Shown here one piece after another: positions 1-64,000 of a DNA stretch of 64,000 bases (the stretch's first letter is position 1; each line of letters starts with the position of its first letter). The notes under the pieces are model-generated. The model saw nothing but the letters and a program-made list of their open reading frames with translations, made no database searches and was not told the origin of the DNA. The position numbers and the translations under genes are program-made. Source of the stretch: Salinisphaera sp. Q1T1-3 (GTDB taxonomy: Bacteria > Pseudomonadota > Gammaproteobacteria > Nevskiales > Salinisphaeraceae); assembly GCF_003602005.1 (NCBI RefSeq), contig NZ_QZWD01000019.1, forward strand, positions 1 to 64,000, in the 5' to 3' direction.

Positions 1-66
1 ACCCACCCCGAAACAAAGCAAAAACACCACAAACCGCTTGGCTCGTTGTGCTCGCCCCGTTGCGAG

Positions 67-102
67 AGATGCGCATCATATACATCACACATCTGCCGTC
101 AA
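67..102 (-). promoter_or_regulatory. Strong sigma-70 promoter of rrn P1 type, reading off the left edge
   Basis: Read on the minus strand there is TTGACG (97-102), a 16-nt spacer, then TATGAT (75-80), followed by the GC-rich discriminator GCGC (71-74) and an expected start near 67. An A-run (TAAAAAAC on the minus strand) sits just upstream of the -35 like an UP element. A near-consensus promoter with a GCGC discriminator is typical of stringently controlled rRNA operons, and tyrS lies upstream of an rrn operon in some gammaproteobacteria. The boxes are seen; the rRNA identity is inferred because the transcript leaves the window. Confidence 0.6.
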
Positions 103-120
103 CGGGTTTTTTACAGCCGC

Positions 121-156
121 GTTGCAGGAGGGCCTGCAACGCCCGCCACACGGGCG
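121..156. other. Two adjacent hairpins downstream of tyrS
   Basis: GTTGCAGG/CCTGCAAC (121-128 with 133-140, 4-nt loop) is followed directly by CGCCCG/CGGGCG (140-145 with 151-156, 5-nt loop). They lie between the tyrS stop and the leftward promoter at 67-102. No T-tract follows on the minus strand, so a canonical intrinsic terminator for tyrS is not shown, although they may slow or end tyrS transcription before the next promoter. Confidence 0.4.
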
Positions 157-172
157 TTACGGGTTTGCTGCT

Positions 173-1384
173 TCAGCCTGCCTCGAGCGAGACGCGCGCG
201 ATGCGGCGCTTGCCCACCTGGATCAATAGTTCGCTGCCCGGCAAAAACACCGCGGCCTTGTCGGTCACCGGGGCTTCATCGATACGCACCGCCCCCTGCT
301 TGACCAGTCGCATGCCCTCGCCATTGCTCTTGGTCAGCCCGGCTGCGGTGAGCAACGCTGCCACCTGGATACCATCACTCGGCACCGTCACGGGCGTGAG
401 TTCCAAGTCCTGGGGCACAACGCCTTTCGAGAACCGCGAAACGAATCCCTGATAGGCGGCCTCGGCCGCCTCCTCACCATGGAAGCGCGCCACGATCTCG
501 CGCGCGAGCCCGTGTTTGTAGGCCATCGGGTTCTCGCCGGCGTCGACCTCGGCCCGGTAGCGGCGCACGGTGTCGATGGGCTCAAAGGACAGGAGTTCGT
601 AATACCGCCACATGAGATCGTCGGAGATCGACATGAGCTTGCCGTACTGCTGGTCCGGTGCCTCGTCGATACCAACGTAGTTGTCCAGGGACTTCGACAT
701 CTTGTTGACGCCGTCCAGCCCCTCGAGCAACGGCATGGTCAATATGGCCTGCGGCACCTGGCCGTGAACCTGCTGGAGATGCCGGCCCATGAGCAGGTTG
801 AACTTCTGATCGGTCCCACCGAGCTCCAGATCGGCGTCCAGCGCAACCGAGTCGTATCCCTGCAGCAACGGGTACAGGAACTCGTGAATGGCAATCGGCT
901 GATTGGACTGATAACGCTTGTGGAAGTCGTCGCGCTCAAGCATTCGCGCCACGGTGTGCGACGACGCCAGACGAATCAGGTCAGCCGCGGAGAAGTCGTT
1001 GAGCCAGTCCGAGTTGAGCACAACCCGGGTTCGGGCCGGATCGAGCACGCGATAGATCTGCGCCTCGTACGTCTTCGCATTGGCCTGGACCTGTTCTTCG
1101 GTTAGCGGCTTGCGCGTGACGTTCTTTCCCGTGGGATCACCGATACGCCCGGTGAAGTCGCCGATCAGGAACACGATGTCGTGCCCCATGTCCTGCAGCC
1201 AGCGCATCTTGTTGAGCAGAACGGTATGCCCCAGATGCAGATCGGGGGCGGTCGGATCAAAACCGGCCTTGATCACGAGCGGGCGTTTTTCGGCGGTGGC
1301 GTTTTCAAAACGCTCGCGAAATTCGGCTTCCGGGATGATTTCATCGGTGCCGCGCTTGATCTCGGCCCATGGATCGTCGGTCAA
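173..1384 (-). CDS. tyrS: Tyrosyl-tRNA synthetase
   Basis: Class I aminoacyl-tRNA synthetase that charges tRNA-Tyr in the cytoplasm. The HIGH-type signature is seen as HLGH in [13 protein letters not shown], followed by the [12 protein letters not shown] region, the KMSKS loop as KMSKSLDN, and a C-terminal S4-like RNA-binding domain. I chose the TTG at 1384 because GGAG lies six bases upstream and the protein (403 aa) then starts like Pseudomonas TyrS, just before the IKRG segment. A TTG at 1408 is an alternative; the ATG at 1591 would add an unlikely N-terminus of about 70 residues. The gene is divergent from the M23 peptidase gene. Confidence 0.95.
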
Positions 1385-1606
1385 GGCTTGCTCCGTCGTC
1401 TTTACCAAATGCGGTGCGTAGTCTAAGTAGAGTTGCTGCTTCGCGCGAGGCCGCGACGGCCCCGTTGCCGGGCATCGCGCGGGCCAAATCGCGGGACAAG
1501 TTGCTAAGTCCGCGTGTTTGTGGTCATTTATGGCCCCATAAGAACACGGAAGGCAAGCAAAGGGGGCCTCCGCCTGAATGCCTTTTCCCAAACCGCGACG
1601 GTGTCT

Positions 1607-3127
1607 ATGGGCAGACTGGTCGACCAGGATTATCTGTGGCTACGTGAATCCCCGGCCGTCCGGCCGGCACCGGCCTGGCGCCGTTGGCTGCCCTTCGGGC
1701 TCGTGCCCGTTGCGGCAGTGGGCGTCTGGTATGCCTTTTATACCAACCCCGACATGCACACACCGGATGACGCGCTCGCGGCGACGCCGCCCATGCCGTC
1801 GCGCCTGCCGCCGGCCATGCAGGGCCATCTGATACCGGCTGTCGCCCGCCCGGATACGCTCGCCGGCATGCGCCTGACGCCGGTCAGCCGATTCGATCGC
1901 TGGGATTCGGTCGTTGCGCCGGGCCGGCAACGGATCGAGGACAACGCACTGGCCGACGCCCTGGCCATGGCCCCGGCCGCCTCGCTGGCCACCGACGATA
2001 AGCCCGGATGGCGCACGCTGACGATCCGCCGCGGCGACACGTTGTCACTGGCTTTCCAGCGCTACGGGCTGTCCTACATGGACTCGCTGCGGATCGCGCA
2101 TCTGCCGAAGCTCGGCCATTTCTTCACCAGCGGCCTCAAGCCGGGCCGCCTGTTGCGCGTCAAGGCCGATCGCAACGGCCGCGTGGCCGAAGTGCATTAT
2201 GTCGTGGATGCCGGCCGGACCATCACCCTGACCCGTCAAGGCGACGGGTTCACTGCGGATCTGGCCGAACAGGCCCTGGACCATCGACGCAGTTACGCCA
2301 GCGGCGTCATACGTCACTCCTTCTACAAGGACGCTCGCGCCGCCGGGCTGAGCGCGCCACAGATTGCCCAGGTCCAGAAAGCGCTCGCGCATGACGTGGA
2401 TTTCGGCCATGACCTGAAACGGGGCGATCGTTTCGTCGTCGCCTACGATGAGCTCTATCGCGACGGCCGCCGCGTCGGCACCGGCCCGATTCTGGGTGCC
2501 TCGCTGACCAGCGGCAACCATGCAGTGCAGGCCGTACGGTATACGGACAGCGCCGGCCACACGGATTATTATCGCCCGGACGGCCGCCCACTGCGTCCGG
2601 CCTTCGTCCGAGCACCGGTCGCCTATACGCGTATCAGCTCGCCGTTCAACATGAGCCGTCGCCATCCGATCCTGCATCGCATCCGTCGGCACGAAGGTAC
2701 GGACTATGCGGCCCCCGAGGGCGCCCCGATTCACGCCACCGGCGCTGGCAAGATCGTCTTCCGCGGTCGCCGCGGCGGTTACGGCAACGTGGTGATCATT
2801 CGGCACGACGCCCGAGTGACGATGCGGTTCGCCCACATGGCGCGTTTCGCACGCGGCCTGTCGGTCGGCGATACGGTCGCTGAAGGCGATGTGATCGGAT
2901 ATGTGGGCATGACCGGGCTAGCCACGGGTCCACATGTGCATTACGAATTCCGGATCAACGGCAAACCCTACAATCCGCAGACGGTGACGCTGCCCGGCGC
3001 TGCCCCGCTGTCCGGCCGGGCGCTCGCACGCTTCAAGCAGGCCAGCGCACCGCTCGTGGCCCAGCTCGACGACGCAGGACACCGCCCCGTGCAGCTGGCC
3101 GATGCCTCGGCCACGGAGTCGCGCTGA
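1607..3127 (+). CDS. LysM/M23 murein DD-endopeptidase, MepM-like
   Basis: Membrane-anchored peptidoglycan hydrolase of 506 aa. One hydrophobic segment near residues 25-45 ([15 protein letters not shown]) anchors it to the inner membrane. A LysM-like/OapA-type segment ([18 protein letters not shown]) binds glycan, and the C-terminal M23 domain keeps the zinc ligands in HEGTDYA and GPHVHYE, so it should be active, unlike EnvC further along. Members of this family cut peptide cross-links during cell elongation. The start at ATG 1607 begins [11 protein letters not shown]; longer in-frame extension is unlikely. It ends 5 nt before anmK, and the pair looks co-transcribed, which suits murein turnover and recycling. 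Confidence 0.9.
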
Positions 3128-3131
3128 CGCG

Positions 3132-4295
3132 ATGGCGAGCCCTGATCTTCATTTCATCGGCCTGATGTCGGGCACCAGCGTCGATGCTGTCGATGCGCTG
3201 GTCGCCCGGTTCGACGACACGGGCCGGCCCGAAATCGTGGCCACCCACAACGAACCGCCGCCGCCAGCGCTGCGCGAGGCCTTGCTGGCGCTGAGCGATG
3301 CTGGAACCACACTCACACTGGCCGACTACGGCCGGCTCGATCAGCAGGTCGCGGACTGGTTCAGCGACGCTGCGAACGCCGTCCGAGCGCGGGCCGATCT
3401 CGCACATCGCGATATCGCGGCCATTGGCAGCCATGGCCAGACTGTCTGGCACGCGCCGGATGATGACCGCCCGTTCAGCCTGCAGATCGGCTCGGCCGCC
3501 CGGATCGCCGCCCGCACCGGCTGTGCCGTGGTTTCCGATTTCCGCAGCGCCGACCTGGCCTGCGGCGGCCAGGGCGCCCCTCTCGTCTGCGGGCTGCACG
3601 CCGCGCTGTTCGCCGGCCCGGCTCGCGCCCGTGCCGTGGTCAACATCGGCGGCATCGCGAATGTGACCCTGCTGCCGGCCGGCGCCGACCGGGACATCAT
3701 GCAGGTGACCGGATTCGATACCGGCCCGGGCAACGGGCTCATGGATGCCTGGATCGCGACCTGCCGCGATCAATCCTACGACGCCGACGGCGCCTGGGCG
3801 GCCTCGGGCCGAATCGATGCCGCGTTGCTCGCCCAACTGCGGGCCGATGATTACTTCGCCCGGCGCCCCCCGAAAAGCACCGGCCGCGAATGGTTCGGCC
3901 TGAACTGGCTGCAGACGCATCTCGCCCGGCTGGCGCACACCCCCGCCCCTGCCGATGTGCAGGCCACACTATGCGAGCTGACCGCACAGAGCATCACCGA
4001 TGCAGTCACGCATTTCGGGCCGCAAGACATCGAAAGCATTCATCTATGCGGCGGCGGCGCGCACAACCGGACACTCGCCGCACGGCTGGCGGCCTGCCTG
4101 GCCCCGATCCGCGTGACAACGACGAACGAGCTGGGCGTCGACGGCGATTGGGTGGAAGCCCTGGCGTTCGCCTGGCTCGCTCGGCAACGGCTGGCCGGCC
4201 TGACCGGTAATGCACCGGGCGTGACGGGCGCCAGCGGCCCCGCGATTCTCGGCGGCTGGCATCTCCCGCCGCCAGCACGCGAAAACGACGCCTGA
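3132..4295 (+). CDS. anmK: Anhydro-N-acetylmuramic acid kinase
   Basis: Phosphorylates and opens 1,6-anhydro-MurNAc to MurNAc-6-phosphate in cell-wall recycling. The family signature GLMSGTSVDAVDA is at the N-terminus, followed by the SHGQTVWH motif, VNIGGIANVT and DTGPGNGLMDAW of the sugar kinase fold. Length is 387 aa, normal for AnmK. ATG 3132 lies 5 nt after the stop of the upstream M23 peptidase gene, so translation may be coupled. An M23 peptidase followed by anmK is a common arrangement in gammaproteobacteria and joins murein cutting to recycling. Confidence 0.95.
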   Translation: MASPDLHFIGLMSGTSVDAVDALVARFDDTGRPEIVATHNEPPPPALREALLALSDAGTTLTLADYGRLDQQVADWFSDAANAVRARADLAHRDIAAIGSHGQTVWHAPDDDRPFSLQIGSAARIAARTGCAVVSDFRSADLACGGQGAPLVCGLHAALFAGPARARAVVNIGGIANVTLLPAGADRDIMQVTGFDTGPGNGLMDAWIATCRDQSYDADGAWAASGRIDAALLAQLRADDYFARRPPKSTGREWFGLNWLQTHLARLAHTPAPADVQATLCELTAQSITDAVTHFGPQDIESIHLCGGGAHNRTLAARLAACLAPIRVTTTNELGVDGDWVEALAFAWLARQRLAGLTGNAPGVTGASGPAILGGWHLPPPARENDA

Positions 4296-4424
4296 GCAGG
4301 CCAGCGGCCCAGCGCCCGACTTTGGACTGATCTCGACACGGCCCTTGATTCAGCGCGATCGATCCGCCTGCCTGTCTCTTGGCCAGTGGCTACTGGTGAG
4401 GGAGAGCGAGATCTCTCTGGTGCC

Positions 4425-4838
4425 GCGAACGCATTGCCAAAGTCGGCGGTCGTCGTGGGCGCTGGGGTGACGGATCACGAACGGCGCCGCGCATCCGCGC
4501 GTGGCTTGCCATGCAAGCCTGAGGGGTTGTCCATCACCCCCATTCGCCTGCGGCGAATCGCCCCTCAAGGGGGCGAAGGCGCGCCGGTCCGGTTTACACC
4601 GCGAACGAGTTGCCGCAGCCGCAGGTCGTCGTGGCGTTGGGGTTACGAATCACGAACTGCGCCGCGCATCCGCGCGTGGCTTGCTATGCAAGCCTGAGGG
4701 GTTGTCCATCACCCCCATTCGCCTGCGGCGAATCGCCCCTCAAGGGGGCGAAGGCGCGCCGGTCCGGTTTACACCGCGAACGAGTTGCCGCAGCCGCAGG
4801 TCGTCGTGGCGTTGGGGTTACGAATCACGAACTGCGCG
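4425..4838. repeat. Tandem repeat containing three copies of the erpA 3' end
   Basis: Two consecutive units (4425-4600 and 4601-4775, period 175-176 bp) each contain about 60 bp of erpA C-terminal coding sequence plus about 115 bp of spacer. The third copy of the 60-bp part is the true end of erpA (to about 4838). The two spacers differ at about one base (GCCATGC versus GCTATGC) and hold a nested hairpin, ATTCGCC-TGC-GGCGAAT inside GAGGGG/CCCCTC. The unit at 4601 matches erpA exactly over the coding part. The unit at 4425 is diverged: its minus-strand reading gives APFVIRHPSA, then a shifted frame, as if it came from a decayed paralogue. Confidence 0.85.
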
Positions 4839-5146
4839 CCTTCGATCCCGTCGGAGAAATCGATTTCGGCGCCCATGAGATAGAGCACGCTCATCGGGTC
4901 GACGAGCAGCGTCACGCCCTGTTTCTCGATGAGGGTGTCTCCATCCTCGACGTTCTCGTCGAAGGTGAAACCGTACTGGAAGCCCGAACAGCCGCCGCCG
5001 GAGACGAACACACGAAGCTTGAGCGCGTCGTTGTCCTCGTCCTGGAGCAGCTCCTTGACCTTGAGCGCGGCCGAATCGGTGAATACCAGCACATCCTGTT
5101 GTGCGGCATCAGCCGGGGCGTCATTGATTTCAGTGGCAGTACTCAT
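4769..5146 (-). CDS. erpA: A-type iron-sulfur cluster carrier/insertion protein
   Basis: Carries [Fe-S] clusters to apo-proteins, in E. coli including the IspG/IspH enzymes of isoprenoid synthesis. The protein is 125 aa with the three conserved cysteines of the A-type family: C53 in [11 protein letters not shown] and C117 and C119 in the C-terminal CGCGNSF. The N-terminal 15-20 residues are variable, as usual. The last 60 bp of the gene are repeated twice just downstream in tandem units. argC lies upstream on the same strand, about 100 nt away. ErpA is favoured over IscA because there are no isc genes nearby and the protein matches ErpA in length. Confidence 0.93.
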
Positions 5147-5243
5147 AAGCGTCGTTCCTGTCGAACCCGCGATTCACATCTTACGACATCAGTGCTGTGG
5201 CGCGCTTTTCAAGCCGTCGCGGTGTCGCTTTCCGTGCATTGTC

Positions 5244-6287
5244 TCACGGGATGGGCGCTGTTTGTGTCAGCGCGCAGGTCTCCGGCGCGCCGATCATCAG
5301 GTTGAAACATTGCACGGCCTGACCGGCAGCCCCTTTCACGAGATTGTCGATGGTCGACAACACGACCGCCTGATCGCGGTCGCCCGGGCGATGAACGGCG
5401 ATTCGACAGTGATTGGTCGCCTTCACGTGACGCGTTTCCGGCGTGCCCCCCGAGGCCAGTACCTCGATGAACGGCTCGTCCGCATAAGCCGCCTCGAAAA
5501 GCGACTGCAAATCGATGCCCCGATCGTTGAGCCGTGCATAGAGCGTGGCGTGAATACCGCGAATCATGGGCACGAGATGCGGCACGAACGTCAGTCCGAC
5601 GGCTGTTTCGGCCATATCGGTCAAGACCTGCTCGATCTCCGGCAGGTGACGATGCCCGCTCACACCGTAGGCCTTGAACGAATCGGCCATTTCGGCATAC
5701 AGGAAACCGGGCTTGAGGCTCTTACCCGCACCGGAGACACCGGTCTTGGCATCGGCGATCAGATGCGCGAGATCCACGTGTCCGCCGGCGACCAGCGGCT
5801 TGAAGCCCAGCAACACCGCCGTGGGATAGCATCCCGGGCAGGCCACCAGCTCGGCTTCGGCGATCGGCGCTCGCCCGGTCAGTTCGGGCAGCCCGTAGAC
5901 GGCGCGCTCGATCAGCTCCGGGGCCGCATGATCGGTGTGATACCACTGGGCCCAGAGCCCGGGATCACGCAGGCGGAAATCGGCCGACAGGTCGATGACA
6001 CGCACGCCGGCCGCCAGCAGATCAGGCACGTCGTACATGGCCGCGGCGTGAGGCGTGGCGAAGAACACGACATCGCAGCCGGCCAGGTTCTCGTAGCTCG
6101 GCGTCGCGAATACGCGATCGCCGAGGCCGGCCAGCTGTGGATAAGCATCGGCCACGGGTGTGCCCGCCGCCCCGCGCGAGGTCACCACCGACACGTCGGC
6201 ATGCGGGTGCGCGCCGAGCAGGCGCAGCAGCTCGGCACCGGCGTAGCCGGTCCCGCCGACGATTCCGATTCGTTGCGTGCGTGCCAT
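5244..6287 (-). CDS. argC: N-acetyl-gamma-glutamyl-phosphate reductase
   Basis: NADPH-dependent third step of arginine synthesis, forming N-acetylglutamate semialdehyde. An N-terminal Rossmann motif [17 protein letters not shown] binds NADP, the catalytic cysteine sits in [14 protein letters not shown], and HRHLPEIEQ is a family signature. The ATG at 6287 gives 347 aa. A TTG two codons upstream (6293) has a better spaced AGGGA and may be the true start. It is monocistronic here, with erpA downstream on the same strand. Confidence 0.95.
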
Positions 6288-6523
6288 GACCAATGCTGTT
6301 CCCTAGGCTGATGCATGCGCATACTACACCCGCGTATCCGACAACCCCAGAGCCCGCGGATGTCCTGCTCGCGCCCGAACGCCCTGTTGCCTGATCGTGT
6401 ACTCCGTGGCGCGGCGAGTGCACGGACGAAGGCCCGGGACTGGCCGCCGTACCGTGGCGCGACCGGTCGGCATGGCACAGGGCATGCGCCCCGGCCCACC
6501 GAAACCGCGGGGGATCGCTGAGC

Positions 6524-8308
6524 ATGGCCGCGAACGCCTCGCTGCGTACGCGGGCTCGTGGCTACGCGCGCCGTGCGCTCGAGCGATGGCGCGGCCAGCT
6601 CGCCGATGTCGAAAACACGCCCGGCCTCGGGCTGCTGTGCGTGCTGGGCGCGACGACCGGGGCGCTGGCCGGCGGCGTGATCCTGTTGCTCTACGGCGCG
6701 ATCCAGGCGATCCGCCTACCGCTGTTCGCGGTCTTCGACAATCACGGCGATACGTTCGTCAGCGCGGATCTGGCCTTTCGTATCGCCGTGCCGGTCATCG
6801 GCGCCCTGATTCTCGGGCTGCTGGTCGAGTGGTGGTTCAAGTCGCTTGAGAACGGCATCGTGCACGTCATCGAGCGGCTGATGTACTACCAGGGCCTGTT
6901 GCCGCTGAGAGCCGCGCTCGTCGACCTCGCCGCGACCGCCATCGCCATCGCGACCGGGCAGTCGGTCGGTCGCGAAGGCACGGCCGTGCATACCGGGGCG
7001 TTCACCGGCAGCTGGCTGGCGCGGCGTCTGGCGCTGCCGAACAACAGCGTGCGCACGCTGGTCGGCTGCGGTGTGGCCGCGGGTATTGCCGCCTCGTTCA
7101 ATACACCGCTGGCCGGCGTGATCTTCGCGATGGAAGTCGTGATGATGGAATACACCATCGCCGGCTTCGCCCCGATCATCCTGGCGGCCGTGACCGGTTC
7201 GCTGGTCACGCTCGAGCTGCCGAACCTGCACCCACAGCTCACCGGCGCGGCCGATCATTTCCATGCACTGGAACTGCCGGCGATGACACTGATGGGGCTG
7301 TTGCTCGGCGTGATCGGCGGCGGTTTCACCCGGGTTGCCGGGGCTTTCGCGCCAAAGCTCGCGAACGTCCGGATCAGCCTGCGTCTGGCGCTCGCCGGCC
7401 TGGTGACCGGCCTGCTCGCCATCGTCTTCCCGCAGATCATGGGCCTCGGGTTCGAGACCGTGAATCACGCACTGGCCGGCGAGTTCCTCATCGGCATGGC
7501 CCTTGGCATCGGCGCGGCCAAGCTCGTGGCCACGCTGTTCGCCGTGGCCGCGGGCATGCCGGGCGGCATCATCCTGCCGATGTTCGTCACCGGGGCGGGC
7601 CTGGGCAGCGCCTGGGGCAGTCTCGTGGGCGCCGAGCTGAACCTGCCAGTCAGCGGCCCCGGCCTGTATGCCCTACTCGGCATCGGCGCGATGATGGCCG
7701 CGGTCCTCCAGGCGCCGTTGTCGGCACTGGTCGCGATACTGGAACTGTCCGGCCAGACCGCCATGGTGCTGCCAGGCATGCTGGTGATCATCGCTGCCCT
7801 GGTGGTCTCCCGCCGGGTGGCCGTGTCGGACTCGATCTTCCGGCTGCTGCTGCGCCGACGCGGTCTCGACTATCGCAATGACCCGATCTCGCAATATCTG
7901 CGCCGTGCGAGCGTGCTGACCACCATGAACCGCAAGTTTCGTGTTCTGGCGGCACAGACCACACGCGCCGAGGTGCGCAAGGCGCTGGATGCCCGTATCG
8001 ACTGGTTGCTGATCCGGCCCGAGGAAGGCCGTCTACAATTGATCCGGCCGGACGAGCTTGAACGGGCACTGGCCGGCGATGCGGAGATCGACGAAGAGGC
8101 CGAGATCGACCTCATGAACATCCCCGCCCATCGAGCCGATACCTTTGCCATCGATGTCCGGGCCAGCTTGCAGGAGGCCTATGATCAATTCGAGTCCACC
8201 GAGGCCGAGGCCCTGATCGTCCAGCGCACCAGCCGGGTCGGCAACGCCGGCGCAACCCCCTACGGTATTCTCACGCCGGCCGCCGTATCAGCCACTTATC
8301 GCCGCTAA
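6524..8308 (+). CDS. ClC-family chloride channel or Cl-/H+ antiporter
   Basis: Multi-spanning inner-membrane anion transporter of 594 aa. ClC signatures are visible in order: GREGTAVHTGAF with the gating glutamate near residue 150, the GCGVAAGIAASFNTPLAG segment, and GMPGGIILPMF (the GXFXP region). The classic SerCys-type selectivity motif is not obvious. After the last membrane helix a soluble C-terminal part of about 150 residues resembles a degenerate CBS-domain region. The physiological anion is not visible from sequence. It is followed by hemJ in the same direction after about 78 nt. Confidence 0.9.
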   Translation: MAANASLRTRARGYARRALERWRGQLADVENTPGLGLLCVLGATTGALAGGVILLLYGAIQAIRLPLFAVFDNHGDTFVSADLAFRIAVPVIGALILGLLVEWWFKSLENGIVHVIERLMYYQGLLPLRAALVDLAATAIAIATGQSVGREGTAVHTGAFTGSWLARRLALPNNSVRTLVGCGVAAGIAASFNTPLAGVIFAMEVVMMEYTIAGFAPIILAAVTGSLVTLELPNLHPQLTGAADHFHALELPAMTLMGLLLGVIGGGFTRVAGAFAPKLANVRISLRLALAGLVTGLLAIVFPQIMGLGFETVNHALAGEFLIGMALGIGAAKLVATLFAVAAGMPGGIILPMFVTGAGLGSAWGSLVGAELNLPVSGPGLYALLGIGAMMAAVLQAPLSALVAILELSGQTAMVLPGMLVIIAALVVSRRVAVSDSIFRLLLRRRGLDYRNDPISQYLRRASVLTTMNRKFRVLAAQTTRAEVRKALDARIDWLLIRPEEGRLQLIRPDELERALAGDAEIDEEAEIDLMNIPAHRADTFAIDVRASLQEAYDQFESTEAEALIVQRTSRVGNAGATPYGILTPAAVSATYRR

Positions 8309-8386
8309 GCGCGTCGGCGCGAGCGGCGTCGGTACAATGGCCGCGTTTCGAAGGGACGACCCTTCAGCCAATTCGGGAGCGACTCG

Positions 8387-8812
8387 ATGTATTTATGGAT
8401 CCAGGCATTCCACGTGATTTCCATGGTGGCGTGGTTTGCTGGCCTTCTCTACCTACCACGGCTGTTTGTCTATCACGCCGAGACGACCGAGCCGGCCGCC
8501 CGGCGCCGATTCGCCGGCATGGAGCGCCGCCTGTCGATCGGCATGTCGATCGCGGCCGTGGCCACCGTGGTTTTCGGCGTCTGGATGCTGGTGATGCTCG
8601 GCGGCGGCTGGCTTGCCAATAACGGCTGGATGCACGCCAAGCTGGGACTCGTGGTCTTGGTGCTGGGCTATCACGGCTGGTGTCAGGCCCAGGTGAAGAA
8701 ACTGCGCGAGGACCGTGCGGCGGCCTCGATCGGGTTCTATCGCGCGATGCGCGAAATCCCCGTGGTGCTCCTGGTCCTGATCGTGATCCTGGCGATCGCC
8801 AAGCCGTTCTAG
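8387..8812 (+). CDS. hemJ: HemJ-type protoporphyrinogen IX oxidase
   Basis: Membrane protein of 141 aa with four predicted helices, the HemJ/UPF0093 family that oxidises protoporphyrinogen IX in haem synthesis in bacteria lacking HemG or HemY. Conserved residues are visible: the histidine in FHVISMVAWFAG near the N-terminus and the lysine in HAKLGLV. GGGAG-type Shine-Dalgarno (GGGAG) precedes ATG 8387. The stop codon TAG (8810-8812) is the last three bases of a CTAG bordering a family A repeat, so the insertion may have set or replaced the original end. Confidence 0.88.
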   Translation: MYLWIQAFHVISMVAWFAGLLYLPRLFVYHAETTEPAARRRFAGMERRLSIGMSIAAVATVVFGVWMLVMLGGGWLANNGWMHAKLGLVVLVLGYHGWCQAQVKKLREDRAAASIGFYRAMREIPVVLLVLIVILAIAKPF

Positions 8813-8949
8813 GGCGTGTTGAGGTTTCGTTCGAGCGCCGCGTTGGAGACCGCAAATCACGCCCGGCGGCGTTGCCAGTCTGAATCGTGGCGCGCTATGG
8901 TCGGCGACTCGCGCCTCGTCTGATCGCCTGCAGGACAATGCGGCAGTCT
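8813..8949. repeat. Family A repeat, internally deleted partial copy
   Basis: It begins right after CTAG (8809-8812) with GGCGTGTTGAGGTTTCGT, which matches the terminal repeat of the copies at 24350 and 62642. It then jumps to the inner part of the complete copy (GCCCGGCGGCGTTGC, ATCGTGGC, TCGGCGACTCGCGCC, GCAGGACA) and fades near 8949. The right terminus is missing. Confidence 0.75.
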
Positions 8950-9027
8950 ATTTCTGGCGACACGCCATGATTCAGCCCGAGCGGGCCCACCACCGGCACG
9001 GGGCGGGCCACTCGATTGGCGAACGGA

Positions 9028-9531
9028 TTATTCGTCGCCGGTCTTCGGAATCTGGTTGATGTCCGGGCCCGTCTGCGACTGCAGATAGTTCTGCTCACCC
9101 ATCGTCTTCATGAGATCCAGCTGGGTCTCGATGTAGTCGATGTGTTCTTCCTCGTCGGAAATAATGTTCACGAACAGATCGCGCGTGGCGTAGTCGCCGG
9201 CCTCTTCACAGACCTTGATGGCCGCCTTGTAATGCGCATGGCCTTCATATTCGGCGGCCAGATCGCACTCCAGCATTTCCTTGGGATTCTCGCCGATACG
9301 CAGGCGGCCCAGATCCTGGAGGTTCGGCAGCGCGTTGAGAAACAGGATCCGCTGGATGAACCGATCCGCGTGCTCCATTTCCTCGATCGACTCGTTGTAC
9401 TCGTGCTTGCCCAGCTCGAAATAACCCATGTCTTCATACATCCGGGCATGCAGGAAGTATTGGTTGATCGCGGTCAACTCGAGCTTGAGCGCGTCTTGAA
9501 GATGCTTGATGACGTTGGGATCGCCTTTCAT
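9028..9531 (-). CDS. bfr: Bacterioferritin
   Basis: 24-mer haem-containing iron storage protein. ATG 9531 gives 167 aa, a little longer than the 158-160 typical of Bfr. The di-iron ligands are in the standard places: E18 (LKLELTAINQYF), E51 and H54 (EEMEHAD), then ECDLAAE and SDEEEHIDYIE. M52, the axial ligand of the inter-subunit haem, is present. bfd lies 84 nt upstream on the same strand, the usual pair in which Bfd reduces Bfr to release iron. Confidence 0.95.
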   Translation of the reverse strand: MKGDPNVIKHLQDALKLELTAINQYFLHARMYEDMGYFELGKHEYNESIEEMEHADRFIQRILFLNALPNLQDLGRLRIGENPKEMLECDLAAEYEGHAHYKAAIKVCEEAGDYATRDLFVNIISDEEEHIDYIETQLDLMKTMGEQNYLQSQTGPDINQIPKTGDE

Positions 9532-9615
9532 GGGTCGTCCTGTGCTGACCAGAATCCAACCCACAGATTATCGGAGGCCGGCATCGGCGACAAACCGGCT
9601 GCCTCGTGATCGTCT

Positions 9616-9876
9616 CTAGCCGGCGACGGCCACCGGTTCGAGCGCCGGTGCTTCCTCTGCCGCATCGACGGAAACCGCAGTTACCGGAGCAGGCGATTCG
9701 AGTCGCTCCGACTCTTGCCGACATTGAAGCAACACATCACGCGCACAGGGCGCGCAGCGTCCACAACATCCGGCCACGCCCAGCTTTTGCCGGAGTAGCC
9801 GCATACTGCAGGCCCCGTCGCAATAGGCTTCGCGGATCTGACAGTCGGTCACCGCGTTGCAGACGCATACGTACAT
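9616..9876 (-). CDS. bfd: Bacterioferritin-associated ferredoxin
   Basis: [2Fe-2S] protein that docks on bacterioferritin and delivers electrons to mobilise its iron. The four cluster cysteines fit the family: C4 and C6 in MYVCVCNAVTD and C38 and C41 in GCCGRCAPC. ATG 9876 follows GGAGGT, an excellent ribosome site. At 86 aa it is longer than most Bfd (about 65-75): roughly 30 residues of an Ala/Pro/Glu/Val-rich tail (ESPAPVTAVSVDAAEEAP) follow the core. The promoter at 9895-9923 overlaps a Fur-like sequence, consistent with induction by iron shortage. Confidence 0.92.
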   Translation of the reverse strand: MYVCVCNAVTDCQIREAYCDGACSMRLLRQKLGVAGCCGRCAPCARDVLLQCRQESERLESPAPVTAVSVDAAEEAPALEPVAVAG

Positions 9877-9894
9877 AGCATTACCTCCAATTGC

Positions 9895-9923
9895 AGTACA
9901 CCCTAAATGAGAATCAGTGTCAA
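9895..9923 (-). promoter_or_regulatory. bfd promoter with Fur-like box
   Basis: On the minus strand TTGACA (9918-9923), a 17-nt spacer and TGTACT (9895-9900) lie just upstream of the bfd ribosome site. On the plus strand TGAGAATCAGTGTCA (9908-9922) resembles a 7-1-7 Fur box with one good and one weak half, overlapping the -35 and spacer. ATCAGTGTCAA recurs exactly at 9962-9972, so a second -35 or regulator half-site may exist. Confidence 0.5.
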
Positions 9924-10414
9924 CTGCTACTGGGACTCGTTGCAGTCTTGCGCGATCGCCAATCAGTGTCAAATATTGCGCGCAACTCGATTGGCAACGA
10001 ACAGTGTTGCGCAAATCGGGAGCTGCCCGACGCGGGCCACCTCACATAAAAAGGATTCAGGAATCTGGCCGAAGCGATCTGTGCGGATTAACGGAGATCG
10101 AGCTTGCAGCAATCACGCATACGCCCGGCGGACTCAGGAGCCATGACAAGGCGTCTAGGGCGTGTTTTCCGAGATCGCCCGGCGCATGGACTGGGTCCGT
10201 TGATATCGGACTGTTTTCGAGCGGCAGCGCATGGCTCGCTCTGCCTGCGAGACGAACGAGCACGGACGCTGAACGCCGGGTATGCGACATCACGCGATAA
10301 GACGAGCCGCCATTGCGCGACCGCCATGGTGGCGCCGTGTTTCGTGTTTCAACGGCGGACGCAATGCCCTGTCGCGTCAGGGCATCGCCGATACGGGCAC
10401 GTGGCCGCCCGGGG
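9924..10414. other. Intergenic stretch without a convincing gene
   Basis: About 490 bp between the bfd promoter and rppH. I see only the second ATCAGTGTCAA at 9962-9972 and a solitary CTAGGGCGTGTT at 10155-10166, which looks like the outermost bases of a family A repeat without the rest. Short reading frames here lack any recognisable protein. Confidence 0.5.
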
Positions 10415-10897
10415 TCAGATCGTGGCTTCGTCCAGACAGCCGGCCAGCTCGTCGAGCGCGCGCCGGTAGACATGTCGCTTGAAGAAGACCACTTCATCGA
10501 CCGGCCGCCAGTAGTCGACCCATCGATACCCGTCGAACTCCGGCTTCTCGGTGGCATCGAAGCGGACACAGGATTCGTCGGCGACGAGCTGCAGCATGAA
10601 CCACTTCTGTTTCTGACCGATGCACAGAGGCTGGCTATGGCGCCGGATATAACGCTTGGGTAGCCGGTAGCGCAGCCAGCGCCGCGTGCTGCCGATAATC
10701 TCGACATGTTCCGGGCGCAACCCGACCTCTTCCTCGAGTTCACGATAAAGCGCTGCCCGCGGGTCTTCCCCGTGCCGAATGCCGCCCTGTGGAAATTGCC
10801 AGGACTGCTGACCGATGCGCTTGGCCCAGAAGACCTGACCGGCCTGGTTGCTCAGAATGATGCCGACGTTTGCACGGTATCCTTGTGCGTCGATCAC
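10415..10897 (-). CDS. rppH: RNA pyrophosphohydrolase
   Basis: Nudix hydrolase that removes pyrophosphate from mRNA 5' ends and so starts RNase E-dependent decay. The Nudix box is clear: [20 protein letters not shown], followed by VGL. The N-terminus [15 protein letters not shown] and the tryptophan-rich WQFPQGG are typical of RppH, as is the length of 160 aa. The start is GTG 10897 with GAGGG seven bases upstream. It is divergent from the HAD phosphatase gene at 11151, a pairing also seen in pseudomonads. Confidence 0.95.
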
Positions 10898-11150
10898 GCT
10901 GATACCCTCGGTATAAGTACTGAATCGATTCTTTCATAAAATGGCAACAAATAACAAAAACGACGCGATAGACGTTCGGCAGGTCGTAAATCGCTCGCCC
11001 ACAACATAAACCGCCAAGCCCCGCGCTCCGGCGCACGCCATAATCTGATAATAGTCAATTGTTTGGGGCGCAACCTGCCTTGCTCAGGCGCATTCGATCT
11101 TTCAACGACGGGCGATTCGCGCGATGATGCGGGCCGGCTTCTCACATCGA

Positions 11151-11834
11151 ATGCTCGTGCACCTGACCTTCTTCGACCTCGACCAGACGCTACTGGCATC
11201 CGACAGCGACTACGAATGGAATCGTTTTCTCGTGGATGAGGGCGTGGTGGATAGCGCGGCCTACACCGACGCCAACGACCGTTTCGCCGCGCAATATGCT
11301 GCCGGCGAGCTGGATATCCATGCCTATCAGCGTTTCGCGTTGGCGCCCCTGGTCGCCCACGGGCACGAGGCCATGGCCGCGCTCCGCGAACGTTTCGTGG
11401 CCGAGCGCATCGGGCCCAGCATCGCGCGCCATGCGCCGCGGGTTCTGGCGTTTCATCGCGATCGGGGCGATGCCATCGCCATCATCACCGCGACCAATGC
11501 CTTCGTCACCGAGCCGATCGCGGCCTATCTCGGCATCTCGCATCTGATCGCCACGGAGCCCCGCATCGTGGACGGCCGCTATACCGGTGAAATCGCGGGA
11601 ACGCCCTCGTTTCAGGACGGCAAGATCGAGCGGGCCCTGGCTTTCAAGGCCGAATATTATCCCGAGGCTGGCCCGACCACGTTCTACTCGGATTCACACA
11701 ACGATCTGCCACTGCTCCGCTGGGCGGACCGGCCCGTCGCCGTGGATCCGGACCCGACACTCGAAGCCGCGGCCAGCGCGGCCGGCTGGCCGATCGTCTC
11801 GTTTCGCGGCGAGACACCCCCGCCGCTTTCCTGA
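11151..11834 (+). CDS. HAD-IB family hydrolase (SerB-like phosphatase)
   Basis: Cytoplasmic phosphatase of 227 aa. HAD motif I is FFDLDQTLL at the very N-terminus, motif II is IITATN, motif III the lysine in QDGKIERAL, and motif IV YSDSHNDLPLL. The IB-type helical cap lies between motifs I and II. Such proteins dephosphorylate small metabolites; the substrate cannot be read here, though relatives include histidinol-phosphate and phosphoserine phosphatases. The start is uncertain: ATG 11151 (chosen because motif I follows directly) or ATG 11124/11127 upstream. It converges on the HisN-like gene across a hairpin. Confidence 0.85.
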   Translation: MLVHLTFFDLDQTLLASDSDYEWNRFLVDEGVVDSAAYTDANDRFAAQYAAGELDIHAYQRFALAPLVAHGHEAMAALRERFVAERIGPSIARHAPRVLAFHRDRGDAIAIITATNAFVTEPIAAYLGISHLIATEPRIVDGRYTGEIAGTPSFQDGKIERALAFKAEYYPEAGPTTFYSDSHNDLPLLRWADRPVAVDPDPTLEAAASAAGWPIVSFRGETPPPLS

Positions 11835-11847
11835 CGACACCGTGACA

Positions 11848-11881
11848 GGCGCCCGGCCGGCACGCTGACCCGGCCGGCGCC
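11848..11881. terminator. Probable bidirectional terminator hairpin
   Basis: A GC-only stem, GGCGCCCGGCCGG paired with CCGGCCGGCGCC (one bulged base, loop CACGCTGA), lies between the convergent HAD and HisN-like genes. There is no T-run, so termination is inferred from position and stem strength. Confidence 0.5.
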
Positions 11882-11887
11882 TTCGTC

Positions 11888-12694
11888 TCAGCGCGGCGCG
11901 TCCCGGCCTTCGTCCCAGGCGCCCAGGTAAGTCACGACCTGCTCACGCAGGCGGCCGTTGGTCGCCAAAAGCGTGCGTGTTTCCAGGTCGAGCGGGCCGC
12001 TGCCCAGCTCGCTCACATCACCGCCTGCCTCGCGCAGGATCACGGCCAGTGCCGCGATATCCAGAATATTGAGATCGGACTCGATCACCGCGTCCACGCG
12101 ACCGCTGGCCAGCAGGTGATAGTGATAGAAGTCCCCATAACCGCGAATGCGGTGCACATCGCCGACCAGCCGGCCGATATCCGGCCAGGCTGCCGAGGCG
12201 CCCAGTGCCCCGATGTTGCCCATCGACAGCGATGTCTCGGCGATCGTGTCAACTTCCGAGACCTGAATCGGCGCGCCGTTGAGTGTCGCGCCACAGCCCC
12301 GGGCGGCACAGGCCAGCTCCCCGCCGTTGAACGCCGGGGCGTTGGATACACCGACGATCAGCTCGCCGCGGTACATGAGCGCGATCTGAGTCGAGAAGAA
12401 CGGATAGCCCCGCACGAAACTCTTGGTGCCATCGATCGGGTCGATCAGCCAGACATAGTCGGCATCGATCGATTCGCGCCCGAGCTCCTCGCCGTAGAAG
12501 CCGTGGTCGGGAAAGGCTTCGGCGAGCGTGGCCTTGATCACACGCTCGCTTTCGATATCGGCGACGGTCACCGGCGAGGCATCAGCCTTGCGCTCAACCT
12601 CGAACTCGCCGTGATAGTACTGATTGATGACCGCCTCGGCGGCCCGAGCGGCCTCGACCGCGACTTCCAGATAGCGGTTGACGTTCTCACTCAC
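11888..12694 (-). CDS. Inositol monophosphatase-family phosphatase, HisN-like
   Basis: Mg2+-dependent phosphatase of 268 aa. Metal-site motifs are GEELGRE, WLIDPIDGTKSFVRG and LNILDIAAL. The serine/phenylalanine/arginine stretch after DPIDGT and the following PFFSTQIALM match HisN-type histidinol-phosphate phosphatases better than SuhB or CysQ, so histidine synthesis is the likely role. GTG 12694 is chosen as start because GAGGA lies seven bases upstream and the protein then starts at SENVNRYLEVA; ATG codons further up are implausible. A second IMPase-family gene lies at 48234-49076. Confidence 0.82.
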   Translation of the reverse strand: MSENVNRYLEVAVEAARAAEAVINQYYHGEFEVERKADASPVTVADIESERVIKATLAEAFPDHGFYGEELGRESIDADYVWLIDPIDGTKSFVRGYPFFSTQIALMYRGELIVGVSNAPAFNGGELACAARGCGATLNGAPIQVSEVDTIAETSLSMGNIGALGASAAWPDIGRLVGDVHRIRGYGDFYHYHLLASGRVDAVIESDLNILDIAALAVILREAGGDVSELGSGPLDLETRTLLATNGRLREQVVTYLGAWDEGRDAPR

Positions 12695-12764
12695 GAACGC
12701 GTCCTCATCAGATGATCGAATCGGGCTCGCATGATAGGGGCTCGCCCGGCCCGATGCGACGATT

Positions 12765-13655
12765 TCAGCGGGCGAAGCCCAGCAGCGTGGCTGCGGCGAG
12801 CAGTGCCAGCAGAACCAGCACGCTACGCGAGATGAGCGACAGGGCGGCCAGCAGCATGGCGCTGAAATCGGCCGGCGCCGCGCGATCCGCGGCATCCGCT
12901 GGCAGGCCGAGCGCACCGCGTCCGACCCGGGCCAGCAACAACCAGCTGCCGGTGCCACTGAGCCGCGTGGTGGTGCGTATCGCGCCCCGCCAGGCGCCGA
13001 AAGCGCAGCCGCTCTGCCCGGTCAGCGCATAGACCACGGCGACCAGGCGCGCCGGAATGAAGGCCGCCAGACCGTGCACGTATTCGGCAGTACGCGCAGT
13101 GGCCCGCCGCTGCGGCGCACGCTGCGCCAGCGCCGGCAACTCGCGCGCCAGACGATAGAACAACGCCCCGGTCGGCCCGGCCACGAAGAACCAGAGCAGC
13201 ACTGCCAGCACGCGTTCGTGCCCCTGAACGAGCACCGCGCCGAGCAGTGTGCTCGGATGGATATCGGCCGGGGCGCGCCCGGTCGCCCGCCGCGCCAGCG
13301 CGATCGCACGGGCCTCGACTTCGTCGTGGGCCGCCTGGCTGCGCGCGTTGGCCAGCGCGTAGACATCCTCCCACAGATCACGCGGCCCCAGGCTGATCAA
13401 CAGACCGATCAGCCCGAACAACAGCTGGACGCCAAGCCAGGCGTGCACGGCGATCTGCCACTGTGCGATCGCAACGATCGCCACCGGCGGCAGAATCACC
13501 AGCGCTCCACTCGGATGCGCCAGCCAGGCCCGCCCGAGACGCGTTGTCGCGATCAGATCCACATAGGCCGCAAACGCATCGAGCCGGCGCAGGCGTGCGA
13601 TCTGGCCGAGGGTGCGCTCCAGCAGCAGAGCGGCCACGATGACGATCAGATGCAT
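12765..13655 (-). CDS. ampE: AmpE-like regulatory membrane protein
   Basis: Integral membrane protein of 296 aa, related to cobalamin-synthesis CbiB/CobD in fold family. It has hydrophobic segments at the N-terminus (IVIVAALLLERTLG), in the 50-90 region, near 150 and at the C-terminus, with the RDLWEDV motif of AmpE. Its start overlaps the end of ampD by 10 nt, as expected for the ampDE operon that tunes AmpC beta-lactamase induction in enterobacteria and pseudomonads. No ampC or ampR is in the window, so here a role in sensing murein turnover is inferred. Confidence 0.85.
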   Translation of the reverse strand: MHLIVIVAALLLERTLGQIARLRRLDAFAAYVDLIATTRLGRAWLAHPSGALVILPPVAIVAIAQWQIAVHAWLGVQLLFGLIGLLISLGPRDLWEDVYALANARSQAAHDEVEARAIALARRATGRAPADIHPSTLLGAVLVQGHERVLAVLLWFFVAGPTGALFYRLARELPALAQRAPQRRATARTAEYVHGLAAFIPARLVAVVYALTGQSGCAFGAWRGAIRTTTRLSGTGSWLLLARVGRGALGLPADAADRAAPADFSAMLLAALSLISRSVLVLLALLAAATLLGFAR

Positions 13656-14221
13656 GACGCACTCCGGGCCAGGACGCGATCCAAGGCAGTCCAGTCGAAT
13701 GCCGGGCCGGGATCGGTCTTGCGGCCGGGCGCGATGTCGGAGTGGCCGACGATGCGCTCGCGCACCAGCGCCGGATAACGCGCCGCGAGCGTCCGGACCA
13801 GCCGCGCCAGGGCGGTGTATTGCGCGCGTGCGTAGGGGCAGTGATCGGTGCCCTCGAGCTCGACGCCGATCGCGAAATCGTTGACCTGCGAGCGGCCGCC
13901 GAGCCTCGAGACACCAGCATGCCAGGCCCGTGCGTCGAAGCTCGCGTACTGCGTGATCCGACCGGTCCGCTCGATCAGCGCATGCGCCGAGACCCGCACA
14001 TCGGCCAGCTCACGCAGCGCCGGATCGGCGTGCACATCCAGCGTATTGGTGAACAGTTCCGTGACCAGACCATGGCCGAAACGTCCCGGCGGCAGCGTGA
14101 TGCCATGCACCACGAGTGCATCGATCGGGACGTGTGCCGGCCGCATGTCCTGATTCGGCGAGGGCCGGTGAGATACCCCGACCAGCCAGCCAGCGTCGTC
14201 GATGACAAGATTCAAGCGCAA
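13646..14221 (-). CDS. ampD: 1,6-anhydro-N-acetylmuramyl-L-alanine amidase
   Basis: Cytosolic zinc amidase (Amidase_2 fold, 191 aa) that cleaves anhydro-muropeptides during wall recycling. The zinc ligands are visible: H39 in VVHGITLPPG, and the histidine and aspartate in VGHSDIAPGRKTDPGP near the C-terminus; EGTDH and WHAG are also conserved. With anmK at 3132 in the same window, two steps of anhydromuropeptide recycling are covered. Confidence 0.94.
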   Translation of the reverse strand: MRLNLVIDDAGWLVGVSHRPSPNQDMRPAHVPIDALVVHGITLPPGRFGHGLVTELFTNTLDVHADPALRELADVRVSAHALIERTGRITQYASFDARAWHAGVSRLGGRSQVNDFAIGVELEGTDHCPYARAQYTALARLVRTLAARYPALVRERIVGHSDIAPGRKTDPGPAFDWTALDRVLARSASCI

Positions 14222-14284
14222 TCCACCCTGTTCGGTGACTCATCCGCGTCGATCGGTGCCCCACCCGTCGTGGGGCGGCGGCCG

Positions 14285-16261
14285 CTAGAAATACGCCTGG
14301 ACGCCCAGATCGATACGCAGACCATCCGTACGGCGCAGGTTTTCGTATTTGATGTTCGATCGTAGCGCGAGCTCGCGTATCAACGGAACCTGCACGCCGA
14401 GCCCCGCCCAGCCGTAATGGCCGTCGGCACCGGCAGCATACTGCAACCAGCCGGCATCGGCCCGCATCTGGACCCCCGGATGCGGATAATAGAGCAGGCC
14501 CGCGCTGGGGCCCGCACCAAACGCATAGGCCGGCGCGAGCCCCGGATTGGCGTCGAAGGAGACCTGACCGAATACATAACCGGTCAGATTGCCGCGTCCC
14601 CAGGCCAGCCCCGGCCCGCCCTGCAGGTAATAGCCGAGATCGTTGTCGCGGCCGGTGAACAGATGCGTGGATGGCCGACGACGCGCCCCGGTCGACAGCG
14701 TGAACGAAACCGGCTTGAACCAGGCATCGCGCCGCGACAGCGAGGTGATCGACAAGAGCTTGAAGTCATCCAGCGCGACATGCCCGTTCTCCGGATCGAC
14801 CGCCAAGCCCACATCGGCGAAATCGATGGCCTGACCGTGCGTGTAGCCCCCCGGATCGTCGAGCAGATCGTGATACGCCGGCCGAAGCCGGAAGGCCAGC
14901 GACGTCTTGTCGCCGGCATACACGGTGGCGGCCTTGAAACGCAGCGAGCGATGCCCCTCGTCCGGCGAGCGGGCCGGCTCGGTCACGGGCGCGAACGGCG
15001 ACCGGCCGCCCAGCCGGGCCCGCGCCGCCAGAATGCGATTGGCATAGACCTCACCGGTCTCCCCCTTGACCGGCGCTGCCACGTTGTCACTGGCCAGCTG
15101 ATAATGCAGCGCGTCGTAGGCGACCTCGAGCACCGCGGCCTGGCGGGCACGCGGCAACGCCTTCACGGCCGGGGCGTCCGGGCTCAGGCGGTGGCGCGAC
15201 ACGCGGCGCGCCAGCGACTGTTCCGCGGCCGACAGCTGATGCGTCTCGGAACGCAGGACCGCTTCCATGGACGGACGAAACCGGGCCGGGCCGAGCAGCC
15301 CCGGCACATCCGACAGACTCCGGATCGTGTCCGAGGGGATGGCATACCAGCTGTACTGACGCGTCAGATGCAGCCCGGGACGCGCGACATCGATCAGCGA
15401 GAGCAGCTGGTAGGAGCAGTTCTTGTTGAGAAAATAATAGGCGAACTCGACATGATCCATCGCCCAGACATGATCGACCATCCGATCGAGCTCGGCCGAC
15501 GACAGCTGCAGCGAATACGACCAGACGTCCCGATTCTCGATCCAGGCGTACTGCTTGACCTTCTTGTAGTAAGGAAACAGCCCGAAGATGCCGGGATAGC
15601 CGCCGGTCAGGCCCTTCCAGACGAAACCCAGCCCACGCTGGCCGTCCGGGGCCGCGGCGGCGAAGTTCACGGCATAGGACAACAGCTCGGTGCCATGGCG
15701 GCGTTTCGAGGAATCGATGCGCAGCAACGTATGGCCGAACATCGATGACGGACTGTTCGGAAAGGCCGCCGGGAAGATGAGGCTGGCCTGCCGTGGGCTG
15801 AGCATCGCCTTCCAGCGCCGGTATTTCGGGCAGTCGTGCACAGGCAGCTGCGAAACATCGATATCGAGCTGCCTGACCAGCCATTTGCGCCGCGCGACGA
15901 ACAGACAGTAGGTCGCCAGTTTGCGCGGCCCGACCGGCCGATCGGAAAACAGCCCGGCGATGGTGGCATCGAGCTCCGCGGCCGGATCGTGTCGTCCGTC
16001 GGGCCCGGCCAGGAAAAACCAGTCGGAGCCGACCTCGCTGTGCACGCCCCCATGCATCCAGTTCGGCTCGTAGTGGACCAGCGCACGCCAGGTATCGCGA
16101 TCGGCCAGACCTGCAGCGGCGGCGGCACGCTGCAGCCGCGCCACGGTGGCCGACGCATCGGCGACCGCCGGCGGCGTCGCGGCGAGGAGTCCGCCGAAAA
16201 CACCCAGCAAGACAAGCCCGCAACGGACAAGCCGTCGTCGCTGCCGACAGGACAACACCAC
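14285..16261 (-). CDS. DUF4105 family envelope protein
   Basis: Exported protein of about 658 aa. A basic start followed by VRCGLVLLGVFGGLLAATPPAVADA looks like a signal peptide. The central part holds the DUF4105 region (FPNSPSSMFGHTLLRID, the FFLNKNCSYQ motif), a domain sharing the histidine/cysteine pattern of NlpC/P60-like papain folds. The C-terminal third is rich in alternating aromatic strands and ends in QAYF, as in outer-membrane barrels. GTG 16261 is the most plausible start, but no ribosome site is clear. A small exported protein gene lies just upstream on the same strand and may be co-transcribed. Function is unknown to me. Confidence 0.75.
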   Translation of the reverse strand: MVLSCRQRRRLVRCGLVLLGVFGGLLAATPPAVADASATVARLQRAAAAAGLADRDTWRALVHYEPNWMHGGVHSEVGSDWFFLAGPDGRHDPAAELDATIAGLFSDRPVGPRKLATYCLFVARRKWLVRQLDIDVSQLPVHDCPKYRRWKAMLSPRQASLIFPAAFPNSPSSMFGHTLLRIDSSKRRHGTELLSYAVNFAAAAPDGQRGLGFVWKGLTGGYPGIFGLFPYYKKVKQYAWIENRDVWSYSLQLSSAELDRMVDHVWAMDHVEFAYYFLNKNCSYQLLSLIDVARPGLHLTRQYSWYAIPSDTIRSLSDVPGLLGPARFRPSMEAVLRSETHQLSAAEQSLARRVSRHRLSPDAPAVKALPRARQAAVLEVAYDALHYQLASDNVAAPVKGETGEVYANRILAARARLGGRSPFAPVTEPARSPDEGHRSLRFKAATVYAGDKTSLAFRLRPAYHDLLDDPGGYTHGQAIDFADVGLAVDPENGHVALDDFKLLSITSLSRRDAWFKPVSFTLSTGARRRPSTHLFTGRDNDLGYYLQGGPGLAWGRGNLTGYVFGQVSFDANPGLAPAYAFGAGPSAGLLYYPHPGVQMRADAGWLQYAAGADGHYGWAGLGVQVPLIRELALRSNIKYENLRRTDGLRIDLGVQAYF

Positions 16262-16340
16262 TAGAAGAGACGCGTTAACGTCGCCGCAATCGACCGGGCG
16301 CGTCGCACGAGACCGGTCTCGTGCGGCTGTGGCCGCGATA

Positions 16341-16700
16341 TCAGGGCTGGGTGCCCTGCGGGGCCGACTCGGCGTCGAAATTGCCGAGCGGCCGCGAGAA
16401 TGTATACCGTGCAGGAGCGCCGACCAGGGCCCCGGCGGCCGCGTCGCTGTTGTGGCCGAGTGCCGAGAACGGCAGGGAAACCACGAACAGCCCGGCACCG
16501 GCGATGGTGGTCGCAAAACTCAACGGCCGCACGATCACGGCATCAAAGACCATCGCGGCCGGGTCCGGCGTGTCCGCGGAATAATCATACTGCGGCTGGG
16601 CCGGACCGGTGGCCGGCGTGGCCGACCAGGCGGGTGTCGTCACCAGCGCGCCGACCAGCATCAGGCCAACGGCCATGCATCGAACGAGGAGAACAGTCAT
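16341..16700 (-). CDS. Small exported conserved hypothetical protein
   Basis: A protein of 119 aa with a clear signal peptide (MTVLLVRCMAVGLMLVGALV, cleavage after TTPAWSA). The mature part has a hydrophobic segment RPLSFATTIAGAGLFVVSLPFSAL and the conserved-looking end APARYTFSRPLGNFD. Such proteins occur widely in gammaproteobacteria, but I know no function. ATG 16700 is chosen because the signal peptide begins there; an ATG at 16754 is possible. It lies about 80 nt upstream of the DUF4105 gene, same strand. Confidence 0.65.
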   Translation of the reverse strand: MTVLLVRCMAVGLMLVGALVTTPAWSATPATGPAQPQYDYSADTPDPAAMVFDAVIVRPLSFATTIAGAGLFVVSLPFSALGHNSDAAAGALVGAPARYTFSRPLGNFDAESAPQGTQP

Positions 16701-16778
16701 GCCGAAAACCCTGTGGTGGCTGCGTGAGGCGAGCGTAGCAAAGCGCCTTGGCAAGTCAATCCATCGCTATCGTCTGTC

Positions 16779-17096
16779 ATGAGTGCGCGCGAGGTCTATC
16801 TGGCGGCCGATCCGGTCAACGCCGAAATCGTCAAGGACATGCTTGCCGACCGGGGGATCGCCGCCCACGTACGCCGCCAGCATCTGTGGGGCGGCATGGG
16901 CGAGCTGCCGGCCAATCTCTATCCGGGCGTCTGGGTCGATGCGGCCGACTACGAACGGGCCCGCACGCTCGTCGTGCAGTTCGAGGCCGGGCCGATGGAC
17001 GCCGGACCGGACTGGACATGTCCGGGCTGTCGCGAACGCATCGAGGGCACCTTTCAGGCCTGCTGGCGCTGTCAGCATCCCCGCCCGACCGATTGA
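16779..17096 (+). CDS. DUF2007-type protein with a C-terminal zinc-ribbon-like motif
   Basis: Soluble protein of 105 aa. The N-terminal 70 residues (VYLAADPVNAEIVKDMLADR, then GIAAHV) match the DUF2007 putative signal-transducing fold: a beta-alpha-beta unit of ACT-like look. The last 30 residues carry CPGC and, 12 residues later, CWRC, a four-cysteine set expected to bind zinc, which the shortest DUF2007 proteins lack. Partner and role are unknown. It precedes trmL by 90 nt in the same direction. Confidence 0.75.
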   Translation: MSAREVYLAADPVNAEIVKDMLADRGIAAHVRRQHLWGGMGELPANLYPGVWVDAADYERARTLVVQFEAGPMDAGPDWTCPGCRERIEGTFQACWRCQHPRPTD

Positions 17097-17185
17097 AGGC
17101 TCGTCCAATGGGCGCGGCCGCACTCGTGCCGGGCCCACCGAGCCCGTAGACTGCGCCGCATCCTCGCCGGCCGGCTGCGCGCCTC

Positions 17186-17632
17186 ATGCATATCGTTCTC
17201 CACGAACCCGAGATCCCGCCCAATACCGGCAATGCCATACGGCTGGCCGCCAATATCGGCGCCACGTTGCATCTCATTCATCCGCTGGGCTTTTCGATCG
17301 ACGATCGCCGGCTGCGCCGGGCCGGCCTGGACTATCGCGAAATCGCGGTGATCCGCGAATGGGCCGATTACGACAGCTGGCGCGCCGCCCACCCCGACAA
17401 CCGGGTCTTCGCCGCCACCAAGCATGGCGATGTGCGCTACGACACGGTGGCCTACCAGGCCGACGACGCCCTGCTTTTCGGCTGCGAGACGCGCGGGCTG
17501 CCGGCCGCCCGGGTACGTGCGGCCGATGCCGCCATCCATCTGCCCATGCGCCCCGGCAATCGCAGCCTGAATCTGTCGAACAGCGTCGCCGTGGTGGCCT
17601 ACGAAGCCTGGCGCCAGCGCGGCTTCGTCTGA
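17186..17632 (+). CDS. trmL: tRNA (cytidine/uridine-2'-O-)-methyltransferase
   Basis: SPOUT-class methyltransferase of 148 aa that modifies the wobble nucleotide 34 of leucine tRNAs in E. coli. The start MHIVLHEPEIPPNTGNAIRL is characteristic, as are the SAM knot segments LLFGCETRGLP and IHLPMRPGNRSLNLSNSVAV. Length equals that of the family. It converges on the HAD gene at 17664, with a 12-bp palindrome CGCGGGCCCGCG (17643-17654) between them. Confidence 0.94.
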   Translation: MHIVLHEPEIPPNTGNAIRLAANIGATLHLIHPLGFSIDDRRLRRAGLDYREIAVIREWADYDSWRAAHPDNRVFAATKHGDVRYDTVAYQADDALLFGCETRGLPAARVRAADAAIHLPMRPGNRSLNLSNSVAVVAYEAWRQRGFV

Positions 17633-17663
17633 CCTGGCCTCGCGCGGGCCCGCGACCCGTGGT

Positions 17664-18335
17664 TCAGACGCGCTGCGAGGCCCGGACCGAGATGACTTCC
17701 CAGCCGGCACCGGCCGCCGCCGCACTCAAACGCTTGTCCGGCTCGACCGCGATCGGCTCGCCGACGGCCCGAAACAGATAGGCGTCGTTGATCGAATCGC
17801 CGAAAGCCACGGCGCTCGCCAGACCCAGCCCGACGCGCGCGGCCAGTATCTCGGCCGCATCGATCTTGGTGGGCCCGTAGGGATGGCGCCGCGGCGGCGC
17901 GCTCGTGAAGACACCGTTGCGCGTGTGGCAGACCGCGCCGATCGCATCGTCCGCGCCCAGTGCCTCGCACAGGGCATCGGCGATGAACTGCGGCGTGCCC
18001 GACAACAATACCACCGTATCGCCGGCCGCCTGGTGGGCACGCAGGCGTTCGAGCACCGGTGCCGAGAGGGCCTCGCGCAACACCTCGGCAACGAACCGCT
18101 CGGCCAGTGCGCTGATATGGCCATGCGTGTGCCCGGCCAGATAGGCCTTGTTCTTCTGCATGACGTGTCGGCCGAAACGCGGCAGATAACGCAGCGTGAA
18201 GACTGCAAAAGCCAGCAGTTGCCGCACGCCGAGCGCGCCCTGCTGCCAGAGAAAACGCGCGAAGCGGGCCTCCGAGGAAGCCCCGGCGACCAGCGTGCCG
18301 TCGATATCGAAGATGATGAGTCGCTTGTCAGACAT
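17664..18335 (-). CDS. HAD-IB phosphatase coupled to a CDP-alcohol phosphatidyltransferase
   Basis: Phosphatase of 223 aa with HAD motif I IIFDIDGTL, motif II VLLSGTPQ, motif III lysine in PTKIDAAEI and motif IV AFGDSINDAY. The long helical cap (residues 20-90, RQLLAFAVFTLRYLPRFGRHV) resembles that of PgpC-type lipid phosphatases. Its ATG (18335) overlaps the end of the phosphatidyltransferase gene by 8 nt (ATGTCTGA), so the two are translationally coupled. Because a PgsA-type enzyme makes a phosphorylated lipid head group, removal of that phosphate is a reasonable inferred role, but the substrate is not shown. Confidence 0.78.
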   Translation of the reverse strand: MSDKRLIIFDIDGTLVAGASSEARFARFLWQQGALGVRQLLAFAVFTLRYLPRFGRHVMQKNKAYLAGHTHGHISALAERFVAEVLREALSAPVLERLRAHQAAGDTVVLLSGTPQFIADALCEALGADDAIGAVCHTRNGVFTSAPPRRHPYGPTKIDAAEILAARVGLGLASAVAFGDSINDAYLFRAVGEPIAVEPDKRLSAAAAGAGWEVISVRASQRV

Positions 18336-18936
18336 GGCTCTTACGCGCGTTGACACAGAACTCCACGATGACCGGCAGGCCGCGCGCCACGCAGATCGCT
18401 GCCGAGGCCCAGGCCAGGCCGTGGCCGATGGCGGCCAGCCAGAACCCGTGTGCGGCCCAGAATGCGGGCGCGATGTCCGGGAACGGCTGCCAGAGCAGGA
18501 TCCAGGCGAACGTTACCGCCTTGAGCACGGCATAGAAACCGCGCATGAAGCGCCCGGCCACCAGAAACCGGCCGACCGGTGACTGCATCATGTCGAAGGC
18601 CGCGGTGCCGGCAGCCGCGCCCTTGCTGCGGATGGCATCGACCAGATTGCCGCGGATGATGAACAGCAGCGGGATCCAGACACCGATGAAGCCCAGATGC
18701 GCCAGCACCACCCAGAGCACCGTCTCCACGATGCGGTCGATGGCGATATCGAAGGTCGCCCCGAACAGGGTTTCCTGATTGAAGCGGCGCGCGACCCAGC
18801 CATCGACGCCGTCGAGCGCGATGATGAACACCGTGAGCGGCGCGTTGACCAGCTGCAGCCAGGGATCGCCGGAATAGATGATCGCCAGCAGCCCGAACAA
18901 CAGGACAAAACGTCCGAAAGTGACCCAGTTCGCCAT
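18328..18936 (-). CDS. CDP-alcohol phosphatidyltransferase family protein
   Basis: Membrane enzyme of 202 aa with about six hydrophobic segments. The catalytic signature is complete: DGVDGWVAR, then a spacer, then G...FDIAIDR, which supplies the metal-binding aspartates. It transfers a phosphatidyl group from CDP-diacylglycerol to an alcohol. The next gene downstream (overlapping 8 nt) is a HAD phosphatase, and gpsA, which makes glycerol-3-phosphate, lies 129 nt upstream. Glycerol-3-phosphate as acceptor (PgsA-like chemistry) is therefore inferred; inositol-phosphate or another alcohol cannot be excluded. Confidence 0.85.
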   Translation of the reverse strand: MANWVTFGRFVLLFGLLAIIYSGDPWLQLVNAPLTVFIIALDGVDGWVARRFNQETLFGATFDIAIDRIVETVLWVVLAHLGFIGVWIPLLFIIRGNLVDAIRSKGAAAGTAAFDMMQSPVGRFLVAGRFMRGFYAVLKAVTFAWILLWQPFPDIAPAFWAAHGFWLAAIGHGLAWASAAICVARGLPVIVEFCVNARKSHV

Positions 18937-19065
18937 ATCCGTTCACTTTTCCGGCACGGGCGGCGATCATCGCCACGCGCCCCGCCCCGCGTGAGCCATA
19001 GGCCGGACACGCTCGTCCGGTACGCCAGCGTCGAAGTTTACACGAAGGTGAAACCCCCGAGCGCG

Positions 19066-20079
19066 CTATTCCGCTTCGGCACGAAACGGTCGATCCGTCA
19101 GCCGTCGCACGGCTTCGCGCGGTGCCACGCCCTCGTGCAGGACCGAAAAGGCCTGCGCAGCGATCGGCATGTCGATGCCCTGCTCGCCGGCCATGCGGCG
19201 CACTTCGCGCGCCACGCGAACGCCCTCGACCACCTGCCCGATCTCGGCTTCGGCCTCGGTCACCGAGGCACCACGCGCCAGGGCCAGCCCCATGCGCCGA
19301 TTGCGCGATTGATCGTCCGTGCAGGTCAGCAACAGATCCCCGAGCCCGGCCATGCCGGTCAGCGTTTCGCGTGCGCCGCCGAGCGCTGCACCGAGGCGCA
19401 TCATTTCCGTGAGCCCGCGCGTGATCAGAAGCGCGCGAGCGTTGGCGCCATAGCCGAGCCCGTCCGAAATGCCGACCGCGATGGCGAGCACGTTCTTGAC
19501 CGCGCCGCCGACGCCGACGCCGACCACGTCGTGGGCGGTATAGACCCGGAACATGCCGTCATGAAAGGCTCGGGCCATGTCGTCGGCGAACGCCGGGTCG
19601 TGCGATGCGATCGTGACCGCGGTCGGCAGCGCTCGCCCCACCTCACCGGCGAAGCTCGGCCCGGACAACACACCGACGCTGCGCGTCGTGCCGAGTGTCT
19701 CGGCCGCGACTTCGTGCGGCAGCAATGCGGTGTCCGGTTCCAGGCCCTTGGTCGCCCAGAGCACCCGTTGACCCGGTGCCAGCTGCGGCGCCAGGGCCGA
19801 CAGACAGGCGCGCAGGGCATGACTGGGCACCACCACCAGCACGTCATCGGCCCCGTCGATGGCCTCGGCCACGCTCGTGACCGGCGAGAGTGTGGCCGGC
19901 AGGGTCACCGCGGGCAGGTATCGCGCGTTCTCTCGCGTCCGGGCCAGCGCCTCGATGGCGGCGCCGTCTCGTCCCCAGAGCGCCACGCCGTGACCACGGC
20001 GGGCCAGCTGGACAGCCAGCGCGGTGCCCCAGGAACCGGCGCCCAGCACGGCGAACCGTCGTGTCTGCCCCCGATCCAT
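19066..20079 (-). CDS. gpsA: Glycerol-3-phosphate dehydrogenase [NAD(P)+]
   Basis: Reduces dihydroxyacetone phosphate to sn-glycerol-3-phosphate, the backbone of phospholipids. The dinucleotide motif VLGAGSWGTALAVQLA begins at residue 10, followed by SGPSFAGEV and the catalytic-lysine segment GGAVKNVLAIAVGISDG; GLGDLLLTCTDDQSRNRRMG is the substrate site. Length is 337 aa, normal. It lies 15 nt after secB on the same strand, the order known from E. coli (yibN-grxC-secB-gpsA). Confidence 0.96.
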   Translation of the reverse strand: MDRGQTRRFAVLGAGSWGTALAVQLARRGHGVALWGRDGAAIEALARTRENARYLPAVTLPATLSPVTSVAEAIDGADDVLVVVPSHALRACLSALAPQLAPGQRVLWATKGLEPDTALLPHEVAAETLGTTRSVGVLSGPSFAGEVGRALPTAVTIASHDPAFADDMARAFHDGMFRVYTAHDVVGVGVGGAVKNVLAIAVGISDGLGYGANARALLITRGLTEMMRLGAALGGARETLTGMAGLGDLLLTCTDDQSRNRRMGLALARGASVTEAEAEIGQVVEGVRVAREVRRMAGEQGIDMPIAAQAFSVLHEGVAPREAVRRLTDRPFRAEAE

Positions 20080-20094
20080 ATCGCCGCCGCCCGG

Positions 20095-20574
20095 CTAGTG
20101 CGTGGCCTGACTGGCGTCCGTGGTGCCCTCGCCCTGGCCGGCCCGATGCTGGGCATAGAGCAGGTCGAAATTGACCGGCTGCAGCAAAAAGTGCGGGAAA
20201 CCGGCGCGCTGGACCATGTCGCCAACGGCCTCGCGCACATAGGGGAACAGCACCGACGGGCAGTACGCGCCCAGCACATGATCGCGTTCCTGTTCGTCGA
20301 AGCCTTCGATCTGGAACACGCCGGCCTGCTGGACTTCGACGATATAGGCCGTGCGGTCTTCCTGCTTGGCGGTGACGGTCACCGTCAGACAGACCTGATG
20401 GGTCTCATCCGACAGGTTCTGGATCTGGGTGTTCAGATCGACGTTGACCTCGGGGTTGTAGTCGAGCGTGAACACCCGTGGGCCGTCGGGCACCTCGATC
20501 GAAGCATCCCGGACGTAGATCTTCTGCAGACCGACCGTTCGCTGACCCTGCTCCTGCTGCTCGTCTTCGGCCAT
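20095..20574 (-). CDS. secB: Protein-export chaperone SecB
   Basis: Tetrameric cytosolic chaperone that keeps preproteins unfolded for SecA. The 159-aa sequence has the family segments QKIYVRDASIEVPDGP, LTVTVTAKQ and the LGAYCPSVLFPYVREAVGDM signature near residue 105, then GFPHFLLQPVNFDLLY. The C-terminus is hydrophilic (AGQGEGTTDASQATH). GGAGGG precedes the ATG. It lies between the rhodanese gene and gpsA; grxC, which sits here in E. coli, is absent. Confidence 0.96.
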   Translation of the reverse strand: MAEDEQQEQGQRTVGLQKIYVRDASIEVPDGPRVFTLDYNPEVNVDLNTQIQNLSDETHQVCLTVTVTAKQEDRTAYIVEVQQAGVFQIEGFDEQERDHVLGAYCPSVLFPYVREAVGDMVQRAGFPHFLLQPVNFDLLYAQHRAGQGEGTTDASQATH

Positions 20575-20594
20575 CTTTCCCTCCTTGAAAACGT

Positions 20595-21020
20595 TTACTT
20601 GCGCGTGACCGGCAGGCCATCGGCCTGCCAGCCGTTGAATCCGCCCTTGAGCGCGTGCACACGCGTGAAGCCCTTGGCCTTGAGCTTGGTCACGGCCTGG
20701 CCGGCGCTGGTACCCGCGGCATCGTAGACGATGACCGGATGCGCCGTGTCACGCGAGATCTCCTGCGTGCGCGAATCGATGCCGGCCAGCGGCACGTGGC
20801 GGGCATTGATGATGTGATTCTTCTTGTAATCCGCCTTGGATCGCGTGTCGACGACGACCGCGTCCTCGCCGTTGATCAGACGAATCGCCTGCGACGGCGG
20901 AATCGGCGCCGCGCCGGAGGCATTGCGCCAGGCTTCGTTGACGAGGAAAGCGATGACGATCAAGCCGAGCGCACCCCAGAGGAACGGGTGGTGCACGACG
21001 AATTCGACCAACTGATCCAT
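20595..21020 (-). CDS. Membrane-anchored rhodanese-like protein lacking the catalytic cysteine (YibN-like)
   Basis: 141 aa with one N-terminal membrane helix (WGALGLIVIAFLVNEAW) and a rhodanese domain (VVDTRSKADYKKNHIINARHVPL ... ALKGGFNGWQ). The active-site loop reads VYDAAGTSAG: the position that is cysteine in active sulfurtransferases is aspartate, so sulfur transfer is not expected; E. coli YibN has VCEAG at this place. Synteny with secB and gpsA supports YibN. It is divergent from envC with about 150 nt between. Confidence 0.85.
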   Translation of the reverse strand: MDQLVEFVVHHPFLWGALGLIVIAFLVNEAWRNASGAAPIPPSQAIRLINGEDAVVVDTRSKADYKKNHIINARHVPLAGIDSRTQEISRDTAHPVIVYDAAGTSAGQAVTKLKAKGFTRVHALKGGFNGWQADGLPVTRK

Positions 21021-21174
21021 AAGCTGATGTGCCCGAGTCGGCTGATTGGAGCGGCCGCAGCCCGCTGTGTGGCCCGCGATTATTGCATATCCGCAGGCCC
21101 GCGCAGTCGACGACGGCTCCAGCTTGTCCGAACGCGCTCGGGCAAGCCGGGCTGGGTGTCATACAATCGGCGCC

Positions 21175-22338
21175 ATGCGCGTTTTCTCTTCCTGTGTCTG
21201 TCCGGCTCTTGCGCTCGTCCTCGCCGCCGGCGTGGCCTGGCCCATGCCCGGCCTGGCCGATACCCAGTCCGACAAGGCACGCGCCGAGCTGTCGGCGCTG
21301 CGCGATCGGATCGATTCGTTGCGCCACAAGATCGCGGCCGACAGCGACAAGCGCAGCGATCTGTCGGACGCACTCAACAAGGCACAGCGCCAGATCAGCG
21401 CCACGCGCAAGCGCTTGGACGATCTGGATGAGGACATCGCCGAGCACAAGCAGCGCATCACCAAGCTCGTCGCCCAGCGCGATACCGAACGGGCACATCT
21501 GTCCGATCAGCTCGATGCGCTGGAGGCCCAGGTGACATCGGCCTACGAAACCGGCCAGGTCAGCCGGATGCGTCTCCTGCTGTCAGGCGAGTCGCCGGAG
21601 CGCATGGGCCGGATGCTCAACTATTATCGTTATTTCTCCGATGCCCAGAGCGCCCAGATCGGCGAGCTCAAGACCGTGCTTGCCAAACTGGTCGCCAAGC
21701 AACAATCGCTGGAGGCCGAACGCAGCCAGCTCGCCTCGCGGCGCAAGACCCGTGCCGCCACCCTGGAACGTCTCCAGACAAGCGAAAAACAGCAGAAACA
21801 GACGCTGGCCGCACTCGATCGCGAGCTCTCGTCGAAGCGCAGCTCGCTGTCGGACATGCGGGACCAGGCCGCCCAGCTCAAGAAACTGCTCGGATCGGTC
21901 CAGACGCAACTCTCCGACCTGCCGCCGATTCCCAAGGGCGCCTCGTTCGCGACACTCAAGGGCCGCATGCACCCGCCGGTTTCCGGCCGCGTCCTGGCCG
22001 CCTTCGGTCAGACCAAGAGCGGCGGGCCGCTGCGCTGGCAGGGTGAATGGTTCGCTGCCAGCGAGGGGACGCCAGTGCATGTCGTGGCCGGCGGCCGCGT
22101 GGTCTACGTCGGTTACATGAAAGGCTACGGGCTGATCGTCATCGTCGATCACGGCCAGGGCTACTACTCGCTCTATGGCCATGCCGCAGCCAGCTATGTC
22201 GATGTCGGCGATGCCGTGCAGGCCGGCCAACCGATCGCGACCGCCGGCCACAGCGGCGGCCACGACACCAACGGCATCTATTTCGAAATCCGGCACGGCC
22301 AGACGCCGGTCAACCCGCGCCGCTGGCTCGCCGGCTGA
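21175..22338 (+). CDS. envC: Murein hydrolase activator EnvC
   Basis: Periplasmic activator of division amidases. Signal peptide MRVFSSCVCPALALVLAAGV to about residue 30, a long coiled coil (30-250, rich in K/R/E/Q/L) that docks on FtsEX, then a LytM/M23 domain. The M23 zinc site is degenerate: the first-ligand region reads WQGEWFA rather than HxGxD, and the final motif is YFEIR rather than HxHxE. This matches EnvC, which is catalytically dead. ATG 21175 begins the signal peptide. Length is 387 aa. The ctpA-type gene follows after about 90 nt, as in many gammaproteobacteria. Confidence 0.93.
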   Translation: MRVFSSCVCPALALVLAAGVAWPMPGLADTQSDKARAELSALRDRIDSLRHKIAADSDKRSDLSDALNKAQRQISATRKRLDDLDEDIAEHKQRITKLVAQRDTERAHLSDQLDALEAQVTSAYETGQVSRMRLLLSGESPERMGRMLNYYRYFSDAQSAQIGELKTVLAKLVAKQQSLEAERSQLASRRKTRAATLERLQTSEKQQKQTLAALDRELSSKRSSLSDMRDQAAQLKKLLGSVQTQLSDLPPIPKGASFATLKGRMHPPVSGRVLAAFGQTKSGGPLRWQGEWFAASEGTPVHVVAGGRVVYVGYMKGYGLIVIVDHGQGYYSLYGHAAASYVDVGDAVQAGQPIATAGHSGGHDTNGIYFEIRHGQTPVNPRRWLAG

Positions 22339-22427
22339 GACGCCGCATCATCGCCAAGGCGCTGTGCTATCGTCGGGCCGCGTCGCCAGCGGCCGGCGCA
22401 ACGCCAGACCAACGGGACGAACGAATC

Positions 22428-24086
22428 ATGGAAACGAGACTGCGCGGCGCCCTGCTGATCGGGCTGGGCGTGATCGTGGGGACAGCGCTCACGCTGGGCG
22501 AAGCGCGGATGGCCGACGGCGCCCCGGCCGGCGATGCGCCCCGCCCGGCGCCGAGCCAGGCCGACGCGCCGGATGAGACCGCAGGCGATGACGCGTCGTC
22601 GGCCCAGGGCCACGACAAACAGCAGGTGCCGTTGGAAGCGCTGCGCAAGTTCAGCGCGATCCTGAATCAGGTCAAGACCGGCTACGTGGAAGACGTCTCC
22701 GACAAGACCCTGATCGACAACGCGATTCACGGCATGGTCGAAGGCCTCGATCCGCATTCGGCCTATCTCGACCCGGACGAGTACAAGGCACTCCAGGTCT
22801 CGACGTCCGGCCAGTTCGGCGGCCTCGGCGTGAAGGTGCAGCTGGAAAACGGCTATCTGCGCGTCGTCTCCCCCATCGACGACACCCCGGCCTCGAAGGC
22901 CGGCATCAAGCCGGGCGACATGATCATCCGCATCGACGATCGGCCGGTCAAAGGCATGTCGATGACCGAAGCCGTCAAGGCCATGCGCGGCAAGCCCGGC
23001 ACACCAATCACCCTGACCATCGTCCGCGACGGCCAGAACAAGCCGCTGGAACTCAAGCTCGAACGGGCCGATATTCAGGTTGCCAGTGTCCGCTCGCGCC
23101 TGCTGGGTTCACACTACGGCTATGTGCGCATCTCCCAGTTCACCGGGGAAACCGGCAAAGGCGTGCGTGATGCGCTCAAGAAACTGAGCGACCAGGCCGA
23201 TGGCCCGCTGCGGGGCCTGGTGCTGGATCTGCGCAACAACCCCGGCGGCGTGCTCACCGCCGCGGTGGATGTCTCGGATGACTTTCTGAACAAAGGACCG
23301 ATCGTCTCGATCCGCGGCCGCGCGGCCGATGCCCATCACGTCTTCAAGGCCACCGACGGCGACATGCTCGATCGGGCGCCGATCGTGGTGCTGGTCAACG
23401 AAGGCACGGCCTCGGCCGCCGAGATCGTCTCCGGCGCGCTCCAGGACGATCATCGGGCCGTCATCATGGGGACCGACACCTTTGGCAAGGGCTCCGTGCA
23501 GACCGTGCTGCCGCTCGGCGACGGTTCAGCGCTCAAGCTGACCACGGCCCGCTACTACACCCCCAGCGGACGCTCGATCCAGGCCGAGGGCATCACCCCG
23601 GACATCCCGCTCGCCCCCGTGAAGATCACACCAACCCAACGTCGTGGCGGCTACGGCTACAGCGAGGCCGATCTGATCGGCGCGCTCAAGAACACCGGTG
23701 CGGCCGGCGACCGTACCGATGATGGTAATGGCGATGGCAACACCACCGACCAGCCAGACGCCGAGTCCGAGTCCGAGTCTAGCGACACTCCCGACACCGG
23801 CGCCGCCCCGGCCGATGGTCCATCGCCGGGTACGACATCGGGCGGGGCCGATACTGAGGCAGGCCAACTCGCCGAGAAGGATTACGGCGTCTACGAAGCC
23901 CTCAACCTGCTCCGCGGCCTGTACAGCCTCGGCCCGCACGCCCGTGGCGACGCGGCCCCGAGCCCGGCCAGCACGTCGGCAGCCAACGACGATATTGGCG
24001 AGAAGGCCGGTGATCAGAAGCCGCCGGCCAGTGAAAGCAACCACTCGTCGCAAACCAACGATAAAGCGCCTGCCGTGTCCGGCTGA
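22428..24086 (+). CDS. S41-family C-terminal processing peptidase
   Basis: CtpA/Prc-like serine protease of 552 aa in the periplasm. An N-terminal hydrophobic segment (ALLIGLGVIVGTALTLG) may be a signal anchor. Then follow an acidic linker, the N-terminal helical region, a PDZ domain (FGGLGVKVQLENGYLRVVS ... AGIKPGDMIIRIDD), and the protease core with catalytic serine in NEGTASAAEIVSGAL and lysine in DTFGKGSVQT. The C-terminal 130 residues are low complexity (ESESESSDTPD and similar), longer than usual. ATG 22428 is chosen for the signal segment. It follows envC, its usual neighbour. Confidence 0.92.
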   Translation: METRLRGALLIGLGVIVGTALTLGEARMADGAPAGDAPRPAPSQADAPDETAGDDASSAQGHDKQQVPLEALRKFSAILNQVKTGYVEDVSDKTLIDNAIHGMVEGLDPHSAYLDPDEYKALQVSTSGQFGGLGVKVQLENGYLRVVSPIDDTPASKAGIKPGDMIIRIDDRPVKGMSMTEAVKAMRGKPGTPITLTIVRDGQNKPLELKLERADIQVASVRSRLLGSHYGYVRISQFTGETGKGVRDALKKLSDQADGPLRGLVLDLRNNPGGVLTAAVDVSDDFLNKGPIVSIRGRAADAHHVFKATDGDMLDRAPIVVLVNEGTASAAEIVSGALQDDHRAVIMGTDTFGKGSVQTVLPLGDGSALKLTTARYYTPSGRSIQAEGITPDIPLAPVKITPTQRRGGYGYSEADLIGALKNTGAAGDRTDDGNGDGNTTDQPDAESESESSDTPDTGAAPADGPSPGTTSGGADTEAGQLAEKDYGVYEALNLLRGLYSLGPHARGDAAPSPASTSAANDDIGEKAGDQKPPASESNHSSQTNDKAPAVSG

Positions 24087-24349
24087 CCTTCGCGGGACTG
24101 AATCACCGGTCTCGGCTGTTCTTCGACATATATCGTCAACACCGGCCGCCCCCTGCCCACCGACAGTGCACGGCAAAGCACGAACGGGCGCCACAGAGAA
24201 CACCGGCAAGGCCTGCCTTGCGCAATAGACCGCGCATGCCGCCACCGTGCGTGCCCCGGGGCGATGCGCCACAGACCACTCGTTATCTCAAGGCCCGTGG
24301 CCCGAATCGACTCCCGGAGCGAGCGAAGAACCGCGATGAGCCATGCGAG

Positions 24350-24486
24350 AGCCTGTTGCGGTTTCATCCGGACCTCGCCTTGATCTGGGTCAATCGTGTT
24401 CGGCAAAGCACGAATCACCAAACGGTTGTGTGCCTGATCAAGACGCGCAAGGCGATCAGGGTGCTCGCACGAAACCTCAACACGCC
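24350..24486. repeat. Family A repeat, short form with both ends
   Basis: The left end AGCCTGTTGCGGTTTCATC is a weak match to the family terminus; the right end CTCGCACGAAACCTCAACACGCC is an excellent one and is followed by CTAG (24487-24490). An inner inverted repeat CCTGATC/GATCAGG lies near the right end. The rest of 24087-24636 holds no recognisable gene; several short frames there look random. Confidence 0.65.
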
Positions 24487-24562
24487 CTAGCGATACGTCT
24501 TTTCTCTCGGCCCGTCATGGATTGTCAGAGAGCTTATGGCACAGCCCCGGACGAACGTCAGC

Positions 24563-24589
24563 TCAAGAATTCGTGCGTGCAGTCGATAT
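24563..24589 (+). promoter_or_regulatory. Sigma-28 (FliA)-like promoter of the chemosensory operon
   Basis: TCAAGAAT (24563-24570), an 11-nt spacer and GTCGATAT (24582-24589) match the FliA consensus TAAAGTTT-N11-GCCGATAA at 5 of 8 and 6 of 8 positions with the exact spacing. It lies 48 nt before the receptor start. This is a visual match only. Confidence 0.5.
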
Positions 24590-24636
24590 GACCTCAAGCG
24601 AGGCACGTTTAAACGAAAAAGGGAGCCGGATTCACC

Positions 24637-26565
24637 ATGGCGCTAAGGAAAAGCACAAACGCGTTCGATAACGCTCCGGAGGTCGGCGCGACAGAGTCCG
24701 TCAACGCCTCGGAGAACACGCCACAAAACGTCGACCAGAAACGACGCCGTGCGCGGACGCTCGCCAAGCAGCAGCAATCGGCCGAGCGTATCGCCAGTGC
24801 ATCGCAGCAGGTCGCGGCCAGCATCAACGAATCCGGCCAGGCCCGTGGCCAGTTGCAGGAGGCCTTGCAGGAGATCGCCTCCGGCGCGGAGGAATCGGCC
24901 TCGGCCAGCCAGGAGAGCCTGGCTGGGGTACGCAGCATCAACGAGCAAGTCCGCGCGTTGAACCAGCATGTCAAGACCACTCGCGAAGAAGCCAGCCGTG
25001 CCAATCGCGATTCCAGCACCGCCGCCGAGCGCGTGCTGTTGCTGGTAAACAATCTCAACGAGACCGCCGAGCGGCAGAAACGGTCGCGCTCGCTGATACA
25101 AAGCCTGCAGGAGCAGGCCGGCTCGATCAACGAAGCGGCAAGCCATGTGATGCGGATTGCCGACCAGACCAATCTGCTGGCCTTGAACGCGGCTATCGAG
25201 GCCGGACGCGCCGGCAGCCATGGCAAGGGGTTCGCGGTGGTGGCCGATACCGTGCGTGGCCTCGCCGAGGCAGCCGGGCGTAGCGCGACGGAGATCACCG
25301 ACCTCGCCGACCAGATACAGTCCAGGACGAAAACGGCGACCGAGTCGGTCAAGACAGCAGCGCAAGCCTCCGAGGAACAGGCCACTTCCGCCGAAGGCGT
25401 GAACGAGCATTTCCGCCAGATCGTCGAAGACATGCGCGGGATCACTAGCCTGGCCGAGGAGATCGACAGTTCAGTCGATGAAATCGAAACCGCCATGCTG
25501 GAATTGCAACAAGGCGCCGAAAGCGTGGCTTCGGCTGCCGATCAGCAGGCCTCGGCGTCCGAAGAAGTCGTCAACTCGCTGGCCGAACAGCGGACCGCAT
25601 TAAGCGATGCCGACAAGCGCTCGCGCGAACTGGAAGATATTTCCGACGAGCTGCGCCAGAGCACGGAAACCGCCAAAAGCGCGGAAAAAGTCACAGCCGT
25701 GGCCGAGGAACTGGCCGCCTCGGTCGAGGAATTGCAGCGCGGATCGAGTGAAGTCGAAACGGCACTGCGTGAAATTCTGAAAGGCGCCGAACAGAACGCG
25801 GCGGCATCTGAAGAGTCGCTTTCGGCGATCAAGCAGCTTGAGGAGAACGTCAAGAACGCCGACAGCAAGGCCGAAGACGGCCTGGACCGGACCAAGCGCG
25901 TCACCGAGGTCTTGAGCGAAAACCGCGACGCAGTCGAGGAAATCGTCAAGGGCCTGGAAAAGATGCTGGCCGACTCACGGGAGAATCTGAAACAGGTCGA
26001 GTCGATTCAAAAACTCAATCGACAGACCGACAAGATCGCCAACACGATTTCAAATATCGCGATCAAGACCAGCATGTTGGCCGTCAACGGCGCGGTCGAG
26101 GCCGCACGGGCCGGCGAACATGGCAGCGGGTTCGCGGTGGTCTCGGGCGATATCCAGACGCTGGCCGACGATTCCAGCAATAACGTCGAAGAAATCCAGG
26201 AGATGGTAAGCAGCATTCAGAACCAGATCGACGGCATTCATCACGAGCTGATCGAGTCGGTCAAGGCAGCTGAGTTCGATGTCAAGCGTGCTCAGGAGTC
26301 GCTGGAAGAGATCAACAAGCTGGAAAACCAGCGCGATTCGCTAGTCGGCGGCAACGAGCGGGTACGCGCGAATATCAGCGAGGTCTCGTCCTCGATTTCC
26401 GAAGGCCGCACGGCCATGCAACAGGTCGCCGAAGCCGCCGAACAGGCCAGCGGCAATGTCCGCCAGGCCACCGCGTCGGCCCAGGAACAGGCTCAGGGTG
26501 CCAAGGAGCTGTCAGCCGCAGTCGAGGAAATCGCCTCGATCGCCGATGAAATCCAGTACAGCTAA
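24637..26565 (+). CDS. Soluble methyl-accepting chemotaxis protein with two signalling domains
   Basis: 642 aa, with no membrane segment and no recognisable sensor domain; almost all of it is predicted coiled coil. Two separate receptor tips are visible: residues about 170-215 ([27 protein letters not shown]) and about 470-515 ([28 protein letters not shown]). The first is close to the consensus, the second diverged at the CheA/CheW contact face. Gln/Glu-rich helices around both could hold methylation sites. No C-terminal CheR-binding pentapeptide is seen (ends ADEIQYS). It is the first gene of the cluster that also encodes triple CheW, CheB, CheR and CheA, so it is probably the sole dedicated receptor. 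Confidence 0.9.
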
Positions 26566-26744
26566 CCCCCGGCTGGCACGGCGCGCGTCATCACGTCGCT
26601 GGCGCCGGTCCGCCGGCATCTTGCGCAACGGCCTGCGCTCGAGCCGGTCCGGTGGGACCGGTTCGCCAGAACACCAGCGCCAGCACGGCCCGGTGCCCGG
26701 AGCGAACACGGGCCTTGCCGGCCCTCGTCGGATAGGAACAGGTG

Positions 26745-28304
26745 ATGCAACAAGCAACAGATATTGAGACCGACGACATCTCGACTTCCGAGGCCCTGCT
26801 GTCACTGGTGATCTGCCGGCTGAGCGATCAACGCTTTGCGCTGCCGATGCGCGATGTCGCCGAGGTCTTGCGTGTCCCGGAAATACGCCAGATGCCGATG
26901 ACGCCACCGGCCTTGCTCGGGTTGGCCAGCCTCCGCGCCAATGTCGTGCCAATCGTGGCACTGGACCGGCTGCTGGGCATGGAACAGGTCGCCGATGAAA
27001 CCCGGCAGGGGCGTGTCGTGGTCATGGAACTGGACAATACACTCGGCGTTCGCGTCGATGATGTAGAGAACGTCGTTTCCCTGGATCGCGACAGCGCACA
27101 GTACGAGGCCACCGAAACCGATGACGAGGGCATCTGGGGCTACCATCACGACGACGAAGGCCGTGTGGTCCAGTGGCTGGACGTCGGCCATCTGACGCGC
27201 GGACGGCTGCTCGCCGACAGCCGTCCGGACACACCTCCCACGCCGCGGCACAACGCGTTCGAGTTGGGCCAGACCGGCGCCACCGAAGAACACGTCGATG
27301 AAACGATCTCGCTGGTCAGTTTCGATGTCGCCGAACAACGCTTCGCGTTCCGGCTGCTCCAGGTGCATCAGATTCTGCGTATGCCGCAGACCATCAGCGT
27401 GGTCCCGAATGCTCCCGATTATCTGATCGGCTTGATGACGCTACGGGGCGAGACCCTGCCGCTGATGGCTCTGGGCGCTTATTTCTCTCTCACCGAGGGC
27501 TATCGCGAAAACGCCCCGATCGTCGTGCTGCAGTTCGATGCCTATCGCATCGGCCTGTTGGTCGACGATGTACACGAAGTGCATCGGGTCATGCCGGACG
27601 AACTGGATGTCGTGCCGGCGATGACCGCCGGCGGTCTAGACGAGACCATCGAAGGCATCTGTCGACCGACCGACGACCGACCGATGATTACAGTCTTGAA
27701 CGATCATGTCTTTCGGGGGCTGGCCGAACAGTACCAGACCCGAGGCCGCGACCGACACCAAGCCGCTCGCAAGAGTGGCCGGCAGGGCGCGGGGGGGCCC
27801 GCAGGCGAAACCAGCCGCAAGCTGCTCGATCTCACACTCGGCGGCCAGCACTACGGCCTGCCGATTGAAGTCGTCCAGGAAATCGCGCAACGCCCGGCGG
27901 CATCGCGCGAGGTACCGGCCACGCCGGATTATCTCGACGGCATGATGAATCTTCGCGGTCAAGCCTTGCCGATTCTGGATGTTTCACGCCGGCTGGGCCT
28001 GGCCGCCGGGGGCGAGGATACGGCGGCCCGGCAACGGATCGTCGTCGTCGATCACGATGGCATGAAGACCGGCCTGGCCGTGGATACCGTCGATGATGTG
28101 GTCTCGATCGACCCGGAATGGATTCAGCAATCCGGCCAGATCTTTCTTGGGCGTCAGATGCTGGTCGATGGCCTGGTCAAGATCCCCGACAGCGACCGCA
28201 TCATTCAGTCACTTTGTCTCAACGCGCTATTCGATGCCGATACCCGGGCACAGTTGCACGACGGCAGCGAAAACGATGACGCCGACCGGGCCACCCCGGC
28301 TTGA
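26745..28304 (+). CDS. Coupling protein with three CheW domains
   Basis: 519 aa made of three CheW-like folds, roughly 18-165, 188-330 and 360-500. Each has the CheW start pattern (LVICRLSDQRFALPM; LVSFDVAEQRFAFRL; LDLTLGGQHYGLPI) and the LRGxxLPI-type core (SLRANVVPIV; TLRGETLPLM; NLRGQALPIL). Linkers are acidic or basic and low complexity. A three-CheW protein can join several receptors or kinases into an array. A double-tipped receptor upstream makes multi-point docking a natural inference. ATG 26745 has AGGA seven bases upstream; a GTG one codon earlier is possible. Confidence 0.9.
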   Translation: MQQATDIETDDISTSEALLSLVICRLSDQRFALPMRDVAEVLRVPEIRQMPMTPPALLGLASLRANVVPIVALDRLLGMEQVADETRQGRVVVMELDNTLGVRVDDVENVVSLDRDSAQYEATETDDEGIWGYHHDDEGRVVQWLDVGHLTRGRLLADSRPDTPPTPRHNAFELGQTGATEEHVDETISLVSFDVAEQRFAFRLLQVHQILRMPQTISVVPNAPDYLIGLMTLRGETLPLMALGAYFSLTEGYRENAPIVVLQFDAYRIGLLVDDVHEVHRVMPDELDVVPAMTAGGLDETIEGICRPTDDRPMITVLNDHVFRGLAEQYQTRGRDRHQAARKSGRQGAGGPAGETSRKLLDLTLGGQHYGLPIEVVQEIAQRPAASREVPATPDYLDGMMNLRGQALPILDVSRRLGLAAGGEDTAARQRIVVVDHDGMKTGLAVDTVDDVVSIDPEWIQQSGQIFLGRQMLVDGLVKIPDSDRIIQSLCLNALFDADTRAQLHDGSENDDADRATPA

Positions 28305-28395
28305 TGGCGGCCGTTGACGGTATCGCCATATCCGGCGGCAGGCGGCGAACGGCCGGACCGCGCCGCAGTACTCCCATTTAAGAGCGCCCCACAGC

Positions 28396-29484
28396 ATGCC
28401 CTACGGACACGCGAGAAAGATCAAGGTCCTGGTCGTCGACGATTCAGCACTCATGCGTCGACAACTCAGCCGCCTGATCGAACGACGCGCCGGCTTCGAG
28501 GTCTGTCTCGCGCGAGACGGCCAGCATGCGCTGGACCAGTGTCGCAGCGAAGCCCCGGATGTCGTCACTCTCGATATCAATATGCCGGTCATGGACGGAC
28601 TGACCTGCCTGTCGCATCTGCTGGCCGAGATGTCGATACCGGTGATCATGGTTTCCTCGCTGACCGACAAGGGCGCGCTGGCAACCTTCGAGGCACTCGA
28701 ACTGGGCGCCTTCGACTACGTCACGAAACCCGAAGGCACTGTCTCGAGCAACATGGAAACGCTCGGCGATACCTTGATCGACAAGATACGGGCCGCCGTG
28801 ACGGCCATTCCGGTCTCGCACGAGCCGCCCGCGCACGTCGCCGCTCCGGCAAGCCCGGGCCGCCCGACCGACACGACCGCAGCGCGTACGCACGGGTTCG
28901 CAAAGCCGCCGTCGCGCAAGCTCGTGGTTTTCGGCGTCTCGACCGGCGGCCCGGGGACGATGGAAATCATCCTCAAGGCACTGCCTGGCGACTTTCCGGT
29001 GCCGATCGTCATCGCCCAGCACATGCCGGCGCGATTCACTTCGGTCTTTGCTCAGCGCCTAAACGACAGTTGTGCACTCGAGGTCCGGGAAATCGGTGCG
29101 CCGATCGCCCTGACCCCTGGAGTGGCTTATCTGGCGCGCGGCGATGCCGATATTCGCATCAGCCAGCGACGTGGCACCTTGACTGCCAAAAGCGTCCCGA
29201 GCAGCGACGACTATTTCTGGCATCCCAGCGTGTCGCGTCTTGTCGCCTCGGCCTGCGAGGCGGTATCGGCAACCGGCCTGATCGGCGTGCAACTGACCGG
29301 CATGGGCCACGATGGCGCCGAGGAAATGGCCCGGGCCTACCGGGACGGGGCCTTGACGATCGCCGAAACCGAACACAGTGCCGTGGTTTATGGCATGCCG
29401 CGCGCCCTGGTCGAACAGGGCGGCGCAACGGTGCAGTGCGATAAACACCAGGTCGCCGATCAGTTGATCCACTGGCTCAGCTAA
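28396..29484 (+). CDS. cheB: Chemoreceptor glutamate methylesterase CheB
   Basis: 362 aa with an N-terminal receiver domain and C-terminal methylesterase. The receiver has the acid pair VVDDSALM, phospho-acceptor aspartate near residue 59 (TLDINMP) and lysine in VTKPEG. The esterase triad is seen as serine in GVSTGGPG (about 182), histidine in AQHMP (about 209) and aspartate in LTGMGHDG (about 305). It removes methyl groups from receptors when phosphorylated by CheA. It is the only receiver domain in the cluster, so it is the only visible phosphoryl acceptor. Confidence 0.95.
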   Translation: MPYGHARKIKVLVVDDSALMRRQLSRLIERRAGFEVCLARDGQHALDQCRSEAPDVVTLDINMPVMDGLTCLSHLLAEMSIPVIMVSSLTDKGALATFEALELGAFDYVTKPEGTVSSNMETLGDTLIDKIRAAVTAIPVSHEPPAHVAAPASPGRPTDTTAARTHGFAKPPSRKLVVFGVSTGGPGTMEIILKALPGDFPVPIVIAQHMPARFTSVFAQRLNDSCALEVREIGAPIALTPGVAYLARGDADIRISQRRGTLTAKSVPSSDDYFWHPSVSRLVASACEAVSATGLIGVQLTGMGHDGAEEMARAYRDGALTIAETEHSAVVYGMPRALVEQGGATVQCDKHQVADQLIHWLS

Positions 29485-29506
29485 GACACACCACCGGCGC
29501 CGGCTC

Positions 29507-30463
29507 ATGTCATCTGTTCAACATTGTATCGATATCGATCGACTTCACAGGGCCAACCAGCCGATGACCGACACGTTACGCATTGGCGATGCACTGACAC
29601 GCCTGACCGACAGCGACTTCGTGCGCTTTCGCGACTATTTCTATGGCCGCACCGGTATCTACTTCGACGAATCCAAGCGTTACTTCGTCGACAAACGCCT
29701 GATCGAGCGCATCAAGGCATGCGGGTTCAACGATTTCCGCAACTACTTCGCGATGATGCGGTTCCAGGCAGGCGAGCAGGAATTTCAGAAACTCGTCAAT
29801 GTCATGACGGTCAACGAAACCTATTTCATGCGGGAGGCCTACCAGTTCGACTGTCTCGTCGAAAACGTGCTGGACGAGTGCATGGCCGATCGCAACCGGC
29901 AGGGACCATTGCGGATCTGGTCCATTCCGTCGAGTACCGGCGAAGAAGCGTATTCAATGGCGCTGACCCTGCTCGATCGCTGGCCGCACATCGATCACGT
30001 CGATGTCGAAATCATTGCTTCCGATATCGATACCGCCGCCCTCGAGGTTGCGCGCCGCGGCATCTACAAGAAACGCTCGTTGCAATACCTGAGCGATGGG
30101 GCCAAGCAACGCTACTTCCAGTCGGTAGGTCCCGACCGCTGGCAGGTCGCGGACACCATCCGCGATGCCATCAGTTTCACCCATGTCAATCTCGCCGACC
30201 CGGCGCAGACCGAGCGTTATCGCGATTTCGATATCGTGTTCTGTCGCAATCTGCTCATTTATTTCGACGAAGCTTCGCGGCGGCAGGCCGCCGGCGTGTT
30301 GCACGAGGCCCTGCGCCCCGGCGGCTTCATCTTTCTCGGCCATTCCGAATCCATGAGCCGTATGTCGACGGCGTTCCAGATTCGCAAGTTCCCGAAGGCG
30401 ATGGCCTATCAGAAACCGCTGCGCCCAGGCCCCGGGCAGTCGGCGGCCACTGTGCAGCCATGA
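29507..30463 (+). CDS. cheR: Chemotaxis protein methyltransferase CheR
   Basis: SAM-dependent enzyme that methylates receptor glutamates. The N-terminal helical domain (SDFVRFRDYFYGRTGI) precedes the catalytic domain with MTVNETYFMRE, the SAM loop WSIPSSTGEEAYS and DIVFCRNLLIYFD. In the SAM loop, IPSSTGEE replaces the more usual AGCSTGEE. Length is 318 aa from ATG 29507; ATG 29564 (MTDTLRIG) is an equally plausible start, and neither has a good ribosome site. It sits between cheB and cheA. Confidence 0.94.
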   Translation: MSSVQHCIDIDRLHRANQPMTDTLRIGDALTRLTDSDFVRFRDYFYGRTGIYFDESKRYFVDKRLIERIKACGFNDFRNYFAMMRFQAGEQEFQKLVNVMTVNETYFMREAYQFDCLVENVLDECMADRNRQGPLRIWSIPSSTGEEAYSMALTLLDRWPHIDHVDVEIIASDIDTAALEVARRGIYKKRSLQYLSDGAKQRYFQSVGPDRWQVADTIRDAISFTHVNLADPAQTERYRDFDIVFCRNLLIYFDEASRRQAAGVLHEALRPGGFIFLGHSESMSRMSTAFQIRKFPKAMAYQKPLRPGPGQSAATVQP

Positions 30464-30575
30464 ATCGCCGGCGTGAACCATTCACCACGTGTCGGGCGCG
30501 TCTTCACCGCCTCGCGACCCAACCATCTCGGCCGGCCGTCATACGGCTTGGCGTCCTACCGACTGGAGCCCGCGC

Positions 30576-32861
30576 ATGACATCTATGCTCGAATCCTTTG
30601 TCATCGAAGCTCGAGAGAGTCTGGAGCATGCCAGCGAGACGATTCTCGCGCTGGAACACGACCCGCACGACAGCGACAAGCTGGGCGATCTGTTTCGCAG
30701 CATCCATACGGTCAAGGGCACCGCCGGGATGTTCGAAAACATGGAAGCCTTCCATCGGCTGGCCCATACCACCGAAGACGGCCTCGACCAGCTGCGTAGC
30801 GGTGCCTTCTCGATCACCAGCGAATACACCGACCTGTTGTTTGCGGTACTCGACCAGCTCAATGCCTGGCTCGACCATCTCGACACTCACGGCGTGCTAC
30901 CGGCGTCGGCCGCCCCCGACAGCCAGGGCCTCATCGATCGCCTGATCGCCCACAAGCCGGCCGGCGATGCCATAGAGACCGACACCGTTAGCGCGCGAGC
31001 TGCCGAGACCGCGCCCGACCGGGGCTCGATCACGGCCCCATCCGCATTACCCGACTGGATAGAAAACCTGCCCGAAGCATGGCGAACCCGGGCCGAGCAA
31101 GACAGCCAGACCACGCCGGAAACCCGCATCTTCGCGATCCGCTACACGCCGGCCGCGGATAGCTTCATGTGCGGCGCCGATCCGCTCGCCACGGTTCGCG
31201 CCTTGCCCGGCCTGATCGGCTACCAGGTCGATGCCCGCCAGCCCTGGGCCGGTCTCGAGGCCATGGCGCCCTACGACTGCAACCTCGTATTCGACATCCT
31301 GACGAGCGCCGAACGCGATGTCGTCAAGACAGCATTGGCCGAAATCACCGCCCAGTGCGAAGTCAACGAAATTGCCCCCGAGGCCTTGGTTCCCCCCGAA
31401 CAGGCCGGCGACGACGAAGACGCGCTCGAAGCCCTCTTCGATGCGCTATCGGCCGACTTCGCCGACAACGATCCGCAGAGCGAGCCGGCACCACCGGCCT
31501 CGCCGAATCAGGCCGACGCGCCCGAAGCCGATGAGCTACCGACCGAGCGCCCGGCCGGCGCGCCGGAACCCGAGCGTAGGCCGCAAACGCCGCCCGGCGA
31601 AGACGCCAAACCACAGGCCGACAACAAACCACTGCGTGTCGAACAGCACCGGATCGACGAACTCATGACCCTGGCCGGCGAATTGATCGTGGCCAAGAAC
31701 GCCTTGCCGTTTCTCGCCAAGCGGATCGGCGACGGTGACGATCGCGACGAACTGGTACGCGAACTCAAGGCCAATCAGGCCGACCTCGACCGTATCGCCG
31801 ACCGTATCCAGAGTGCCGTCATGTCGGCGCGCATGGTGCCGGTCTCATCCATCTTCCAGCGTTTTCCACGGCTGGTGCGCGATATTTCGCGCAAGCTCGA
31901 AAAAGACGTGGAACTGGTCATGGAAGGCGAAAACACCGAAGCCGACAAGAACATCATCGCCGGCCTGGCCGATCCCCTGATCCATCTCGTGCGTAACAGC
32001 CTGGATCACGGCCTGGAAACGCCGGCCGAGCGCCGCGCCGCCGGCAAGCCCGGCACCGGGCGCATCGTACTGCGGGCCAAGGCCCTCGACGACCAGGTGT
32101 TGATCGAAGTCGGCGACGACGGCGGCGGTATCGACCCGGCCCGAATCAAGCAGAAAGCCTTCGACAAAGATCTGATCGATGCCCAGACCCGTGACAGCAT
32201 CAGCGATCAGGACGCCCTGCAACTGGTTCTGCTAGCGGGTTTTTCCACTGCGGACAACGTCTCCGATCTATCCGGGCGCGGTGTGGGCATGGATGCCGTC
32301 AAGAGTGCGGTGAACAACGTCGGTGGCCATCTGCTCATCGAAAGCGAAATCGGCGTTGGTACCACGATGCGGATCCTGTTGCCGATGTCGATGGCCGTGG
32401 CCCGTGTTCTGCTGGTCGACATCGACGGCCAGCGTTACGGCGTGCCGATGTCCCTCATTCGCGAGACCGTACGACTTCACCGGGACAAGTTCGATCGGGT
32501 CAAGCATAACGAAGTCATCCTGTTGCGCGACCAGTTGATCTCGATCCATCGCGGGCGCGCGCTGCTCGGCCTCGACGACGCCGCCCCAAACGCCTCCGAA
32601 CAGGCCGTACTGATCCTGGAGATCGACAACCAGACCGTTGGCGTCGTCGTCGACGAATTCCTGCAAAGCGTGGATATCGTGCAAAAGCCGATGGCCGGCG
32701 TGATGGCGCAATACGATATCTATGCTGGCAGCGCCCTGACGGGCGACGGTCAGGTGTTGCTGGTGCTCAACCTGCCCACGATGCTGCGCCGTGCGAGCCA
32801 GGCGGCCGAGACTCTGCCCGCCGTCTGCGAATCCACTCCCCGCGTGATACAGGAGGCTTGA
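30576..32861 (+). CDS. cheA: Chemotaxis histidine kinase CheA
   Basis: 761 aa. Order of domains: Hpt with the phospho-histidine near residue 44 (RSIHTVKGTAG); a P2-like beta-alpha region (about 185-275, FAIRYTPAADSFMCG); a long acidic Pro/Ala linker; the dimer helices (RIDELMTLAGELIVAKNAL); the ATPase with N box HLVRNSLDHG (about 472), G1 GDDGGGID and G2 SGRGVGMD; and a C-terminal CheW-like domain. ATG 30576 is preceded by GGAG. All catalytic residues are present, so it should be active, yet no CheY is encoded next to it. The next gene starts immediately after the stop. Confidence 0.95.
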   Translation: MTSMLESFVIEARESLEHASETILALEHDPHDSDKLGDLFRSIHTVKGTAGMFENMEAFHRLAHTTEDGLDQLRSGAFSITSEYTDLLFAVLDQLNAWLDHLDTHGVLPASAAPDSQGLIDRLIAHKPAGDAIETDTVSARAAETAPDRGSITAPSALPDWIENLPEAWRTRAEQDSQTTPETRIFAIRYTPAADSFMCGADPLATVRALPGLIGYQVDARQPWAGLEAMAPYDCNLVFDILTSAERDVVKTALAEITAQCEVNEIAPEALVPPEQAGDDEDALEALFDALSADFADNDPQSEPAPPASPNQADAPEADELPTERPAGAPEPERRPQTPPGEDAKPQADNKPLRVEQHRIDELMTLAGELIVAKNALPFLAKRIGDGDDRDELVRELKANQADLDRIADRIQSAVMSARMVPVSSIFQRFPRLVRDISRKLEKDVELVMEGENTEADKNIIAGLADPLIHLVRNSLDHGLETPAERRAAGKPGTGRIVLRAKALDDQVLIEVGDDGGGIDPARIKQKAFDKDLIDAQTRDSISDQDALQLVLLAGFSTADNVSDLSGRGVGMDAVKSAVNNVGGHLLIESEIGVGTTMRILLPMSMAVARVLLVDIDGQRYGVPMSLIRETVRLHRDKFDRVKHNEVILLRDQLISIHRGRALLGLDDAAPNASEQAVLILEIDNQTVGVVVDEFLQSVDIVQKPMAGVMAQYDIYAGSALTGDGQVLLVLNLPTMLRRASQAAETLPAVCESTPRVIQEA

Positions 32862-33098
32862 GTGTCCATCGAATATCGCAAACGCAGTGCCGTACTGACC
32901 GGGACCTGTACCGTCGACGAAGCCGACGAACTCCTCGAGTGGCTGATCGACCATCCCAGGGCATCGCTGAATCTCGGCGCCTGTGACCATTTTCATGCCG
33001 CGATCCTGCAAATGATCCTGGCCGGCCGAATCAAGATATCGAAGCCCCCTGCCGAACCGACGCTGCGCATGGCGCTCGGTCTCGCTGACACGACATGA
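32862..33098 (+). CDS. Small STAS-like protein ending the chemosensory operon
   Basis: 78 aa, GTG start directly abutting the cheA stop (TGAGTG) with AGGAGG (32851-32856) inside the end of cheA, so translation is coupled. The sequence VLTGTCTVDEADELLEWL ... LNLGACDHFHAAILQMIL has the beta-alpha-beta-alpha rhythm of STAS domains (compare DLS.CxHLHxAxLQ). At the loop where phosphorylated STAS proteins have Asp-Ser, this protein has Asp-His-Phe-His, so no phospho-serine is available. I recall similar small proteins next to alphaproteobacterial cheB/cheR/cheA sets, but no function. It may be an output or assembly partner. Confidence 0.75.
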   Translation: MSIEYRKRSAVLTGTCTVDEADELLEWLIDHPRASLNLGACDHFHAAILQMILAGRIKISKPPAEPTLRMALGLADTT

Positions 33099-33112
33099 CG
33101 TTCGTCGATTCG

Positions 33113-33294
33113 TTATTGACCCGGCATAAAAATAGATGATTCTTCGGGTTGATAACGCGCGTGTGCGAAAGCACGCGCGCCACGGCCAACGGCCGTGAAG
33201 CCATTGAAAATAAAAAGACGGACAAGGGCCGGCGTTTCTTTCGATGGCGTTGAAGACAGCTGACGTCGTCAGCTGTTTGGGTGCCGGATTAATA
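33113..33294 (+). repeat. Family B repeat, copy 1
   Basis: 182 bp, ends TTATTGACCCGGC and GCCGGATTAATA (imperfect inverted). Inside are GTGC-GAAA-GCAC within a longer GCGCG stem, CACGGCC-AAC-GGCCGTG, a large A/T arm pairing CCATTGAAAATAAAAAG with its counterpart before GATGGCG (weakened in this copy), and ACAGCTGAC-GTC-GTCAGCTGT. It starts 14 nt after the stop of the STAS-like gene and could end the chemosensory transcript. Confidence 0.88.
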
Positions 33295-33618
33295 TCCCGA
33301 ATCGAATATCCGGTTTCCGGGCACGGCGGGTCGTTTCGCGAGGCGCCGAGCGGCGAACTGTTCTGCGAGGAATCGCTGCCTTTCTCTGTATCGGCGATCC
33401 GGGGCTGATATCGACCAGAGTCGGTCCGGCTCGGCTTGGCGAAAACAGCAAACGAACGCGGCGTCGAGCCCCAGACACAGCGCTGTTCGGAGTGTTGGGC
33501 TGTTATGCCGACGCGTTCTGGCACATCAGCTGCCTCGCGTTCCGATATCAGCCGTTTACTTGTGCGCGCTGGTTCGAATGCCCCCAGAGAACATGTCTCG
33601 ATTCCGCGTCGACACGCC
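33295..33618. other. Intergenic stretch between family B copy 1 and a GNAT gene
   Basis: About 320 bp downstream of the chemosensory operon. I see no gene, no repeat of the other families and no clear promoter. The GNAT gene at 33619 ends against it from the right. Confidence 0.5.
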
Positions 33619-34167
33619 TTATTGACGAGACCAATCCAGCCACCAGTGTCGGGCATCGATGCAGCGGATGACGAAACCTTCCCGTTGATAAAACGCCAGT
33701 GCGCGCGGATTGCTGCGATAGGTCTTGAGATGCAGCCCGCAACGCCGTCGGCGTGCGGCCCCGCGCAGCCAGTCGAACAGCCGCGCCCCGTGCCCGGCGC
33801 CGCGAGACGCGGGGCCGAACGCGACGTTGACCACATGCAGAACATCCGCACGCGGCAGGACCTGTAGATAACCGCAGTCACGGCCGTCCGCCTGAATGAC
33901 ATAGCTCGGTACGCGTCGAGACAGCTGCTCGAAATCGGCAAAACGCAGCGCCTCGTCCCAGCCTTCGAGTGCAGCGATCGCGGGCTTCATGGCCTCTCGA
34001 TGCCAGACATACAGCCGCTCAGACTCACTCGGCGCCACGGCCACCAGCCGAAGCTCCGCGTCGATCGGCCCGGCCGCCAGCGCCGCGACCGGCTGTGGTA
34101 TGACTACCCGCGCCAGGCGCGCACCCAGGCGGCCAGGCCGGCGAGACCGCCGACGATCGACACCCAT
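33619..34167 (-). CDS. GNAT-family N-acetyltransferase
   Basis: Acetyl-CoA-dependent transferase. The fold begins at ELRLVAVAPSESERLYVWH, with the acetyl-CoA motif VAFGPASRGAGHGARLFDWL and the C-terminal LKTYRSNPRALAFYQREGF strand-helix. The substrate is unknown. The start is uncertain: ATG 34167 overlaps the end of ubiB by 64 nt and adds about 38 residues before the domain; a GTG inside could be used instead. It is the last gene after ubiE-ubiJ-ubiB on the same strand. Confidence 0.72.
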   Translation of the reverse strand: MGVDRRRSRRPGRLGARLARVVIPQPVAALAAGPIDAELRLVAVAPSESERLYVWHREAMKPAIAALEGWDEALRFADFEQLSRRVPSYVIQADGRDCGYLQVLPRADVLHVVNVAFGPASRGAGHGARLFDWLRGAARRRRCGLHLKTYRSNPRALAFYQREGFVIRCIDARHWWLDWSRQ

Positions 34168-35726
34168 GCCGGCATGGGCGGATAGACATAGACCAGCGCC
34201 GAGGCCACCACGAGCCCCGTGCCCACCAGCGTCCAGCGCATGGCCCGACGCGCCGAGGTCAGCTCGTGCTTGATGTCGGTCAACGTGGCCGACAGACGCC
34301 GTGAGCCCGGTGTCTCGCCGTCACGCGCGTAGGCCACGAGTCTCGGCGCGAGCACCGGCAGGCTGTCCATGATCTCCGGTAGCTGAGTGCGCAGGCGCTC
34401 GGCCGCCCGTTTCGGGTCGGCGCGCTTGCGCATCCAGTCCTCGAGAATCGGCTTGGCCGTGGCCCAGAGATCCAGCTCCGGATACAGATCCCGGCCCAGG
34501 CCTTCGACGTTGAGCACGGTCTTTTGCAACAACACGAGCTGTGGCTGGACCTGGTAGCGATAACGCCGCGCGATCTTGAACAGCCGCAACAGGAACAGGC
34601 CGAAGGAGATCTCGGCCAGCGGTTTGTTCATGATCGGCTCGGACACGGTCCGGATCGCGCCCTCGAAATCCTCGATCGATGTATCGGCGGGCATCCAGCC
34701 GGATTCGACGTGAAGCTCGGCGATACGGCGATAATCCTGGTTGAAGAAGGCCAGGAAGTTCTCGGCCAGATAACGCTGGTCGTCCGGCGACAGCGAGCCG
34801 ACGATGCCGAAATCCAGACCGACGTAGCGCGGCCGGTCCGGGTGCGTGGTCTGCACCTGGATGTTGCCCGGATGCATGTCGGCGTGGAAGAAATTGTCGC
34901 GAAAGACCTGCTTGAAGAAGATTTCCACCCCGCGCTCGGCCAGCGCCTTGAAATCCACGCCAGCGGCGACGAGCGTATCGACATCGTCGATGGGCACGCC
35001 GTGCATGTGCTCCATGACGAGCACGTTTTCCGTGCTGTGATCGAAATAGATCGTGGGATGGACGATCAGATCCGAGCCCGCCCAGTTGCGACCGAGCTGG
35101 CTGGCGTTGCCGCCCTCGCGCATCAGGTTGAGCTCGTCGTTGATGATGCGCTCGTATTCGGCCACGATCTCGACCGGGCGCAGCCGAGCGGCTTCCGGGT
35201 GCAGCCGGGCCGCCAGGCGTGCCAGCCAGAACATCACCGCGATATCGCGATCCACGCGCGCGTGCACGTCCGGCCGCAACACCTTGACCACGACCTCGGC
35301 GCCGGTCGTCTCGCCCTCGCGCGGATGCAGGCGAGCGGCATGAACCTGGGCGATCGAGGCCGCAGCCATGGGCGATTCCTCGAACGCGGCGAAGACATCG
35401 TCCAGCGAGTGGCCGTAGGCCGCCTCGATCAGCTCGCGCGCACGGGCGCCCTCGAACGGTGGGACATCGTCCTGCAGGCGCGCCAGTTCCGCGGCCATGC
35501 CGTCGGGCAGCAGATCGCGCCGAGTCGAGAGCATCTGCCCGAACTTGATGAACACGGGGCCGAGCGATTCCAGCGCCAGCCGAAGGCGCACGGCCACCGG
35601 CTCGTCGAAATCACGCGGGGCGCCGACCAGCCAGCGCGGCGCGGCGTCCCCGACGAGTTCGCCGAGCCCGTAGCGACGAACGGTGGACAGGATTTCGAAC
35701 AGACGACGACTCTTGCCCATCATCAT
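34104..35726 (-). CDS. ubiB: Ubiquinone biosynthesis atypical kinase UbiB
   Basis: 540 aa protein-kinase-like ATPase of the ABC1/ADCK family needed for ubiquinone synthesis. The diagnostic KxGQ motif is FIKFGQMLSTRRDLLP, the Ala-rich nucleotide loop AAASIAQVH, the lysine VVVKVLRP, then NFFHADMHPGN and LDFGIVG. Two C-terminal membrane helices (GTGLVVASALVYVYPP and VSIVGGLAGLAAWV) anchor it. Its ATG overlaps the ubiJ stop by 4 nt (ATGA). It is the third gene of a tightly coupled ubiE-ubiJ-ubiB operon. Confidence 0.95.
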   Translation of the reverse strand: MMMGKSRRLFEILSTVRRYGLGELVGDAAPRWLVGAPRDFDEPVAVRLRLALESLGPVFIKFGQMLSTRRDLLPDGMAAELARLQDDVPPFEGARARELIEAAYGHSLDDVFAAFEESPMAAASIAQVHAARLHPREGETTGAEVVVKVLRPDVHARVDRDIAVMFWLARLAARLHPEAARLRPVEIVAEYERIINDELNLMREGGNASQLGRNWAGSDLIVHPTIYFDHSTENVLVMEHMHGVPIDDVDTLVAAGVDFKALAERGVEIFFKQVFRDNFFHADMHPGNIQVQTTHPDRPRYVGLDFGIVGSLSPDDQRYLAENFLAFFNQDYRRIAELHVESGWMPADTSIEDFEGAIRTVSEPIMNKPLAEISFGLFLLRLFKIARRYRYQVQPQLVLLQKTVLNVEGLGRDLYPELDLWATAKPILEDWMRKRADPKRAAERLRTQLPEIMDSLPVLAPRLVAYARDGETPGSRRLSATLTDIKHELTSARRAMRWTLVGTGLVVASALVYVYPPMPAWVSIVGGLAGLAAWVRAWRG

Positions 35727-36349
35727 GAGCGCGCCCGCTCAAGTCGCTTGATGCGGGCGGCCGTACGTTCCACGTCGTCACGGAAGGTCTCGACCTCACC
35801 GGCGAAACGCTCGTGCTCCCAGGCACCGACCACGTCACGGGTCTCCTCGCGCAGGTATTCCGCCGCCTGCGCGGGGAACTCGCGACGTGCCCGATCGAAC
35901 AACGCCCCCGCCTGACGGAACCCACGCTCGAGCAGACCGCCGGCCACCGGGCCGAAACGCGCATCGAGCAGATCCCCCAGATCGAAGTCCACCTTGGCGA
36001 ACAGATCGGCGAACTGCTGGGCCACGCCGATATCGCCTTCGATACGCAGCCCGGCCCCGATGATGCCGTTCGAGCCGCCGGAGAAGAATACGCGGGCGAA
36101 CGCAGTCGAGCGGCCCGTCAGACGCACATCGGGAGCCTCTTCGCCGGGCCCTGTCACCTGGACGCCGTTGGCCTCGGCGATGAACGTCACCGCGAGCCCG
36201 AGATCGGACAGGTACAGCGCCAGCGAACGCCCGGCCAGCGCGCGGGCGCGCTCGAGCGCGGCTTCATCGGCCCCGAGATACCGATTGAGCGCGATCTCGG
36301 CCGCGCCCAGCGCCGGCGACGGCAAGCTGTTGAAACGCGTGTCCGTCAT
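35723..36349 (-). CDS. ubiJ: Ubiquinone biosynthesis accessory factor UbiJ
   Basis: 208 aa with an N-terminal SCP2 lipid-binding domain ([17 protein letters not shown] ... [29 protein letters not shown]) and a helical, charged C-terminus ([23 protein letters not shown]) typical of UbiJ. It shelters hydrophobic quinone intermediates in the Ubi complex. ATG 36349 overlaps the ubiE stop by 4 nt, and its own stop overlaps ubiB, so all three are translationally linked. Confidence 0.93.
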
Positions 36350-37128
36350 GCCGCATACCCGCGATGCACGGCCACGATGCCGCCGGTGAGGTTGTGATAA
36401 CCGCAGCGCACGAAACCGGCCTCGACCATCATGCCCTTGAGCGTTTCCTGATCGGGGTGCATGCGGATGGACTCGGCCAGATAGCGATAGCTGTCCTCGT
36501 CGCGTGCGACGTTCTTGCCGAGCCACGGCAGTACCGAGAACGAATAGCGATCGTAGATCAGCCCCAGCCCCGGCAGCGCCGGCTTGGAGAACTCCAGCAC
36601 GATGGTCCGGCCACCGGGTCGGGTCACGCGCGCCATTTCGTTCAACGCGGCCTGTTTGTCGGTGACGTTGCGCAGGCCGAAGGCGATGGTCACGCAGTCG
36701 AAGGCATCGTCGGCGAACGGCAGCTTCTCGGCGTTGGCCAGGCAGTAATCCACGTTGGAGACCAGCCCGCGGTCGATCATCCGATCGCGCCCGTTGGCCA
36801 GCATGGCGTGGTTGATGTCGGACATCAGCACGCGTCCATCGGCGCCGACCTTCTTGGCGAACCCGGCGGCAAGATCCCCGGTGCCGCTGGCCAGATCCAG
36901 AATCGATTCGCCCGGGCGCACCGCGGCCAGCGAGATCGTGAACCGTTTCCAGGCACGATGAATCCCCATCGACATCAGGTCGTTCATCAGGTCGTAGTTG
37001 TCGGCCACCGAATCGAACACGGCGCCGACCCGACGCTGTTTGTCGGGGCGCGCGACGCGCTCGTAGCCGAAATCGACGGTCTCGGAATCGGCGCCCGGGG
37101 CGCCGGGCGGCTGGCGGGAATCGGCCAT
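36346..37128 (-). CDS. ubiE: Ubiquinone/menaquinone C-methyltransferase UbiE
   Basis: SAM-dependent C-methylation step of quinone synthesis. The family opening VDFGYERV and [20 protein letters not shown] are followed by SAM motif [13 protein letters not shown], the [15 protein letters not shown] segment, and LEFSKP. ATG 37128 gives 260 aa. It is first in the ubiE-ubiJ-ubiB operon and is divergent from the efflux operon at 37372. Confidence 0.96.
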
Positions 37129-37371
37129 GGCGGATACAAACCGAAAAAGCGTGACGCCAAGCTTACCGCACACGTCGTGCATGCTGTTGTGCGCGATGCG
37201 CATCGGCACCGGCGATCGCCCCGTAATCGGGATGGCCGATCGCTGCCCCGGGTGAGATAGACTCGGTCGCGCATCGGCGCGCGTGCTCGGGGGCGAGCAC
37301 GCAATGTCCGCTGCCGGCCGACCGCGGGCGTTGGCGGCCGTATCCATATCTGCTGTTGGGGGTCCACCGTC

Positions 37372-38592
37372 TTGCTCGTATTGCGTTTTCGGCACATCGC
37401 CGGCCTGGCGCTTCTGATCGGCGCGGCTGTCGTGGCCGGCTGCTCGCAGACCGACGCACCGGCCCGCCAGGCCGATGTCCGCGATGTCGGTGTCTATGTC
37501 GTCACCCCGCAGCGCTATACCGTGCGCGAAACATTGCCCGGCCGCACGCGCGCCACCCAGCAATCCGAGGTCCGACCGCAGGTCGAGGGCATCATCGAAA
37601 AACGCCTGTTCACGGAGGGCGCCGACGTCGCGGCCGGGGACGTGCTCTACCGGATCGACCCGGCCCGCTACAGCGCGGCCGTCGACGAGGCCGAGGCCCA
37701 GCTGGCCCAGGCTCGGGCGCGCCTGCAGTCGGACGCGCCGCTGGCCAAACGCTATACCGAACTCGCCAAGATCGATGCCATCTCCAAGCAGGATCGCGAC
37801 AACGCGGTGGCCACGCTGGCCCAGGACAAGGCCGACGTGGCGAGCGCGAAGGCCAGCCTGAAGACCGCGCGCATCAATCTTGGCTACACCCGCATCAAGG
37901 CACCGATCGCCGGACGCATCGGCGCGTCCACGGTGACCGCCGGCGCGCTGGTGACGACCAACCAGAGCGAGGCACTGACCACGATCACCCAGCTCGATCC
38001 GATCTATGTCGATATCCAGCAGTCGGCGACCCAGTATCTTGCGCTCAAGCAGGCGATCGACTCGGGACGGCTGGCCACCGACGACAACGATGCCGCCCCG
38101 GTGCGCGTCACGCCCGAGGGCAGCGATCTGCAGCTCGACGGCAAGCTGGCCTTTTCCGGCGTGACCGTGGACTCGGATACCGGCGCGGTGATGCTGCGCG
38201 CGATCGTGCCCAATCCGGCTCACGATCTGTTGCCCGGCATGTACGTTCGCGCCACGTTGACCCAGGGCATCGATGTGAGGGCACTGCTGGTGCCGCAGCA
38301 GGCGGTCTCGCGCAATGGCAAGGGCGAGCCCAGCGCGTTCGTGATCGACGCCGACGACACGGTCGAGAAGAAAGCCCTGACCATCGCCGGGGCCACTGAC
38401 GATCATCGCTGGCGCGTCACCGACGGTCTCACGGCCGGTGATCGGGTGGTCGTCCAGGGGGCCGGTCAGATTCAGGTCGGCGATCGAGTCACGACCACAC
38501 CGCTGGTTGTGCGCGATGGCAACCTGCAGCCGGCACCGGCGACGAACACGACGAGCAACGGCCCCGACACGACACCGCCGGACGCCGGCTGA
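37372..38592 (+). CDS. RND efflux periplasmic adaptor (AcrA/MexA-like lipoprotein)
   Basis: 406 aa. A lipobox VVAGC at about residue 20-25 marks a lipoprotein. The barrel-sandwich hybrid ([20 protein letters not shown]), the alpha hairpin (residues 100-170, [12 protein letters not shown]), the second half-motif [14 protein letters not shown] and the beta-barrel follow. It bridges the inner-membrane pump and the outer-membrane channel encoded by the next two genes. The start is TTG 37372. The C-terminus is a disordered Pro/Thr/Asn tail. The pump gene starts 2 nt after its stop. Confidence 0.93.
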
Positions 38593-38594
38593 TC

Positions 38595-41500
38595 ATGTCG
38601 CGATTCTTCATCGACCGGCCGATCTTCGCCACGGTCATCGCGATCGTGGTCAGCCTGGCGGGGCTGCTGTCGATCTTCACGCTGCCGTTGGAGCAGTACC
38701 CGGAAATCGCGCCGCCCACGATTTCGATCGCGGCGACCTATACCGGCGCCAACGCCCAGACAACACAGAACTCGGTGACCCAGATCATCGAACAGTCGAT
38801 GACCGGCATCGACAATCTGCTCTATATCGAATCCAGCTCGGATTCCTCGGGCAGCTCGCGCGTGCGCCTGACCTTCCAGTCCGGCACCGATCCGGACATC
38901 GCCCAGGTCCAGGTCCAGAACGAGCTGCAGTCGGCCCTGGCCCGCCTGCCGGCCTCGGTCCAGCAGCAGGGCGTGCGCACCTACCAGTCCGGCGGCAACT
39001 ATTTCCTGGTCTTCGCCCTGTCCTCGACCAACGGCGCGATGGACGAGGCCGATATCGGCGACTATATCGCCTCGACCCTGACCGATCCGCTCGCCCGGGT
39101 TCCCGGCATCAGCCAGGCACGCAATTTCGGCGCCGAATACGCGCTGCGTATCTGGCTCAACCCGAACAAGCTCAATCAGTACGATCTGGTGCCCGGCGAC
39201 ATCCGCGCGGCGCTCGAAGCCCAGAACGCGGATGTCTCGGCCGGCGAGCTGGGCGGCCTGCCCGCAGCGCCCGGCCAGCAGCTCAACGCCACCATTCGTA
39301 CGCGCAGTCGGTTGACCTCGCCGGACCAGTTCGCCGATATCATCGTCAAGGCCAATCCCGACGGCTCCCTGGTCCGGCTTTCCGATGTCGCGCGCGTGGA
39401 GATCGGCTCCGACGAGTATTCCGAAATCGCTCGCTACAACGGCCATCGAGCTGCCGGTCTCGGCATGGAGCTGGCTGCCGGTGCCAACGCCATGGGCACT
39501 GCCACCGCGGTCGAACAACGCCTGGACGATCTGGCCGCTTTCTTCCCGGCCGGCCTCAAGGCCCATGTGGCCTTCGACACCACCCCGTTCGTACGCGCCT
39601 CGATCAAGGAGGTGGTCAAGACACTGATCGAGGCCGTGGTGCTGGTCGTGGCCATCATGTTCCTGTTTCTGCAGAACTGGCGGGCCACACTGATTCCGGC
39701 GCTCGCGGTACCGGTGGTCATCCTCGGCACCTTCGGCGTGCTGGCCGCGTTCGGCTATTCGATCAACACGCTGACCATGTTCGCGCTGGTACTGGCGATC
39801 GGCCTGTTGGTCGACGATGCGATCGTCGTGGTCGAGAACGTCGAACGCGTCATGGCCGAACAGGGGCTGTCTCCGCGCGAGGCGACGATCACGTCCATGC
39901 GCGAGATCCAGGGCGCACTGATCGGCATCGCGCTCGTGCTCTCGGCGGTCTTTCTGCCGATGGCCTTCTTTCCCGGGGCCACTGGCGTCATCTATCGCCA
40001 GTTCTCGGTCACCATCGCCTCGGCCATGGTGTTATCGGTCGGCGTGGCACTCATTCTCACGCCGGCGCTGTGTGCCGCACTACTCAAGCCGAATACCGAG
40101 CGCCGGGCGCCCAATCGGGTGTTCGCGGCGTTCAATCGCGGGGTGGCCGCCAGTGCGACCGGGGCCGCCCGCCTCGTCTCTCGAGCGATTCGCGGGCGCG
40201 CCCTGGTGATGCTGGCCTTCGCCCTGATCGTGCTTGCCGTGGCCTGGCTGTTCACGCATCTGCCGGGCAGCTTCCTGCCGGACGAGGACCAGGGCGTGTT
40301 GATGGTCTCGATCCAGCTGCCACCGGGAGCGACATCCCAGCGCACGGTCGAGGTCATGAACCAGGTGGATACCTATTTCCGCCAGCAGCCCAACGTGCAG
40401 TCGATCTTCGCAATCGCCGGCAGTACCGGCCAGAACACCGGGCGAGCCTTCGTGCATCTGACGGACTGGTCCGAGCGCACCGGTGACAATCGCTCGGCCC
40501 AGGCGATCGCGGCCGCGGCCACGGCGGCGCTGTCCGCGATCCGCGATGCCCGCATCTATGTGCTCAACCCACCGGTATTGCGCAATCTGGGCGACTCGTC
40601 CGGCTTCGAGCTGCAACTCGAGGACCTGGGCGGGCTCGGCCGCCCGGCCCTCACCGCGGCCCGCAAACAGTTTCTGGCCGCGGCCCGCAACAGCCCGCTG
40701 CTGGCTCAGATGCGCTCGGACGTGACCGACCCCAACGCCCAGTTCGCCATCGATATCGACGATGCCAAGGCCCGTGCGCTCGGGCTTTCGATCGCCGATA
40801 TCAACAACACCCTGTCGACCGCCTTCGGCGGTTCGTATGTCGACGACTTCATCTACGAGGGGCGCGTCAAACGCGTTTACATGGAAGGCGATACCCCGTT
40901 TCGTATGCAGCCGGATGACCTGAACGACTGGTATGTCCGCAACGCGGATGGCGACATGGTGCCGTTTTCCAGCTTTGCGACCACGCACTGGACGAGCGGG
41001 CTGCCGGAACTCGAACGCTATAACGGCGTGCCGGCCTACGCCGTCTCCGGGCAGCCGGCGCCGGGAGTCTCGACCTCGGCGGCCATGGCCGAGGTCAAGC
41101 GCCTGGTCGCCGATCTGCCCGAGGGCATCGGCTTCGAGTGGTCCGGCATCTCGTTGCAACAGCAACAGGCCGGCAGCCAGGCACCGCTTTTGTATGCCGT
41201 CTCGATCGGTTTCGTGTTCCTGTGTCTGGCCGCACTCTACGAGAGCTGGTCGATCCCGGTCGCGGTGATGCTGGTCGTCCCGCTCGGCGTGCTCGGCGCG
41301 CTGCTGGCGATTTTGACGCGCGGCATGCCAGTCGATGTGTATTTCCAGGTCGGGTTGTTGACCACGATCGGGCTGTCGGCCAAGAACGCGATCCTGATCG
41401 TGGAATACGCCCACCAGCTGGAGCGACACGGCGAAACGCTCGTTCAGGCCGCCCTGCATGCCGTCCGGCTGCGCCTGCGCCCGATCGTGATGACCTCGCT

Positions 41501-41696
41501 GGCCTTCGGGATGGGGGTTTTTCCATTGGTCATTTCCACCGGCGCCGGGGCCGGGGCCCGCAATTCCGTGGGCACCGGCGTGTTCGGCGGCATGATCGCG
41601 GCCACGCTGCTGGCGATCGTCTTCGTGCCGGTGTTCTTCGTCCTGTCGCGCGCCGGCTGGCGACGCCTGACCGACGACGGAGCCATCGCGCGATGA
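38595..41696 (+). CDS. RND multidrug efflux transporter (AcrB/MexB-like, HAE1)
   Basis: 1033 aa proton-driven drug exporter with 12 membrane helices and two large periplasmic loops. It begins MSRFFIDRPIFATVIAIV as all HAE1 pumps do. The proton-relay aspartate pair is in LLVDDAIVVVE (about 406-407), and the essential lysine in GLSAKNAILIVEYAH (about 930). Length is typical. The substrate range cannot be read. It overlaps the channel gene by 4 nt (ATGA). No TetR-type repressor lies next to the operon; the divergent gene is ubiE. Confidence 0.95.
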   Translation: MSRFFIDRPIFATVIAIVVSLAGLLSIFTLPLEQYPEIAPPTISIAATYTGANAQTTQNSVTQIIEQSMTGIDNLLYIESSSDSSGSSRVRLTFQSGTDPDIAQVQVQNELQSALARLPASVQQQGVRTYQSGGNYFLVFALSSTNGAMDEADIGDYIASTLTDPLARVPGISQARNFGAEYALRIWLNPNKLNQYDLVPGDIRAALEAQNADVSAGELGGLPAAPGQQLNATIRTRSRLTSPDQFADIIVKANPDGSLVRLSDVARVEIGSDEYSEIARYNGHRAAGLGMELAAGANAMGTATAVEQRLDDLAAFFPAGLKAHVAFDTTPFVRASIKEVVKTLIEAVVLVVAIMFLFLQNWRATLIPALAVPVVILGTFGVLAAFGYSINTLTMFALVLAIGLLVDDAIVVVENVERVMAEQGLSPREATITSMREIQGALIGIALVLSAVFLPMAFFPGATGVIYRQFSVTIASAMVLSVGVALILTPALCAALLKPNTERRAPNRVFAAFNRGVAASATGAARLVSRAIRGRALVMLAFALIVLAVAWLFTHLPGSFLPDEDQGVLMVSIQLPPGATSQRTVEVMNQVDTYFRQQPNVQSIFAIAGSTGQNTGRAFVHLTDWSERTGDNRSAQAIAAAATAALSAIRDARIYVLNPPVLRNLGDSSGFELQLEDLGGLGRPALTAARKQFLAAARNSPLLAQMRSDVTDPNAQFAIDIDDAKARALGLSIADINNTLSTAFGGSYVDDFIYEGRVKRVYMEGDTPFRMQPDDLNDWYVRNADGDMVPFSSFATTHWTSGLPELERYNGVPAYAVSGQPAPGVSTSAAMAEVKRLVADLPEGIGFEWSGISLQQQQAGSQAPLLYAVSIGFVFLCLAALYESWSIPVAVMLVVPLGVLGALLAILTRGMPVDVYFQVGLLTTIGLSAKNAILIVEYAHQLERHGETLVQAALHAVRLRLRPIVMTSLAFGMGVFPLVISTGAGAGARNSVGTGVFGGMIAATLLAIVFVPVFFVLSRAGWRRLTDDGAIAR

Positions 41697-43168
41697 ATCA
41701 CGCCATGATCGGCCGGATCTCGCGCCGGACACTGGCCGGGTTGTCACTGGTCGCGCTGACCGGCTGTGCGAATCTCGCCCCCGACTACGAGCGCCCGGCC
41801 CCGGTAACGCCGCAGCTCTGGCCGAGCGTGGGGGCCTACGGCGCGCCCGAGCCGGTGACCGCAACGGATGTCGCGGATCTCGGCTGGCGCGATTTCTTCG
41901 TCGATGCGGGCCTGCGCCACACGGTCGCGCTGGCCTTGGCCCACAACCGGGATCTGCGGGTCGCCGCACTGAATATCGAAGCCGCCCGCGCCCAGTATCA
42001 CGATACCCGGTCGAACCTGTTTCCGAGCGTGGACGCCTCGGGCAGTGCAACCTTCTCCCGGGCCGGTCGAACCAGCGGACGCGACGATACGGCCAGCGGC
42101 AATCTGGCCAACCAGAGTTCGGTCTCCAGGAGTCTGTCGGCCGAACTCGGGTTCGCCAGCTACGAGATCGATTTCTTCGGGCGCCTGCGCAATCAGCGCG
42201 AAGCGGCACTGAATACGTTGCTGTCCTCGGCTGCCAGCCGCCGCGCCACGCAGATCAGTCTGATCGGCGAAGTGGCCACCCGCTGGCTGACGCTGGCTGC
42301 GGACCAGTCCCGGCTCGCCCTGGCCCGCCAGACGCTGGCCAACCAGCGCGACAACCTGAAACTCGTCCAGGCCCGTCACGACTATGGCGTGGCCTCCGGC
42401 TCCGATGTGGCCAACGCCCGATCGGCCGTCGAGTCGGCCCGGGTGGACGTGGCAAGCCTGACCACCACCATCGCCCAGGATCGCAACGCCTTGAACCGTA
42501 TCGCCGGCACGGTGGTACCGGCCTCGGCCCTGCCCGGCGCCGAACTGCCCGAGGACGCGGTACGCCAGAAACTGCCGGCCGGCATTCCGTCACGGGTGCT
42601 CGTCAACCGGCCGGACGTGATCGCTGCCGAATACACGCTGCGCGGCGACTATGCCTCGATCGGTGCCGCCCGCGCCGCATTCTTCCCCCGCATCAGCCTG
42701 ACCGCGGCGACCGGCTGGGCCACCAGCGGCCTGAGTGGCCTGTTCGCCGATGACAATCGCAGCTGGTCGGTCACTCCGGCCATGGACGTGCCGATATTCG
42801 ACGGCGGCTCGCGTGCCGCCCAGCTCGATCTGGCCCATGTACAGCGGGATATCGATCTCGCCGACTACGAATCCACGCTACAGACGGCTTTTCGCGAAGT
42901 TGCCGATGCTCTGGCGATACGCGCGACCATCGATGATCAGATCGATGCCCAAACGCGTCTGGTGACCGCCAATGCCCGGGCCTATCGACTGTCACTGGCA
43001 CGCTATCGGGCCGGCACCGACAGCTATCAGGACACGCTGGTCGAGCAGCGCGCGCTCTACAGCGCGCGTCAGAACGAGATCGATCGCCGACTGGCGCGCC
43101 AGACCAATCTGGTCACGCTCTACAAGGTGCTGGGCGGCGGCGGTCTGGCCGAAAGCGCCGGCCCATAG
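41693..43168 (+). CDS. Outer-membrane efflux lipoprotein (NodT/OprM family)
   Basis: 491 aa TolC-like channel. Lipobox ALTGC near residue 25, then ANLAPDYERPAPVTPQLW as in OprM-type proteins, two outer-membrane-efflux repeats with long helices (for example LLSSAASRRATQISLIGEVATR), and the conserved RPDVIAAEYTLR segment. ATG 41693 shares ATGA with the stop of the pump gene. It completes the tripartite efflux system. Confidence 0.93.
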   Translation: MNHAMIGRISRRTLAGLSLVALTGCANLAPDYERPAPVTPQLWPSVGAYGAPEPVTATDVADLGWRDFFVDAGLRHTVALALAHNRDLRVAALNIEAARAQYHDTRSNLFPSVDASGSATFSRAGRTSGRDDTASGNLANQSSVSRSLSAELGFASYEIDFFGRLRNQREAALNTLLSSAASRRATQISLIGEVATRWLTLAADQSRLALARQTLANQRDNLKLVQARHDYGVASGSDVANARSAVESARVDVASLTTTIAQDRNALNRIAGTVVPASALPGAELPEDAVRQKLPAGIPSRVLVNRPDVIAAEYTLRGDYASIGAARAAFFPRISLTAATGWATSGLSGLFADDNRSWSVTPAMDVPIFDGGSRAAQLDLAHVQRDIDLADYESTLQTAFREVADALAIRATIDDQIDAQTRLVTANARAYRLSLARYRAGTDSYQDTLVEQRALYSARQNEIDRRLARQTNLVTLYKVLGGGGLAESAGP

Positions 43169-43290
43169 TCGAGCAACCCGCGCCGACCGCGTTGCCCAAC
43201 CGCTCGGGCATTTACGGTAGATTGGCCGGGCTTTCACACCAAGACACGCTCGACGCGCGTCCGCGCGATCCTTTGCATCAGGAGACATAT

Positions 43291-44118
43291 ATGGGGTTGG
43301 CACATCTGCGCGGCGCGCTCGCGCTCGTCGCCGGTCTGGCACTGCTCGGCGCGACTGGCGGCACGGCACTGGCCGCCGATCAGTCCGCCACGGACAATCC
43401 GGCCACCGACAAGCTGCCCGGCGTGCTGCAAAAAGCCGTCAAGTCCGGCCAGGTCGATGTGATCAAGTCCTTTCCGACCGATGTACCCGGCCTGACCGGG
43501 TATGTACTCGAACAATCCGGCCAGCATCAGGTGGTCTATGGCAACCACGGCTATCTGGTGGTCGGTCGCATCGTCGGCCCGGACGGCACGAACATGTCCG
43601 ACCAGTACGAACAGAAATACGTGCCCAAGCCGGATCTGGGCAAGATCGTCGACCAGCTCAAGGACGGCGACCGGCTCGTGCAGCAGGGCCCGGACGATGC
43701 CCCGGTCGTATATGTCTTCGCCGATCCGAACTGCATCTATTGTCATCGCTTCTACGAGCAGGCCGAGCCGCTGGTCAAGGCCGGCAAGATCCAGCTCCAG
43801 TGGGCGATGGTCGGCTTCCTCAAGGATTCCAGCCCGGGACGCGCAGCCGCCATCCTGAGCGCCAAGAACCCGGTCAAGGCCCTGCTCGAGAACGAGAACG
43901 GCTTCGATGAGTCGACCGAACAGGGCGGCATCAAGCCGGCCACCGACATCAGCGACGATCTGCAGCAACAGCTCAAGGCACACGCCAAGCTCATGGCCGA
44001 AGCCGGCGGCTCGGGCACGCCGACGCTGATCTACAAGGAAGACGGCCAGTGGCAGTCCAAAATCGGCGCGCCCGGCACCGACTGGCTCAAGACCCATGTC
44101 GTGAACGACAAGCCGTGA
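43291..44118 (+). CDS. dsbG: Thiol:disulfide isomerase/thioredoxin-like protein DsbG
   Basis: 275 aa periplasmic protein. Signal peptide to about residue 30 (ALALVAGLALLGATGGTALA), an N-terminal dimerisation region (GLTGYVLEQSGQHQVVYGNHGYLVVGRI), then a thioredoxin fold with active site CIYC in DPNCIYCHRF and the cis-proline loop GSGTPTLIY. The YGNHGY-type segment and the large linker fit DsbG rather than DsbC. GGAGA lies before ATG 43291. It protects or reshuffles cysteines in exported proteins. lnt follows closely. Confidence 0.88.
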   Translation: MGLAHLRGALALVAGLALLGATGGTALAADQSATDNPATDKLPGVLQKAVKSGQVDVIKSFPTDVPGLTGYVLEQSGQHQVVYGNHGYLVVGRIVGPDGTNMSDQYEQKYVPKPDLGKIVDQLKDGDRLVQQGPDDAPVVYVFADPNCIYCHRFYEQAEPLVKAGKIQLQWAMVGFLKDSSPGRAAAILSAKNPVKALLENENGFDESTEQGGIKPATDISDDLQQQLKAHAKLMAEAGGSGTPTLIYKEDGQWQSKIGAPGTDWLKTHVVNDKP

Positions 44119-44137
44119 TGCCGGCGTGCCGCGCGTC

Positions 44138-45646
44138 ATGATACCTCGGTCGATCGACCTGACGGCCGGCGGCGCGGCCTTCGGGCTGGCCGCACTTCTG
44201 GGCGTGGTCTCGGTCGGTGCATTCGCACCGTTCGGCCACTTCTGGCTGCTGCCGCTGACCCTGGCCGGGCTGTTCGTGCTCACCGCCCATGCGCGGCCCG
44301 GCCGGGCCGCCCTCGTGGGCTTCGGGTTCGGGCTCGGCCAGTTCGGGGCCGGCAGCCACTGGATCCTCATCGCCCTGTCGGGCGTGGGCGGCGCGCCGCT
44401 GCCGCTCGCTGTGGCGCTGCTGGTCGGGCTGGTCGTACTGCTCGCCTTGTTCATCGGGCTGTCGACCACGCTGGCCGCCCGGCTTGCGCCGGCCGGTAGC
44501 GGCCTCCGGCTCCTGCTGTGGCTGCCGCTGGTCTGGACGGCGATCGAATGGCTGCGCAGCTGGATCTTCTCCGGCTTTCCGTGGTTCTCGATCGGCTATT
44601 CGCAGATCGACTCGCCCCTGGTCGGCTATGCGCCGATCGCCGGCGTGTTCGGCGTCAGCTGGGCGACGGCCCTGACCGCCGGACTGCTGGCATGGATCAT
44701 CATCCGGCCGCGCCGTACCGGCTATGCGCTGGCCGGCGTGGCCGCGATCTGGGCCTGCGGTTACGGGGCCCGCCATATCGGCTGGACCGCGCCAAGTGGC
44801 CCGGCGATCCGTGTCGCCCTCGTCCAGGGGGATGTGGCCCAGCAGGCGAAATGGTCCGCCGCGGCCGTCGACGATGCGATCTCGCGTTATTCCAGATTGT
44901 CCCGTGGTCACTGGCAGGCCGACCTGGTGATCTGGCCGGAAACCGCCATCCCGGCCTATTACCGTGATGTGGCGTCCTCGCTGACAGCGCTCGGGCATCG
45001 GCTGGCCGCGCATGACAGCACGCTGATCACCGGGCTACTGCGGGCCGATACGACCAACGGCGCGATCTATAACAGTGTCGTGGCCGTCGGCGCCGGTCAC
45101 GGCTTCTATGCCAAGCGTCATCTCGTGCCGTTCGGCGAATACTTCCCGGTGCCGGCCGTGGTGCGCCGCTGGATGGCAGCCTCGGGCATGCCCTATGCCG
45201 ACTTCACCGCGGGCGCGAGCGAACAGCCGCCGATCACGGCCGCCGGCATTCCGCTGGCCATATCGATCTGTTACGAAGATATCTTCGGCGCTCTTTTGGC
45301 CCGTGACGTACCGCCCGCGGCAATACTGGTCAATGTCTCCGACGATGCCTGGTTCGGCCGCTCGATCGGGCCCGACCAGCACTTCGAGATCGCACGGATG
45401 CGCGCCGTCGAAGTCGGACGCTATCTGCTGCGTGCCGACAACAGCGCGGTAACCGGCATCGTGGCGCCGGACGGCACGGTCGACAAGCGGGCCCCGGACT
45501 TCGAGCAGGCTGTGGTCAGTGGCCAGGCTCGTCCGTACAGCGGCCTCACGCCGTATGCCCGATGGGGCAATACGGTCGTGCTGCTTGGCCTGCTGATCAC
45601 CGCGGTTGGCGGGCTTCTGGCCGCCCGACGGCGACGCCCGCGCTGA
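44138..45646 (+). CDS. lnt: Apolipoprotein N-acyltransferase
   Basis: Inner-membrane enzyme that adds the third acyl chain to lipoproteins. Several N-terminal helices precede a nitrilase-like periplasmic domain whose triad lies where expected: glutamate in WPETAIP (about 268), lysine in AKRHLVPFGEY (about 326) and cysteine in SICYEDIFG (about 379). ATG 44138 gives 502 aa; GTG 44126 is also possible. It follows dsbG by about 20 nt. A family A/B composite repeat lies about 100 nt after the stop. Confidence 0.95.
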   Translation: MIPRSIDLTAGGAAFGLAALLGVVSVGAFAPFGHFWLLPLTLAGLFVLTAHARPGRAALVGFGFGLGQFGAGSHWILIALSGVGGAPLPLAVALLVGLVVLLALFIGLSTTLAARLAPAGSGLRLLLWLPLVWTAIEWLRSWIFSGFPWFSIGYSQIDSPLVGYAPIAGVFGVSWATALTAGLLAWIIIRPRRTGYALAGVAAIWACGYGARHIGWTAPSGPAIRVALVQGDVAQQAKWSAAAVDDAISRYSRLSRGHWQADLVIWPETAIPAYYRDVASSLTALGHRLAAHDSTLITGLLRADTTNGAIYNSVVAVGAGHGFYAKRHLVPFGEYFPVPAVVRRWMAASGMPYADFTAGASEQPPITAAGIPLAISICYEDIFGALLARDVPPAAILVNVSDDAWFGRSIGPDQHFEIARMRAVEVGRYLLRADNSAVTGIVAPDGTVDKRAPDFEQAVVSGQARPYSGLTPYARWGNTVVLLGLLITAVGGLLAARRRRPR

Positions 45647-45755
45647 TTTGTCGCGCGGGCACAACCCGGGCCGCAGGTCGTCGGCCCGGTGTTCGACAGC
45701 CTGTGCCAACGCCTGGTCAAAGGCCTCGCATACAATTATTTCCACCTAGGGCCTG

Positions 45756-45939
45756 TTATTAACCCGGCATAAAAATAGATGATTTTTCGGGTTGATAACG
45801 CGCGTGTGCGAAAGCACGCGCGCCACGGCCAAAGGCCGTGAAGCCATTGAAAATAAAAAGACGGACAAGTGCCGGCTTTTATTTTTCGATGGCGTTGAAA
45901 ACAGCTGACGTCGTCAGCTGTTTGGGTGCCGGATTAATA
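45756..45939 (+). repeat. Family B repeat, copy 2
   Basis: Best preserved copy: TTATTAACCCGGC to GCCGGATTAATA with all four internal hairpins, including the long arm GCCATTGAAAATAAAAAG paired with CTTTTATTTTTCGATGGC. It forms the left part of the composite element. Confidence 0.9.
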
Positions 45940-46196
45940 ACACTTCGCGCATGACCGCGTTGCCGCCCAAAACCGGCCAGGCAAGGCGCGCAGCACCGGC
46001 TCTGGTCATGCCAAGGTCAAGCCGTGCAACGCCGCATGGCCGCTTCTTGAGCGCAACCCGACAGGACGGCGGTCATTCTTTGCGCAAGCCGGCGTTGTCG
46101 TTCGCGACGCCAGAATGACGGCCGTACGTGCCCGATGCCTTGTCTTGCAAAAAAAATGAGCGCCGACGCGGCGCACGCGGGACGTGTTATTGACCC

Positions 46197-46370
46197 GGCA
46201 TCAAAATAGATGATTTTTCGGGTTGATGACGCGCGTGCGCGAAAGCACGCGCGCCACGGCCAACGGCCATGAAGCCATTGAAAATAAAAAGACGGACAAG
46301 TGCCGGCCTTTATTTTTCGATGGCGTTGAAAACAGCTGACGTCGTCAGCTGTTTTGGTGCCGGATTAATC
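46197..46370 (+). repeat. Family B repeat, copy 3
   Basis: Same orientation as copy 2, about 257 bp further on, differing by scattered substitutions (for example GATGACGCGCGTGCGCG). The right end GCCGGATTAAT runs into CACAGGCCCTAA, the outer end of the composite. Confidence 0.9.
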
Positions 46371-46487
46371 ACAGGCCCTAAAACGAAGGTACGCCGTCGA
46401 GCCAGCAGCCGACATCGTCCGGTACCGGAGGCGGCCAGTCTGCTACAACTGACCTACCGCCTCGTTCATGCCGACACAGGATTGCCC

Positions 46488-47591
46488 ATGCCGACTGCTT
46501 CGTCTGTTTCCATCGATCGCCGCGCCGACCGGGGCCTGGGCCGTCCGCTGGCGCGGGATATCCGCAAGACCGGGATCGCCCCCGATCACTGGTATCCGCT
46601 GGCCCGGGCACGCGACCTGCGTCGTGCGAGCACGCTCGGCGTCTCCTTCGCCGGCGAGCCGATCGTGCTGGCCCGGACCGCCACGGGGAGGGTTTTCGCC
46701 CTCGAGGATCGCTGCGCACATCGTCAGGTCCCGCTGTCGCTTGGCGAAGTCAAGGGCGAACGCCTGCTTTGTACCTATCACTGCTGGGCCTATAACCACA
46801 CGGGCGCCTGCATCAACGTGCCGTATCTCGATCAAGGCAAGGGCCTGCCGAACGGCGTGAAGAGTTATCCCTGTGTCGAGGCTTATGGCTTGATCTTTGT
46901 CTACCCCGGCAATGTCCATGCGCCCGGCATTCTGACGTTTCCACAGATCACCACCCAGGGCAATCCGGCCTATCGCACGCGCTACCTCGATCGGCGGATC
47001 GCCTGCCACTACTCGTTCATGCACGAGAATCTGATGGACATGAACCATCAGTATCTGCATCGCAGCCTCATGGGCAGCATCAACCCCAAGGCACTGGATA
47101 TCCGCGAAGGCGACGGCTGGGTGGAAGTCGACTACACCTTCCATCGCGCGGCGGGCAAACAGCCGATCGGGGAGAAATTCATGCTCGGGCGGCGCACGAA
47201 GACCCCTGATGCCAAGGCCGAAGCCCGGGAAGACAAGGACATCATGACCATCCGCACGGGTTATCCCTACCAGACGCTGCAGTTCTGGACTGCCGGCGCC
47301 AGCGAGCCGGCGCTGGATCTGTGGAATGCCTACGTGCCGACCGATGCCGCCCAACGCCACAACCATACGTTCGGCCTGATGTCGGTGCGAAAACCCGGCG
47401 TGCCCGGCACGATCCACCTGCTCTGGCCATTCATCGTCGCGTTTACCAACGGTATCTTCGGCCAGGACGAAGCGATCGTGGAAGCCGAACAGCGTGCCTT
47501 CGACGCTCAGGGCCGGGATGAAAACAACGAAATCTTCCCGATCATCCAGAAACTCAGGCACCTGCTCGTCGAGCAGGGCGTGCCGCTATAA
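46488..47591 (+). CDS. Rieske non-haem iron oxygenase (aromatic ring-hydroxylating type)
   Basis: 367 aa oxygenase subunit. The Rieske [2Fe-2S] site is C76-x-H78 (CAHRQVPL) and C95-x2-H98 (CTYHCW). The catalytic domain has the iron-binding pattern in NLMDMNHQYLHRSLMG (His-x4-His after an acidic residue). It looks like the VanA/DdmC/carotenoid-type single-component oxygenase group. No reductase or ferredoxin partner is encoded nearby, so electrons must come from elsewhere. The substrate is unknown. ATG 46488 is chosen because the protein core begins shortly after; it lies about 110 nt after the composite repeat. Confidence 0.85.
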   Translation: MPTASSVSIDRRADRGLGRPLARDIRKTGIAPDHWYPLARARDLRRASTLGVSFAGEPIVLARTATGRVFALEDRCAHRQVPLSLGEVKGERLLCTYHCWAYNHTGACINVPYLDQGKGLPNGVKSYPCVEAYGLIFVYPGNVHAPGILTFPQITTQGNPAYRTRYLDRRIACHYSFMHENLMDMNHQYLHRSLMGSINPKALDIREGDGWVEVDYTFHRAAGKQPIGEKFMLGRRTKTPDAKAEAREDKDIMTIRTGYPYQTLQFWTAGASEPALDLWNAYVPTDAAQRHNHTFGLMSVRKPGVPGTIHLLWPFIVAFTNGIFGQDEAIVEAEQRAFDAQGRDENNEIFPIIQKLRHLLVEQGVPL

Positions 47592-47769
47592 AACATCCAG
47601 ACGCTACGTATTCTTCCTGATAGCAACTTATCAGACCAAAGCCTAAGTTCGAGGTGCAGGTCGGATGACCTGTCGGCCGTACCGGCCGTCAATTGATGCG
47701 TTTGCCGGACAGGACCGGTAGACGCCAGGCGCCCAGTACGTGGGCCGCCAATGAATCCGGAGGATTCCC

Positions 47770-47949
47770 ATGGTTGACGAAGATCGCAAGGCAGGCACCG
47801 CTGACAAGATCAAGGGCACGGTCAAGGAGCAGGTCGGCAAGCTGACCGGCGACGAGGAAAAGCAAGCCGAGGGCAACGCCCAGAAAAACAAGGGCAAGGT
47901 CCAGAACAAGGTCGGCGAGGCCAAGGACAAGGTACGCGACAAGCTCTGA
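47770..47949 (+). CDS. CsbD-like stress protein
   Basis: 59-aa, highly charged protein (DKIKGTVKEQVGKLTGDEEK ... GKVQNKVGEAKDKVRDKL) of the CsbD family, small hydrophilic proteins induced by general stress. Perfect GGAGG precedes ATG 47770 by about seven bases. An intrinsic terminator follows at 47997. The exact molecular job of CsbD proteins is not known. Confidence 0.88.
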   Translation: MVDEDRKAGTADKIKGTVKEQVGKLTGDEEKQAEGNAQKNKGKVQNKVGEAKDKVRDKL

Positions 47950-47996
47950 TCGCCGCATGTCGCGACCGATGCCTGCTCACGGGCATCGACATATCG

Positions 47997-48026
47997 GGCC
48001 GGGGTCATCGATCCCGGTCTTTTTTT
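47997..48026 (+). terminator. Intrinsic terminator of the csbD-like gene
   Basis: Stem CCGGGG/CCCGG around TCATCGAT followed by TCTTTTTTTG. A second hairpin, CGATGCC/GGGCATCG, precedes it (about 47967-47989). The next 200 bp to 48233 hold no recognisable gene. Confidence 0.85.
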
Positions 48027-48233
48027 GTGATCGATCACGACACTCGATTCATCGTATATCGCGTGGCCACGCCATGTGATGCGGACGAATATCTCCCGCG
48101 GCTATTCCGTCGACCCGGCGCGAATCGATCGTCGCAAAAGAGCTGATCAGCCAAGCGTGAACGATTCCTGGATCAGCACGGGCGCCTCGCCGATACGGCG
48201 CCAGCGGCACAGACACGACCGGTGCGCCGGCGC

Positions 48234-49076
48234 TTACGCGAGGAAGCTGAGCCGATCCTGCAGAAGCGTCCAGTTCTCGCGCGAGGTGGCCACGAGCATG
48301 CGCCCCTGATGGCGCGTCGGTGCATAGCGCTGGCCATCGAGCGTGGCGGCATGCCCGCCGGCTTCCTCGATCACCAGCACGCCGGCGGCATGATCCCAGG
48401 GCATGAGCTTGGACGTGAGCATGAAATCGACGTGACCGAAGGCCATGGTTCGGTACTCATGACAGGCACAATGAAACGACATCACACGCGCAAAGTCCGG
48501 GTAGAGCGCAGCAAGCCGGCGTTGCTCGGCTTCGGCGAACAGATGCAGCGACGTCGAACCGATCATCTGCGCCGGTGCCGATCGCGTGGCGACATCGAGG
48601 CGTTTCTCTGTGCCGTCGGGCGCGCCGAACCAGGCGCCTTCGCCGCGTGTGGCCGTGATCCAGTCGTCGGCCAGCGGATCGTAGAGTAGACCGAAGACAG
48701 TCTCGCCGAAGCAGGTCACCGCGATGATGACGCCGAACTGGTTCAGGCCGCGCGCATAATTCCAGGTGCCGTCGATCGGATCGATGATGATCGCTGTTTC
48801 GGCCGTCGCGATGTCGGCCACATCGGAATGCCCGGCTGCCACAGCCTCTTCACCGATGATCACGGCGTCCGGCCACGCTGCGGCGATCGCCTGCGTCATG
48901 CGGGCCTCGGCCGCCTGATCGGCATCGGTGACCAGATCGTCGGGCGCACTCTTGGCGCGGATCTCGTTATCCGACAGACGCCGAAAGCGCGGCAGGATCT
49001 CGGCTCGGGCGGCATCCCGAACGATATCGATAAGTCGATGCCGGGCGATGCTGTCGAACGTTGGAGTCGCGGTCAT
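48234..49076 (-). CDS. Inositol monophosphatase-family protein
   Basis: 280 aa Mg2+-dependent phosphatase. Motifs IIGEEAVAAG, IIIDPIDGTWNYARGL and PWDHAAGVLVIEEAGG supply the metal site. The Trp-Asn after DPIDGT is typical of SuhB-like IMPases rather than CysQ or HisN. The substrate is probably inositol-phosphate or a related sugar phosphate. ATG 49076 is chosen since the family homology starts at DSIARHRLIDIV. It is separate in sequence from the HisN-like protein at 11888. Confidence 0.85.
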   Translation of the reverse strand: MTATPTFDSIARHRLIDIVRDAARAEILPRFRRLSDNEIRAKSAPDDLVTDADQAAEARMTQAIAAAWPDAVIIGEEAVAAGHSDVADIATAETAIIIDPIDGTWNYARGLNQFGVIIAVTCFGETVFGLLYDPLADDWITATRGEGAWFGAPDGTEKRLDVATRSAPAQMIGSTSLHLFAEAEQRRLAALYPDFARVMSFHCACHEYRTMAFGHVDFMLTSKLMPWDHAAGVLVIEEAGGHAATLDGQRYAPTRHQGRMLVATSRENWTLLQDRLSFLA

Positions 49077-49146
49077 GACTGACTTACTGGTATGAATTGA
49101 CGGCCAGAATAGCAGCCGCACGATACAAAGCCGGACGCGATCGGCT

Positions 49147-50124
49147 TCATGACCTCGCCCCCGGCCCCAATCGCGCCCGCCGGACTGGCACGCGGGTTTT
49201 CGCAGCACAGTCACCACGGCCGCGGACAGCGCATAACCCGGCACAGACGATCAGGCCGATGCCGAGTGCCCCCCAGCCATCCGGCGTCTGGCCGAACAGC
49301 CACAGACTCCACAGGGCGGAAAACGCCAGATAACTGTAATCGCCCGCGGCCACCAGCGGCGCGGGGGCGACCTGATAGGCCCGCGCCATCGCGGCACTGG
49401 CCACTACGGCAATCACGGCGAGCCCGGCGATCAAGGCCGCTGTTTCGACAAGGCCGGGGCTCGTCAGCGGATGCCAGCCGGTTGCGATGAAGGGGGCGGC
49501 CTGCTGCCAGGCCGGCGGCAACGGCCAGGCCGACAACCCGACGAGACCGGCGAGCCCCACGCCGAGAAACCCCAGCTGCAGGCCGAGCGCGAGCACCAGC
49601 GGCGACTCGTCGTGACAATACGTGGCCGTGAGCATGGCAGCCAGGGCGTACAGCACAGCGCCGGCCAGCGGCAGCCAGAACATCGCGGAGAACGCGCTTG
49701 TACCGGGCCGCAGGAGGATCAGCACACCGCAGAAGCCAATCACGACCGCACCGACCTCGAAGCCGTGCAAGCGACGCTTTCGCCGGAGCCCGTACAACAA
49801 CGTGATCCATAGCGGCGCGCTGTAAAGTGCGGCCGAGACAGCCGGTAGGGGCAGACCGGTCAGGGCGAGATAGACCAGAAGCCACATGGCCACCAGCAAC
49901 AGACTGCGCACGCCCACCCAGACCGGCCGGCACCCGTCCCGCCGGCGGATGCCGGTCAGACACATGACACCGCCCAGCAGCGGCAGGGCAACGAGCGCAC
50001 GCAGGGTGACCAACTGCCATACGCTGAGCGTATCGCTGAGCCATTTGACGAGCGCATCGGCCAGCGCCAGCAGGACCGCCGACAACACGATCCAGCCGAG
50101 GCCACCGACGGCCCCCCGTTCCAT
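49147..50124 (-). CDS. EamA/DMT-family transporter
   Basis: 325 aa inner-membrane protein of ten hydrophobic helices in two EamA halves (first ends about residue 140, second VETAALIAGLAVIAVVASAAM to LGIGLIVCAGL). Proteins of this group export amino acids or other small metabolites. ATG 50124 precedes MERGAVGGLGW; upstream in-frame sequence overlaps the divergent regulator and is rejected. It is divergent from a GcvA-type LysR gene, which probably controls it. Confidence 0.85.
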   Translation of the reverse strand: MERGAVGGLGWIVLSAVLLALADALVKWLSDTLSVWQLVTLRALVALPLLGGVMCLTGIRRRDGCRPVWVGVRSLLLVAMWLLVYLALTGLPLPAVSAALYSAPLWITLLYGLRRKRRLHGFEVGAVVIGFCGVLILLRPGTSAFSAMFWLPLAGAVLYALAAMLTATYCHDESPLVLALGLQLGFLGVGLAGLVGLSAWPLPPAWQQAAPFIATGWHPLTSPGLVETAALIAGLAVIAVVASAAMARAYQVAPAPLVAAGDYSYLAFSALWSLWLFGQTPDGWGALGIGLIVCAGLCAVRGRGDCAAKTRVPVRRARLGPGARS

Positions 50125-50245
50125 TCGAGACAGGCCGAACAAACTGATCTCCCCACAGAACAACGTGGATGCAGCCTGTCGCGCCGGCCGGCCGGCGTCA
50201 CACGATGATTTGATCGGGTGACATGACTCAGGGTAATGTGAGCCC

Positions 50246-51166
50246 ATGAGTCGCCTGCGTCGCAGCCTGCCCCCACTGGCCACGCTTCTGCCCTTCGAGG
50301 CCGCGGCCCGCCTGGAAAGCTTTACCCGTGCCGCGGCCGAGTTGTCGCTCACGCAGGCCGCGATCAGCCGCCAGATCCGCGCGCTCGAGACCGATCTCGG
50401 AACCGCGCTTTTCCTGCGTCATCATCGCTGTGTCGCCCTCACGCCGGCCGGTACCGAGCTCGCCGTCGCCATGCGCGGCGGGCTGGAGACGATTGCCGCG
50501 GCGGTCGAGCGCCTGCGCCGACACGGCGATACCAACGATATCGTGCTGCGCGCCGAGCTCTATGTCGCCATGTACTGGCTGATCCCGCGCCTGCCGGCCT
50601 TTCATGCCGCCCATCCCGCGCTGCGACTCCGGGTCAACGCCTCGACCCAGCCGTTGACTCAGGCCGAGGACCACTTCGATCTGGCACTACAATGCAGCAC
50701 ACGGCCGAGCGGCACACGGCGTCCTCTGTTTTCCGTACCCGATGCCGTCTTTCCGGTCTGCAGCCCGGCGCTGGCCGAGGCGCACGGTCTCGCGCTCGCC
50801 GACCTCCACCGGTACCCGATCCTGCATTGCCGCAACGACGATCACGACGGCTGGCTCGGCTGGACCGACTGGTTCTCGGCCATCGCCGAACAGACCGGTG
50901 CGCGGGTCGAATCGGGCGCCGGGCCAACGTCCGGCCCCTCGTTCGACAACTACCCCGTGATGCTGCAGTCGGTGCTGATGGGTCAGGGCATCGGCCTCGG
51001 CTGGGCACGCGGACTGGAACAGCTGCTGGGCAGCGGTCAGCTCGTTCGCCCGGTCGCCGAGTCACTCACGCTGCCGCGCGGCCTGTCTGTCTTCGCGGCC
51101 GATCCGGACGGCGACGACGTCCGGCGTCGAATCGTCTGCGACTGGCTGCGCGGCGAGCTCGCCTGA
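50246..51166 (+). CDS. LysR-family transcriptional regulator (GcvA-like)
   Basis: 306 aa. N-terminal winged helix (FEAAARLESFTRAAAELSLTQAAISRQIRALE) followed by a periplasmic-binding-like effector domain. The opening LPPLATLLPFEAAARLESF is that of the GcvA subgroup. It is divergent from the EamA transporter gene with a 121-bp intergenic region, where LysR proteins usually bind both promoters. The effector is unknown. Confidence 0.9.
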   Translation: MSRLRRSLPPLATLLPFEAAARLESFTRAAAELSLTQAAISRQIRALETDLGTALFLRHHRCVALTPAGTELAVAMRGGLETIAAAVERLRRHGDTNDIVLRAELYVAMYWLIPRLPAFHAAHPALRLRVNASTQPLTQAEDHFDLALQCSTRPSGTRRPLFSVPDAVFPVCSPALAEAHGLALADLHRYPILHCRNDDHDGWLGWTDWFSAIAEQTGARVESGAGPTSGPSFDNYPVMLQSVLMGQGIGLGWARGLEQLLGSGQLVRPVAESLTLPRGLSVFAADPDGDDVRRRIVCDWLRGELA

Positions 51167-51204
51167 ACACGTCGTGGCCGCTCGAGCCAGTAGTCGCCGC
51201 TGCT

Positions 51205-51470
51205 CGCGTAGCCGCGCCAAGCGCGCCCTGAAATGGACTGTGGGCCGCACGCGTCATTCGGCGTCGGCACGCTGAATTGCCGTGGTGTCCTGCGTTGGAG
51301 CGTCTGTCCCGAACGGGGCCGACTCATGAAAAACATGGACTATAAAGACGCTGTGGCATGGCGAGCCGGGATCGCGGCACGCCACGATCGGCGTCCCGTA
51401 CCTCGCCGGGTATACGACGGCCTCTCGACGAGAGCCCCCGCACGCCACATCGGCAGGCCCTGGCAAGCTG
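51205..51470. repeat. Family A repeat, decayed fossil copy
   Basis: Blocks collinear with the complete copy at 62642 can be followed: CGCGCCAAGCG, CTGAATTGCCG versus CTGTATTGCCG, GGAGCGTCTGTCC versus GGGGCGCTTGTCC, CATGAAAAA, CGGCACGCCACGATCGGCG, CGGCCTCTCGACGA, and the end GGCAGGCCCTGG. No clean termini remain. The rest of 51167-51519 is not otherwise occupied. Confidence 0.6.
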
Positions 51471-51519
51471 GTACCGGTTTTGCCTATCCTCGCCCATCTA
51501 TCCCGGATGGAGAACGACC

Positions 51520-52983
51520 TTGAACGAACATCTAGACGATCTCGCCCCGCCATTGCTGTGGCAGCATTTCCGGACGTTCTGCAATACGCCGCGGCCCTCC
51601 TGGCATGAAGACGCCATTCTGGCCCGGATCGAGGCCTGGGCCGATGACAGGGGTCTGACGCACACTCGGGATGCCGCCGGCAATCTACGCATCGTCAAAC
51701 CGGCCAGCGCGGGGCACGAGAGCGCGCCCGGCATCGTGCTCCAGGGCCATGTGGACATGGTTGCCGAAGCCGACGCGGCGGTCTCGCACGACTTCACGCA
51801 GGACCCGATCGATACGTTCGTCGAAAACGGCTGGCTGAAGGCCCGCGGCACCACGCTGGGCGCCGACAACGGCATCGGCGCAGCGGCGGCGCTGGCGATT
51901 CTGGACGAAGAGCAGCTCGTGCACGGCCCGCTCGAGGTACTGCTGACCGTCGCCGAGGAGGTTTCGCTCGTCGGCGCGCGCGAGTTGGCGCCGAACTGGC
52001 TGGACGGGCGCCTGTTGCTGAACCTGGATACCGAAGAAGACGGCGAAGTCTGCATCGGCTGCGCGGGCGGCGCCAACGTCACGACCGAAACCGTATTGTC
52101 GCAGACGCCGATTGCCGCCGACGAGACGGTGCTGGCCATTGGCGTCCACGGATTGACCGGCGGCCATTCGGGCATGGACATCGCCACGGGACGCGCCAAC
52201 GCCAATCGCCTCCTGGCCCGGGTACTCCATGCCCTGGGGCCGCACGAACCGCGGCTCGTCGACTACGACGGCGGCCGCATGGACAACGCCATCACGCGGA
52301 CGGCCTGGGCCCGCGTTGCCCTGCCGGACAGCGCCTTCGACGAAGTCACCGCCACCCTCGTGGAACTGGAGGCGACGTTCCGCTCCGAACTGGCACATGT
52401 GGACGAACAGGTCACGATCGGCCAGGAACGCGCCGCGGCCGACGTCGCGCTGTCCGCGACCGACACGAAGCGCCTGGTCGACCTGCTCTATGCCCTGCCC
52501 TACGGCGTCGAACGCATGAGTCTGGCCGCACCCGGCGTGGTCGAAACATCGAACAATCTCGGCGTGATCCAACTCCAGAACGGTGTCTTCAGCGCCCAGA
52601 TCATGGTGCGCTCACTCATCGATTCGGCACGCGATGCCCACGTCGAGCGCATCGCCACGATGTTCGAACTCGCCGGTTTTCCGGCCGAGCGCGGTCACGG
52701 CTACCCGGGCTGGGCACCGAATCCGCAATCGGACCTGCTGGCCCGTTTCGTGAGCCTTCACGAGCGGGTCACCGGGGCGTCGCCGGACATCAAGGTGATC
52801 CACGCCGGGTTGGAGTGCGGCCTGATCGGCGCCAAGTATCCGGCCATGGACATGATTTCCTTTGGACCGACCATCCGTGGCGCGCATTCCCCGACCGAGC
52901 GGGTAGATATTGCCGCAGTGGCCACGTTCTACGATCTGCTCAAGGCCACGATCGCGGATCTGGCCGGCGCGAGCGCGCACTGA
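51520..52983 (+). CDS. pepD: Aminoacyl-histidine dipeptidase (M20C)
   Basis: 487 aa cytosolic zinc peptidase that hydrolyses dipeptides such as carnosine-type Xaa-His. Metal and catalytic motifs: VLQGHVDMV, TLGADNGIGAA, VAEEVSLVGA, NLDTEEDGEV, and the lid signature GLTGGHSGMDI. The end GLECGLIGAKYPAMDMISFGP also fits PepD. The start is TTG 51520 with GGAG about seven bases upstream. It converges with the DUF3072 gene across a hairpin. Confidence 0.92.
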   Translation: MNEHLDDLAPPLLWQHFRTFCNTPRPSWHEDAILARIEAWADDRGLTHTRDAAGNLRIVKPASAGHESAPGIVLQGHVDMVAEADAAVSHDFTQDPIDTFVENGWLKARGTTLGADNGIGAAAALAILDEEQLVHGPLEVLLTVAEEVSLVGARELAPNWLDGRLLLNLDTEEDGEVCIGCAGGANVTTETVLSQTPIAADETVLAIGVHGLTGGHSGMDIATGRANANRLLARVLHALGPHEPRLVDYDGGRMDNAITRTAWARVALPDSAFDEVTATLVELEATFRSELAHVDEQVTIGQERAAADVALSATDTKRLVDLLYALPYGVERMSLAAPGVVETSNNLGVIQLQNGVFSAQIMVRSLIDSARDAHVERIATMFELAGFPAERGHGYPGWAPNPQSDLLARFVSLHERVTGASPDIKVIHAGLECGLIGAKYPAMDMISFGPTIRGAHSPTERVDIAAVATFYDLLKATIADLAGASAH

Positions 52984-52995
52984 GCACGTGAAGAC

Positions 52996-53019
52996 CGGGC
53001 CGGTCCAGTCACCGGCCCG
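52996..53019. terminator. Hairpin between convergent pepD and DUF3072 genes
   Basis: Perfect stem CGGGCCGGT/ACCGGCCCG with loop CCAGTC, no T-run. Its position between convergent genes suggests bidirectional termination. Confidence 0.55.
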
Positions 53020-53028
53020 ATTCGTCAG

Positions 53029-53253
53029 TCATTCTCCGCGGCCGGTCTTGTCCTGCAGCTCGTCGATCCGACGCGAGGCCTCGGCCTTGGACAGGTTTTC
53101 GTCGAATGTCTCACCGGCCTCCTCGCACAGCGTCTGAAGATAGGAGGCCTGGGCACCGGTCATGGCCTCATCGCCGGTGGTCCAGTTCGAGGGCGCTTTT
53201 TCCAGGTTGCTGTTGTCGTCGTCGGCGTTGTTCTTGATGGGGTCGTCCGCCAT
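53029..53253 (-). CDS. DUF3072 family protein
   Basis: 74 aa, acidic. The family pattern NWTTGDEAMTGAQASYLQTL and FDENLSKAEASRRIDELQ is complete. ATG 53253 starts MADDPIKNN. DUF3072 proteins are small and common in stress-tolerant bacteria; function unknown. It is divergent from the poxB-type gene with 133 nt between. Confidence 0.85.
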   Translation of the reverse strand: MADDPIKNNADDDNSNLEKAPSNWTTGDEAMTGAQASYLQTLCEEAGETFDENLSKAEASRRIDELQDKTGRGE

Positions 53254-53386
53254 GGCGTGATCCGATGGGTTATGGGTGACTGTACATACGTACACAGCCA
53301 TCAGACCGGATGCAAGACACTGGCGATCTGCGCGCGGCACGAAGCGCGTGCTATACAGAGACGACACTGTGCTGTCGGAGTCTTTC

Positions 53387-55099
53387 GTGAGTCACAACGT
53401 CGCTGAGATCATCGTCGAGACACTGCATGCCGCAGGCGCGCAACGCTGTTACGGCGTGGTGGGCGACACCATCAATCATTTCACCGATGCGATCCGGCGC
53501 TCGTCGCTGGACTGGGTCCATGTCCGACACGAGGAAGTGGGAGGGTTCGCAGCCGGCGGCGAGGCCTATCTGACCGGGGAACTGGCCTGCTGTGCCGGTA
53601 CCTGCGGGCCGGGCAGCACACATTTCATCAATGGCCTGATCGAGTCGCATCGCAACGGCGCCCCGGTCGTGTTCATCGCCTCTCAGGTCGACACGGCCCA
53701 GATGGGCGTTGGCTTCCCACAGGATGTCGACCAACGCCCGCTCTATGCCCAGAACAGTGTGTTCTGTGAATATCTGCTCAACGCCGAGAACGCCGGCCGG
53801 CTGACGGCCCTCGCGGCCCAGAAGGCACGCAATGAAGGCGGTGTCGCGGTTCTCATCGTGCCTGGCGATCTATTTACGATGAAGCCCCAGAAGAGCGCGA
53901 TCTGGCAGGCCCGTCGTTTCGCACCGGTCATTCGCCCGAGCGAGACGGAACTCACGGCCGTCGCCGATGCGCTGGCCGCCGGGCGCAAGATATCGATCTA
54001 TGCGGGCCACGGTTGCGCCGAGGCCCACGACGAGGTCCTGGCGCTCGCCGACCGGCTGGCCGCGCCGGTCGCCTGGACCTCCCGGGCCAAGGACTTCATC
54101 GAATACGGCAACGATCTGGAAGTTGGCATGACCGGCGTCTTCGGTCTCGCCGGCGGCTACCGGGCCGTGGCCGAGTGCGACACGCTGCTCCTGCTCGGCT
54201 GCAGCTTCGCCTGGCGCCAGTTCTATCCCGAAGACGCCACGATCATCCAGGTCGATATCGATGCCGGACAGATCGGCCTGCGCCATCCGGTGGATATCGG
54301 CGTCGTGGGCACGGTGCGCGATACCTGTGCGGCGTTGCTCGAACACGTCAGCGCCCATACCGATCGCGATTGGGTGCAATCCTGTCGCCAGAGTTATATC
54401 GAGGCCCGGGACCAGGCGGCCGTGTCATCGGCAACGGATGATCTGATCCATCCGCAGGAGCTCACGCTCGCGCTCGACCGGCTCGCCGACGAGGATGCCG
54501 TGTTCACCGCCGACGGCGGCTCGCCAATGGTGTGGTGTCTGCGACATATCAAGGCCAACGGCCGGCGGCGTACCCTGACGAGCCTGCTGCACGGCACCAT
54601 GGCCAATGCCTACCCTCAGGCGATCGGCATCGCCCATGCCTTTCCCGGCCGTCAGGTGATCGCGATGTGCGGCGACGGCGGTCTGTCGATGCTGCTCGGC
54701 GATCTGCTCACGCTCGCCCAGTACGACATCGATATCAAGATCGTGGTGTTCAACAACAGCTCACTCGGTTTTGTCGAACTCGAGCAGAAGGTCGAGGGTC
54801 TGCTGGATGCCTATACCGAGCTCAAGAACCCGGACTTCGGCGTGCTGGCGCAGGCGATCGGTCTGTGGGGCCGCAAGGTCGAGGCCAAGCACGACCTGGA
54901 AGCCGGCGTTCGGGAACTGCTGGCGCACGACGGCCCGGGTATTCTGGACGTCAAGGTCAATCGGATGGAGCTGGTGATACCGCCGAACGTGGAACTCAAC
55001 CAGATTGCCTCGACCGCGCTGTATTCCACGAAAGCGGTCCTGTCCGGCCGGATGAATGAAGTCGTGGATCTCGTGCGGAACAATTTCGGGTCGCGATAG
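53387..55099 (+). CDS. poxB: Pyruvate oxidase, ubiquinone-dependent (PoxB-like, TPP enzyme)
   Basis: 570 aa ThDP/FAD flavoenzyme that oxidises pyruvate to acetate and CO2 and passes electrons to ubiquinone at the membrane. Visible: the TPP-activating glutamate in VRHEEVGGFAAGG, the FAD-binding middle domain, the ThDP motif MCGDGGLSMLLGDLLTL (GDG at about 428) and VVFNNSSLGFVELE. The GTG 53387 start has GGAG six bases upstream. The DUF3072 gene is divergent. Acetolactate synthase and other TPP enzymes are less likely because of the PoxB-type FNNSSLGF segment. Confidence 0.88.
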   Translation: MSHNVAEIIVETLHAAGAQRCYGVVGDTINHFTDAIRRSSLDWVHVRHEEVGGFAAGGEAYLTGELACCAGTCGPGSTHFINGLIESHRNGAPVVFIASQVDTAQMGVGFPQDVDQRPLYAQNSVFCEYLLNAENAGRLTALAAQKARNEGGVAVLIVPGDLFTMKPQKSAIWQARRFAPVIRPSETELTAVADALAAGRKISIYAGHGCAEAHDEVLALADRLAAPVAWTSRAKDFIEYGNDLEVGMTGVFGLAGGYRAVAECDTLLLLGCSFAWRQFYPEDATIIQVDIDAGQIGLRHPVDIGVVGTVRDTCAALLEHVSAHTDRDWVQSCRQSYIEARDQAAVSSATDDLIHPQELTLALDRLADEDAVFTADGGSPMVWCLRHIKANGRRRTLTSLLHGTMANAYPQAIGIAHAFPGRQVIAMCGDGGLSMLLGDLLTLAQYDIDIKIVVFNNSSLGFVELEQKVEGLLDAYTELKNPDFGVLAQAIGLWGRKVEAKHDLEAGVRELLAHDGPGILDVKVNRMELVIPPNVELNQIASTALYSTKAVLSGRMNEVVDLVRNNFGSR

Positions 55100-55112
55100 G
55101 ACCGTATCGTCG

Positions 55113-55382
55113 CGCACGCCGAGGCTCGATGATGACGCGCGGCTGATCGTCTCGCCGGCGCAACGCGGACAACGCCTCATCGATCACCTCGTGGCCGTCC
55201 TGTGCACGGCCGACGAATGCCGCTTCGACCCGCTTGATGTCGAACTCGGCATCTATCGCGACAATACATCCGCCATCCGGGCTTATCGCCGCCCGGGATG
55301 CAAGCCACTCGAATGCGAAATACGGCGCGGGCACAAACCGAACGACGACATCGTGGACATGGTGCGGTATCGCCCCCGATAG
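55113..55382 (+). pseudogene. Remnant of a GNAT acetyltransferase (C-terminal half)
   Basis: The reading frame shows VSPAQRGQRLIDHLVAVLC, the remains of the acetyl-CoA loop, then VELGIYRDNTSAIRAYRRPG, the typical last strand and helix of GNAT proteins, and a normal ending. The N-terminal half of the fold is missing and no start or ribosome site precedes it; poxB ends just upstream. I treat it as a decayed gene. Confidence 0.6.
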
Positions 55383-55397
55383 CGGGCCACTACGAGG

Positions 55398-55817
55398 CTA
55401 TCGCTTGTTCCCCCGGGGCGTATCCGGCCCGGCCGCCTGTGGGACGTCGGCGGCGATTGCCTCGTAGTCGCCGGCCTCGGCGATACAGATATGGGCCGTC
55501 GTCATCAGCCCGGTCGAATCGTCGAGTGCTCCGGGGGCAACGCCGATATATGACGCCTCCTGTTTGTCGAAGAACAGGCTCGATCCGCAGTCCGTACAGA
55601 AACCGCGGCTTGCAGCCGCCGACGCATGCCACCAGCGCAATGTATCGCCAGTGATGGATATGTCATGCCGCGGCACGCGCAATGCGCCCCAGAGATACCC
55701 GGACCAGCGCCGGCAGGTCTCGCAGTGGCAGGCGATCACGTCAACCGGCGCGTCCGACAGCGTGAATCGCACGGCGCCGCAGGCACAGCTACCGACACGC
55801 CTGCATGAAGCACTCAT
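55398..55817 (-). CDS. GFA-family zinc protein, copy 1
   Basis: 139 aa, related to glutathione-dependent formaldehyde-activating enzyme (Gfa) fold (CENP-V/GFA). Zinc cysteines: GSCACGAVRF, HCETCRRWSG and FCTDCGSSLFF. The C-terminus continues AEAGDYEAIAADVP, as in complete family members. Its ATG overlaps the LysE-type gene stop by 4 nt. A paralogue lies at 56755, across the exporter gene and a repeat. No glutathione enzyme is nearby, so the substrate is open. Confidence 0.85.
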   Translation of the reverse strand: MSASCRRVGSCACGAVRFTLSDAPVDVIACHCETCRRWSGYLWGALRVPRHDISITGDTLRWWHASAAASRGFCTDCGSSLFFDKQEASYIGVAPGALDDSTGLMTTAHICIAEAGDYEAIAADVPQAAGPDTPRGNKR

Positions 55818-56455
55818 CGCTGGGCCAGCGCCAGCTTCGCGCCGAGGCCGATGAACACCGCGCCCACGCCACGCTCGGCCCAGGCCGAAAGCCCCCGTCG
55901 TCGCCGAAATGCCCCGGCCAGCCGCGCACCGACCACGATCAGCAACGGCTCGAACAGGGCCGCGATCCCGATCAGCAACACACCGTGCAAGGCGAGTTGA
56001 GCAGCCACCGGCCCCGCGCCGGGCACCACGAACTGCGGAATGAAGGCCAGAAAGAACAGCGCGACCTTGGGGTTGAGCAGGTCGATGAGAATCCCCTGGC
56101 GATAGGCCATCCACCGGCTCGGCGCCGCGGCCGCCAGCGGCGTCGCCTGGTCGGGGGCGTGCCCGGCATGACGTAACGCCTGGATGCCCAGCCAGACCAG
56201 ATAGGCTGCCCCGACCCACTTGATGAGCGCGAAGGCCGTGGCCGAGCGCGCCAGGATTGCCGCCAGCCCCAACGCAGTCGCCGCGATATGCACGAGCGCC
56301 CCGGTCCAGATGCCGAACATCGCGGCAAACCCATGACCCCGACCGTGACGCGCGGTCTGGGTTGCGATGAACAGATAGTCCGGCCCCGGTGCCAGTTCGA
56401 GCGCGATACCGGCCGCGAAGAAGCCCAGCCAGTGGGCAAGCGAATAATCGAACAT
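55814..56455 (-). CDS. LysE/RhtB-family exporter
   Basis: 213 aa with six hydrophobic helices. The start FDYSLAHWLGFFAAGIALELAPGPDYLFIATQTARHG and the GxGFAAMFGIWTG segment identify the LysE/RhtB family of amino-acid exporters. ATG 56455 begins the first helix. It overlaps the GFA copy 1 gene by 4 nt, so the pair is an operon. Family B copy 4 lies about 120 nt upstream. Confidence 0.88.
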   Translation of the reverse strand: MFDYSLAHWLGFFAAGIALELAPGPDYLFIATQTARHGRGHGFAAMFGIWTGALVHIAATALGLAAILARSATAFALIKWVGAAYLVWLGIQALRHAGHAPDQATPLAAAAPSRWMAYRQGILIDLLNPKVALFFLAFIPQFVVPGAGPVAAQLALHGVLLIGIAALFEPLLIVVGARLAGAFRRRRGLSAWAERGVGAVFIGLGAKLALAQR

Positions 56456-56577
56456 CGAAGGCGCTCCGAAACGCTGGCGATCCGCAAGATGATCGCACGG
56501 GCGGCGCGGCGCTTCAGCCGGCCGGCCCGTGCGGCGCGTCGCCGTCAAGGGTCTCGACGTCCACGGGCATCCGATAA

Positions 56578-56761
56578 TATTAATCCGGCACCAAAACAGC
56601 TGACGACGTCAGCTGTTTTCAACGCCATCGAAAAATAAATGCCGGCACCTGTCCGTCTCTTTATTTTCAATGGCTTCACGGCCGTTGGCCGTGGCGCGCG
56701 TGCCGTCGCACACGCGCGTTATCAACCCGAAAAATCATCTATTTTTAGGCCGGGTTAATAA
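56578..56761 (-). repeat. Family B repeat, copy 4 (inverted)
   Basis: Same element as copies 1-3 in the opposite direction: ATTAATCCGGCACC at the left and GCCGGGTTAATAA at the right, with ACAGCTGAC/GTCAGCTGT, the A/T-rich arm, CACGGCC/GGCCGTG and the GCGCG stem. The right end overlaps the last codons of the GFA copy 2 gene and provides its stop. Confidence 0.9.
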
Positions 56762-57138
56762 GCCCCGGCCTCGGCACAGAAGATATGTCGGGCCGTGGCC
56801 CGGCCGAGCGGCCCGTCGAAGGCGCCGGCCCTGATTTCCAGCCCGGCGTCGTGATCGGCATCGAAGAACAGACTCGCCCCGCAGACCTGACAGAAACCTC
56901 GACACGCCCGCGCCGGAGAACGCCACCACGACAGCGTCTCGTCGGCTAGCCACTCGATATCGTCACGGGCGTGCCGCACCGCGCCCCAGACATAACCGGA
57001 CCAGCGCCGACAGGTCAGGCAATGACAGACACCGACCGCCTCCAGCGGCCCGTGCGCGATGAAACGCACGCCGCCGCAGGCGCAGCAGCCTCCGGCATGA
57101 CCGGCACGATGAACCGTCTCGGGATGCCGATCCCCCAT
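56755..57138 (-). CDS. GFA-family zinc protein, copy 2, truncated by a repeat
   Basis: 127 aa paralogue of the protein at 55398. Zinc cysteines are kept: GGCCACGGVRF, CHCLTCRRWSG, FCQVCGASLFF. The chain stops at HIFCAEAGAY, about 20 residues short of copy 1; the Tyr codon and TAA stop lie inside family B copy 4. Whether the shortened protein works is unknown, though all metal ligands remain. It starts 3 nt after the HhH-GPD gene stop on the same strand. Confidence 0.8.
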   Translation of the reverse strand: MGDRHPETVHRAGHAGGCCACGGVRFIAHGPLEAVGVCHCLTCRRWSGYVWGAVRHARDDIEWLADETLSWWRSPARACRGFCQVCGASLFFDADHDAGLEIRAGAFDGPLGRATARHIFCAEAGAY

Positions 57139-57141
57139 GCG

Positions 57142-57780
57142 TCAATTCACCCGGTACCGGGATGTCGCACCGGACAGCTTAACCCTGACGAGCGCGGCGA
57201 TCAGACGCGGGAAATCGGCTCGGCCGACCAGCCGGGCGAGCCTGGCGGCATCAGTGGGCAGCCCCAATGTCTCGGCCATCGACAGGCTGGCCCGGTCCGC
57301 AAAGGGATAGCACTCGGGCCAGACCGCCTGGACCTCGCGCAAGAAAATTGCCGCCCCTGTATCGCCGATACCCTTGAAGCGTTTCAGCGCCCGAAGCGCG
57401 ACAGCAGTATCGCCGTCGGCCTCGACGCGGAGCCGGCGCAGATCGCCGTCGTAGGCATCCATCAGATAATCGTTGAAGGCTACCATCTCGGTCGCGGTCT
57501 TCTCATCGACCCGTGAGTAGCCGGCGGCGTCGAATACATCGACGCGCGCCTGCCAGGTACTGGCCGCCAGTTTTTCCGGTGTCGTCCAGCCCGCCTCGCC
57601 CATGGCACGGGCAGCCCGCATGGCGATGTCGGCCTGCACCGGCGCGCTCGTCAGCAGCGCCAGACACAGCAGACGAAACAAAGGCGCTGGCGTGTTGCGC
57701 GCAATATCCACACCGAGTTCGTCGGCAAACGTACGGCCGTGGTCGTCCAGAAGCGCCGCAATGGCCTCGGTGGTTTTCAT
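57142..57780 (-). CDS. HhH-GPD family DNA glycosylase/endonuclease III-like protein
   Basis: 212 aa. The helix-hairpin-helix LKRFKGIGDTGAAIFLREVQ and the following WPECYPFADRAS, where the aspartate corresponds to the catalytic residue of endonuclease III-type enzymes, are clear. No iron-sulfur cysteine cluster is at the C-terminus, so it is not classical Nth. Related small proteins are annotated as endonucleases in actinobacteria and proteobacteria. It probably excises damaged bases; lesion specificity unknown. GFA copy 2 follows in an operon. Confidence 0.8.
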   Translation of the reverse strand: MKTTEAIAALLDDHGRTFADELGVDIARNTPAPLFRLLCLALLTSAPVQADIAMRAARAMGEAGWTTPEKLAASTWQARVDVFDAAGYSRVDEKTATEMVAFNDYLMDAYDGDLRRLRVEADGDTAVALRALKRFKGIGDTGAAIFLREVQAVWPECYPFADRASLSMAETLGLPTDAARLARLVGRADFPRLIAALVRVKLSGATSRYRVN

Positions 57781-57890
57781 GGCGTTTCGTATCCGATCAA
57801 CGGCAGGGCCAGGCGACTACTTTGCCTGGAAACGCGACGTGTGCGCCGGCCTACCCCGGCAATAACGCCCGGCGGATGCGCCCGCGCTGC

Positions 57891-58352
57891 TCACGGATAA
57901 TCGATCGTGAAATTCGCCAGACCGCGCACCCGGCCGGCCGTGACCGTCGCCCGGGTCTGATAGTAGCGTGCCGAAAACGAAAACCGCAGGCGTCGTTCGC
58001 CAAGCGGCAGCGCGCGGGTATCGATATCGCGACCGGGCGGCGCGGGCTGGCCCCTGTCGTCCAGGATCTGGATACCGACGCCGGCCGCGGCATCGTCGCC
58101 GGCACGATTGGCCAGGACACCGCGCGCCGATAGCGACTCGGCGGGTTCGTAGTCAAGCACAAGCGCAACGGCATCCCGTGCGTCGGCCGCGCCATTGCAG
58201 GCCAGGCGAATCGCAAACGCCTGCTGCCCGCGCACGCTGCCCACCCCGTTGAATCCGGCAACCGATCCGGCAACCGATAGGGTCGCGTCGCGCCCTGAAA
58301 ACATGGGCCTACCCGCCCCGAAACGCGATCGCTCGCTTCGGTCCAGGCCCAA
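57891..58352 (-). pseudogene. Orphan fimbrial-type subunit, C-terminal part only
   Basis: The last 115 residues are a type 1 fimbrial-subunit fold: FNGVGSVRGQQAFAIRLACNG, VGIQILDDRGQPAPP, and the classic end LRFSFSARYYQT ... GLANFTIDYP. There is no signal peptide and no N-terminal cysteine strand; the first residues (MGLDRSERSRFGAG) are not pilin-like. No usher or chaperone gene is nearby. A TTG start at 58352 abuts the upstream regulator stop. It is most likely a truncated leftover of a fimbrial gene. Confidence 0.65.
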
Positions 58353-58901
58353 TCAATACACCACATTGCGTACGAATCTCACGGTCTCGTCGCGTGTATT
58401 GGTGAATTGATACGGATGGTTGCTGGCAAAGACATGGAAATCGCCGGCCTCGATGGTCGTGCACGTCTCGCCCACCGTTATGGTGAGGCTGCCCGCGATA
58501 ACCACCACCATGTTCGTCCAGCCATCCGGGTCGGCTTCGGCTGTGTAAATGTCGCCCGGCCCAAGTGACCAGTCCCAGAGCTCGACTTCGGTCCGTACGC
58601 CCTTGCTGGCCAGCAGACGCCCGCGACTGTCCGCGACTGCACCGGTCCACGCGATTTCGTCGATATGCGCCGAATCGGCGGTATCGGGCGGCGCGATGAA
58701 CGCATACAGAACAACGCCCAGAGCTTCGCCGAGCCGGTCCAGGGTGTTGAGGCTGACGTTCACATCCCCTTTCTCGAGATTGACGATCATCCGACGGCTC
58801 ACGCCGGAGGCCGTGGCCAGCGCGGTCTGGCTCAGCCCCGCCTCGACACGCAACCGCCGGAGATTCTCGGCCACGTGGACCAGTGTCTTTTGATGCGTCA
58901 T
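58353..58901 (-). CDS. XRE-family regulator with cupin domain
   Basis: 182 aa: an N-terminal helix-turn-helix (LRRLRVEAGLSQTALATASGVSRRMIVNLEKG) and a C-terminal cupin (WTNMVVVIAGSLTITVG, EAGDFHVFASNHPYQFTN). Such proteins sense a small ligand and regulate a neighbouring operon. ATG 58901 (MTHQKTLVHVAEN) is chosen. It is divergent from the RhtA-like exporter at 59127, its likely target. Confidence 0.88.
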   Translation of the reverse strand: MTHQKTLVHVAENLRRLRVEAGLSQTALATASGVSRRMIVNLEKGDVNVSLNTLDRLGEALGVVLYAFIAPPDTADSAHIDEIAWTGAVADSRGRLLASKGVRTEVELWDWSLGPGDIYTAEADPDGWTNMVVVIAGSLTITVGETCTTIEAGDFHVFASNHPYQFTNTRDETVRFVRNVVY

Positions 58902-59126
58902 GCCTGGGTCTGTCTTGAATCGTCGCAATGGCCGCCGAACCATGGCGCGCCCGGACGGCGGCCACAACCGGCAGCCTGCGACGATCGCCGCAGCAGCGCA
59001 ACGCGGCCTGCCCACACCGACGACAGAACGCGCCACTGCGCACTATATTGCACAACCTGACTTTCTGCTGCATCCTGTGCGGCCTTCGCACGGCCCTGCC
59101 GTCGTTCGAGCCAGCCGGGAGTGTTC

Positions 59127-60029
59127 ATGTCTCGATCTCGCCACCCGCTTTTGGCGCGCCTCTGGCCGGTCGGGCTGCTGTTGATCGCGATGAGCGCGAT
59201 CCAGAGCGGCGCCTCGCTCGCCCACAGCGCGTTTCCGATCGCCGGCGCCGCCGGAATCACATCACTGCGACTGATCCTTGCCGCGGTGCTTCTGATCGCG
59301 ATCTTCCGCCCCTGGCGTCGGCGTATTGCACCCGGGGCCTGGCCCGCTATCTTGGTCTACGGCGTCGCCCTCGGCGTGATGAACTTTCTGTTCTATCAGG
59401 CACTGGCTCGCATCCCGCTCGGCATCGCCGTGGCCTTCGAATTCACCGGGCCGCTGTCGGTCGCCCTGATTGCATCCCGGCGCGTACTGGATCTTTTGTG
59501 GGTGCTGATCGCCGTCGCCGGTCTCGCCGTGCTGCTGTGGCCGGAACCGGGCCTCGGCCATGCGCTCGATCCACTCGGTATCGTCTGTGCGCTCGGCGCC
59601 GGGGCCTGTTGGGCGCTTTATATCCTGTTCGGCCAGAAGGCCGGCCAGATCAACGGCATGCAGAGCGCAGTCCTGGGCGTGAGTATCGCGGCCATTCTCG
59701 TCGCGCCGGTCGGCGCCTGGCATGCCGGGTCGATCCTGCTCGATCCGACCGTGCTCGCACTGGGGGCCGGTGTGGCGGTGTTGTCCACGGCGCTACCTTA
59801 TACCCTGGAGATGATCGCGATGCCGCGTCTGCCGACGGCGACGTTCGGCACCCTGATGAGTCTCGAGCCGGCGTTCGGTGCGCTGTCGGGTCTGATCTTT
59901 CTCGGCCAGTCACTCGGCACCGCTCAATGGTTGGCCATCGGCGCGGTGATGGCCGCCTCGATGGGCACGACACTGACGCCGGGCGGCGTCGACGAAGACG
60001 AAGCGCACGAGGCACCACGGCCTGACTGA
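59127..60029 (+). CDS. EamA/RhtA-like amino-acid exporter
   Basis: 300 aa, ten hydrophobic helices in two EamA halves. The sequence IPLGIAVAFEFTGPLSVAL and EMIAMPRLPTATFGTLMSLEPAFGAL are hallmarks of RhtA, the threonine/homoserine exporter. ATG 59127 follows GGGAGTG; a GTG two codons earlier is possible. The regulator at 58353 is divergent. Confidence 0.87.
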   Translation: MSRSRHPLLARLWPVGLLLIAMSAIQSGASLAHSAFPIAGAAGITSLRLILAAVLLIAIFRPWRRRIAPGAWPAILVYGVALGVMNFLFYQALARIPLGIAVAFEFTGPLSVALIASRRVLDLLWVLIAVAGLAVLLWPEPGLGHALDPLGIVCALGAGACWALYILFGQKAGQINGMQSAVLGVSIAAILVAPVGAWHAGSILLDPTVLALGAGVAVLSTALPYTLEMIAMPRLPTATFGTLMSLEPAFGALSGLIFLGQSLGTAQWLAIGAVMAASMGTTLTPGGVDEDEAHEAPRPD

Positions 60030-60108
60030 ACGGCGCCATAACGGGCCATGATGGGCGATAACGTGCGTCTTGCTAGACTCGCGATCCGCCCATGATTGGC
60101 CGTTGTGT

Positions 60109-61464
60109 ATGAAACCTGCTCATCTGGCGAACGCGTTGTTCGTCCTGGCTCTGGTCTTTCTCGTTTTCTCCGGCGGGATCGCCGTCTCGTTGTTCAAGGT
60201 CTGGCCCTACCCGATCTTCGCGAATGCCTATCAGGCAGCGCAGTCGGAACTGGCCCAGTCGCGAACCGCCGCCTCGCCGTTGAAGACCGATCTCTGGCGC
60301 AGCGCCCGCTTTTCGGCACGCGGCACGACCGTCGCCGATACCGCCAAGATGCAGCCGGGTTACACGCTCTATACCTCGGGCGATGCCAGTGTGGCGCGAT
60401 TGATCGATGCGCAGGGTCATGTCTTGCACAAATGGCAACGGCCGTTCAGCCAGATCTGGGACGACAGCGCAGCGGTCAAGAATCCCCAGGCCGACGATTT
60501 CATCTATATGCGACGTGCCCGGCTCCTGCCGAACGGGCATCTGCTGGCGGTCTATATCTCGGCCAACGATACGCCCTGGGGCTACGGGCTCGTCGAGCTG
60601 GATGCCGACTCGAACGTCGTCTGGAAATACCTGAGCCAGGTGCATCACGACCTGGATCTGACCAACGACGGTCGCATCGTCACCCTCACGCACGCCTTCA
60701 ACGACAAGCCGCTGGCCGGCTTCGACTTCGTGCCCACGCCCTATCTCGAGGATTTTCTGGTGACGCTGTCGCCCGACGGCAAGGAGCTGTCGAAGGTTTC
60801 GATCACGAAGATGCTCGCACAGTCGCCCTATGCCACTGTGCTGCGACGCGCCATGCCGTGGTTCGCAAACTTCGACGCCCTGCACGTGAACACGGTGGAC
60901 TGGCTGTCAGCAGCCGATGCCAAGGCACTCGGATTCGGCAAGGCCGGCGATGTGTTGCTGATGTTGCGCAACATCAATCTGCTGATCCTGGTGGATCCGG
61001 ACACCAAACGCATCGTCTGGGGCACACGCGGCGACTGGCTTGATCCGCACGATCCGCAGGTGCTGGCCAACGGCCATATCCTGATCTTCGACAATCTCGG
61101 CGAGATGGCACCGAACAATCCGTCGCGCGTCTACGAGTTCGACCCGAAGGACGATCGGATCACGTGGTCCTACACCGGGCCGGCCAAGGCCCCGCTGGCC
61201 AGCCCGATCCGCTCGACGGCAGAGCGTCTGGCCAACGGCAACACGCTGATTACCGAATCCGACGGCGGGCGGCTGCTGGAGGTCACACCGGACAAAGCGC
61301 TGGTCTGGGAATACATCAACCCGATACGGGCCGGCAAGAATGATCACATGATCCCGGTCGTCTCCGGGGCGCGCCGCATCGATCCGGCGACGCTGGATCC
61401 GGCGTTTCGGGCCACGCTGAGCGCGGCGGAGGACAAGGCCCGACAGAGCAAGGCGCCACAATGA
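60109..61464 (+). CDS. Arylsulfotransferase (ASST)-like membrane-anchored protein
   Basis: 451 aa. One N-terminal membrane helix (ALFVLALVFLVFSGGIAV) is followed by a large soluble beta-propeller-like part with repeats of the kind YTLYTSGDASVARLID, GYGLVELDADSNVVWKY and ADAKALGF. Repeated Trp-containing blade motifs (HKW, VVWKY, RIVWGTRGDW, ITWSYTGP, LVWEYINP) fit the ASST/arylsulfotransferase family, which faces the periplasm. Catalytic histidines cannot be assigned with certainty. Its stop overlaps the next start by ATGA. Confidence 0.75.
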   Translation: MKPAHLANALFVLALVFLVFSGGIAVSLFKVWPYPIFANAYQAAQSELAQSRTAASPLKTDLWRSARFSARGTTVADTAKMQPGYTLYTSGDASVARLIDAQGHVLHKWQRPFSQIWDDSAAVKNPQADDFIYMRRARLLPNGHLLAVYISANDTPWGYGLVELDADSNVVWKYLSQVHHDLDLTNDGRIVTLTHAFNDKPLAGFDFVPTPYLEDFLVTLSPDGKELSKVSITKMLAQSPYATVLRRAMPWFANFDALHVNTVDWLSAADAKALGFGKAGDVLLMLRNINLLILVDPDTKRIVWGTRGDWLDPHDPQVLANGHILIFDNLGEMAPNNPSRVYEFDPKDDRITWSYTGPAKAPLASPIRSTAERLANGNTLITESDGGRLLEVTPDKALVWEYINPIRAGKNDHMIPVVSGARRIDPATLDPAFRATLSAAEDKARQSKAPQ

Positions 61465-62010
61465 CAGCGTTGCTGCTCATCGATTTCCAGCAGGCGCTGG
61501 CCTGGCGTCACGACGGGCAGCGCAACAACGCGCATGCGAAAAACGCATGCGCAGCGCCTGCTCGCGCCATGGCGTCTTCGCGGCCATCTTGTCGTGCACG
61601 TCCAGCACGACTCGGCAACAGCCGGTTCACCGTTGGCGCCCGGGAGCGCGGGACACAACCGGCAAGCCGGCTTCGAACCGCGTGACGACGAATGGCACGT
61701 CACCAAGCAGATCAACAGTGCGTTCATCGGAACCGCACTCGATGAAAGACTGCGCGCGGCCGGCGTCAGCGATCTGGTCGTCGCCGGCCTGACGACCGAT
61801 CATTGCGTCTCGACGAGCGTGCGGATGGCGGGCAATCTCGGCTATCGCGTCCGGCTGGCCGGCGACGCGACCGCGATGTTCGACCGCCGCGCACCGGACG
61901 GCCAAACGATCACGGCGGACGTGCGCCAGGCCGCACATCTGGCAAGTCCGCACGACGAGTTCTGCACAGTCTGCCCCACGACTGCCCTGCTGGCGCAGGA
62001 AAGCGCCTGA
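61461..62010 (+). pseudogene. Isochorismatase-family hydrolase broken by a frameshift
   Basis: The gene begins MTALLLIDFQQALAWRHDGQRNN in one frame and continues QRLLAPWRLRGHLVVHVQHDS in the next. The break lies in the run AAAAA near 61538-61542; removing one A would join them into an unbroken protein of about 182 aa. The catalytic triad is otherwise intact: Asp in LLIDFQQ, Lys in VTKQINSAFIG and Cys in TTDHCVSTSV. Either a real frameshift or a sequencing error in a homopolymer. ATG overlaps the upstream stop by 4 nt. Confidence 0.8.
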
Positions 62011-62038
62011 GCGCGGCCAGCCTGTCGTCGCGCCGCGC

Positions 62039-62530
62039 TCAAGCGCGTGCGAAAGCAGCCAGCGCCTCGCCCTCGAGGCGATAACCGATCCACTCCGACT
62101 GCGGTTTCGCGCCGATCGATTCATAGAATCCGATCGCCGGCGTGTTCCAGTCCAGCACGTTCCACTCGAAGCGTCCGTAGCCATTGGCCACGGCCATGCC
62201 GGCCAGATGCTTGAGTAATAGAAGCCCGATGCCCGCCCCGCGCGCGGCCGGCGTCACGTAGAGATCCTCCAGAAAGATCCCGTGTCGCCCGAGCCAGGTC
62301 GAGAAACTCAGAAAATAGACCGCAAAGCCCTGCGGTCCATCGGCGTCTTCGGCGATCAGGGCATGGACGTTCGCATCGGAACCGAACAGCCGTGCCTCGA
62401 TATCCGATTCTGTCGCCACGACTTCGTGCTCGGCGGCCTCGTAGATCGCCAGTTCCCGGATAAAGGACAGGATCGTCGGCGCATCATCCGAACGGGCCGC
62501 ACGGACGGTGGCATGGGCATCAACATTCAT
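62039..62530 (-). CDS. GNAT acetyltransferase, diamine/SSAT-like
   Basis: 163 aa. Features RAARSDDAPTILSFIRELA, FLEDLYVTPAARGAGIGLLLL and WNVLDWNTPAIGFYESIGA are those of the spermidine/diamine acetyltransferase subgroup. It would acetylate a small amine with acetyl-CoA. ATG 62530 (MNVDAHATVRAA) is chosen over an upstream ATG at 62611. It converges on the broken isochorismatase gene. Confidence 0.85.
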   Translation of the reverse strand: MNVDAHATVRAARSDDAPTILSFIRELAIYEAAEHEVVATESDIEARLFGSDANVHALIAEDADGPQGFAVYFLSFSTWLGRHGIFLEDLYVTPAARGAGIGLLLLKHLAGMAVANGYGRFEWNVLDWNTPAIGFYESIGAKPQSEWIGYRLEGEALAAFARA

Positions 62531-62641
62531 CGGGCAGCCATGTCGGTCGAGAGAGGCTGCAAGCCTAGCCAATCGCCGATCGCGATGCGAGCACATCGAT
62601 ACTGTCGACAAATGTAACGGCCCGAAGTTTGCTTACGCTAG

Positions 62642-62934
62642 GGCCTGTTGATGTTTCGTGCGAGTCCGCGCCAAGCGCTGTTCTGCGGCAAGACGAGGCG
62701 TAGCAGGCATAGCGTGTCATTCTGCGCCAGCCTGCTAGAACGCTGTATTGCCGTCGTGTTTTTGATTTTGGGGCGCTTGTCCCTTTGGGTTGGGCCGCCC
62801 ATGAAAAATCGACGATGGGCGCCCGGCGGCGTTGCGAGTCTGGATCGTGGCACGCCACGATCGGCGACTCGCGCCTTGCAGGACACACTGCGGTCTCTCG
62901 ACGAAAAGGCGCTCGCACGAAACATCAACAGACC
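62642..62934. mobile_element. Family A MITE-like element, complete copy
   Basis: 293 bp with terminal inverted repeats GGCCTGTTGATGTTTCGTG and its complement (22 of 23 positions), flanked by CTAG at 62638-62641 and 62935-62938. It encodes nothing recognisable. The CTAG flanks equal the YTAR target duplication used by IS5-type elements, so it looks like a non-autonomous IS5-like MITE. The transposase source is not in this window. Confidence 0.85.
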
Positions 62935-63078
62935 CTAGAATCAGATACGTCATCACCTAACACCCTGAGATCCATCCTGTTTATCACGACTGGTTTCTAT
63001 TGATCCCGTTAACGACCTAACGGTCGTACACATGAATCCGAGGCACGAGGGCGCATCTTTTCATGAGGGTTATCGATC

Positions 63079-63693
63079 ATGCAGTTCAAGGAACGACTGT
63101 TACTGGAAAATCGGGCCTGGTCTGAAACCATGTCCGACCGCGACCCCGAATTCTTCAGCCGGCTGCGAAACGGCCAGTCGCCCGAGGCGTTCTGGCTCGG
63201 CTGCTCGGATTCGCGCGTCCCCGCCGAACAGCTCAGCAACGCCTCCCCGGGCGATCTGTTCGTGCATCGCAACGTGGCCAATGTGGCCGCGATCGCGGAC
63301 GACGGTTTCATGAGCGCGCTCGAATACGCGATTGGCGTGCTGGAAGTCCGCTATCTGATCGTCTGCGGACACGAAGGCTGCGGCGGCATCGGCGCGGCGT
63401 GCAGCGGTCAACCGACGGGCATGCCCCATGTTGATGCCCATTTGTCGGGCGTGACCGACATGTGTCGTGGCCATGCCGGGCCGGACGTCGACACCGCCGC
63501 CCCCGCACACGTCAATGCGATGGTCCACCACAACGTCGCCCGTCAGGCCGCGGCCCTCGCGGAACTGGCGCTGGTGCGCGAGGCCCGTGTGAAGCCGACG
63601 GTCCTCGGGCTGGTCTACGCCATCGATCGCGGCACGCTCGAATGCATCTGTGAACACAAGCCACATGACGGGCCGCTCTCGCGTGTCGCCTGA
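63079..63693 (+). CDS. Beta-carbonic anhydrase
   Basis: 204 aa zinc enzyme interconverting CO2 and bicarbonate. Zinc ligands and the activating aspartate match E. coli Can numbering: C42 and D44 in GCSDSRV, H98 and C101 in CGHEGCGG. The start [18 protein letters not shown] is typical. It is followed by a SulP transporter gene with a palindrome between, an arrangement known from bicarbonate-uptake pairs. Confidence 0.95.
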
Positions 63694-63722
63694 CTCCTTT
63701 TCTCTGTGCTCCGCATTCTGCC

Positions 63723-63742
63723 ATGACGGCCTCGGCCGTCAT
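63723..63742. other. Perfect hairpin between the carbonic anhydrase and SulP genes
   Basis: ATGACGGCC/GGCCGTCAT with a two-base loop (TC), no T-run. It could be an attenuator or an operator for both genes. Confidence 0.5.
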
Positions 63743-63758
63743 CGCGAGGTTCTGCATC

Positions 63759-64000
63759 ATGTCTGAAACATCCACTGCATCAGCCGGACCGGCGCGATAT
63801 CTCGCTCGCGATATCCGTTCCGGCATCGTTGTCTTCTTCGTCGCGATCCCTCTGTGCCTGGGTATCGCCATCGCCTCGGGCGCGCCGCCGCTATCCGGTC
63901 TGATCGCCGGCATGGTCGGCGGTCTTGTCGTCGCCTGGGCCAGCGGATCGCAGCTATCCGTTTCCGGGCCGGCCGCCGGTCTGACCGCCATCGTGCTCGG
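63759..64000 (+). CDS. SulP-family anion (probably bicarbonate) transporter, cut by window edge
   Basis: The first 80 residues are visible: [43 protein letters not shown] and [14 protein letters not shown], the N-terminal helices of SulP permeases. In many bacteria SulP proteins beside a carbonic anhydrase import bicarbonate; sulfate transport is an alternative. The C-terminal part, including any STAS domain, is outside the window. Confidence 0.88.

Follow-up and report, generated by a model that had tools for sequence, protein, structure and literature searches.

When a chemosensory gene cluster keeps its kinase and has no CheY, where does the signal go? The question is raised by a cluster of Salinisphaera sp. 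Q1T1-3 that lies in the stretch of 64,000 nucleotides analysed here (the window). Six uninterrupted frames run along the plus strand from 24637 (not from 24563, where an earlier note, made from the letters alone, had begun the cluster) to 33098. Pfam matches and a STAS-fold model bear out that note's reading of the frames as a receptor, a triple CheW, CheB, CheR, CheA and a STAS-like protein in one direction. It had also described an operon without CheY, CheZ, CheD or flagellar genes, and none of these is found among the frames of the cluster; CheZ, CheD and flagellar genes are present elsewhere in the source genome. The features are listed below, with coordinates within the window.

24637..26565, plus strand: dosM-type soluble receptor, 642 aa, with two MCPsignal hairpins (Pfam, over cut-off)
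26742..28304, plus strand: cheW3, 520 aa, three CheW stretches in one protein (Pfam, over cut-off)
28396..29484, plus strand: cheB, receiver and methylesterase (Pfam, over cut-off); the HEAT gene is missing 3' of it
29507..30463, plus strand: cheR methyltransferase (Pfam, over cut-off); cheY1 is missing 3' of it
30489..32861, plus strand: cheA, with Hpt, P2-like, dimerisation, kinase and CheW domains and without the helical bundle of full F9 CheAs
32862..33098, plus strand: small STAS-fold protein, 78 aa, a conserved F9 component (fold from an AlphaFold model)
24087..33618, no strand: stretch from ctpA to GNAT-ubiB in which the cluster lies, lacking in sibling genomes; a putative insert with approximate ends

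The DosM protein has no predicted transmembrane segments and is 37% identical to its homologue in Methylotuvimicrobium buryatense. CheW3 is the most diverged component within the cluster, and the only receiver domain is that of CheB, whose gene is separated from cheR by 22 bases. Alignment to relatives suggests that the true start of CheA is more likely an internal ATG at about 30576. Using what we take to be the active-site motifs of CheA, CheB and CheR, we found the catalytic motifs present in all three, in agreement with the earlier claim that CheA and CheB keep their active residues. Three-frame translation revealed no remnant of cheY1 between cheR and cheA. Frz and Wsp/ACF are examples of second chemosensory systems whose roles lie outside swimming. 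Their output receiver is carried by CheA or by a separate protein and, unlike the window, they have no double-tip receptor with a triple CheW.

The receptor and adaptor had been singled out as unusual. Both are real, but they are the hallmarks of a known class. In the parts of the literature drawn on here, DosM and CheW3 are the signatures of class F9, which is best known from cluster I of V. cholerae (PMC9321776, PMC7534058). As described there, DosM bridges two CheA/CheW layers in an array that is purely cytoplasmic (PMC7534058, PMC9321776), deletion of the V. cholerae F9 CheA caused no detectable phenotype under standard conditions (PMC7534058), and the function of the class is stated as unknown (PMC9321776, PMC7534058). 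According to the same parts of PMC9321776, 64 of 2781 species have a full F9 cluster and 8 a partial one, horizontal transfer of F9 has occurred many times, and the partial sets described consist of dosM, cheW3 and cheBR, with both cheA and cheY absent.

In the window, DosM carries two tandem signalling domains, CheW3 is made of three concatenated CheW domains, and CheA falls within a clade supported at 100/100. A CheA phylogeny, as the earlier note had proposed, places the window inside F9, in a tree from which V. cholerae and the published class references are absent. Together, gene content, gene order and CheA phylogeny assign the cluster to class F9 at the level of sequence. The complete set with cheY is not present, and neither is the published kind of partial set, as the window has cheA with its motifs intact. 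Because the cluster has no cheY and the CheY of the genome is flagellar, the window holds a partial F9 set, one that keeps the kinase and has no regulator but CheB. Our literature searches, together with the parts of the cited papers drawn on here, gave no description of an F9 set of this kind. The partial sets of Nitratiruptor and Nautilia, as given in the same parts of PMC9321776, also have the signature genes without cheY, but theirs lack cheA as well.

We surveyed F9 loci in several collections of genomes. Among named genomes, searching by protein pattern yielded 19 loci, of which one, in Methylotuvimicrobium buryatense 5G, was syntenic; the other 18 were judged by gene order not to be F9. 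Searching with the window CheA gave matches of at least 378 bits in 8 of 368 other genomes of its class, the next best reaching 332. In a sample of the phylum, F9 gene content was found in 6 of 397 other genomes, one of them already known; for 15 further genomes of this sample, loci were inspected in four (G594, G468, G644 and G754) and none was F9. A search with an F9 CheA alignment gave three of the 337 genomes from the class to which G446 belongs, where only G1097 was inspected below these three, and three of the 48 from that of G498. Among plasmids, 217 records had a match; 12 loci were fetched from them, and 10 of these were F9. Loci L143-L148, L205, L218 and L220 were rejected on gene order. 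With each genome counted once, there are 26 loci besides the window, or 25 usable loci after removal of G464. The G464 locus (L208) has an F9 CheA, broken or truncated CheB, CheR and CheA frames and no HEAT gene, which may reflect decay or an assembly fault.

For 21 of these 25 loci, DosM and CheW3 could be seen alongside the F9 CheA. The remaining four (G412, G593, G257 and G498) are F9 by CheA, CheY1 and STAS. The locus of G412 is cut by a contig end, that of G593 has a CheW3-like piece 3' of STAS followed by a contig end, and in that of G498 a CheW-receiver protein precedes CheB, and the stretch examined contains no DosM. CheW3 is present in G257, where a gene for an RRXRR/HNH endonuclease (L115:1761-3053), likely an insertion, occupies the place of dosM. 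The usual F9 order is DosM, CheW3, CheB, HEAT-repeat protein, CheR, CheY1, CheA and STAS, and a second CheY and a second receptor often follow STAS in full loci. The HEAT protein was identified by Pfam in one member (E 1.2e-19) and by annotation in eight full plasmid loci.

Some F9 clusters have further genes. In six full clusters (L112:8240-9007, L114:8539-9294, L140:10769-11641, L141:7558-8349, L209:10468-11319 and L210:10451-11212), the gene after STAS codes for a ParA-family ATPase; it is annotated in two, and the frames in the four unannotated clusters match these two at E 1e-37 or better. L118 has a gap at this position and no such frame in it. Judging from these genes, F9 arrays may have a positioning ATPase of their own. 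Directly 3' of the F9 clusters of M. buryatense and G446 lie RsbR-, RsbS- and RsbT-like genes (L058:14420-16508 and L139:13513-15608), and a stressosome-type link of class F9 is possible.

Considering the gene order, full F9 clusters (V. cholerae cluster I; M. buryatense 5G; Methylosinus, Methylobacterium, Sphaerotilus, Eleftheria and Azospirillum plasmids) share with the window the series DosM-CheW3-CheB-CheR-CheA-STAS on one strand, and their CheAs belong to the same clade as that of the window, the V. cholerae CheA not being in the tree. In contrast to these clusters, the window has no HEAT gene, no CheY1, no CheA bundle and, 3' of STAS, neither a regulator nor a second receptor. This bundle, a helical stretch of about 80 residues, lies between the P2-like and dimerisation domains of full F9 CheAs. 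A model of this region of the G593 CheA revealed an alpha/beta P2-like domain followed by a helical bundle (pLDDT 80.9), for which Foldseek returned no significant match. CheY1 and the bundle are kept in 22 of the 25 other loci, and HEAT is found in 20/20 of the full loci that extend over its position, those of G412 and G593 being cut. All three parts are missing in 3/25, namely G1023, A. vitis pAvCG78b and Rhizobium sp. L51/94. With the window included, the compact loci, a group defined by gene order before the trees, thus number four, and 4/4 are without HEAT, CheY1 and bundle. In the other three, STAS is followed immediately by a free-standing response regulator of about 126-141 aa, which the window does not have. 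In the compact rhizobial clusters, a gene annotated CheX (L216:10885-11514 and L217:10878-11507) and a PAS kinase lie beside this remaining regulator.

We built a bundle profile from 13 full F9 CheAs and held out nine. The profile recovered seven of the nine at E 3e-8 or better. For the CheAs of Sphaerotilus and Eleftheria the match was weak (E 0.28 and 0.08) but correctly placed, and the alignment shows that they have the segment. The CheAs of the window, G1023, A. vitis and L51/94 scored zero or below. Searching for the HEAT gene genome-wide, we found none in the genome of the window (at E 0.01) or in G1023; as a control, the search found it in G683 and, at E 1.2e-60, in G816, which had no part in building the profile.

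Phylogenetic analysis of CheA indicated that the compact state arose more than once. The F9 CheAs form one clade (support 100/100, and 100/99 in another tree) that includes the window. In a maximum-likelihood tree of the CheA core, the window groups with five full gammaproteobacterial clusters with support of 99/97 (100/99 and 87/93 in other CheA trees). The other three compact rows occupy a different part of the tree as one clade, with weak support (64/43). Two changes are needed for the compact state (two to three in bootstraps), a single origin of the four compact rows is rejected (AU p 0.00013), and a single origin of the window and G1023 alone has p 0.011. Because HEAT and cheY1 flank cheR, one deletion cannot remove both and spare cheR. 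Since the same three parts were lost twice, it is probable that HEAT, CheY1 and the CheA bundle work together as a single output branch, a role read from their co-loss. The CheY-less state of the window is a derived loss, accompanied by loss of the HEAT gene and part of CheA.

The cluster was probably acquired horizontally. In 12/12 siblings examined (the set holds 13; G001, in which the contig is cut, was left out), ctpA neighbours GNAT or ubiB, and no che gene separates them. In the two siblings where GNAT went undetected, ctpA lies within about 250 bases of ubiB. CheA matches occur in 7/13 siblings, with identities over parts of no more than 45%. Since the siblings have no che genes at this site, acquisition is most likely; loss from all siblings is a less simple reading. 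A search for repeats bounding the insert gave no convincing pair.

We then examined which receivers the genome offers to the window CheA. The source genome, which is 3.87 Mb long and 99.97% complete, gave 27 matches to the receiver domain, and we read the frames concerned. The only free-standing CheY-like receiver, of 129 aa, is in the flagellar cluster, which reads motA-motB-cheA-cheW-cheR-cheD-cheB-cheY-cheZ-flhB-flhA (CheZ by Pfam, the che genes scored, the rest named by eye). One other lone receiver, of 138 aa, lies within an over-long frame on contig C15, and the other matches are multi-part proteins, judged by length and by eye. The earlier view of a system distinct from the flagellar che cluster and without a CheY of its own is thus upheld, and the genome-wide check that it had suggested revealed no CheY paired with the window CheA among the 27 matches. 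DosM apart, the genome encodes six receptors: five have transmembrane segments, and the sixth is a soluble protein carrying three PAS domains. The triple-PAS receptor (G000:C2:61278-63077) was considered as an F9-specific partner and rejected, as it has matches in 7/13 siblings, none with F9. On contig C11 of the same genome, at about 35.4-41.5 kb (L079:15364-19907, L008), another chemosensory-like module consists of a hybrid histidine kinase with three receivers and, after it, a CheR-like and a receiver-GGDEF protein.

To compare rates of change, we used the eight taxa common to all proteins and counted, for each taxon, changes at positions invariant in the other seven. The window has changed 30% of such positions in CheW3, 14% in DosM, 12% in CheA, 8% in CheR and 7% in CheB. 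In six other taxa the ranges are 0-3% for CheW3, 0-9% for DosM, 1-7% for CheA, 0-8% for CheR and 1-9% for CheB, with G728 an outlier at 13-24%. Among 26 F9 rows, only G1023 (0.75) has a longer CheA end branch than the window (0.72). A special conservation of CheB was considered and discarded: on all rows, 1/74 invariant columns had changed, but on eight taxa the count is 6/84, which is ordinary. The scaffold has thus drifted, with CheB and CheR normal, which fits either altered function or partial decay.

Our preferred reading, to which we give a probability of about 0.4, is that the cluster encodes a reduced F9 array that has shed CheY1, HEAT and the bundle, with forward output by cross-talk to the flagellar CheY. 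The two-tipped DosM, CheW3 and CheA would build a putative two-layer cytoplasmic array, in which CheR and CheB would adjust receptor methylation and CheB would be the sole acceptor within the cluster of phosphate from CheA. The HEAT protein, CheY1 and CheA bundle, which in ordinary F9 systems would act as one output branch, have been shed, and the remaining output would pass by cross-talk to the only CheY-like free receiver of the cell, that of the flagellar cluster. In that case, swimming would be modulated by the array in response to an internal signal. The window CheA keeps the Hpt, P2-like and kinase parts that such cross-talk would use, the genome has no other CheY-like lone receiver than the flagellar CheY, and phosphotransfer between two chemosensory pathways is described for C. 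testosteroni in the part of PMC6391922 drawn on here. On the other side, we found no sequence feature that ties the window CheA to the flagellar CheY, the lone receiver on C15 is also present, and the changes in CheW3 and DosM may mean decay of the array. We rank cross-talk to the flagellar CheY as the most likely route of output, followed by CheB alone and then decay.

It is conceivable, though we think it doubtful, that CheB is the sole phosphate acceptor and that the output to an internal signal is the methylation, set through CheB and CheR, of receptors that belong to the array or are shared with it, such as the triple-PAS receptor. CheB carries the only receiver in the cluster, its motifs are intact, and both CheB and CheR have changed within the range of the six non-outlying clusters, while CheW3 lies far outside its own; the genome also encodes a soluble PAS-PAS-PAS-MCP receptor. 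However, the matches to that receptor in siblings without F9 indicate that it is not specific to the system. Moreover, DosM ends in EIQYS and the triple-PAS receptor in VVQR, and neither has what we take to be the tether motif for CheR and CheB. The more specific version, an array without a CheY-type messenger in which CheB is the only acceptor, methylation is the output and the F9 output branch was shed as one module, is slightly more doubtful.

It is rather unlikely that the cluster is simply decaying, having been acquired, left without output and retained so far by chance. Such decay is consistent with the lack of an output regulator in the cluster, with the fast change of CheW3 and DosM and with the long end branch of CheA. 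It is harder to reconcile with six uninterrupted frames, intact motifs and the normal pace of CheB and CheR, or with the fact that the same three parts are missing in two rhizobial plasmids and G1023, though each of these keeps a regulator.

The small terminal protein had also been offered as the output. The 78-aa protein has a sub-threshold Pfam STAS_2 match (E 0.1), and its AlphaFold model (pLDDT 91.8) has a STAS fold like that of SpoIIAA and RsbV: chains of these two proteins fill the top seven Foldseek matches, of which only the first is below E 0.001 (9.2e-4). A STAS profile compared with solved structures gave nothing useful. Output through partner switching with an anti-sigma factor, in the manner of SpoIIAA/RsbV, is nevertheless improbable. 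SpoIIAA is phosphorylated on a serine where helix 2 begins; at the position that we align with it, 13 of 13 aligned members have an invariant alanine instead. No rsb-like frame adjoins the STAS gene in the window, as judged by eye, despite the rsb-like genes downstream of the M. buryatense and G446 clusters. A precedent for sigma-factor control is Che1 of Shewanella (class F7), which the part of PMC9855816 used here links to RpoS through CrsR/CrsA. Because the STAS protein is equally present 3' of cheA in F9 clusters that have CheY, it is not a substitute output. Signalling from CheA to the 138-aa receiver on C15 is very improbable, for although this is the only other receiver readable as free-standing, it is divergent from the PAS-HisKA kinase that it adjoins, its likely partner, and scores low against two F9 CheY profiles (19 and 26 bits, compared with 103 and 88 for the flagellar CheY).

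Together, these data indicate that at least two lineages shed the same three parts, which marks the likely output branch of F9 systems. The window is a natural F9 case that separates array formation and adaptation from output.
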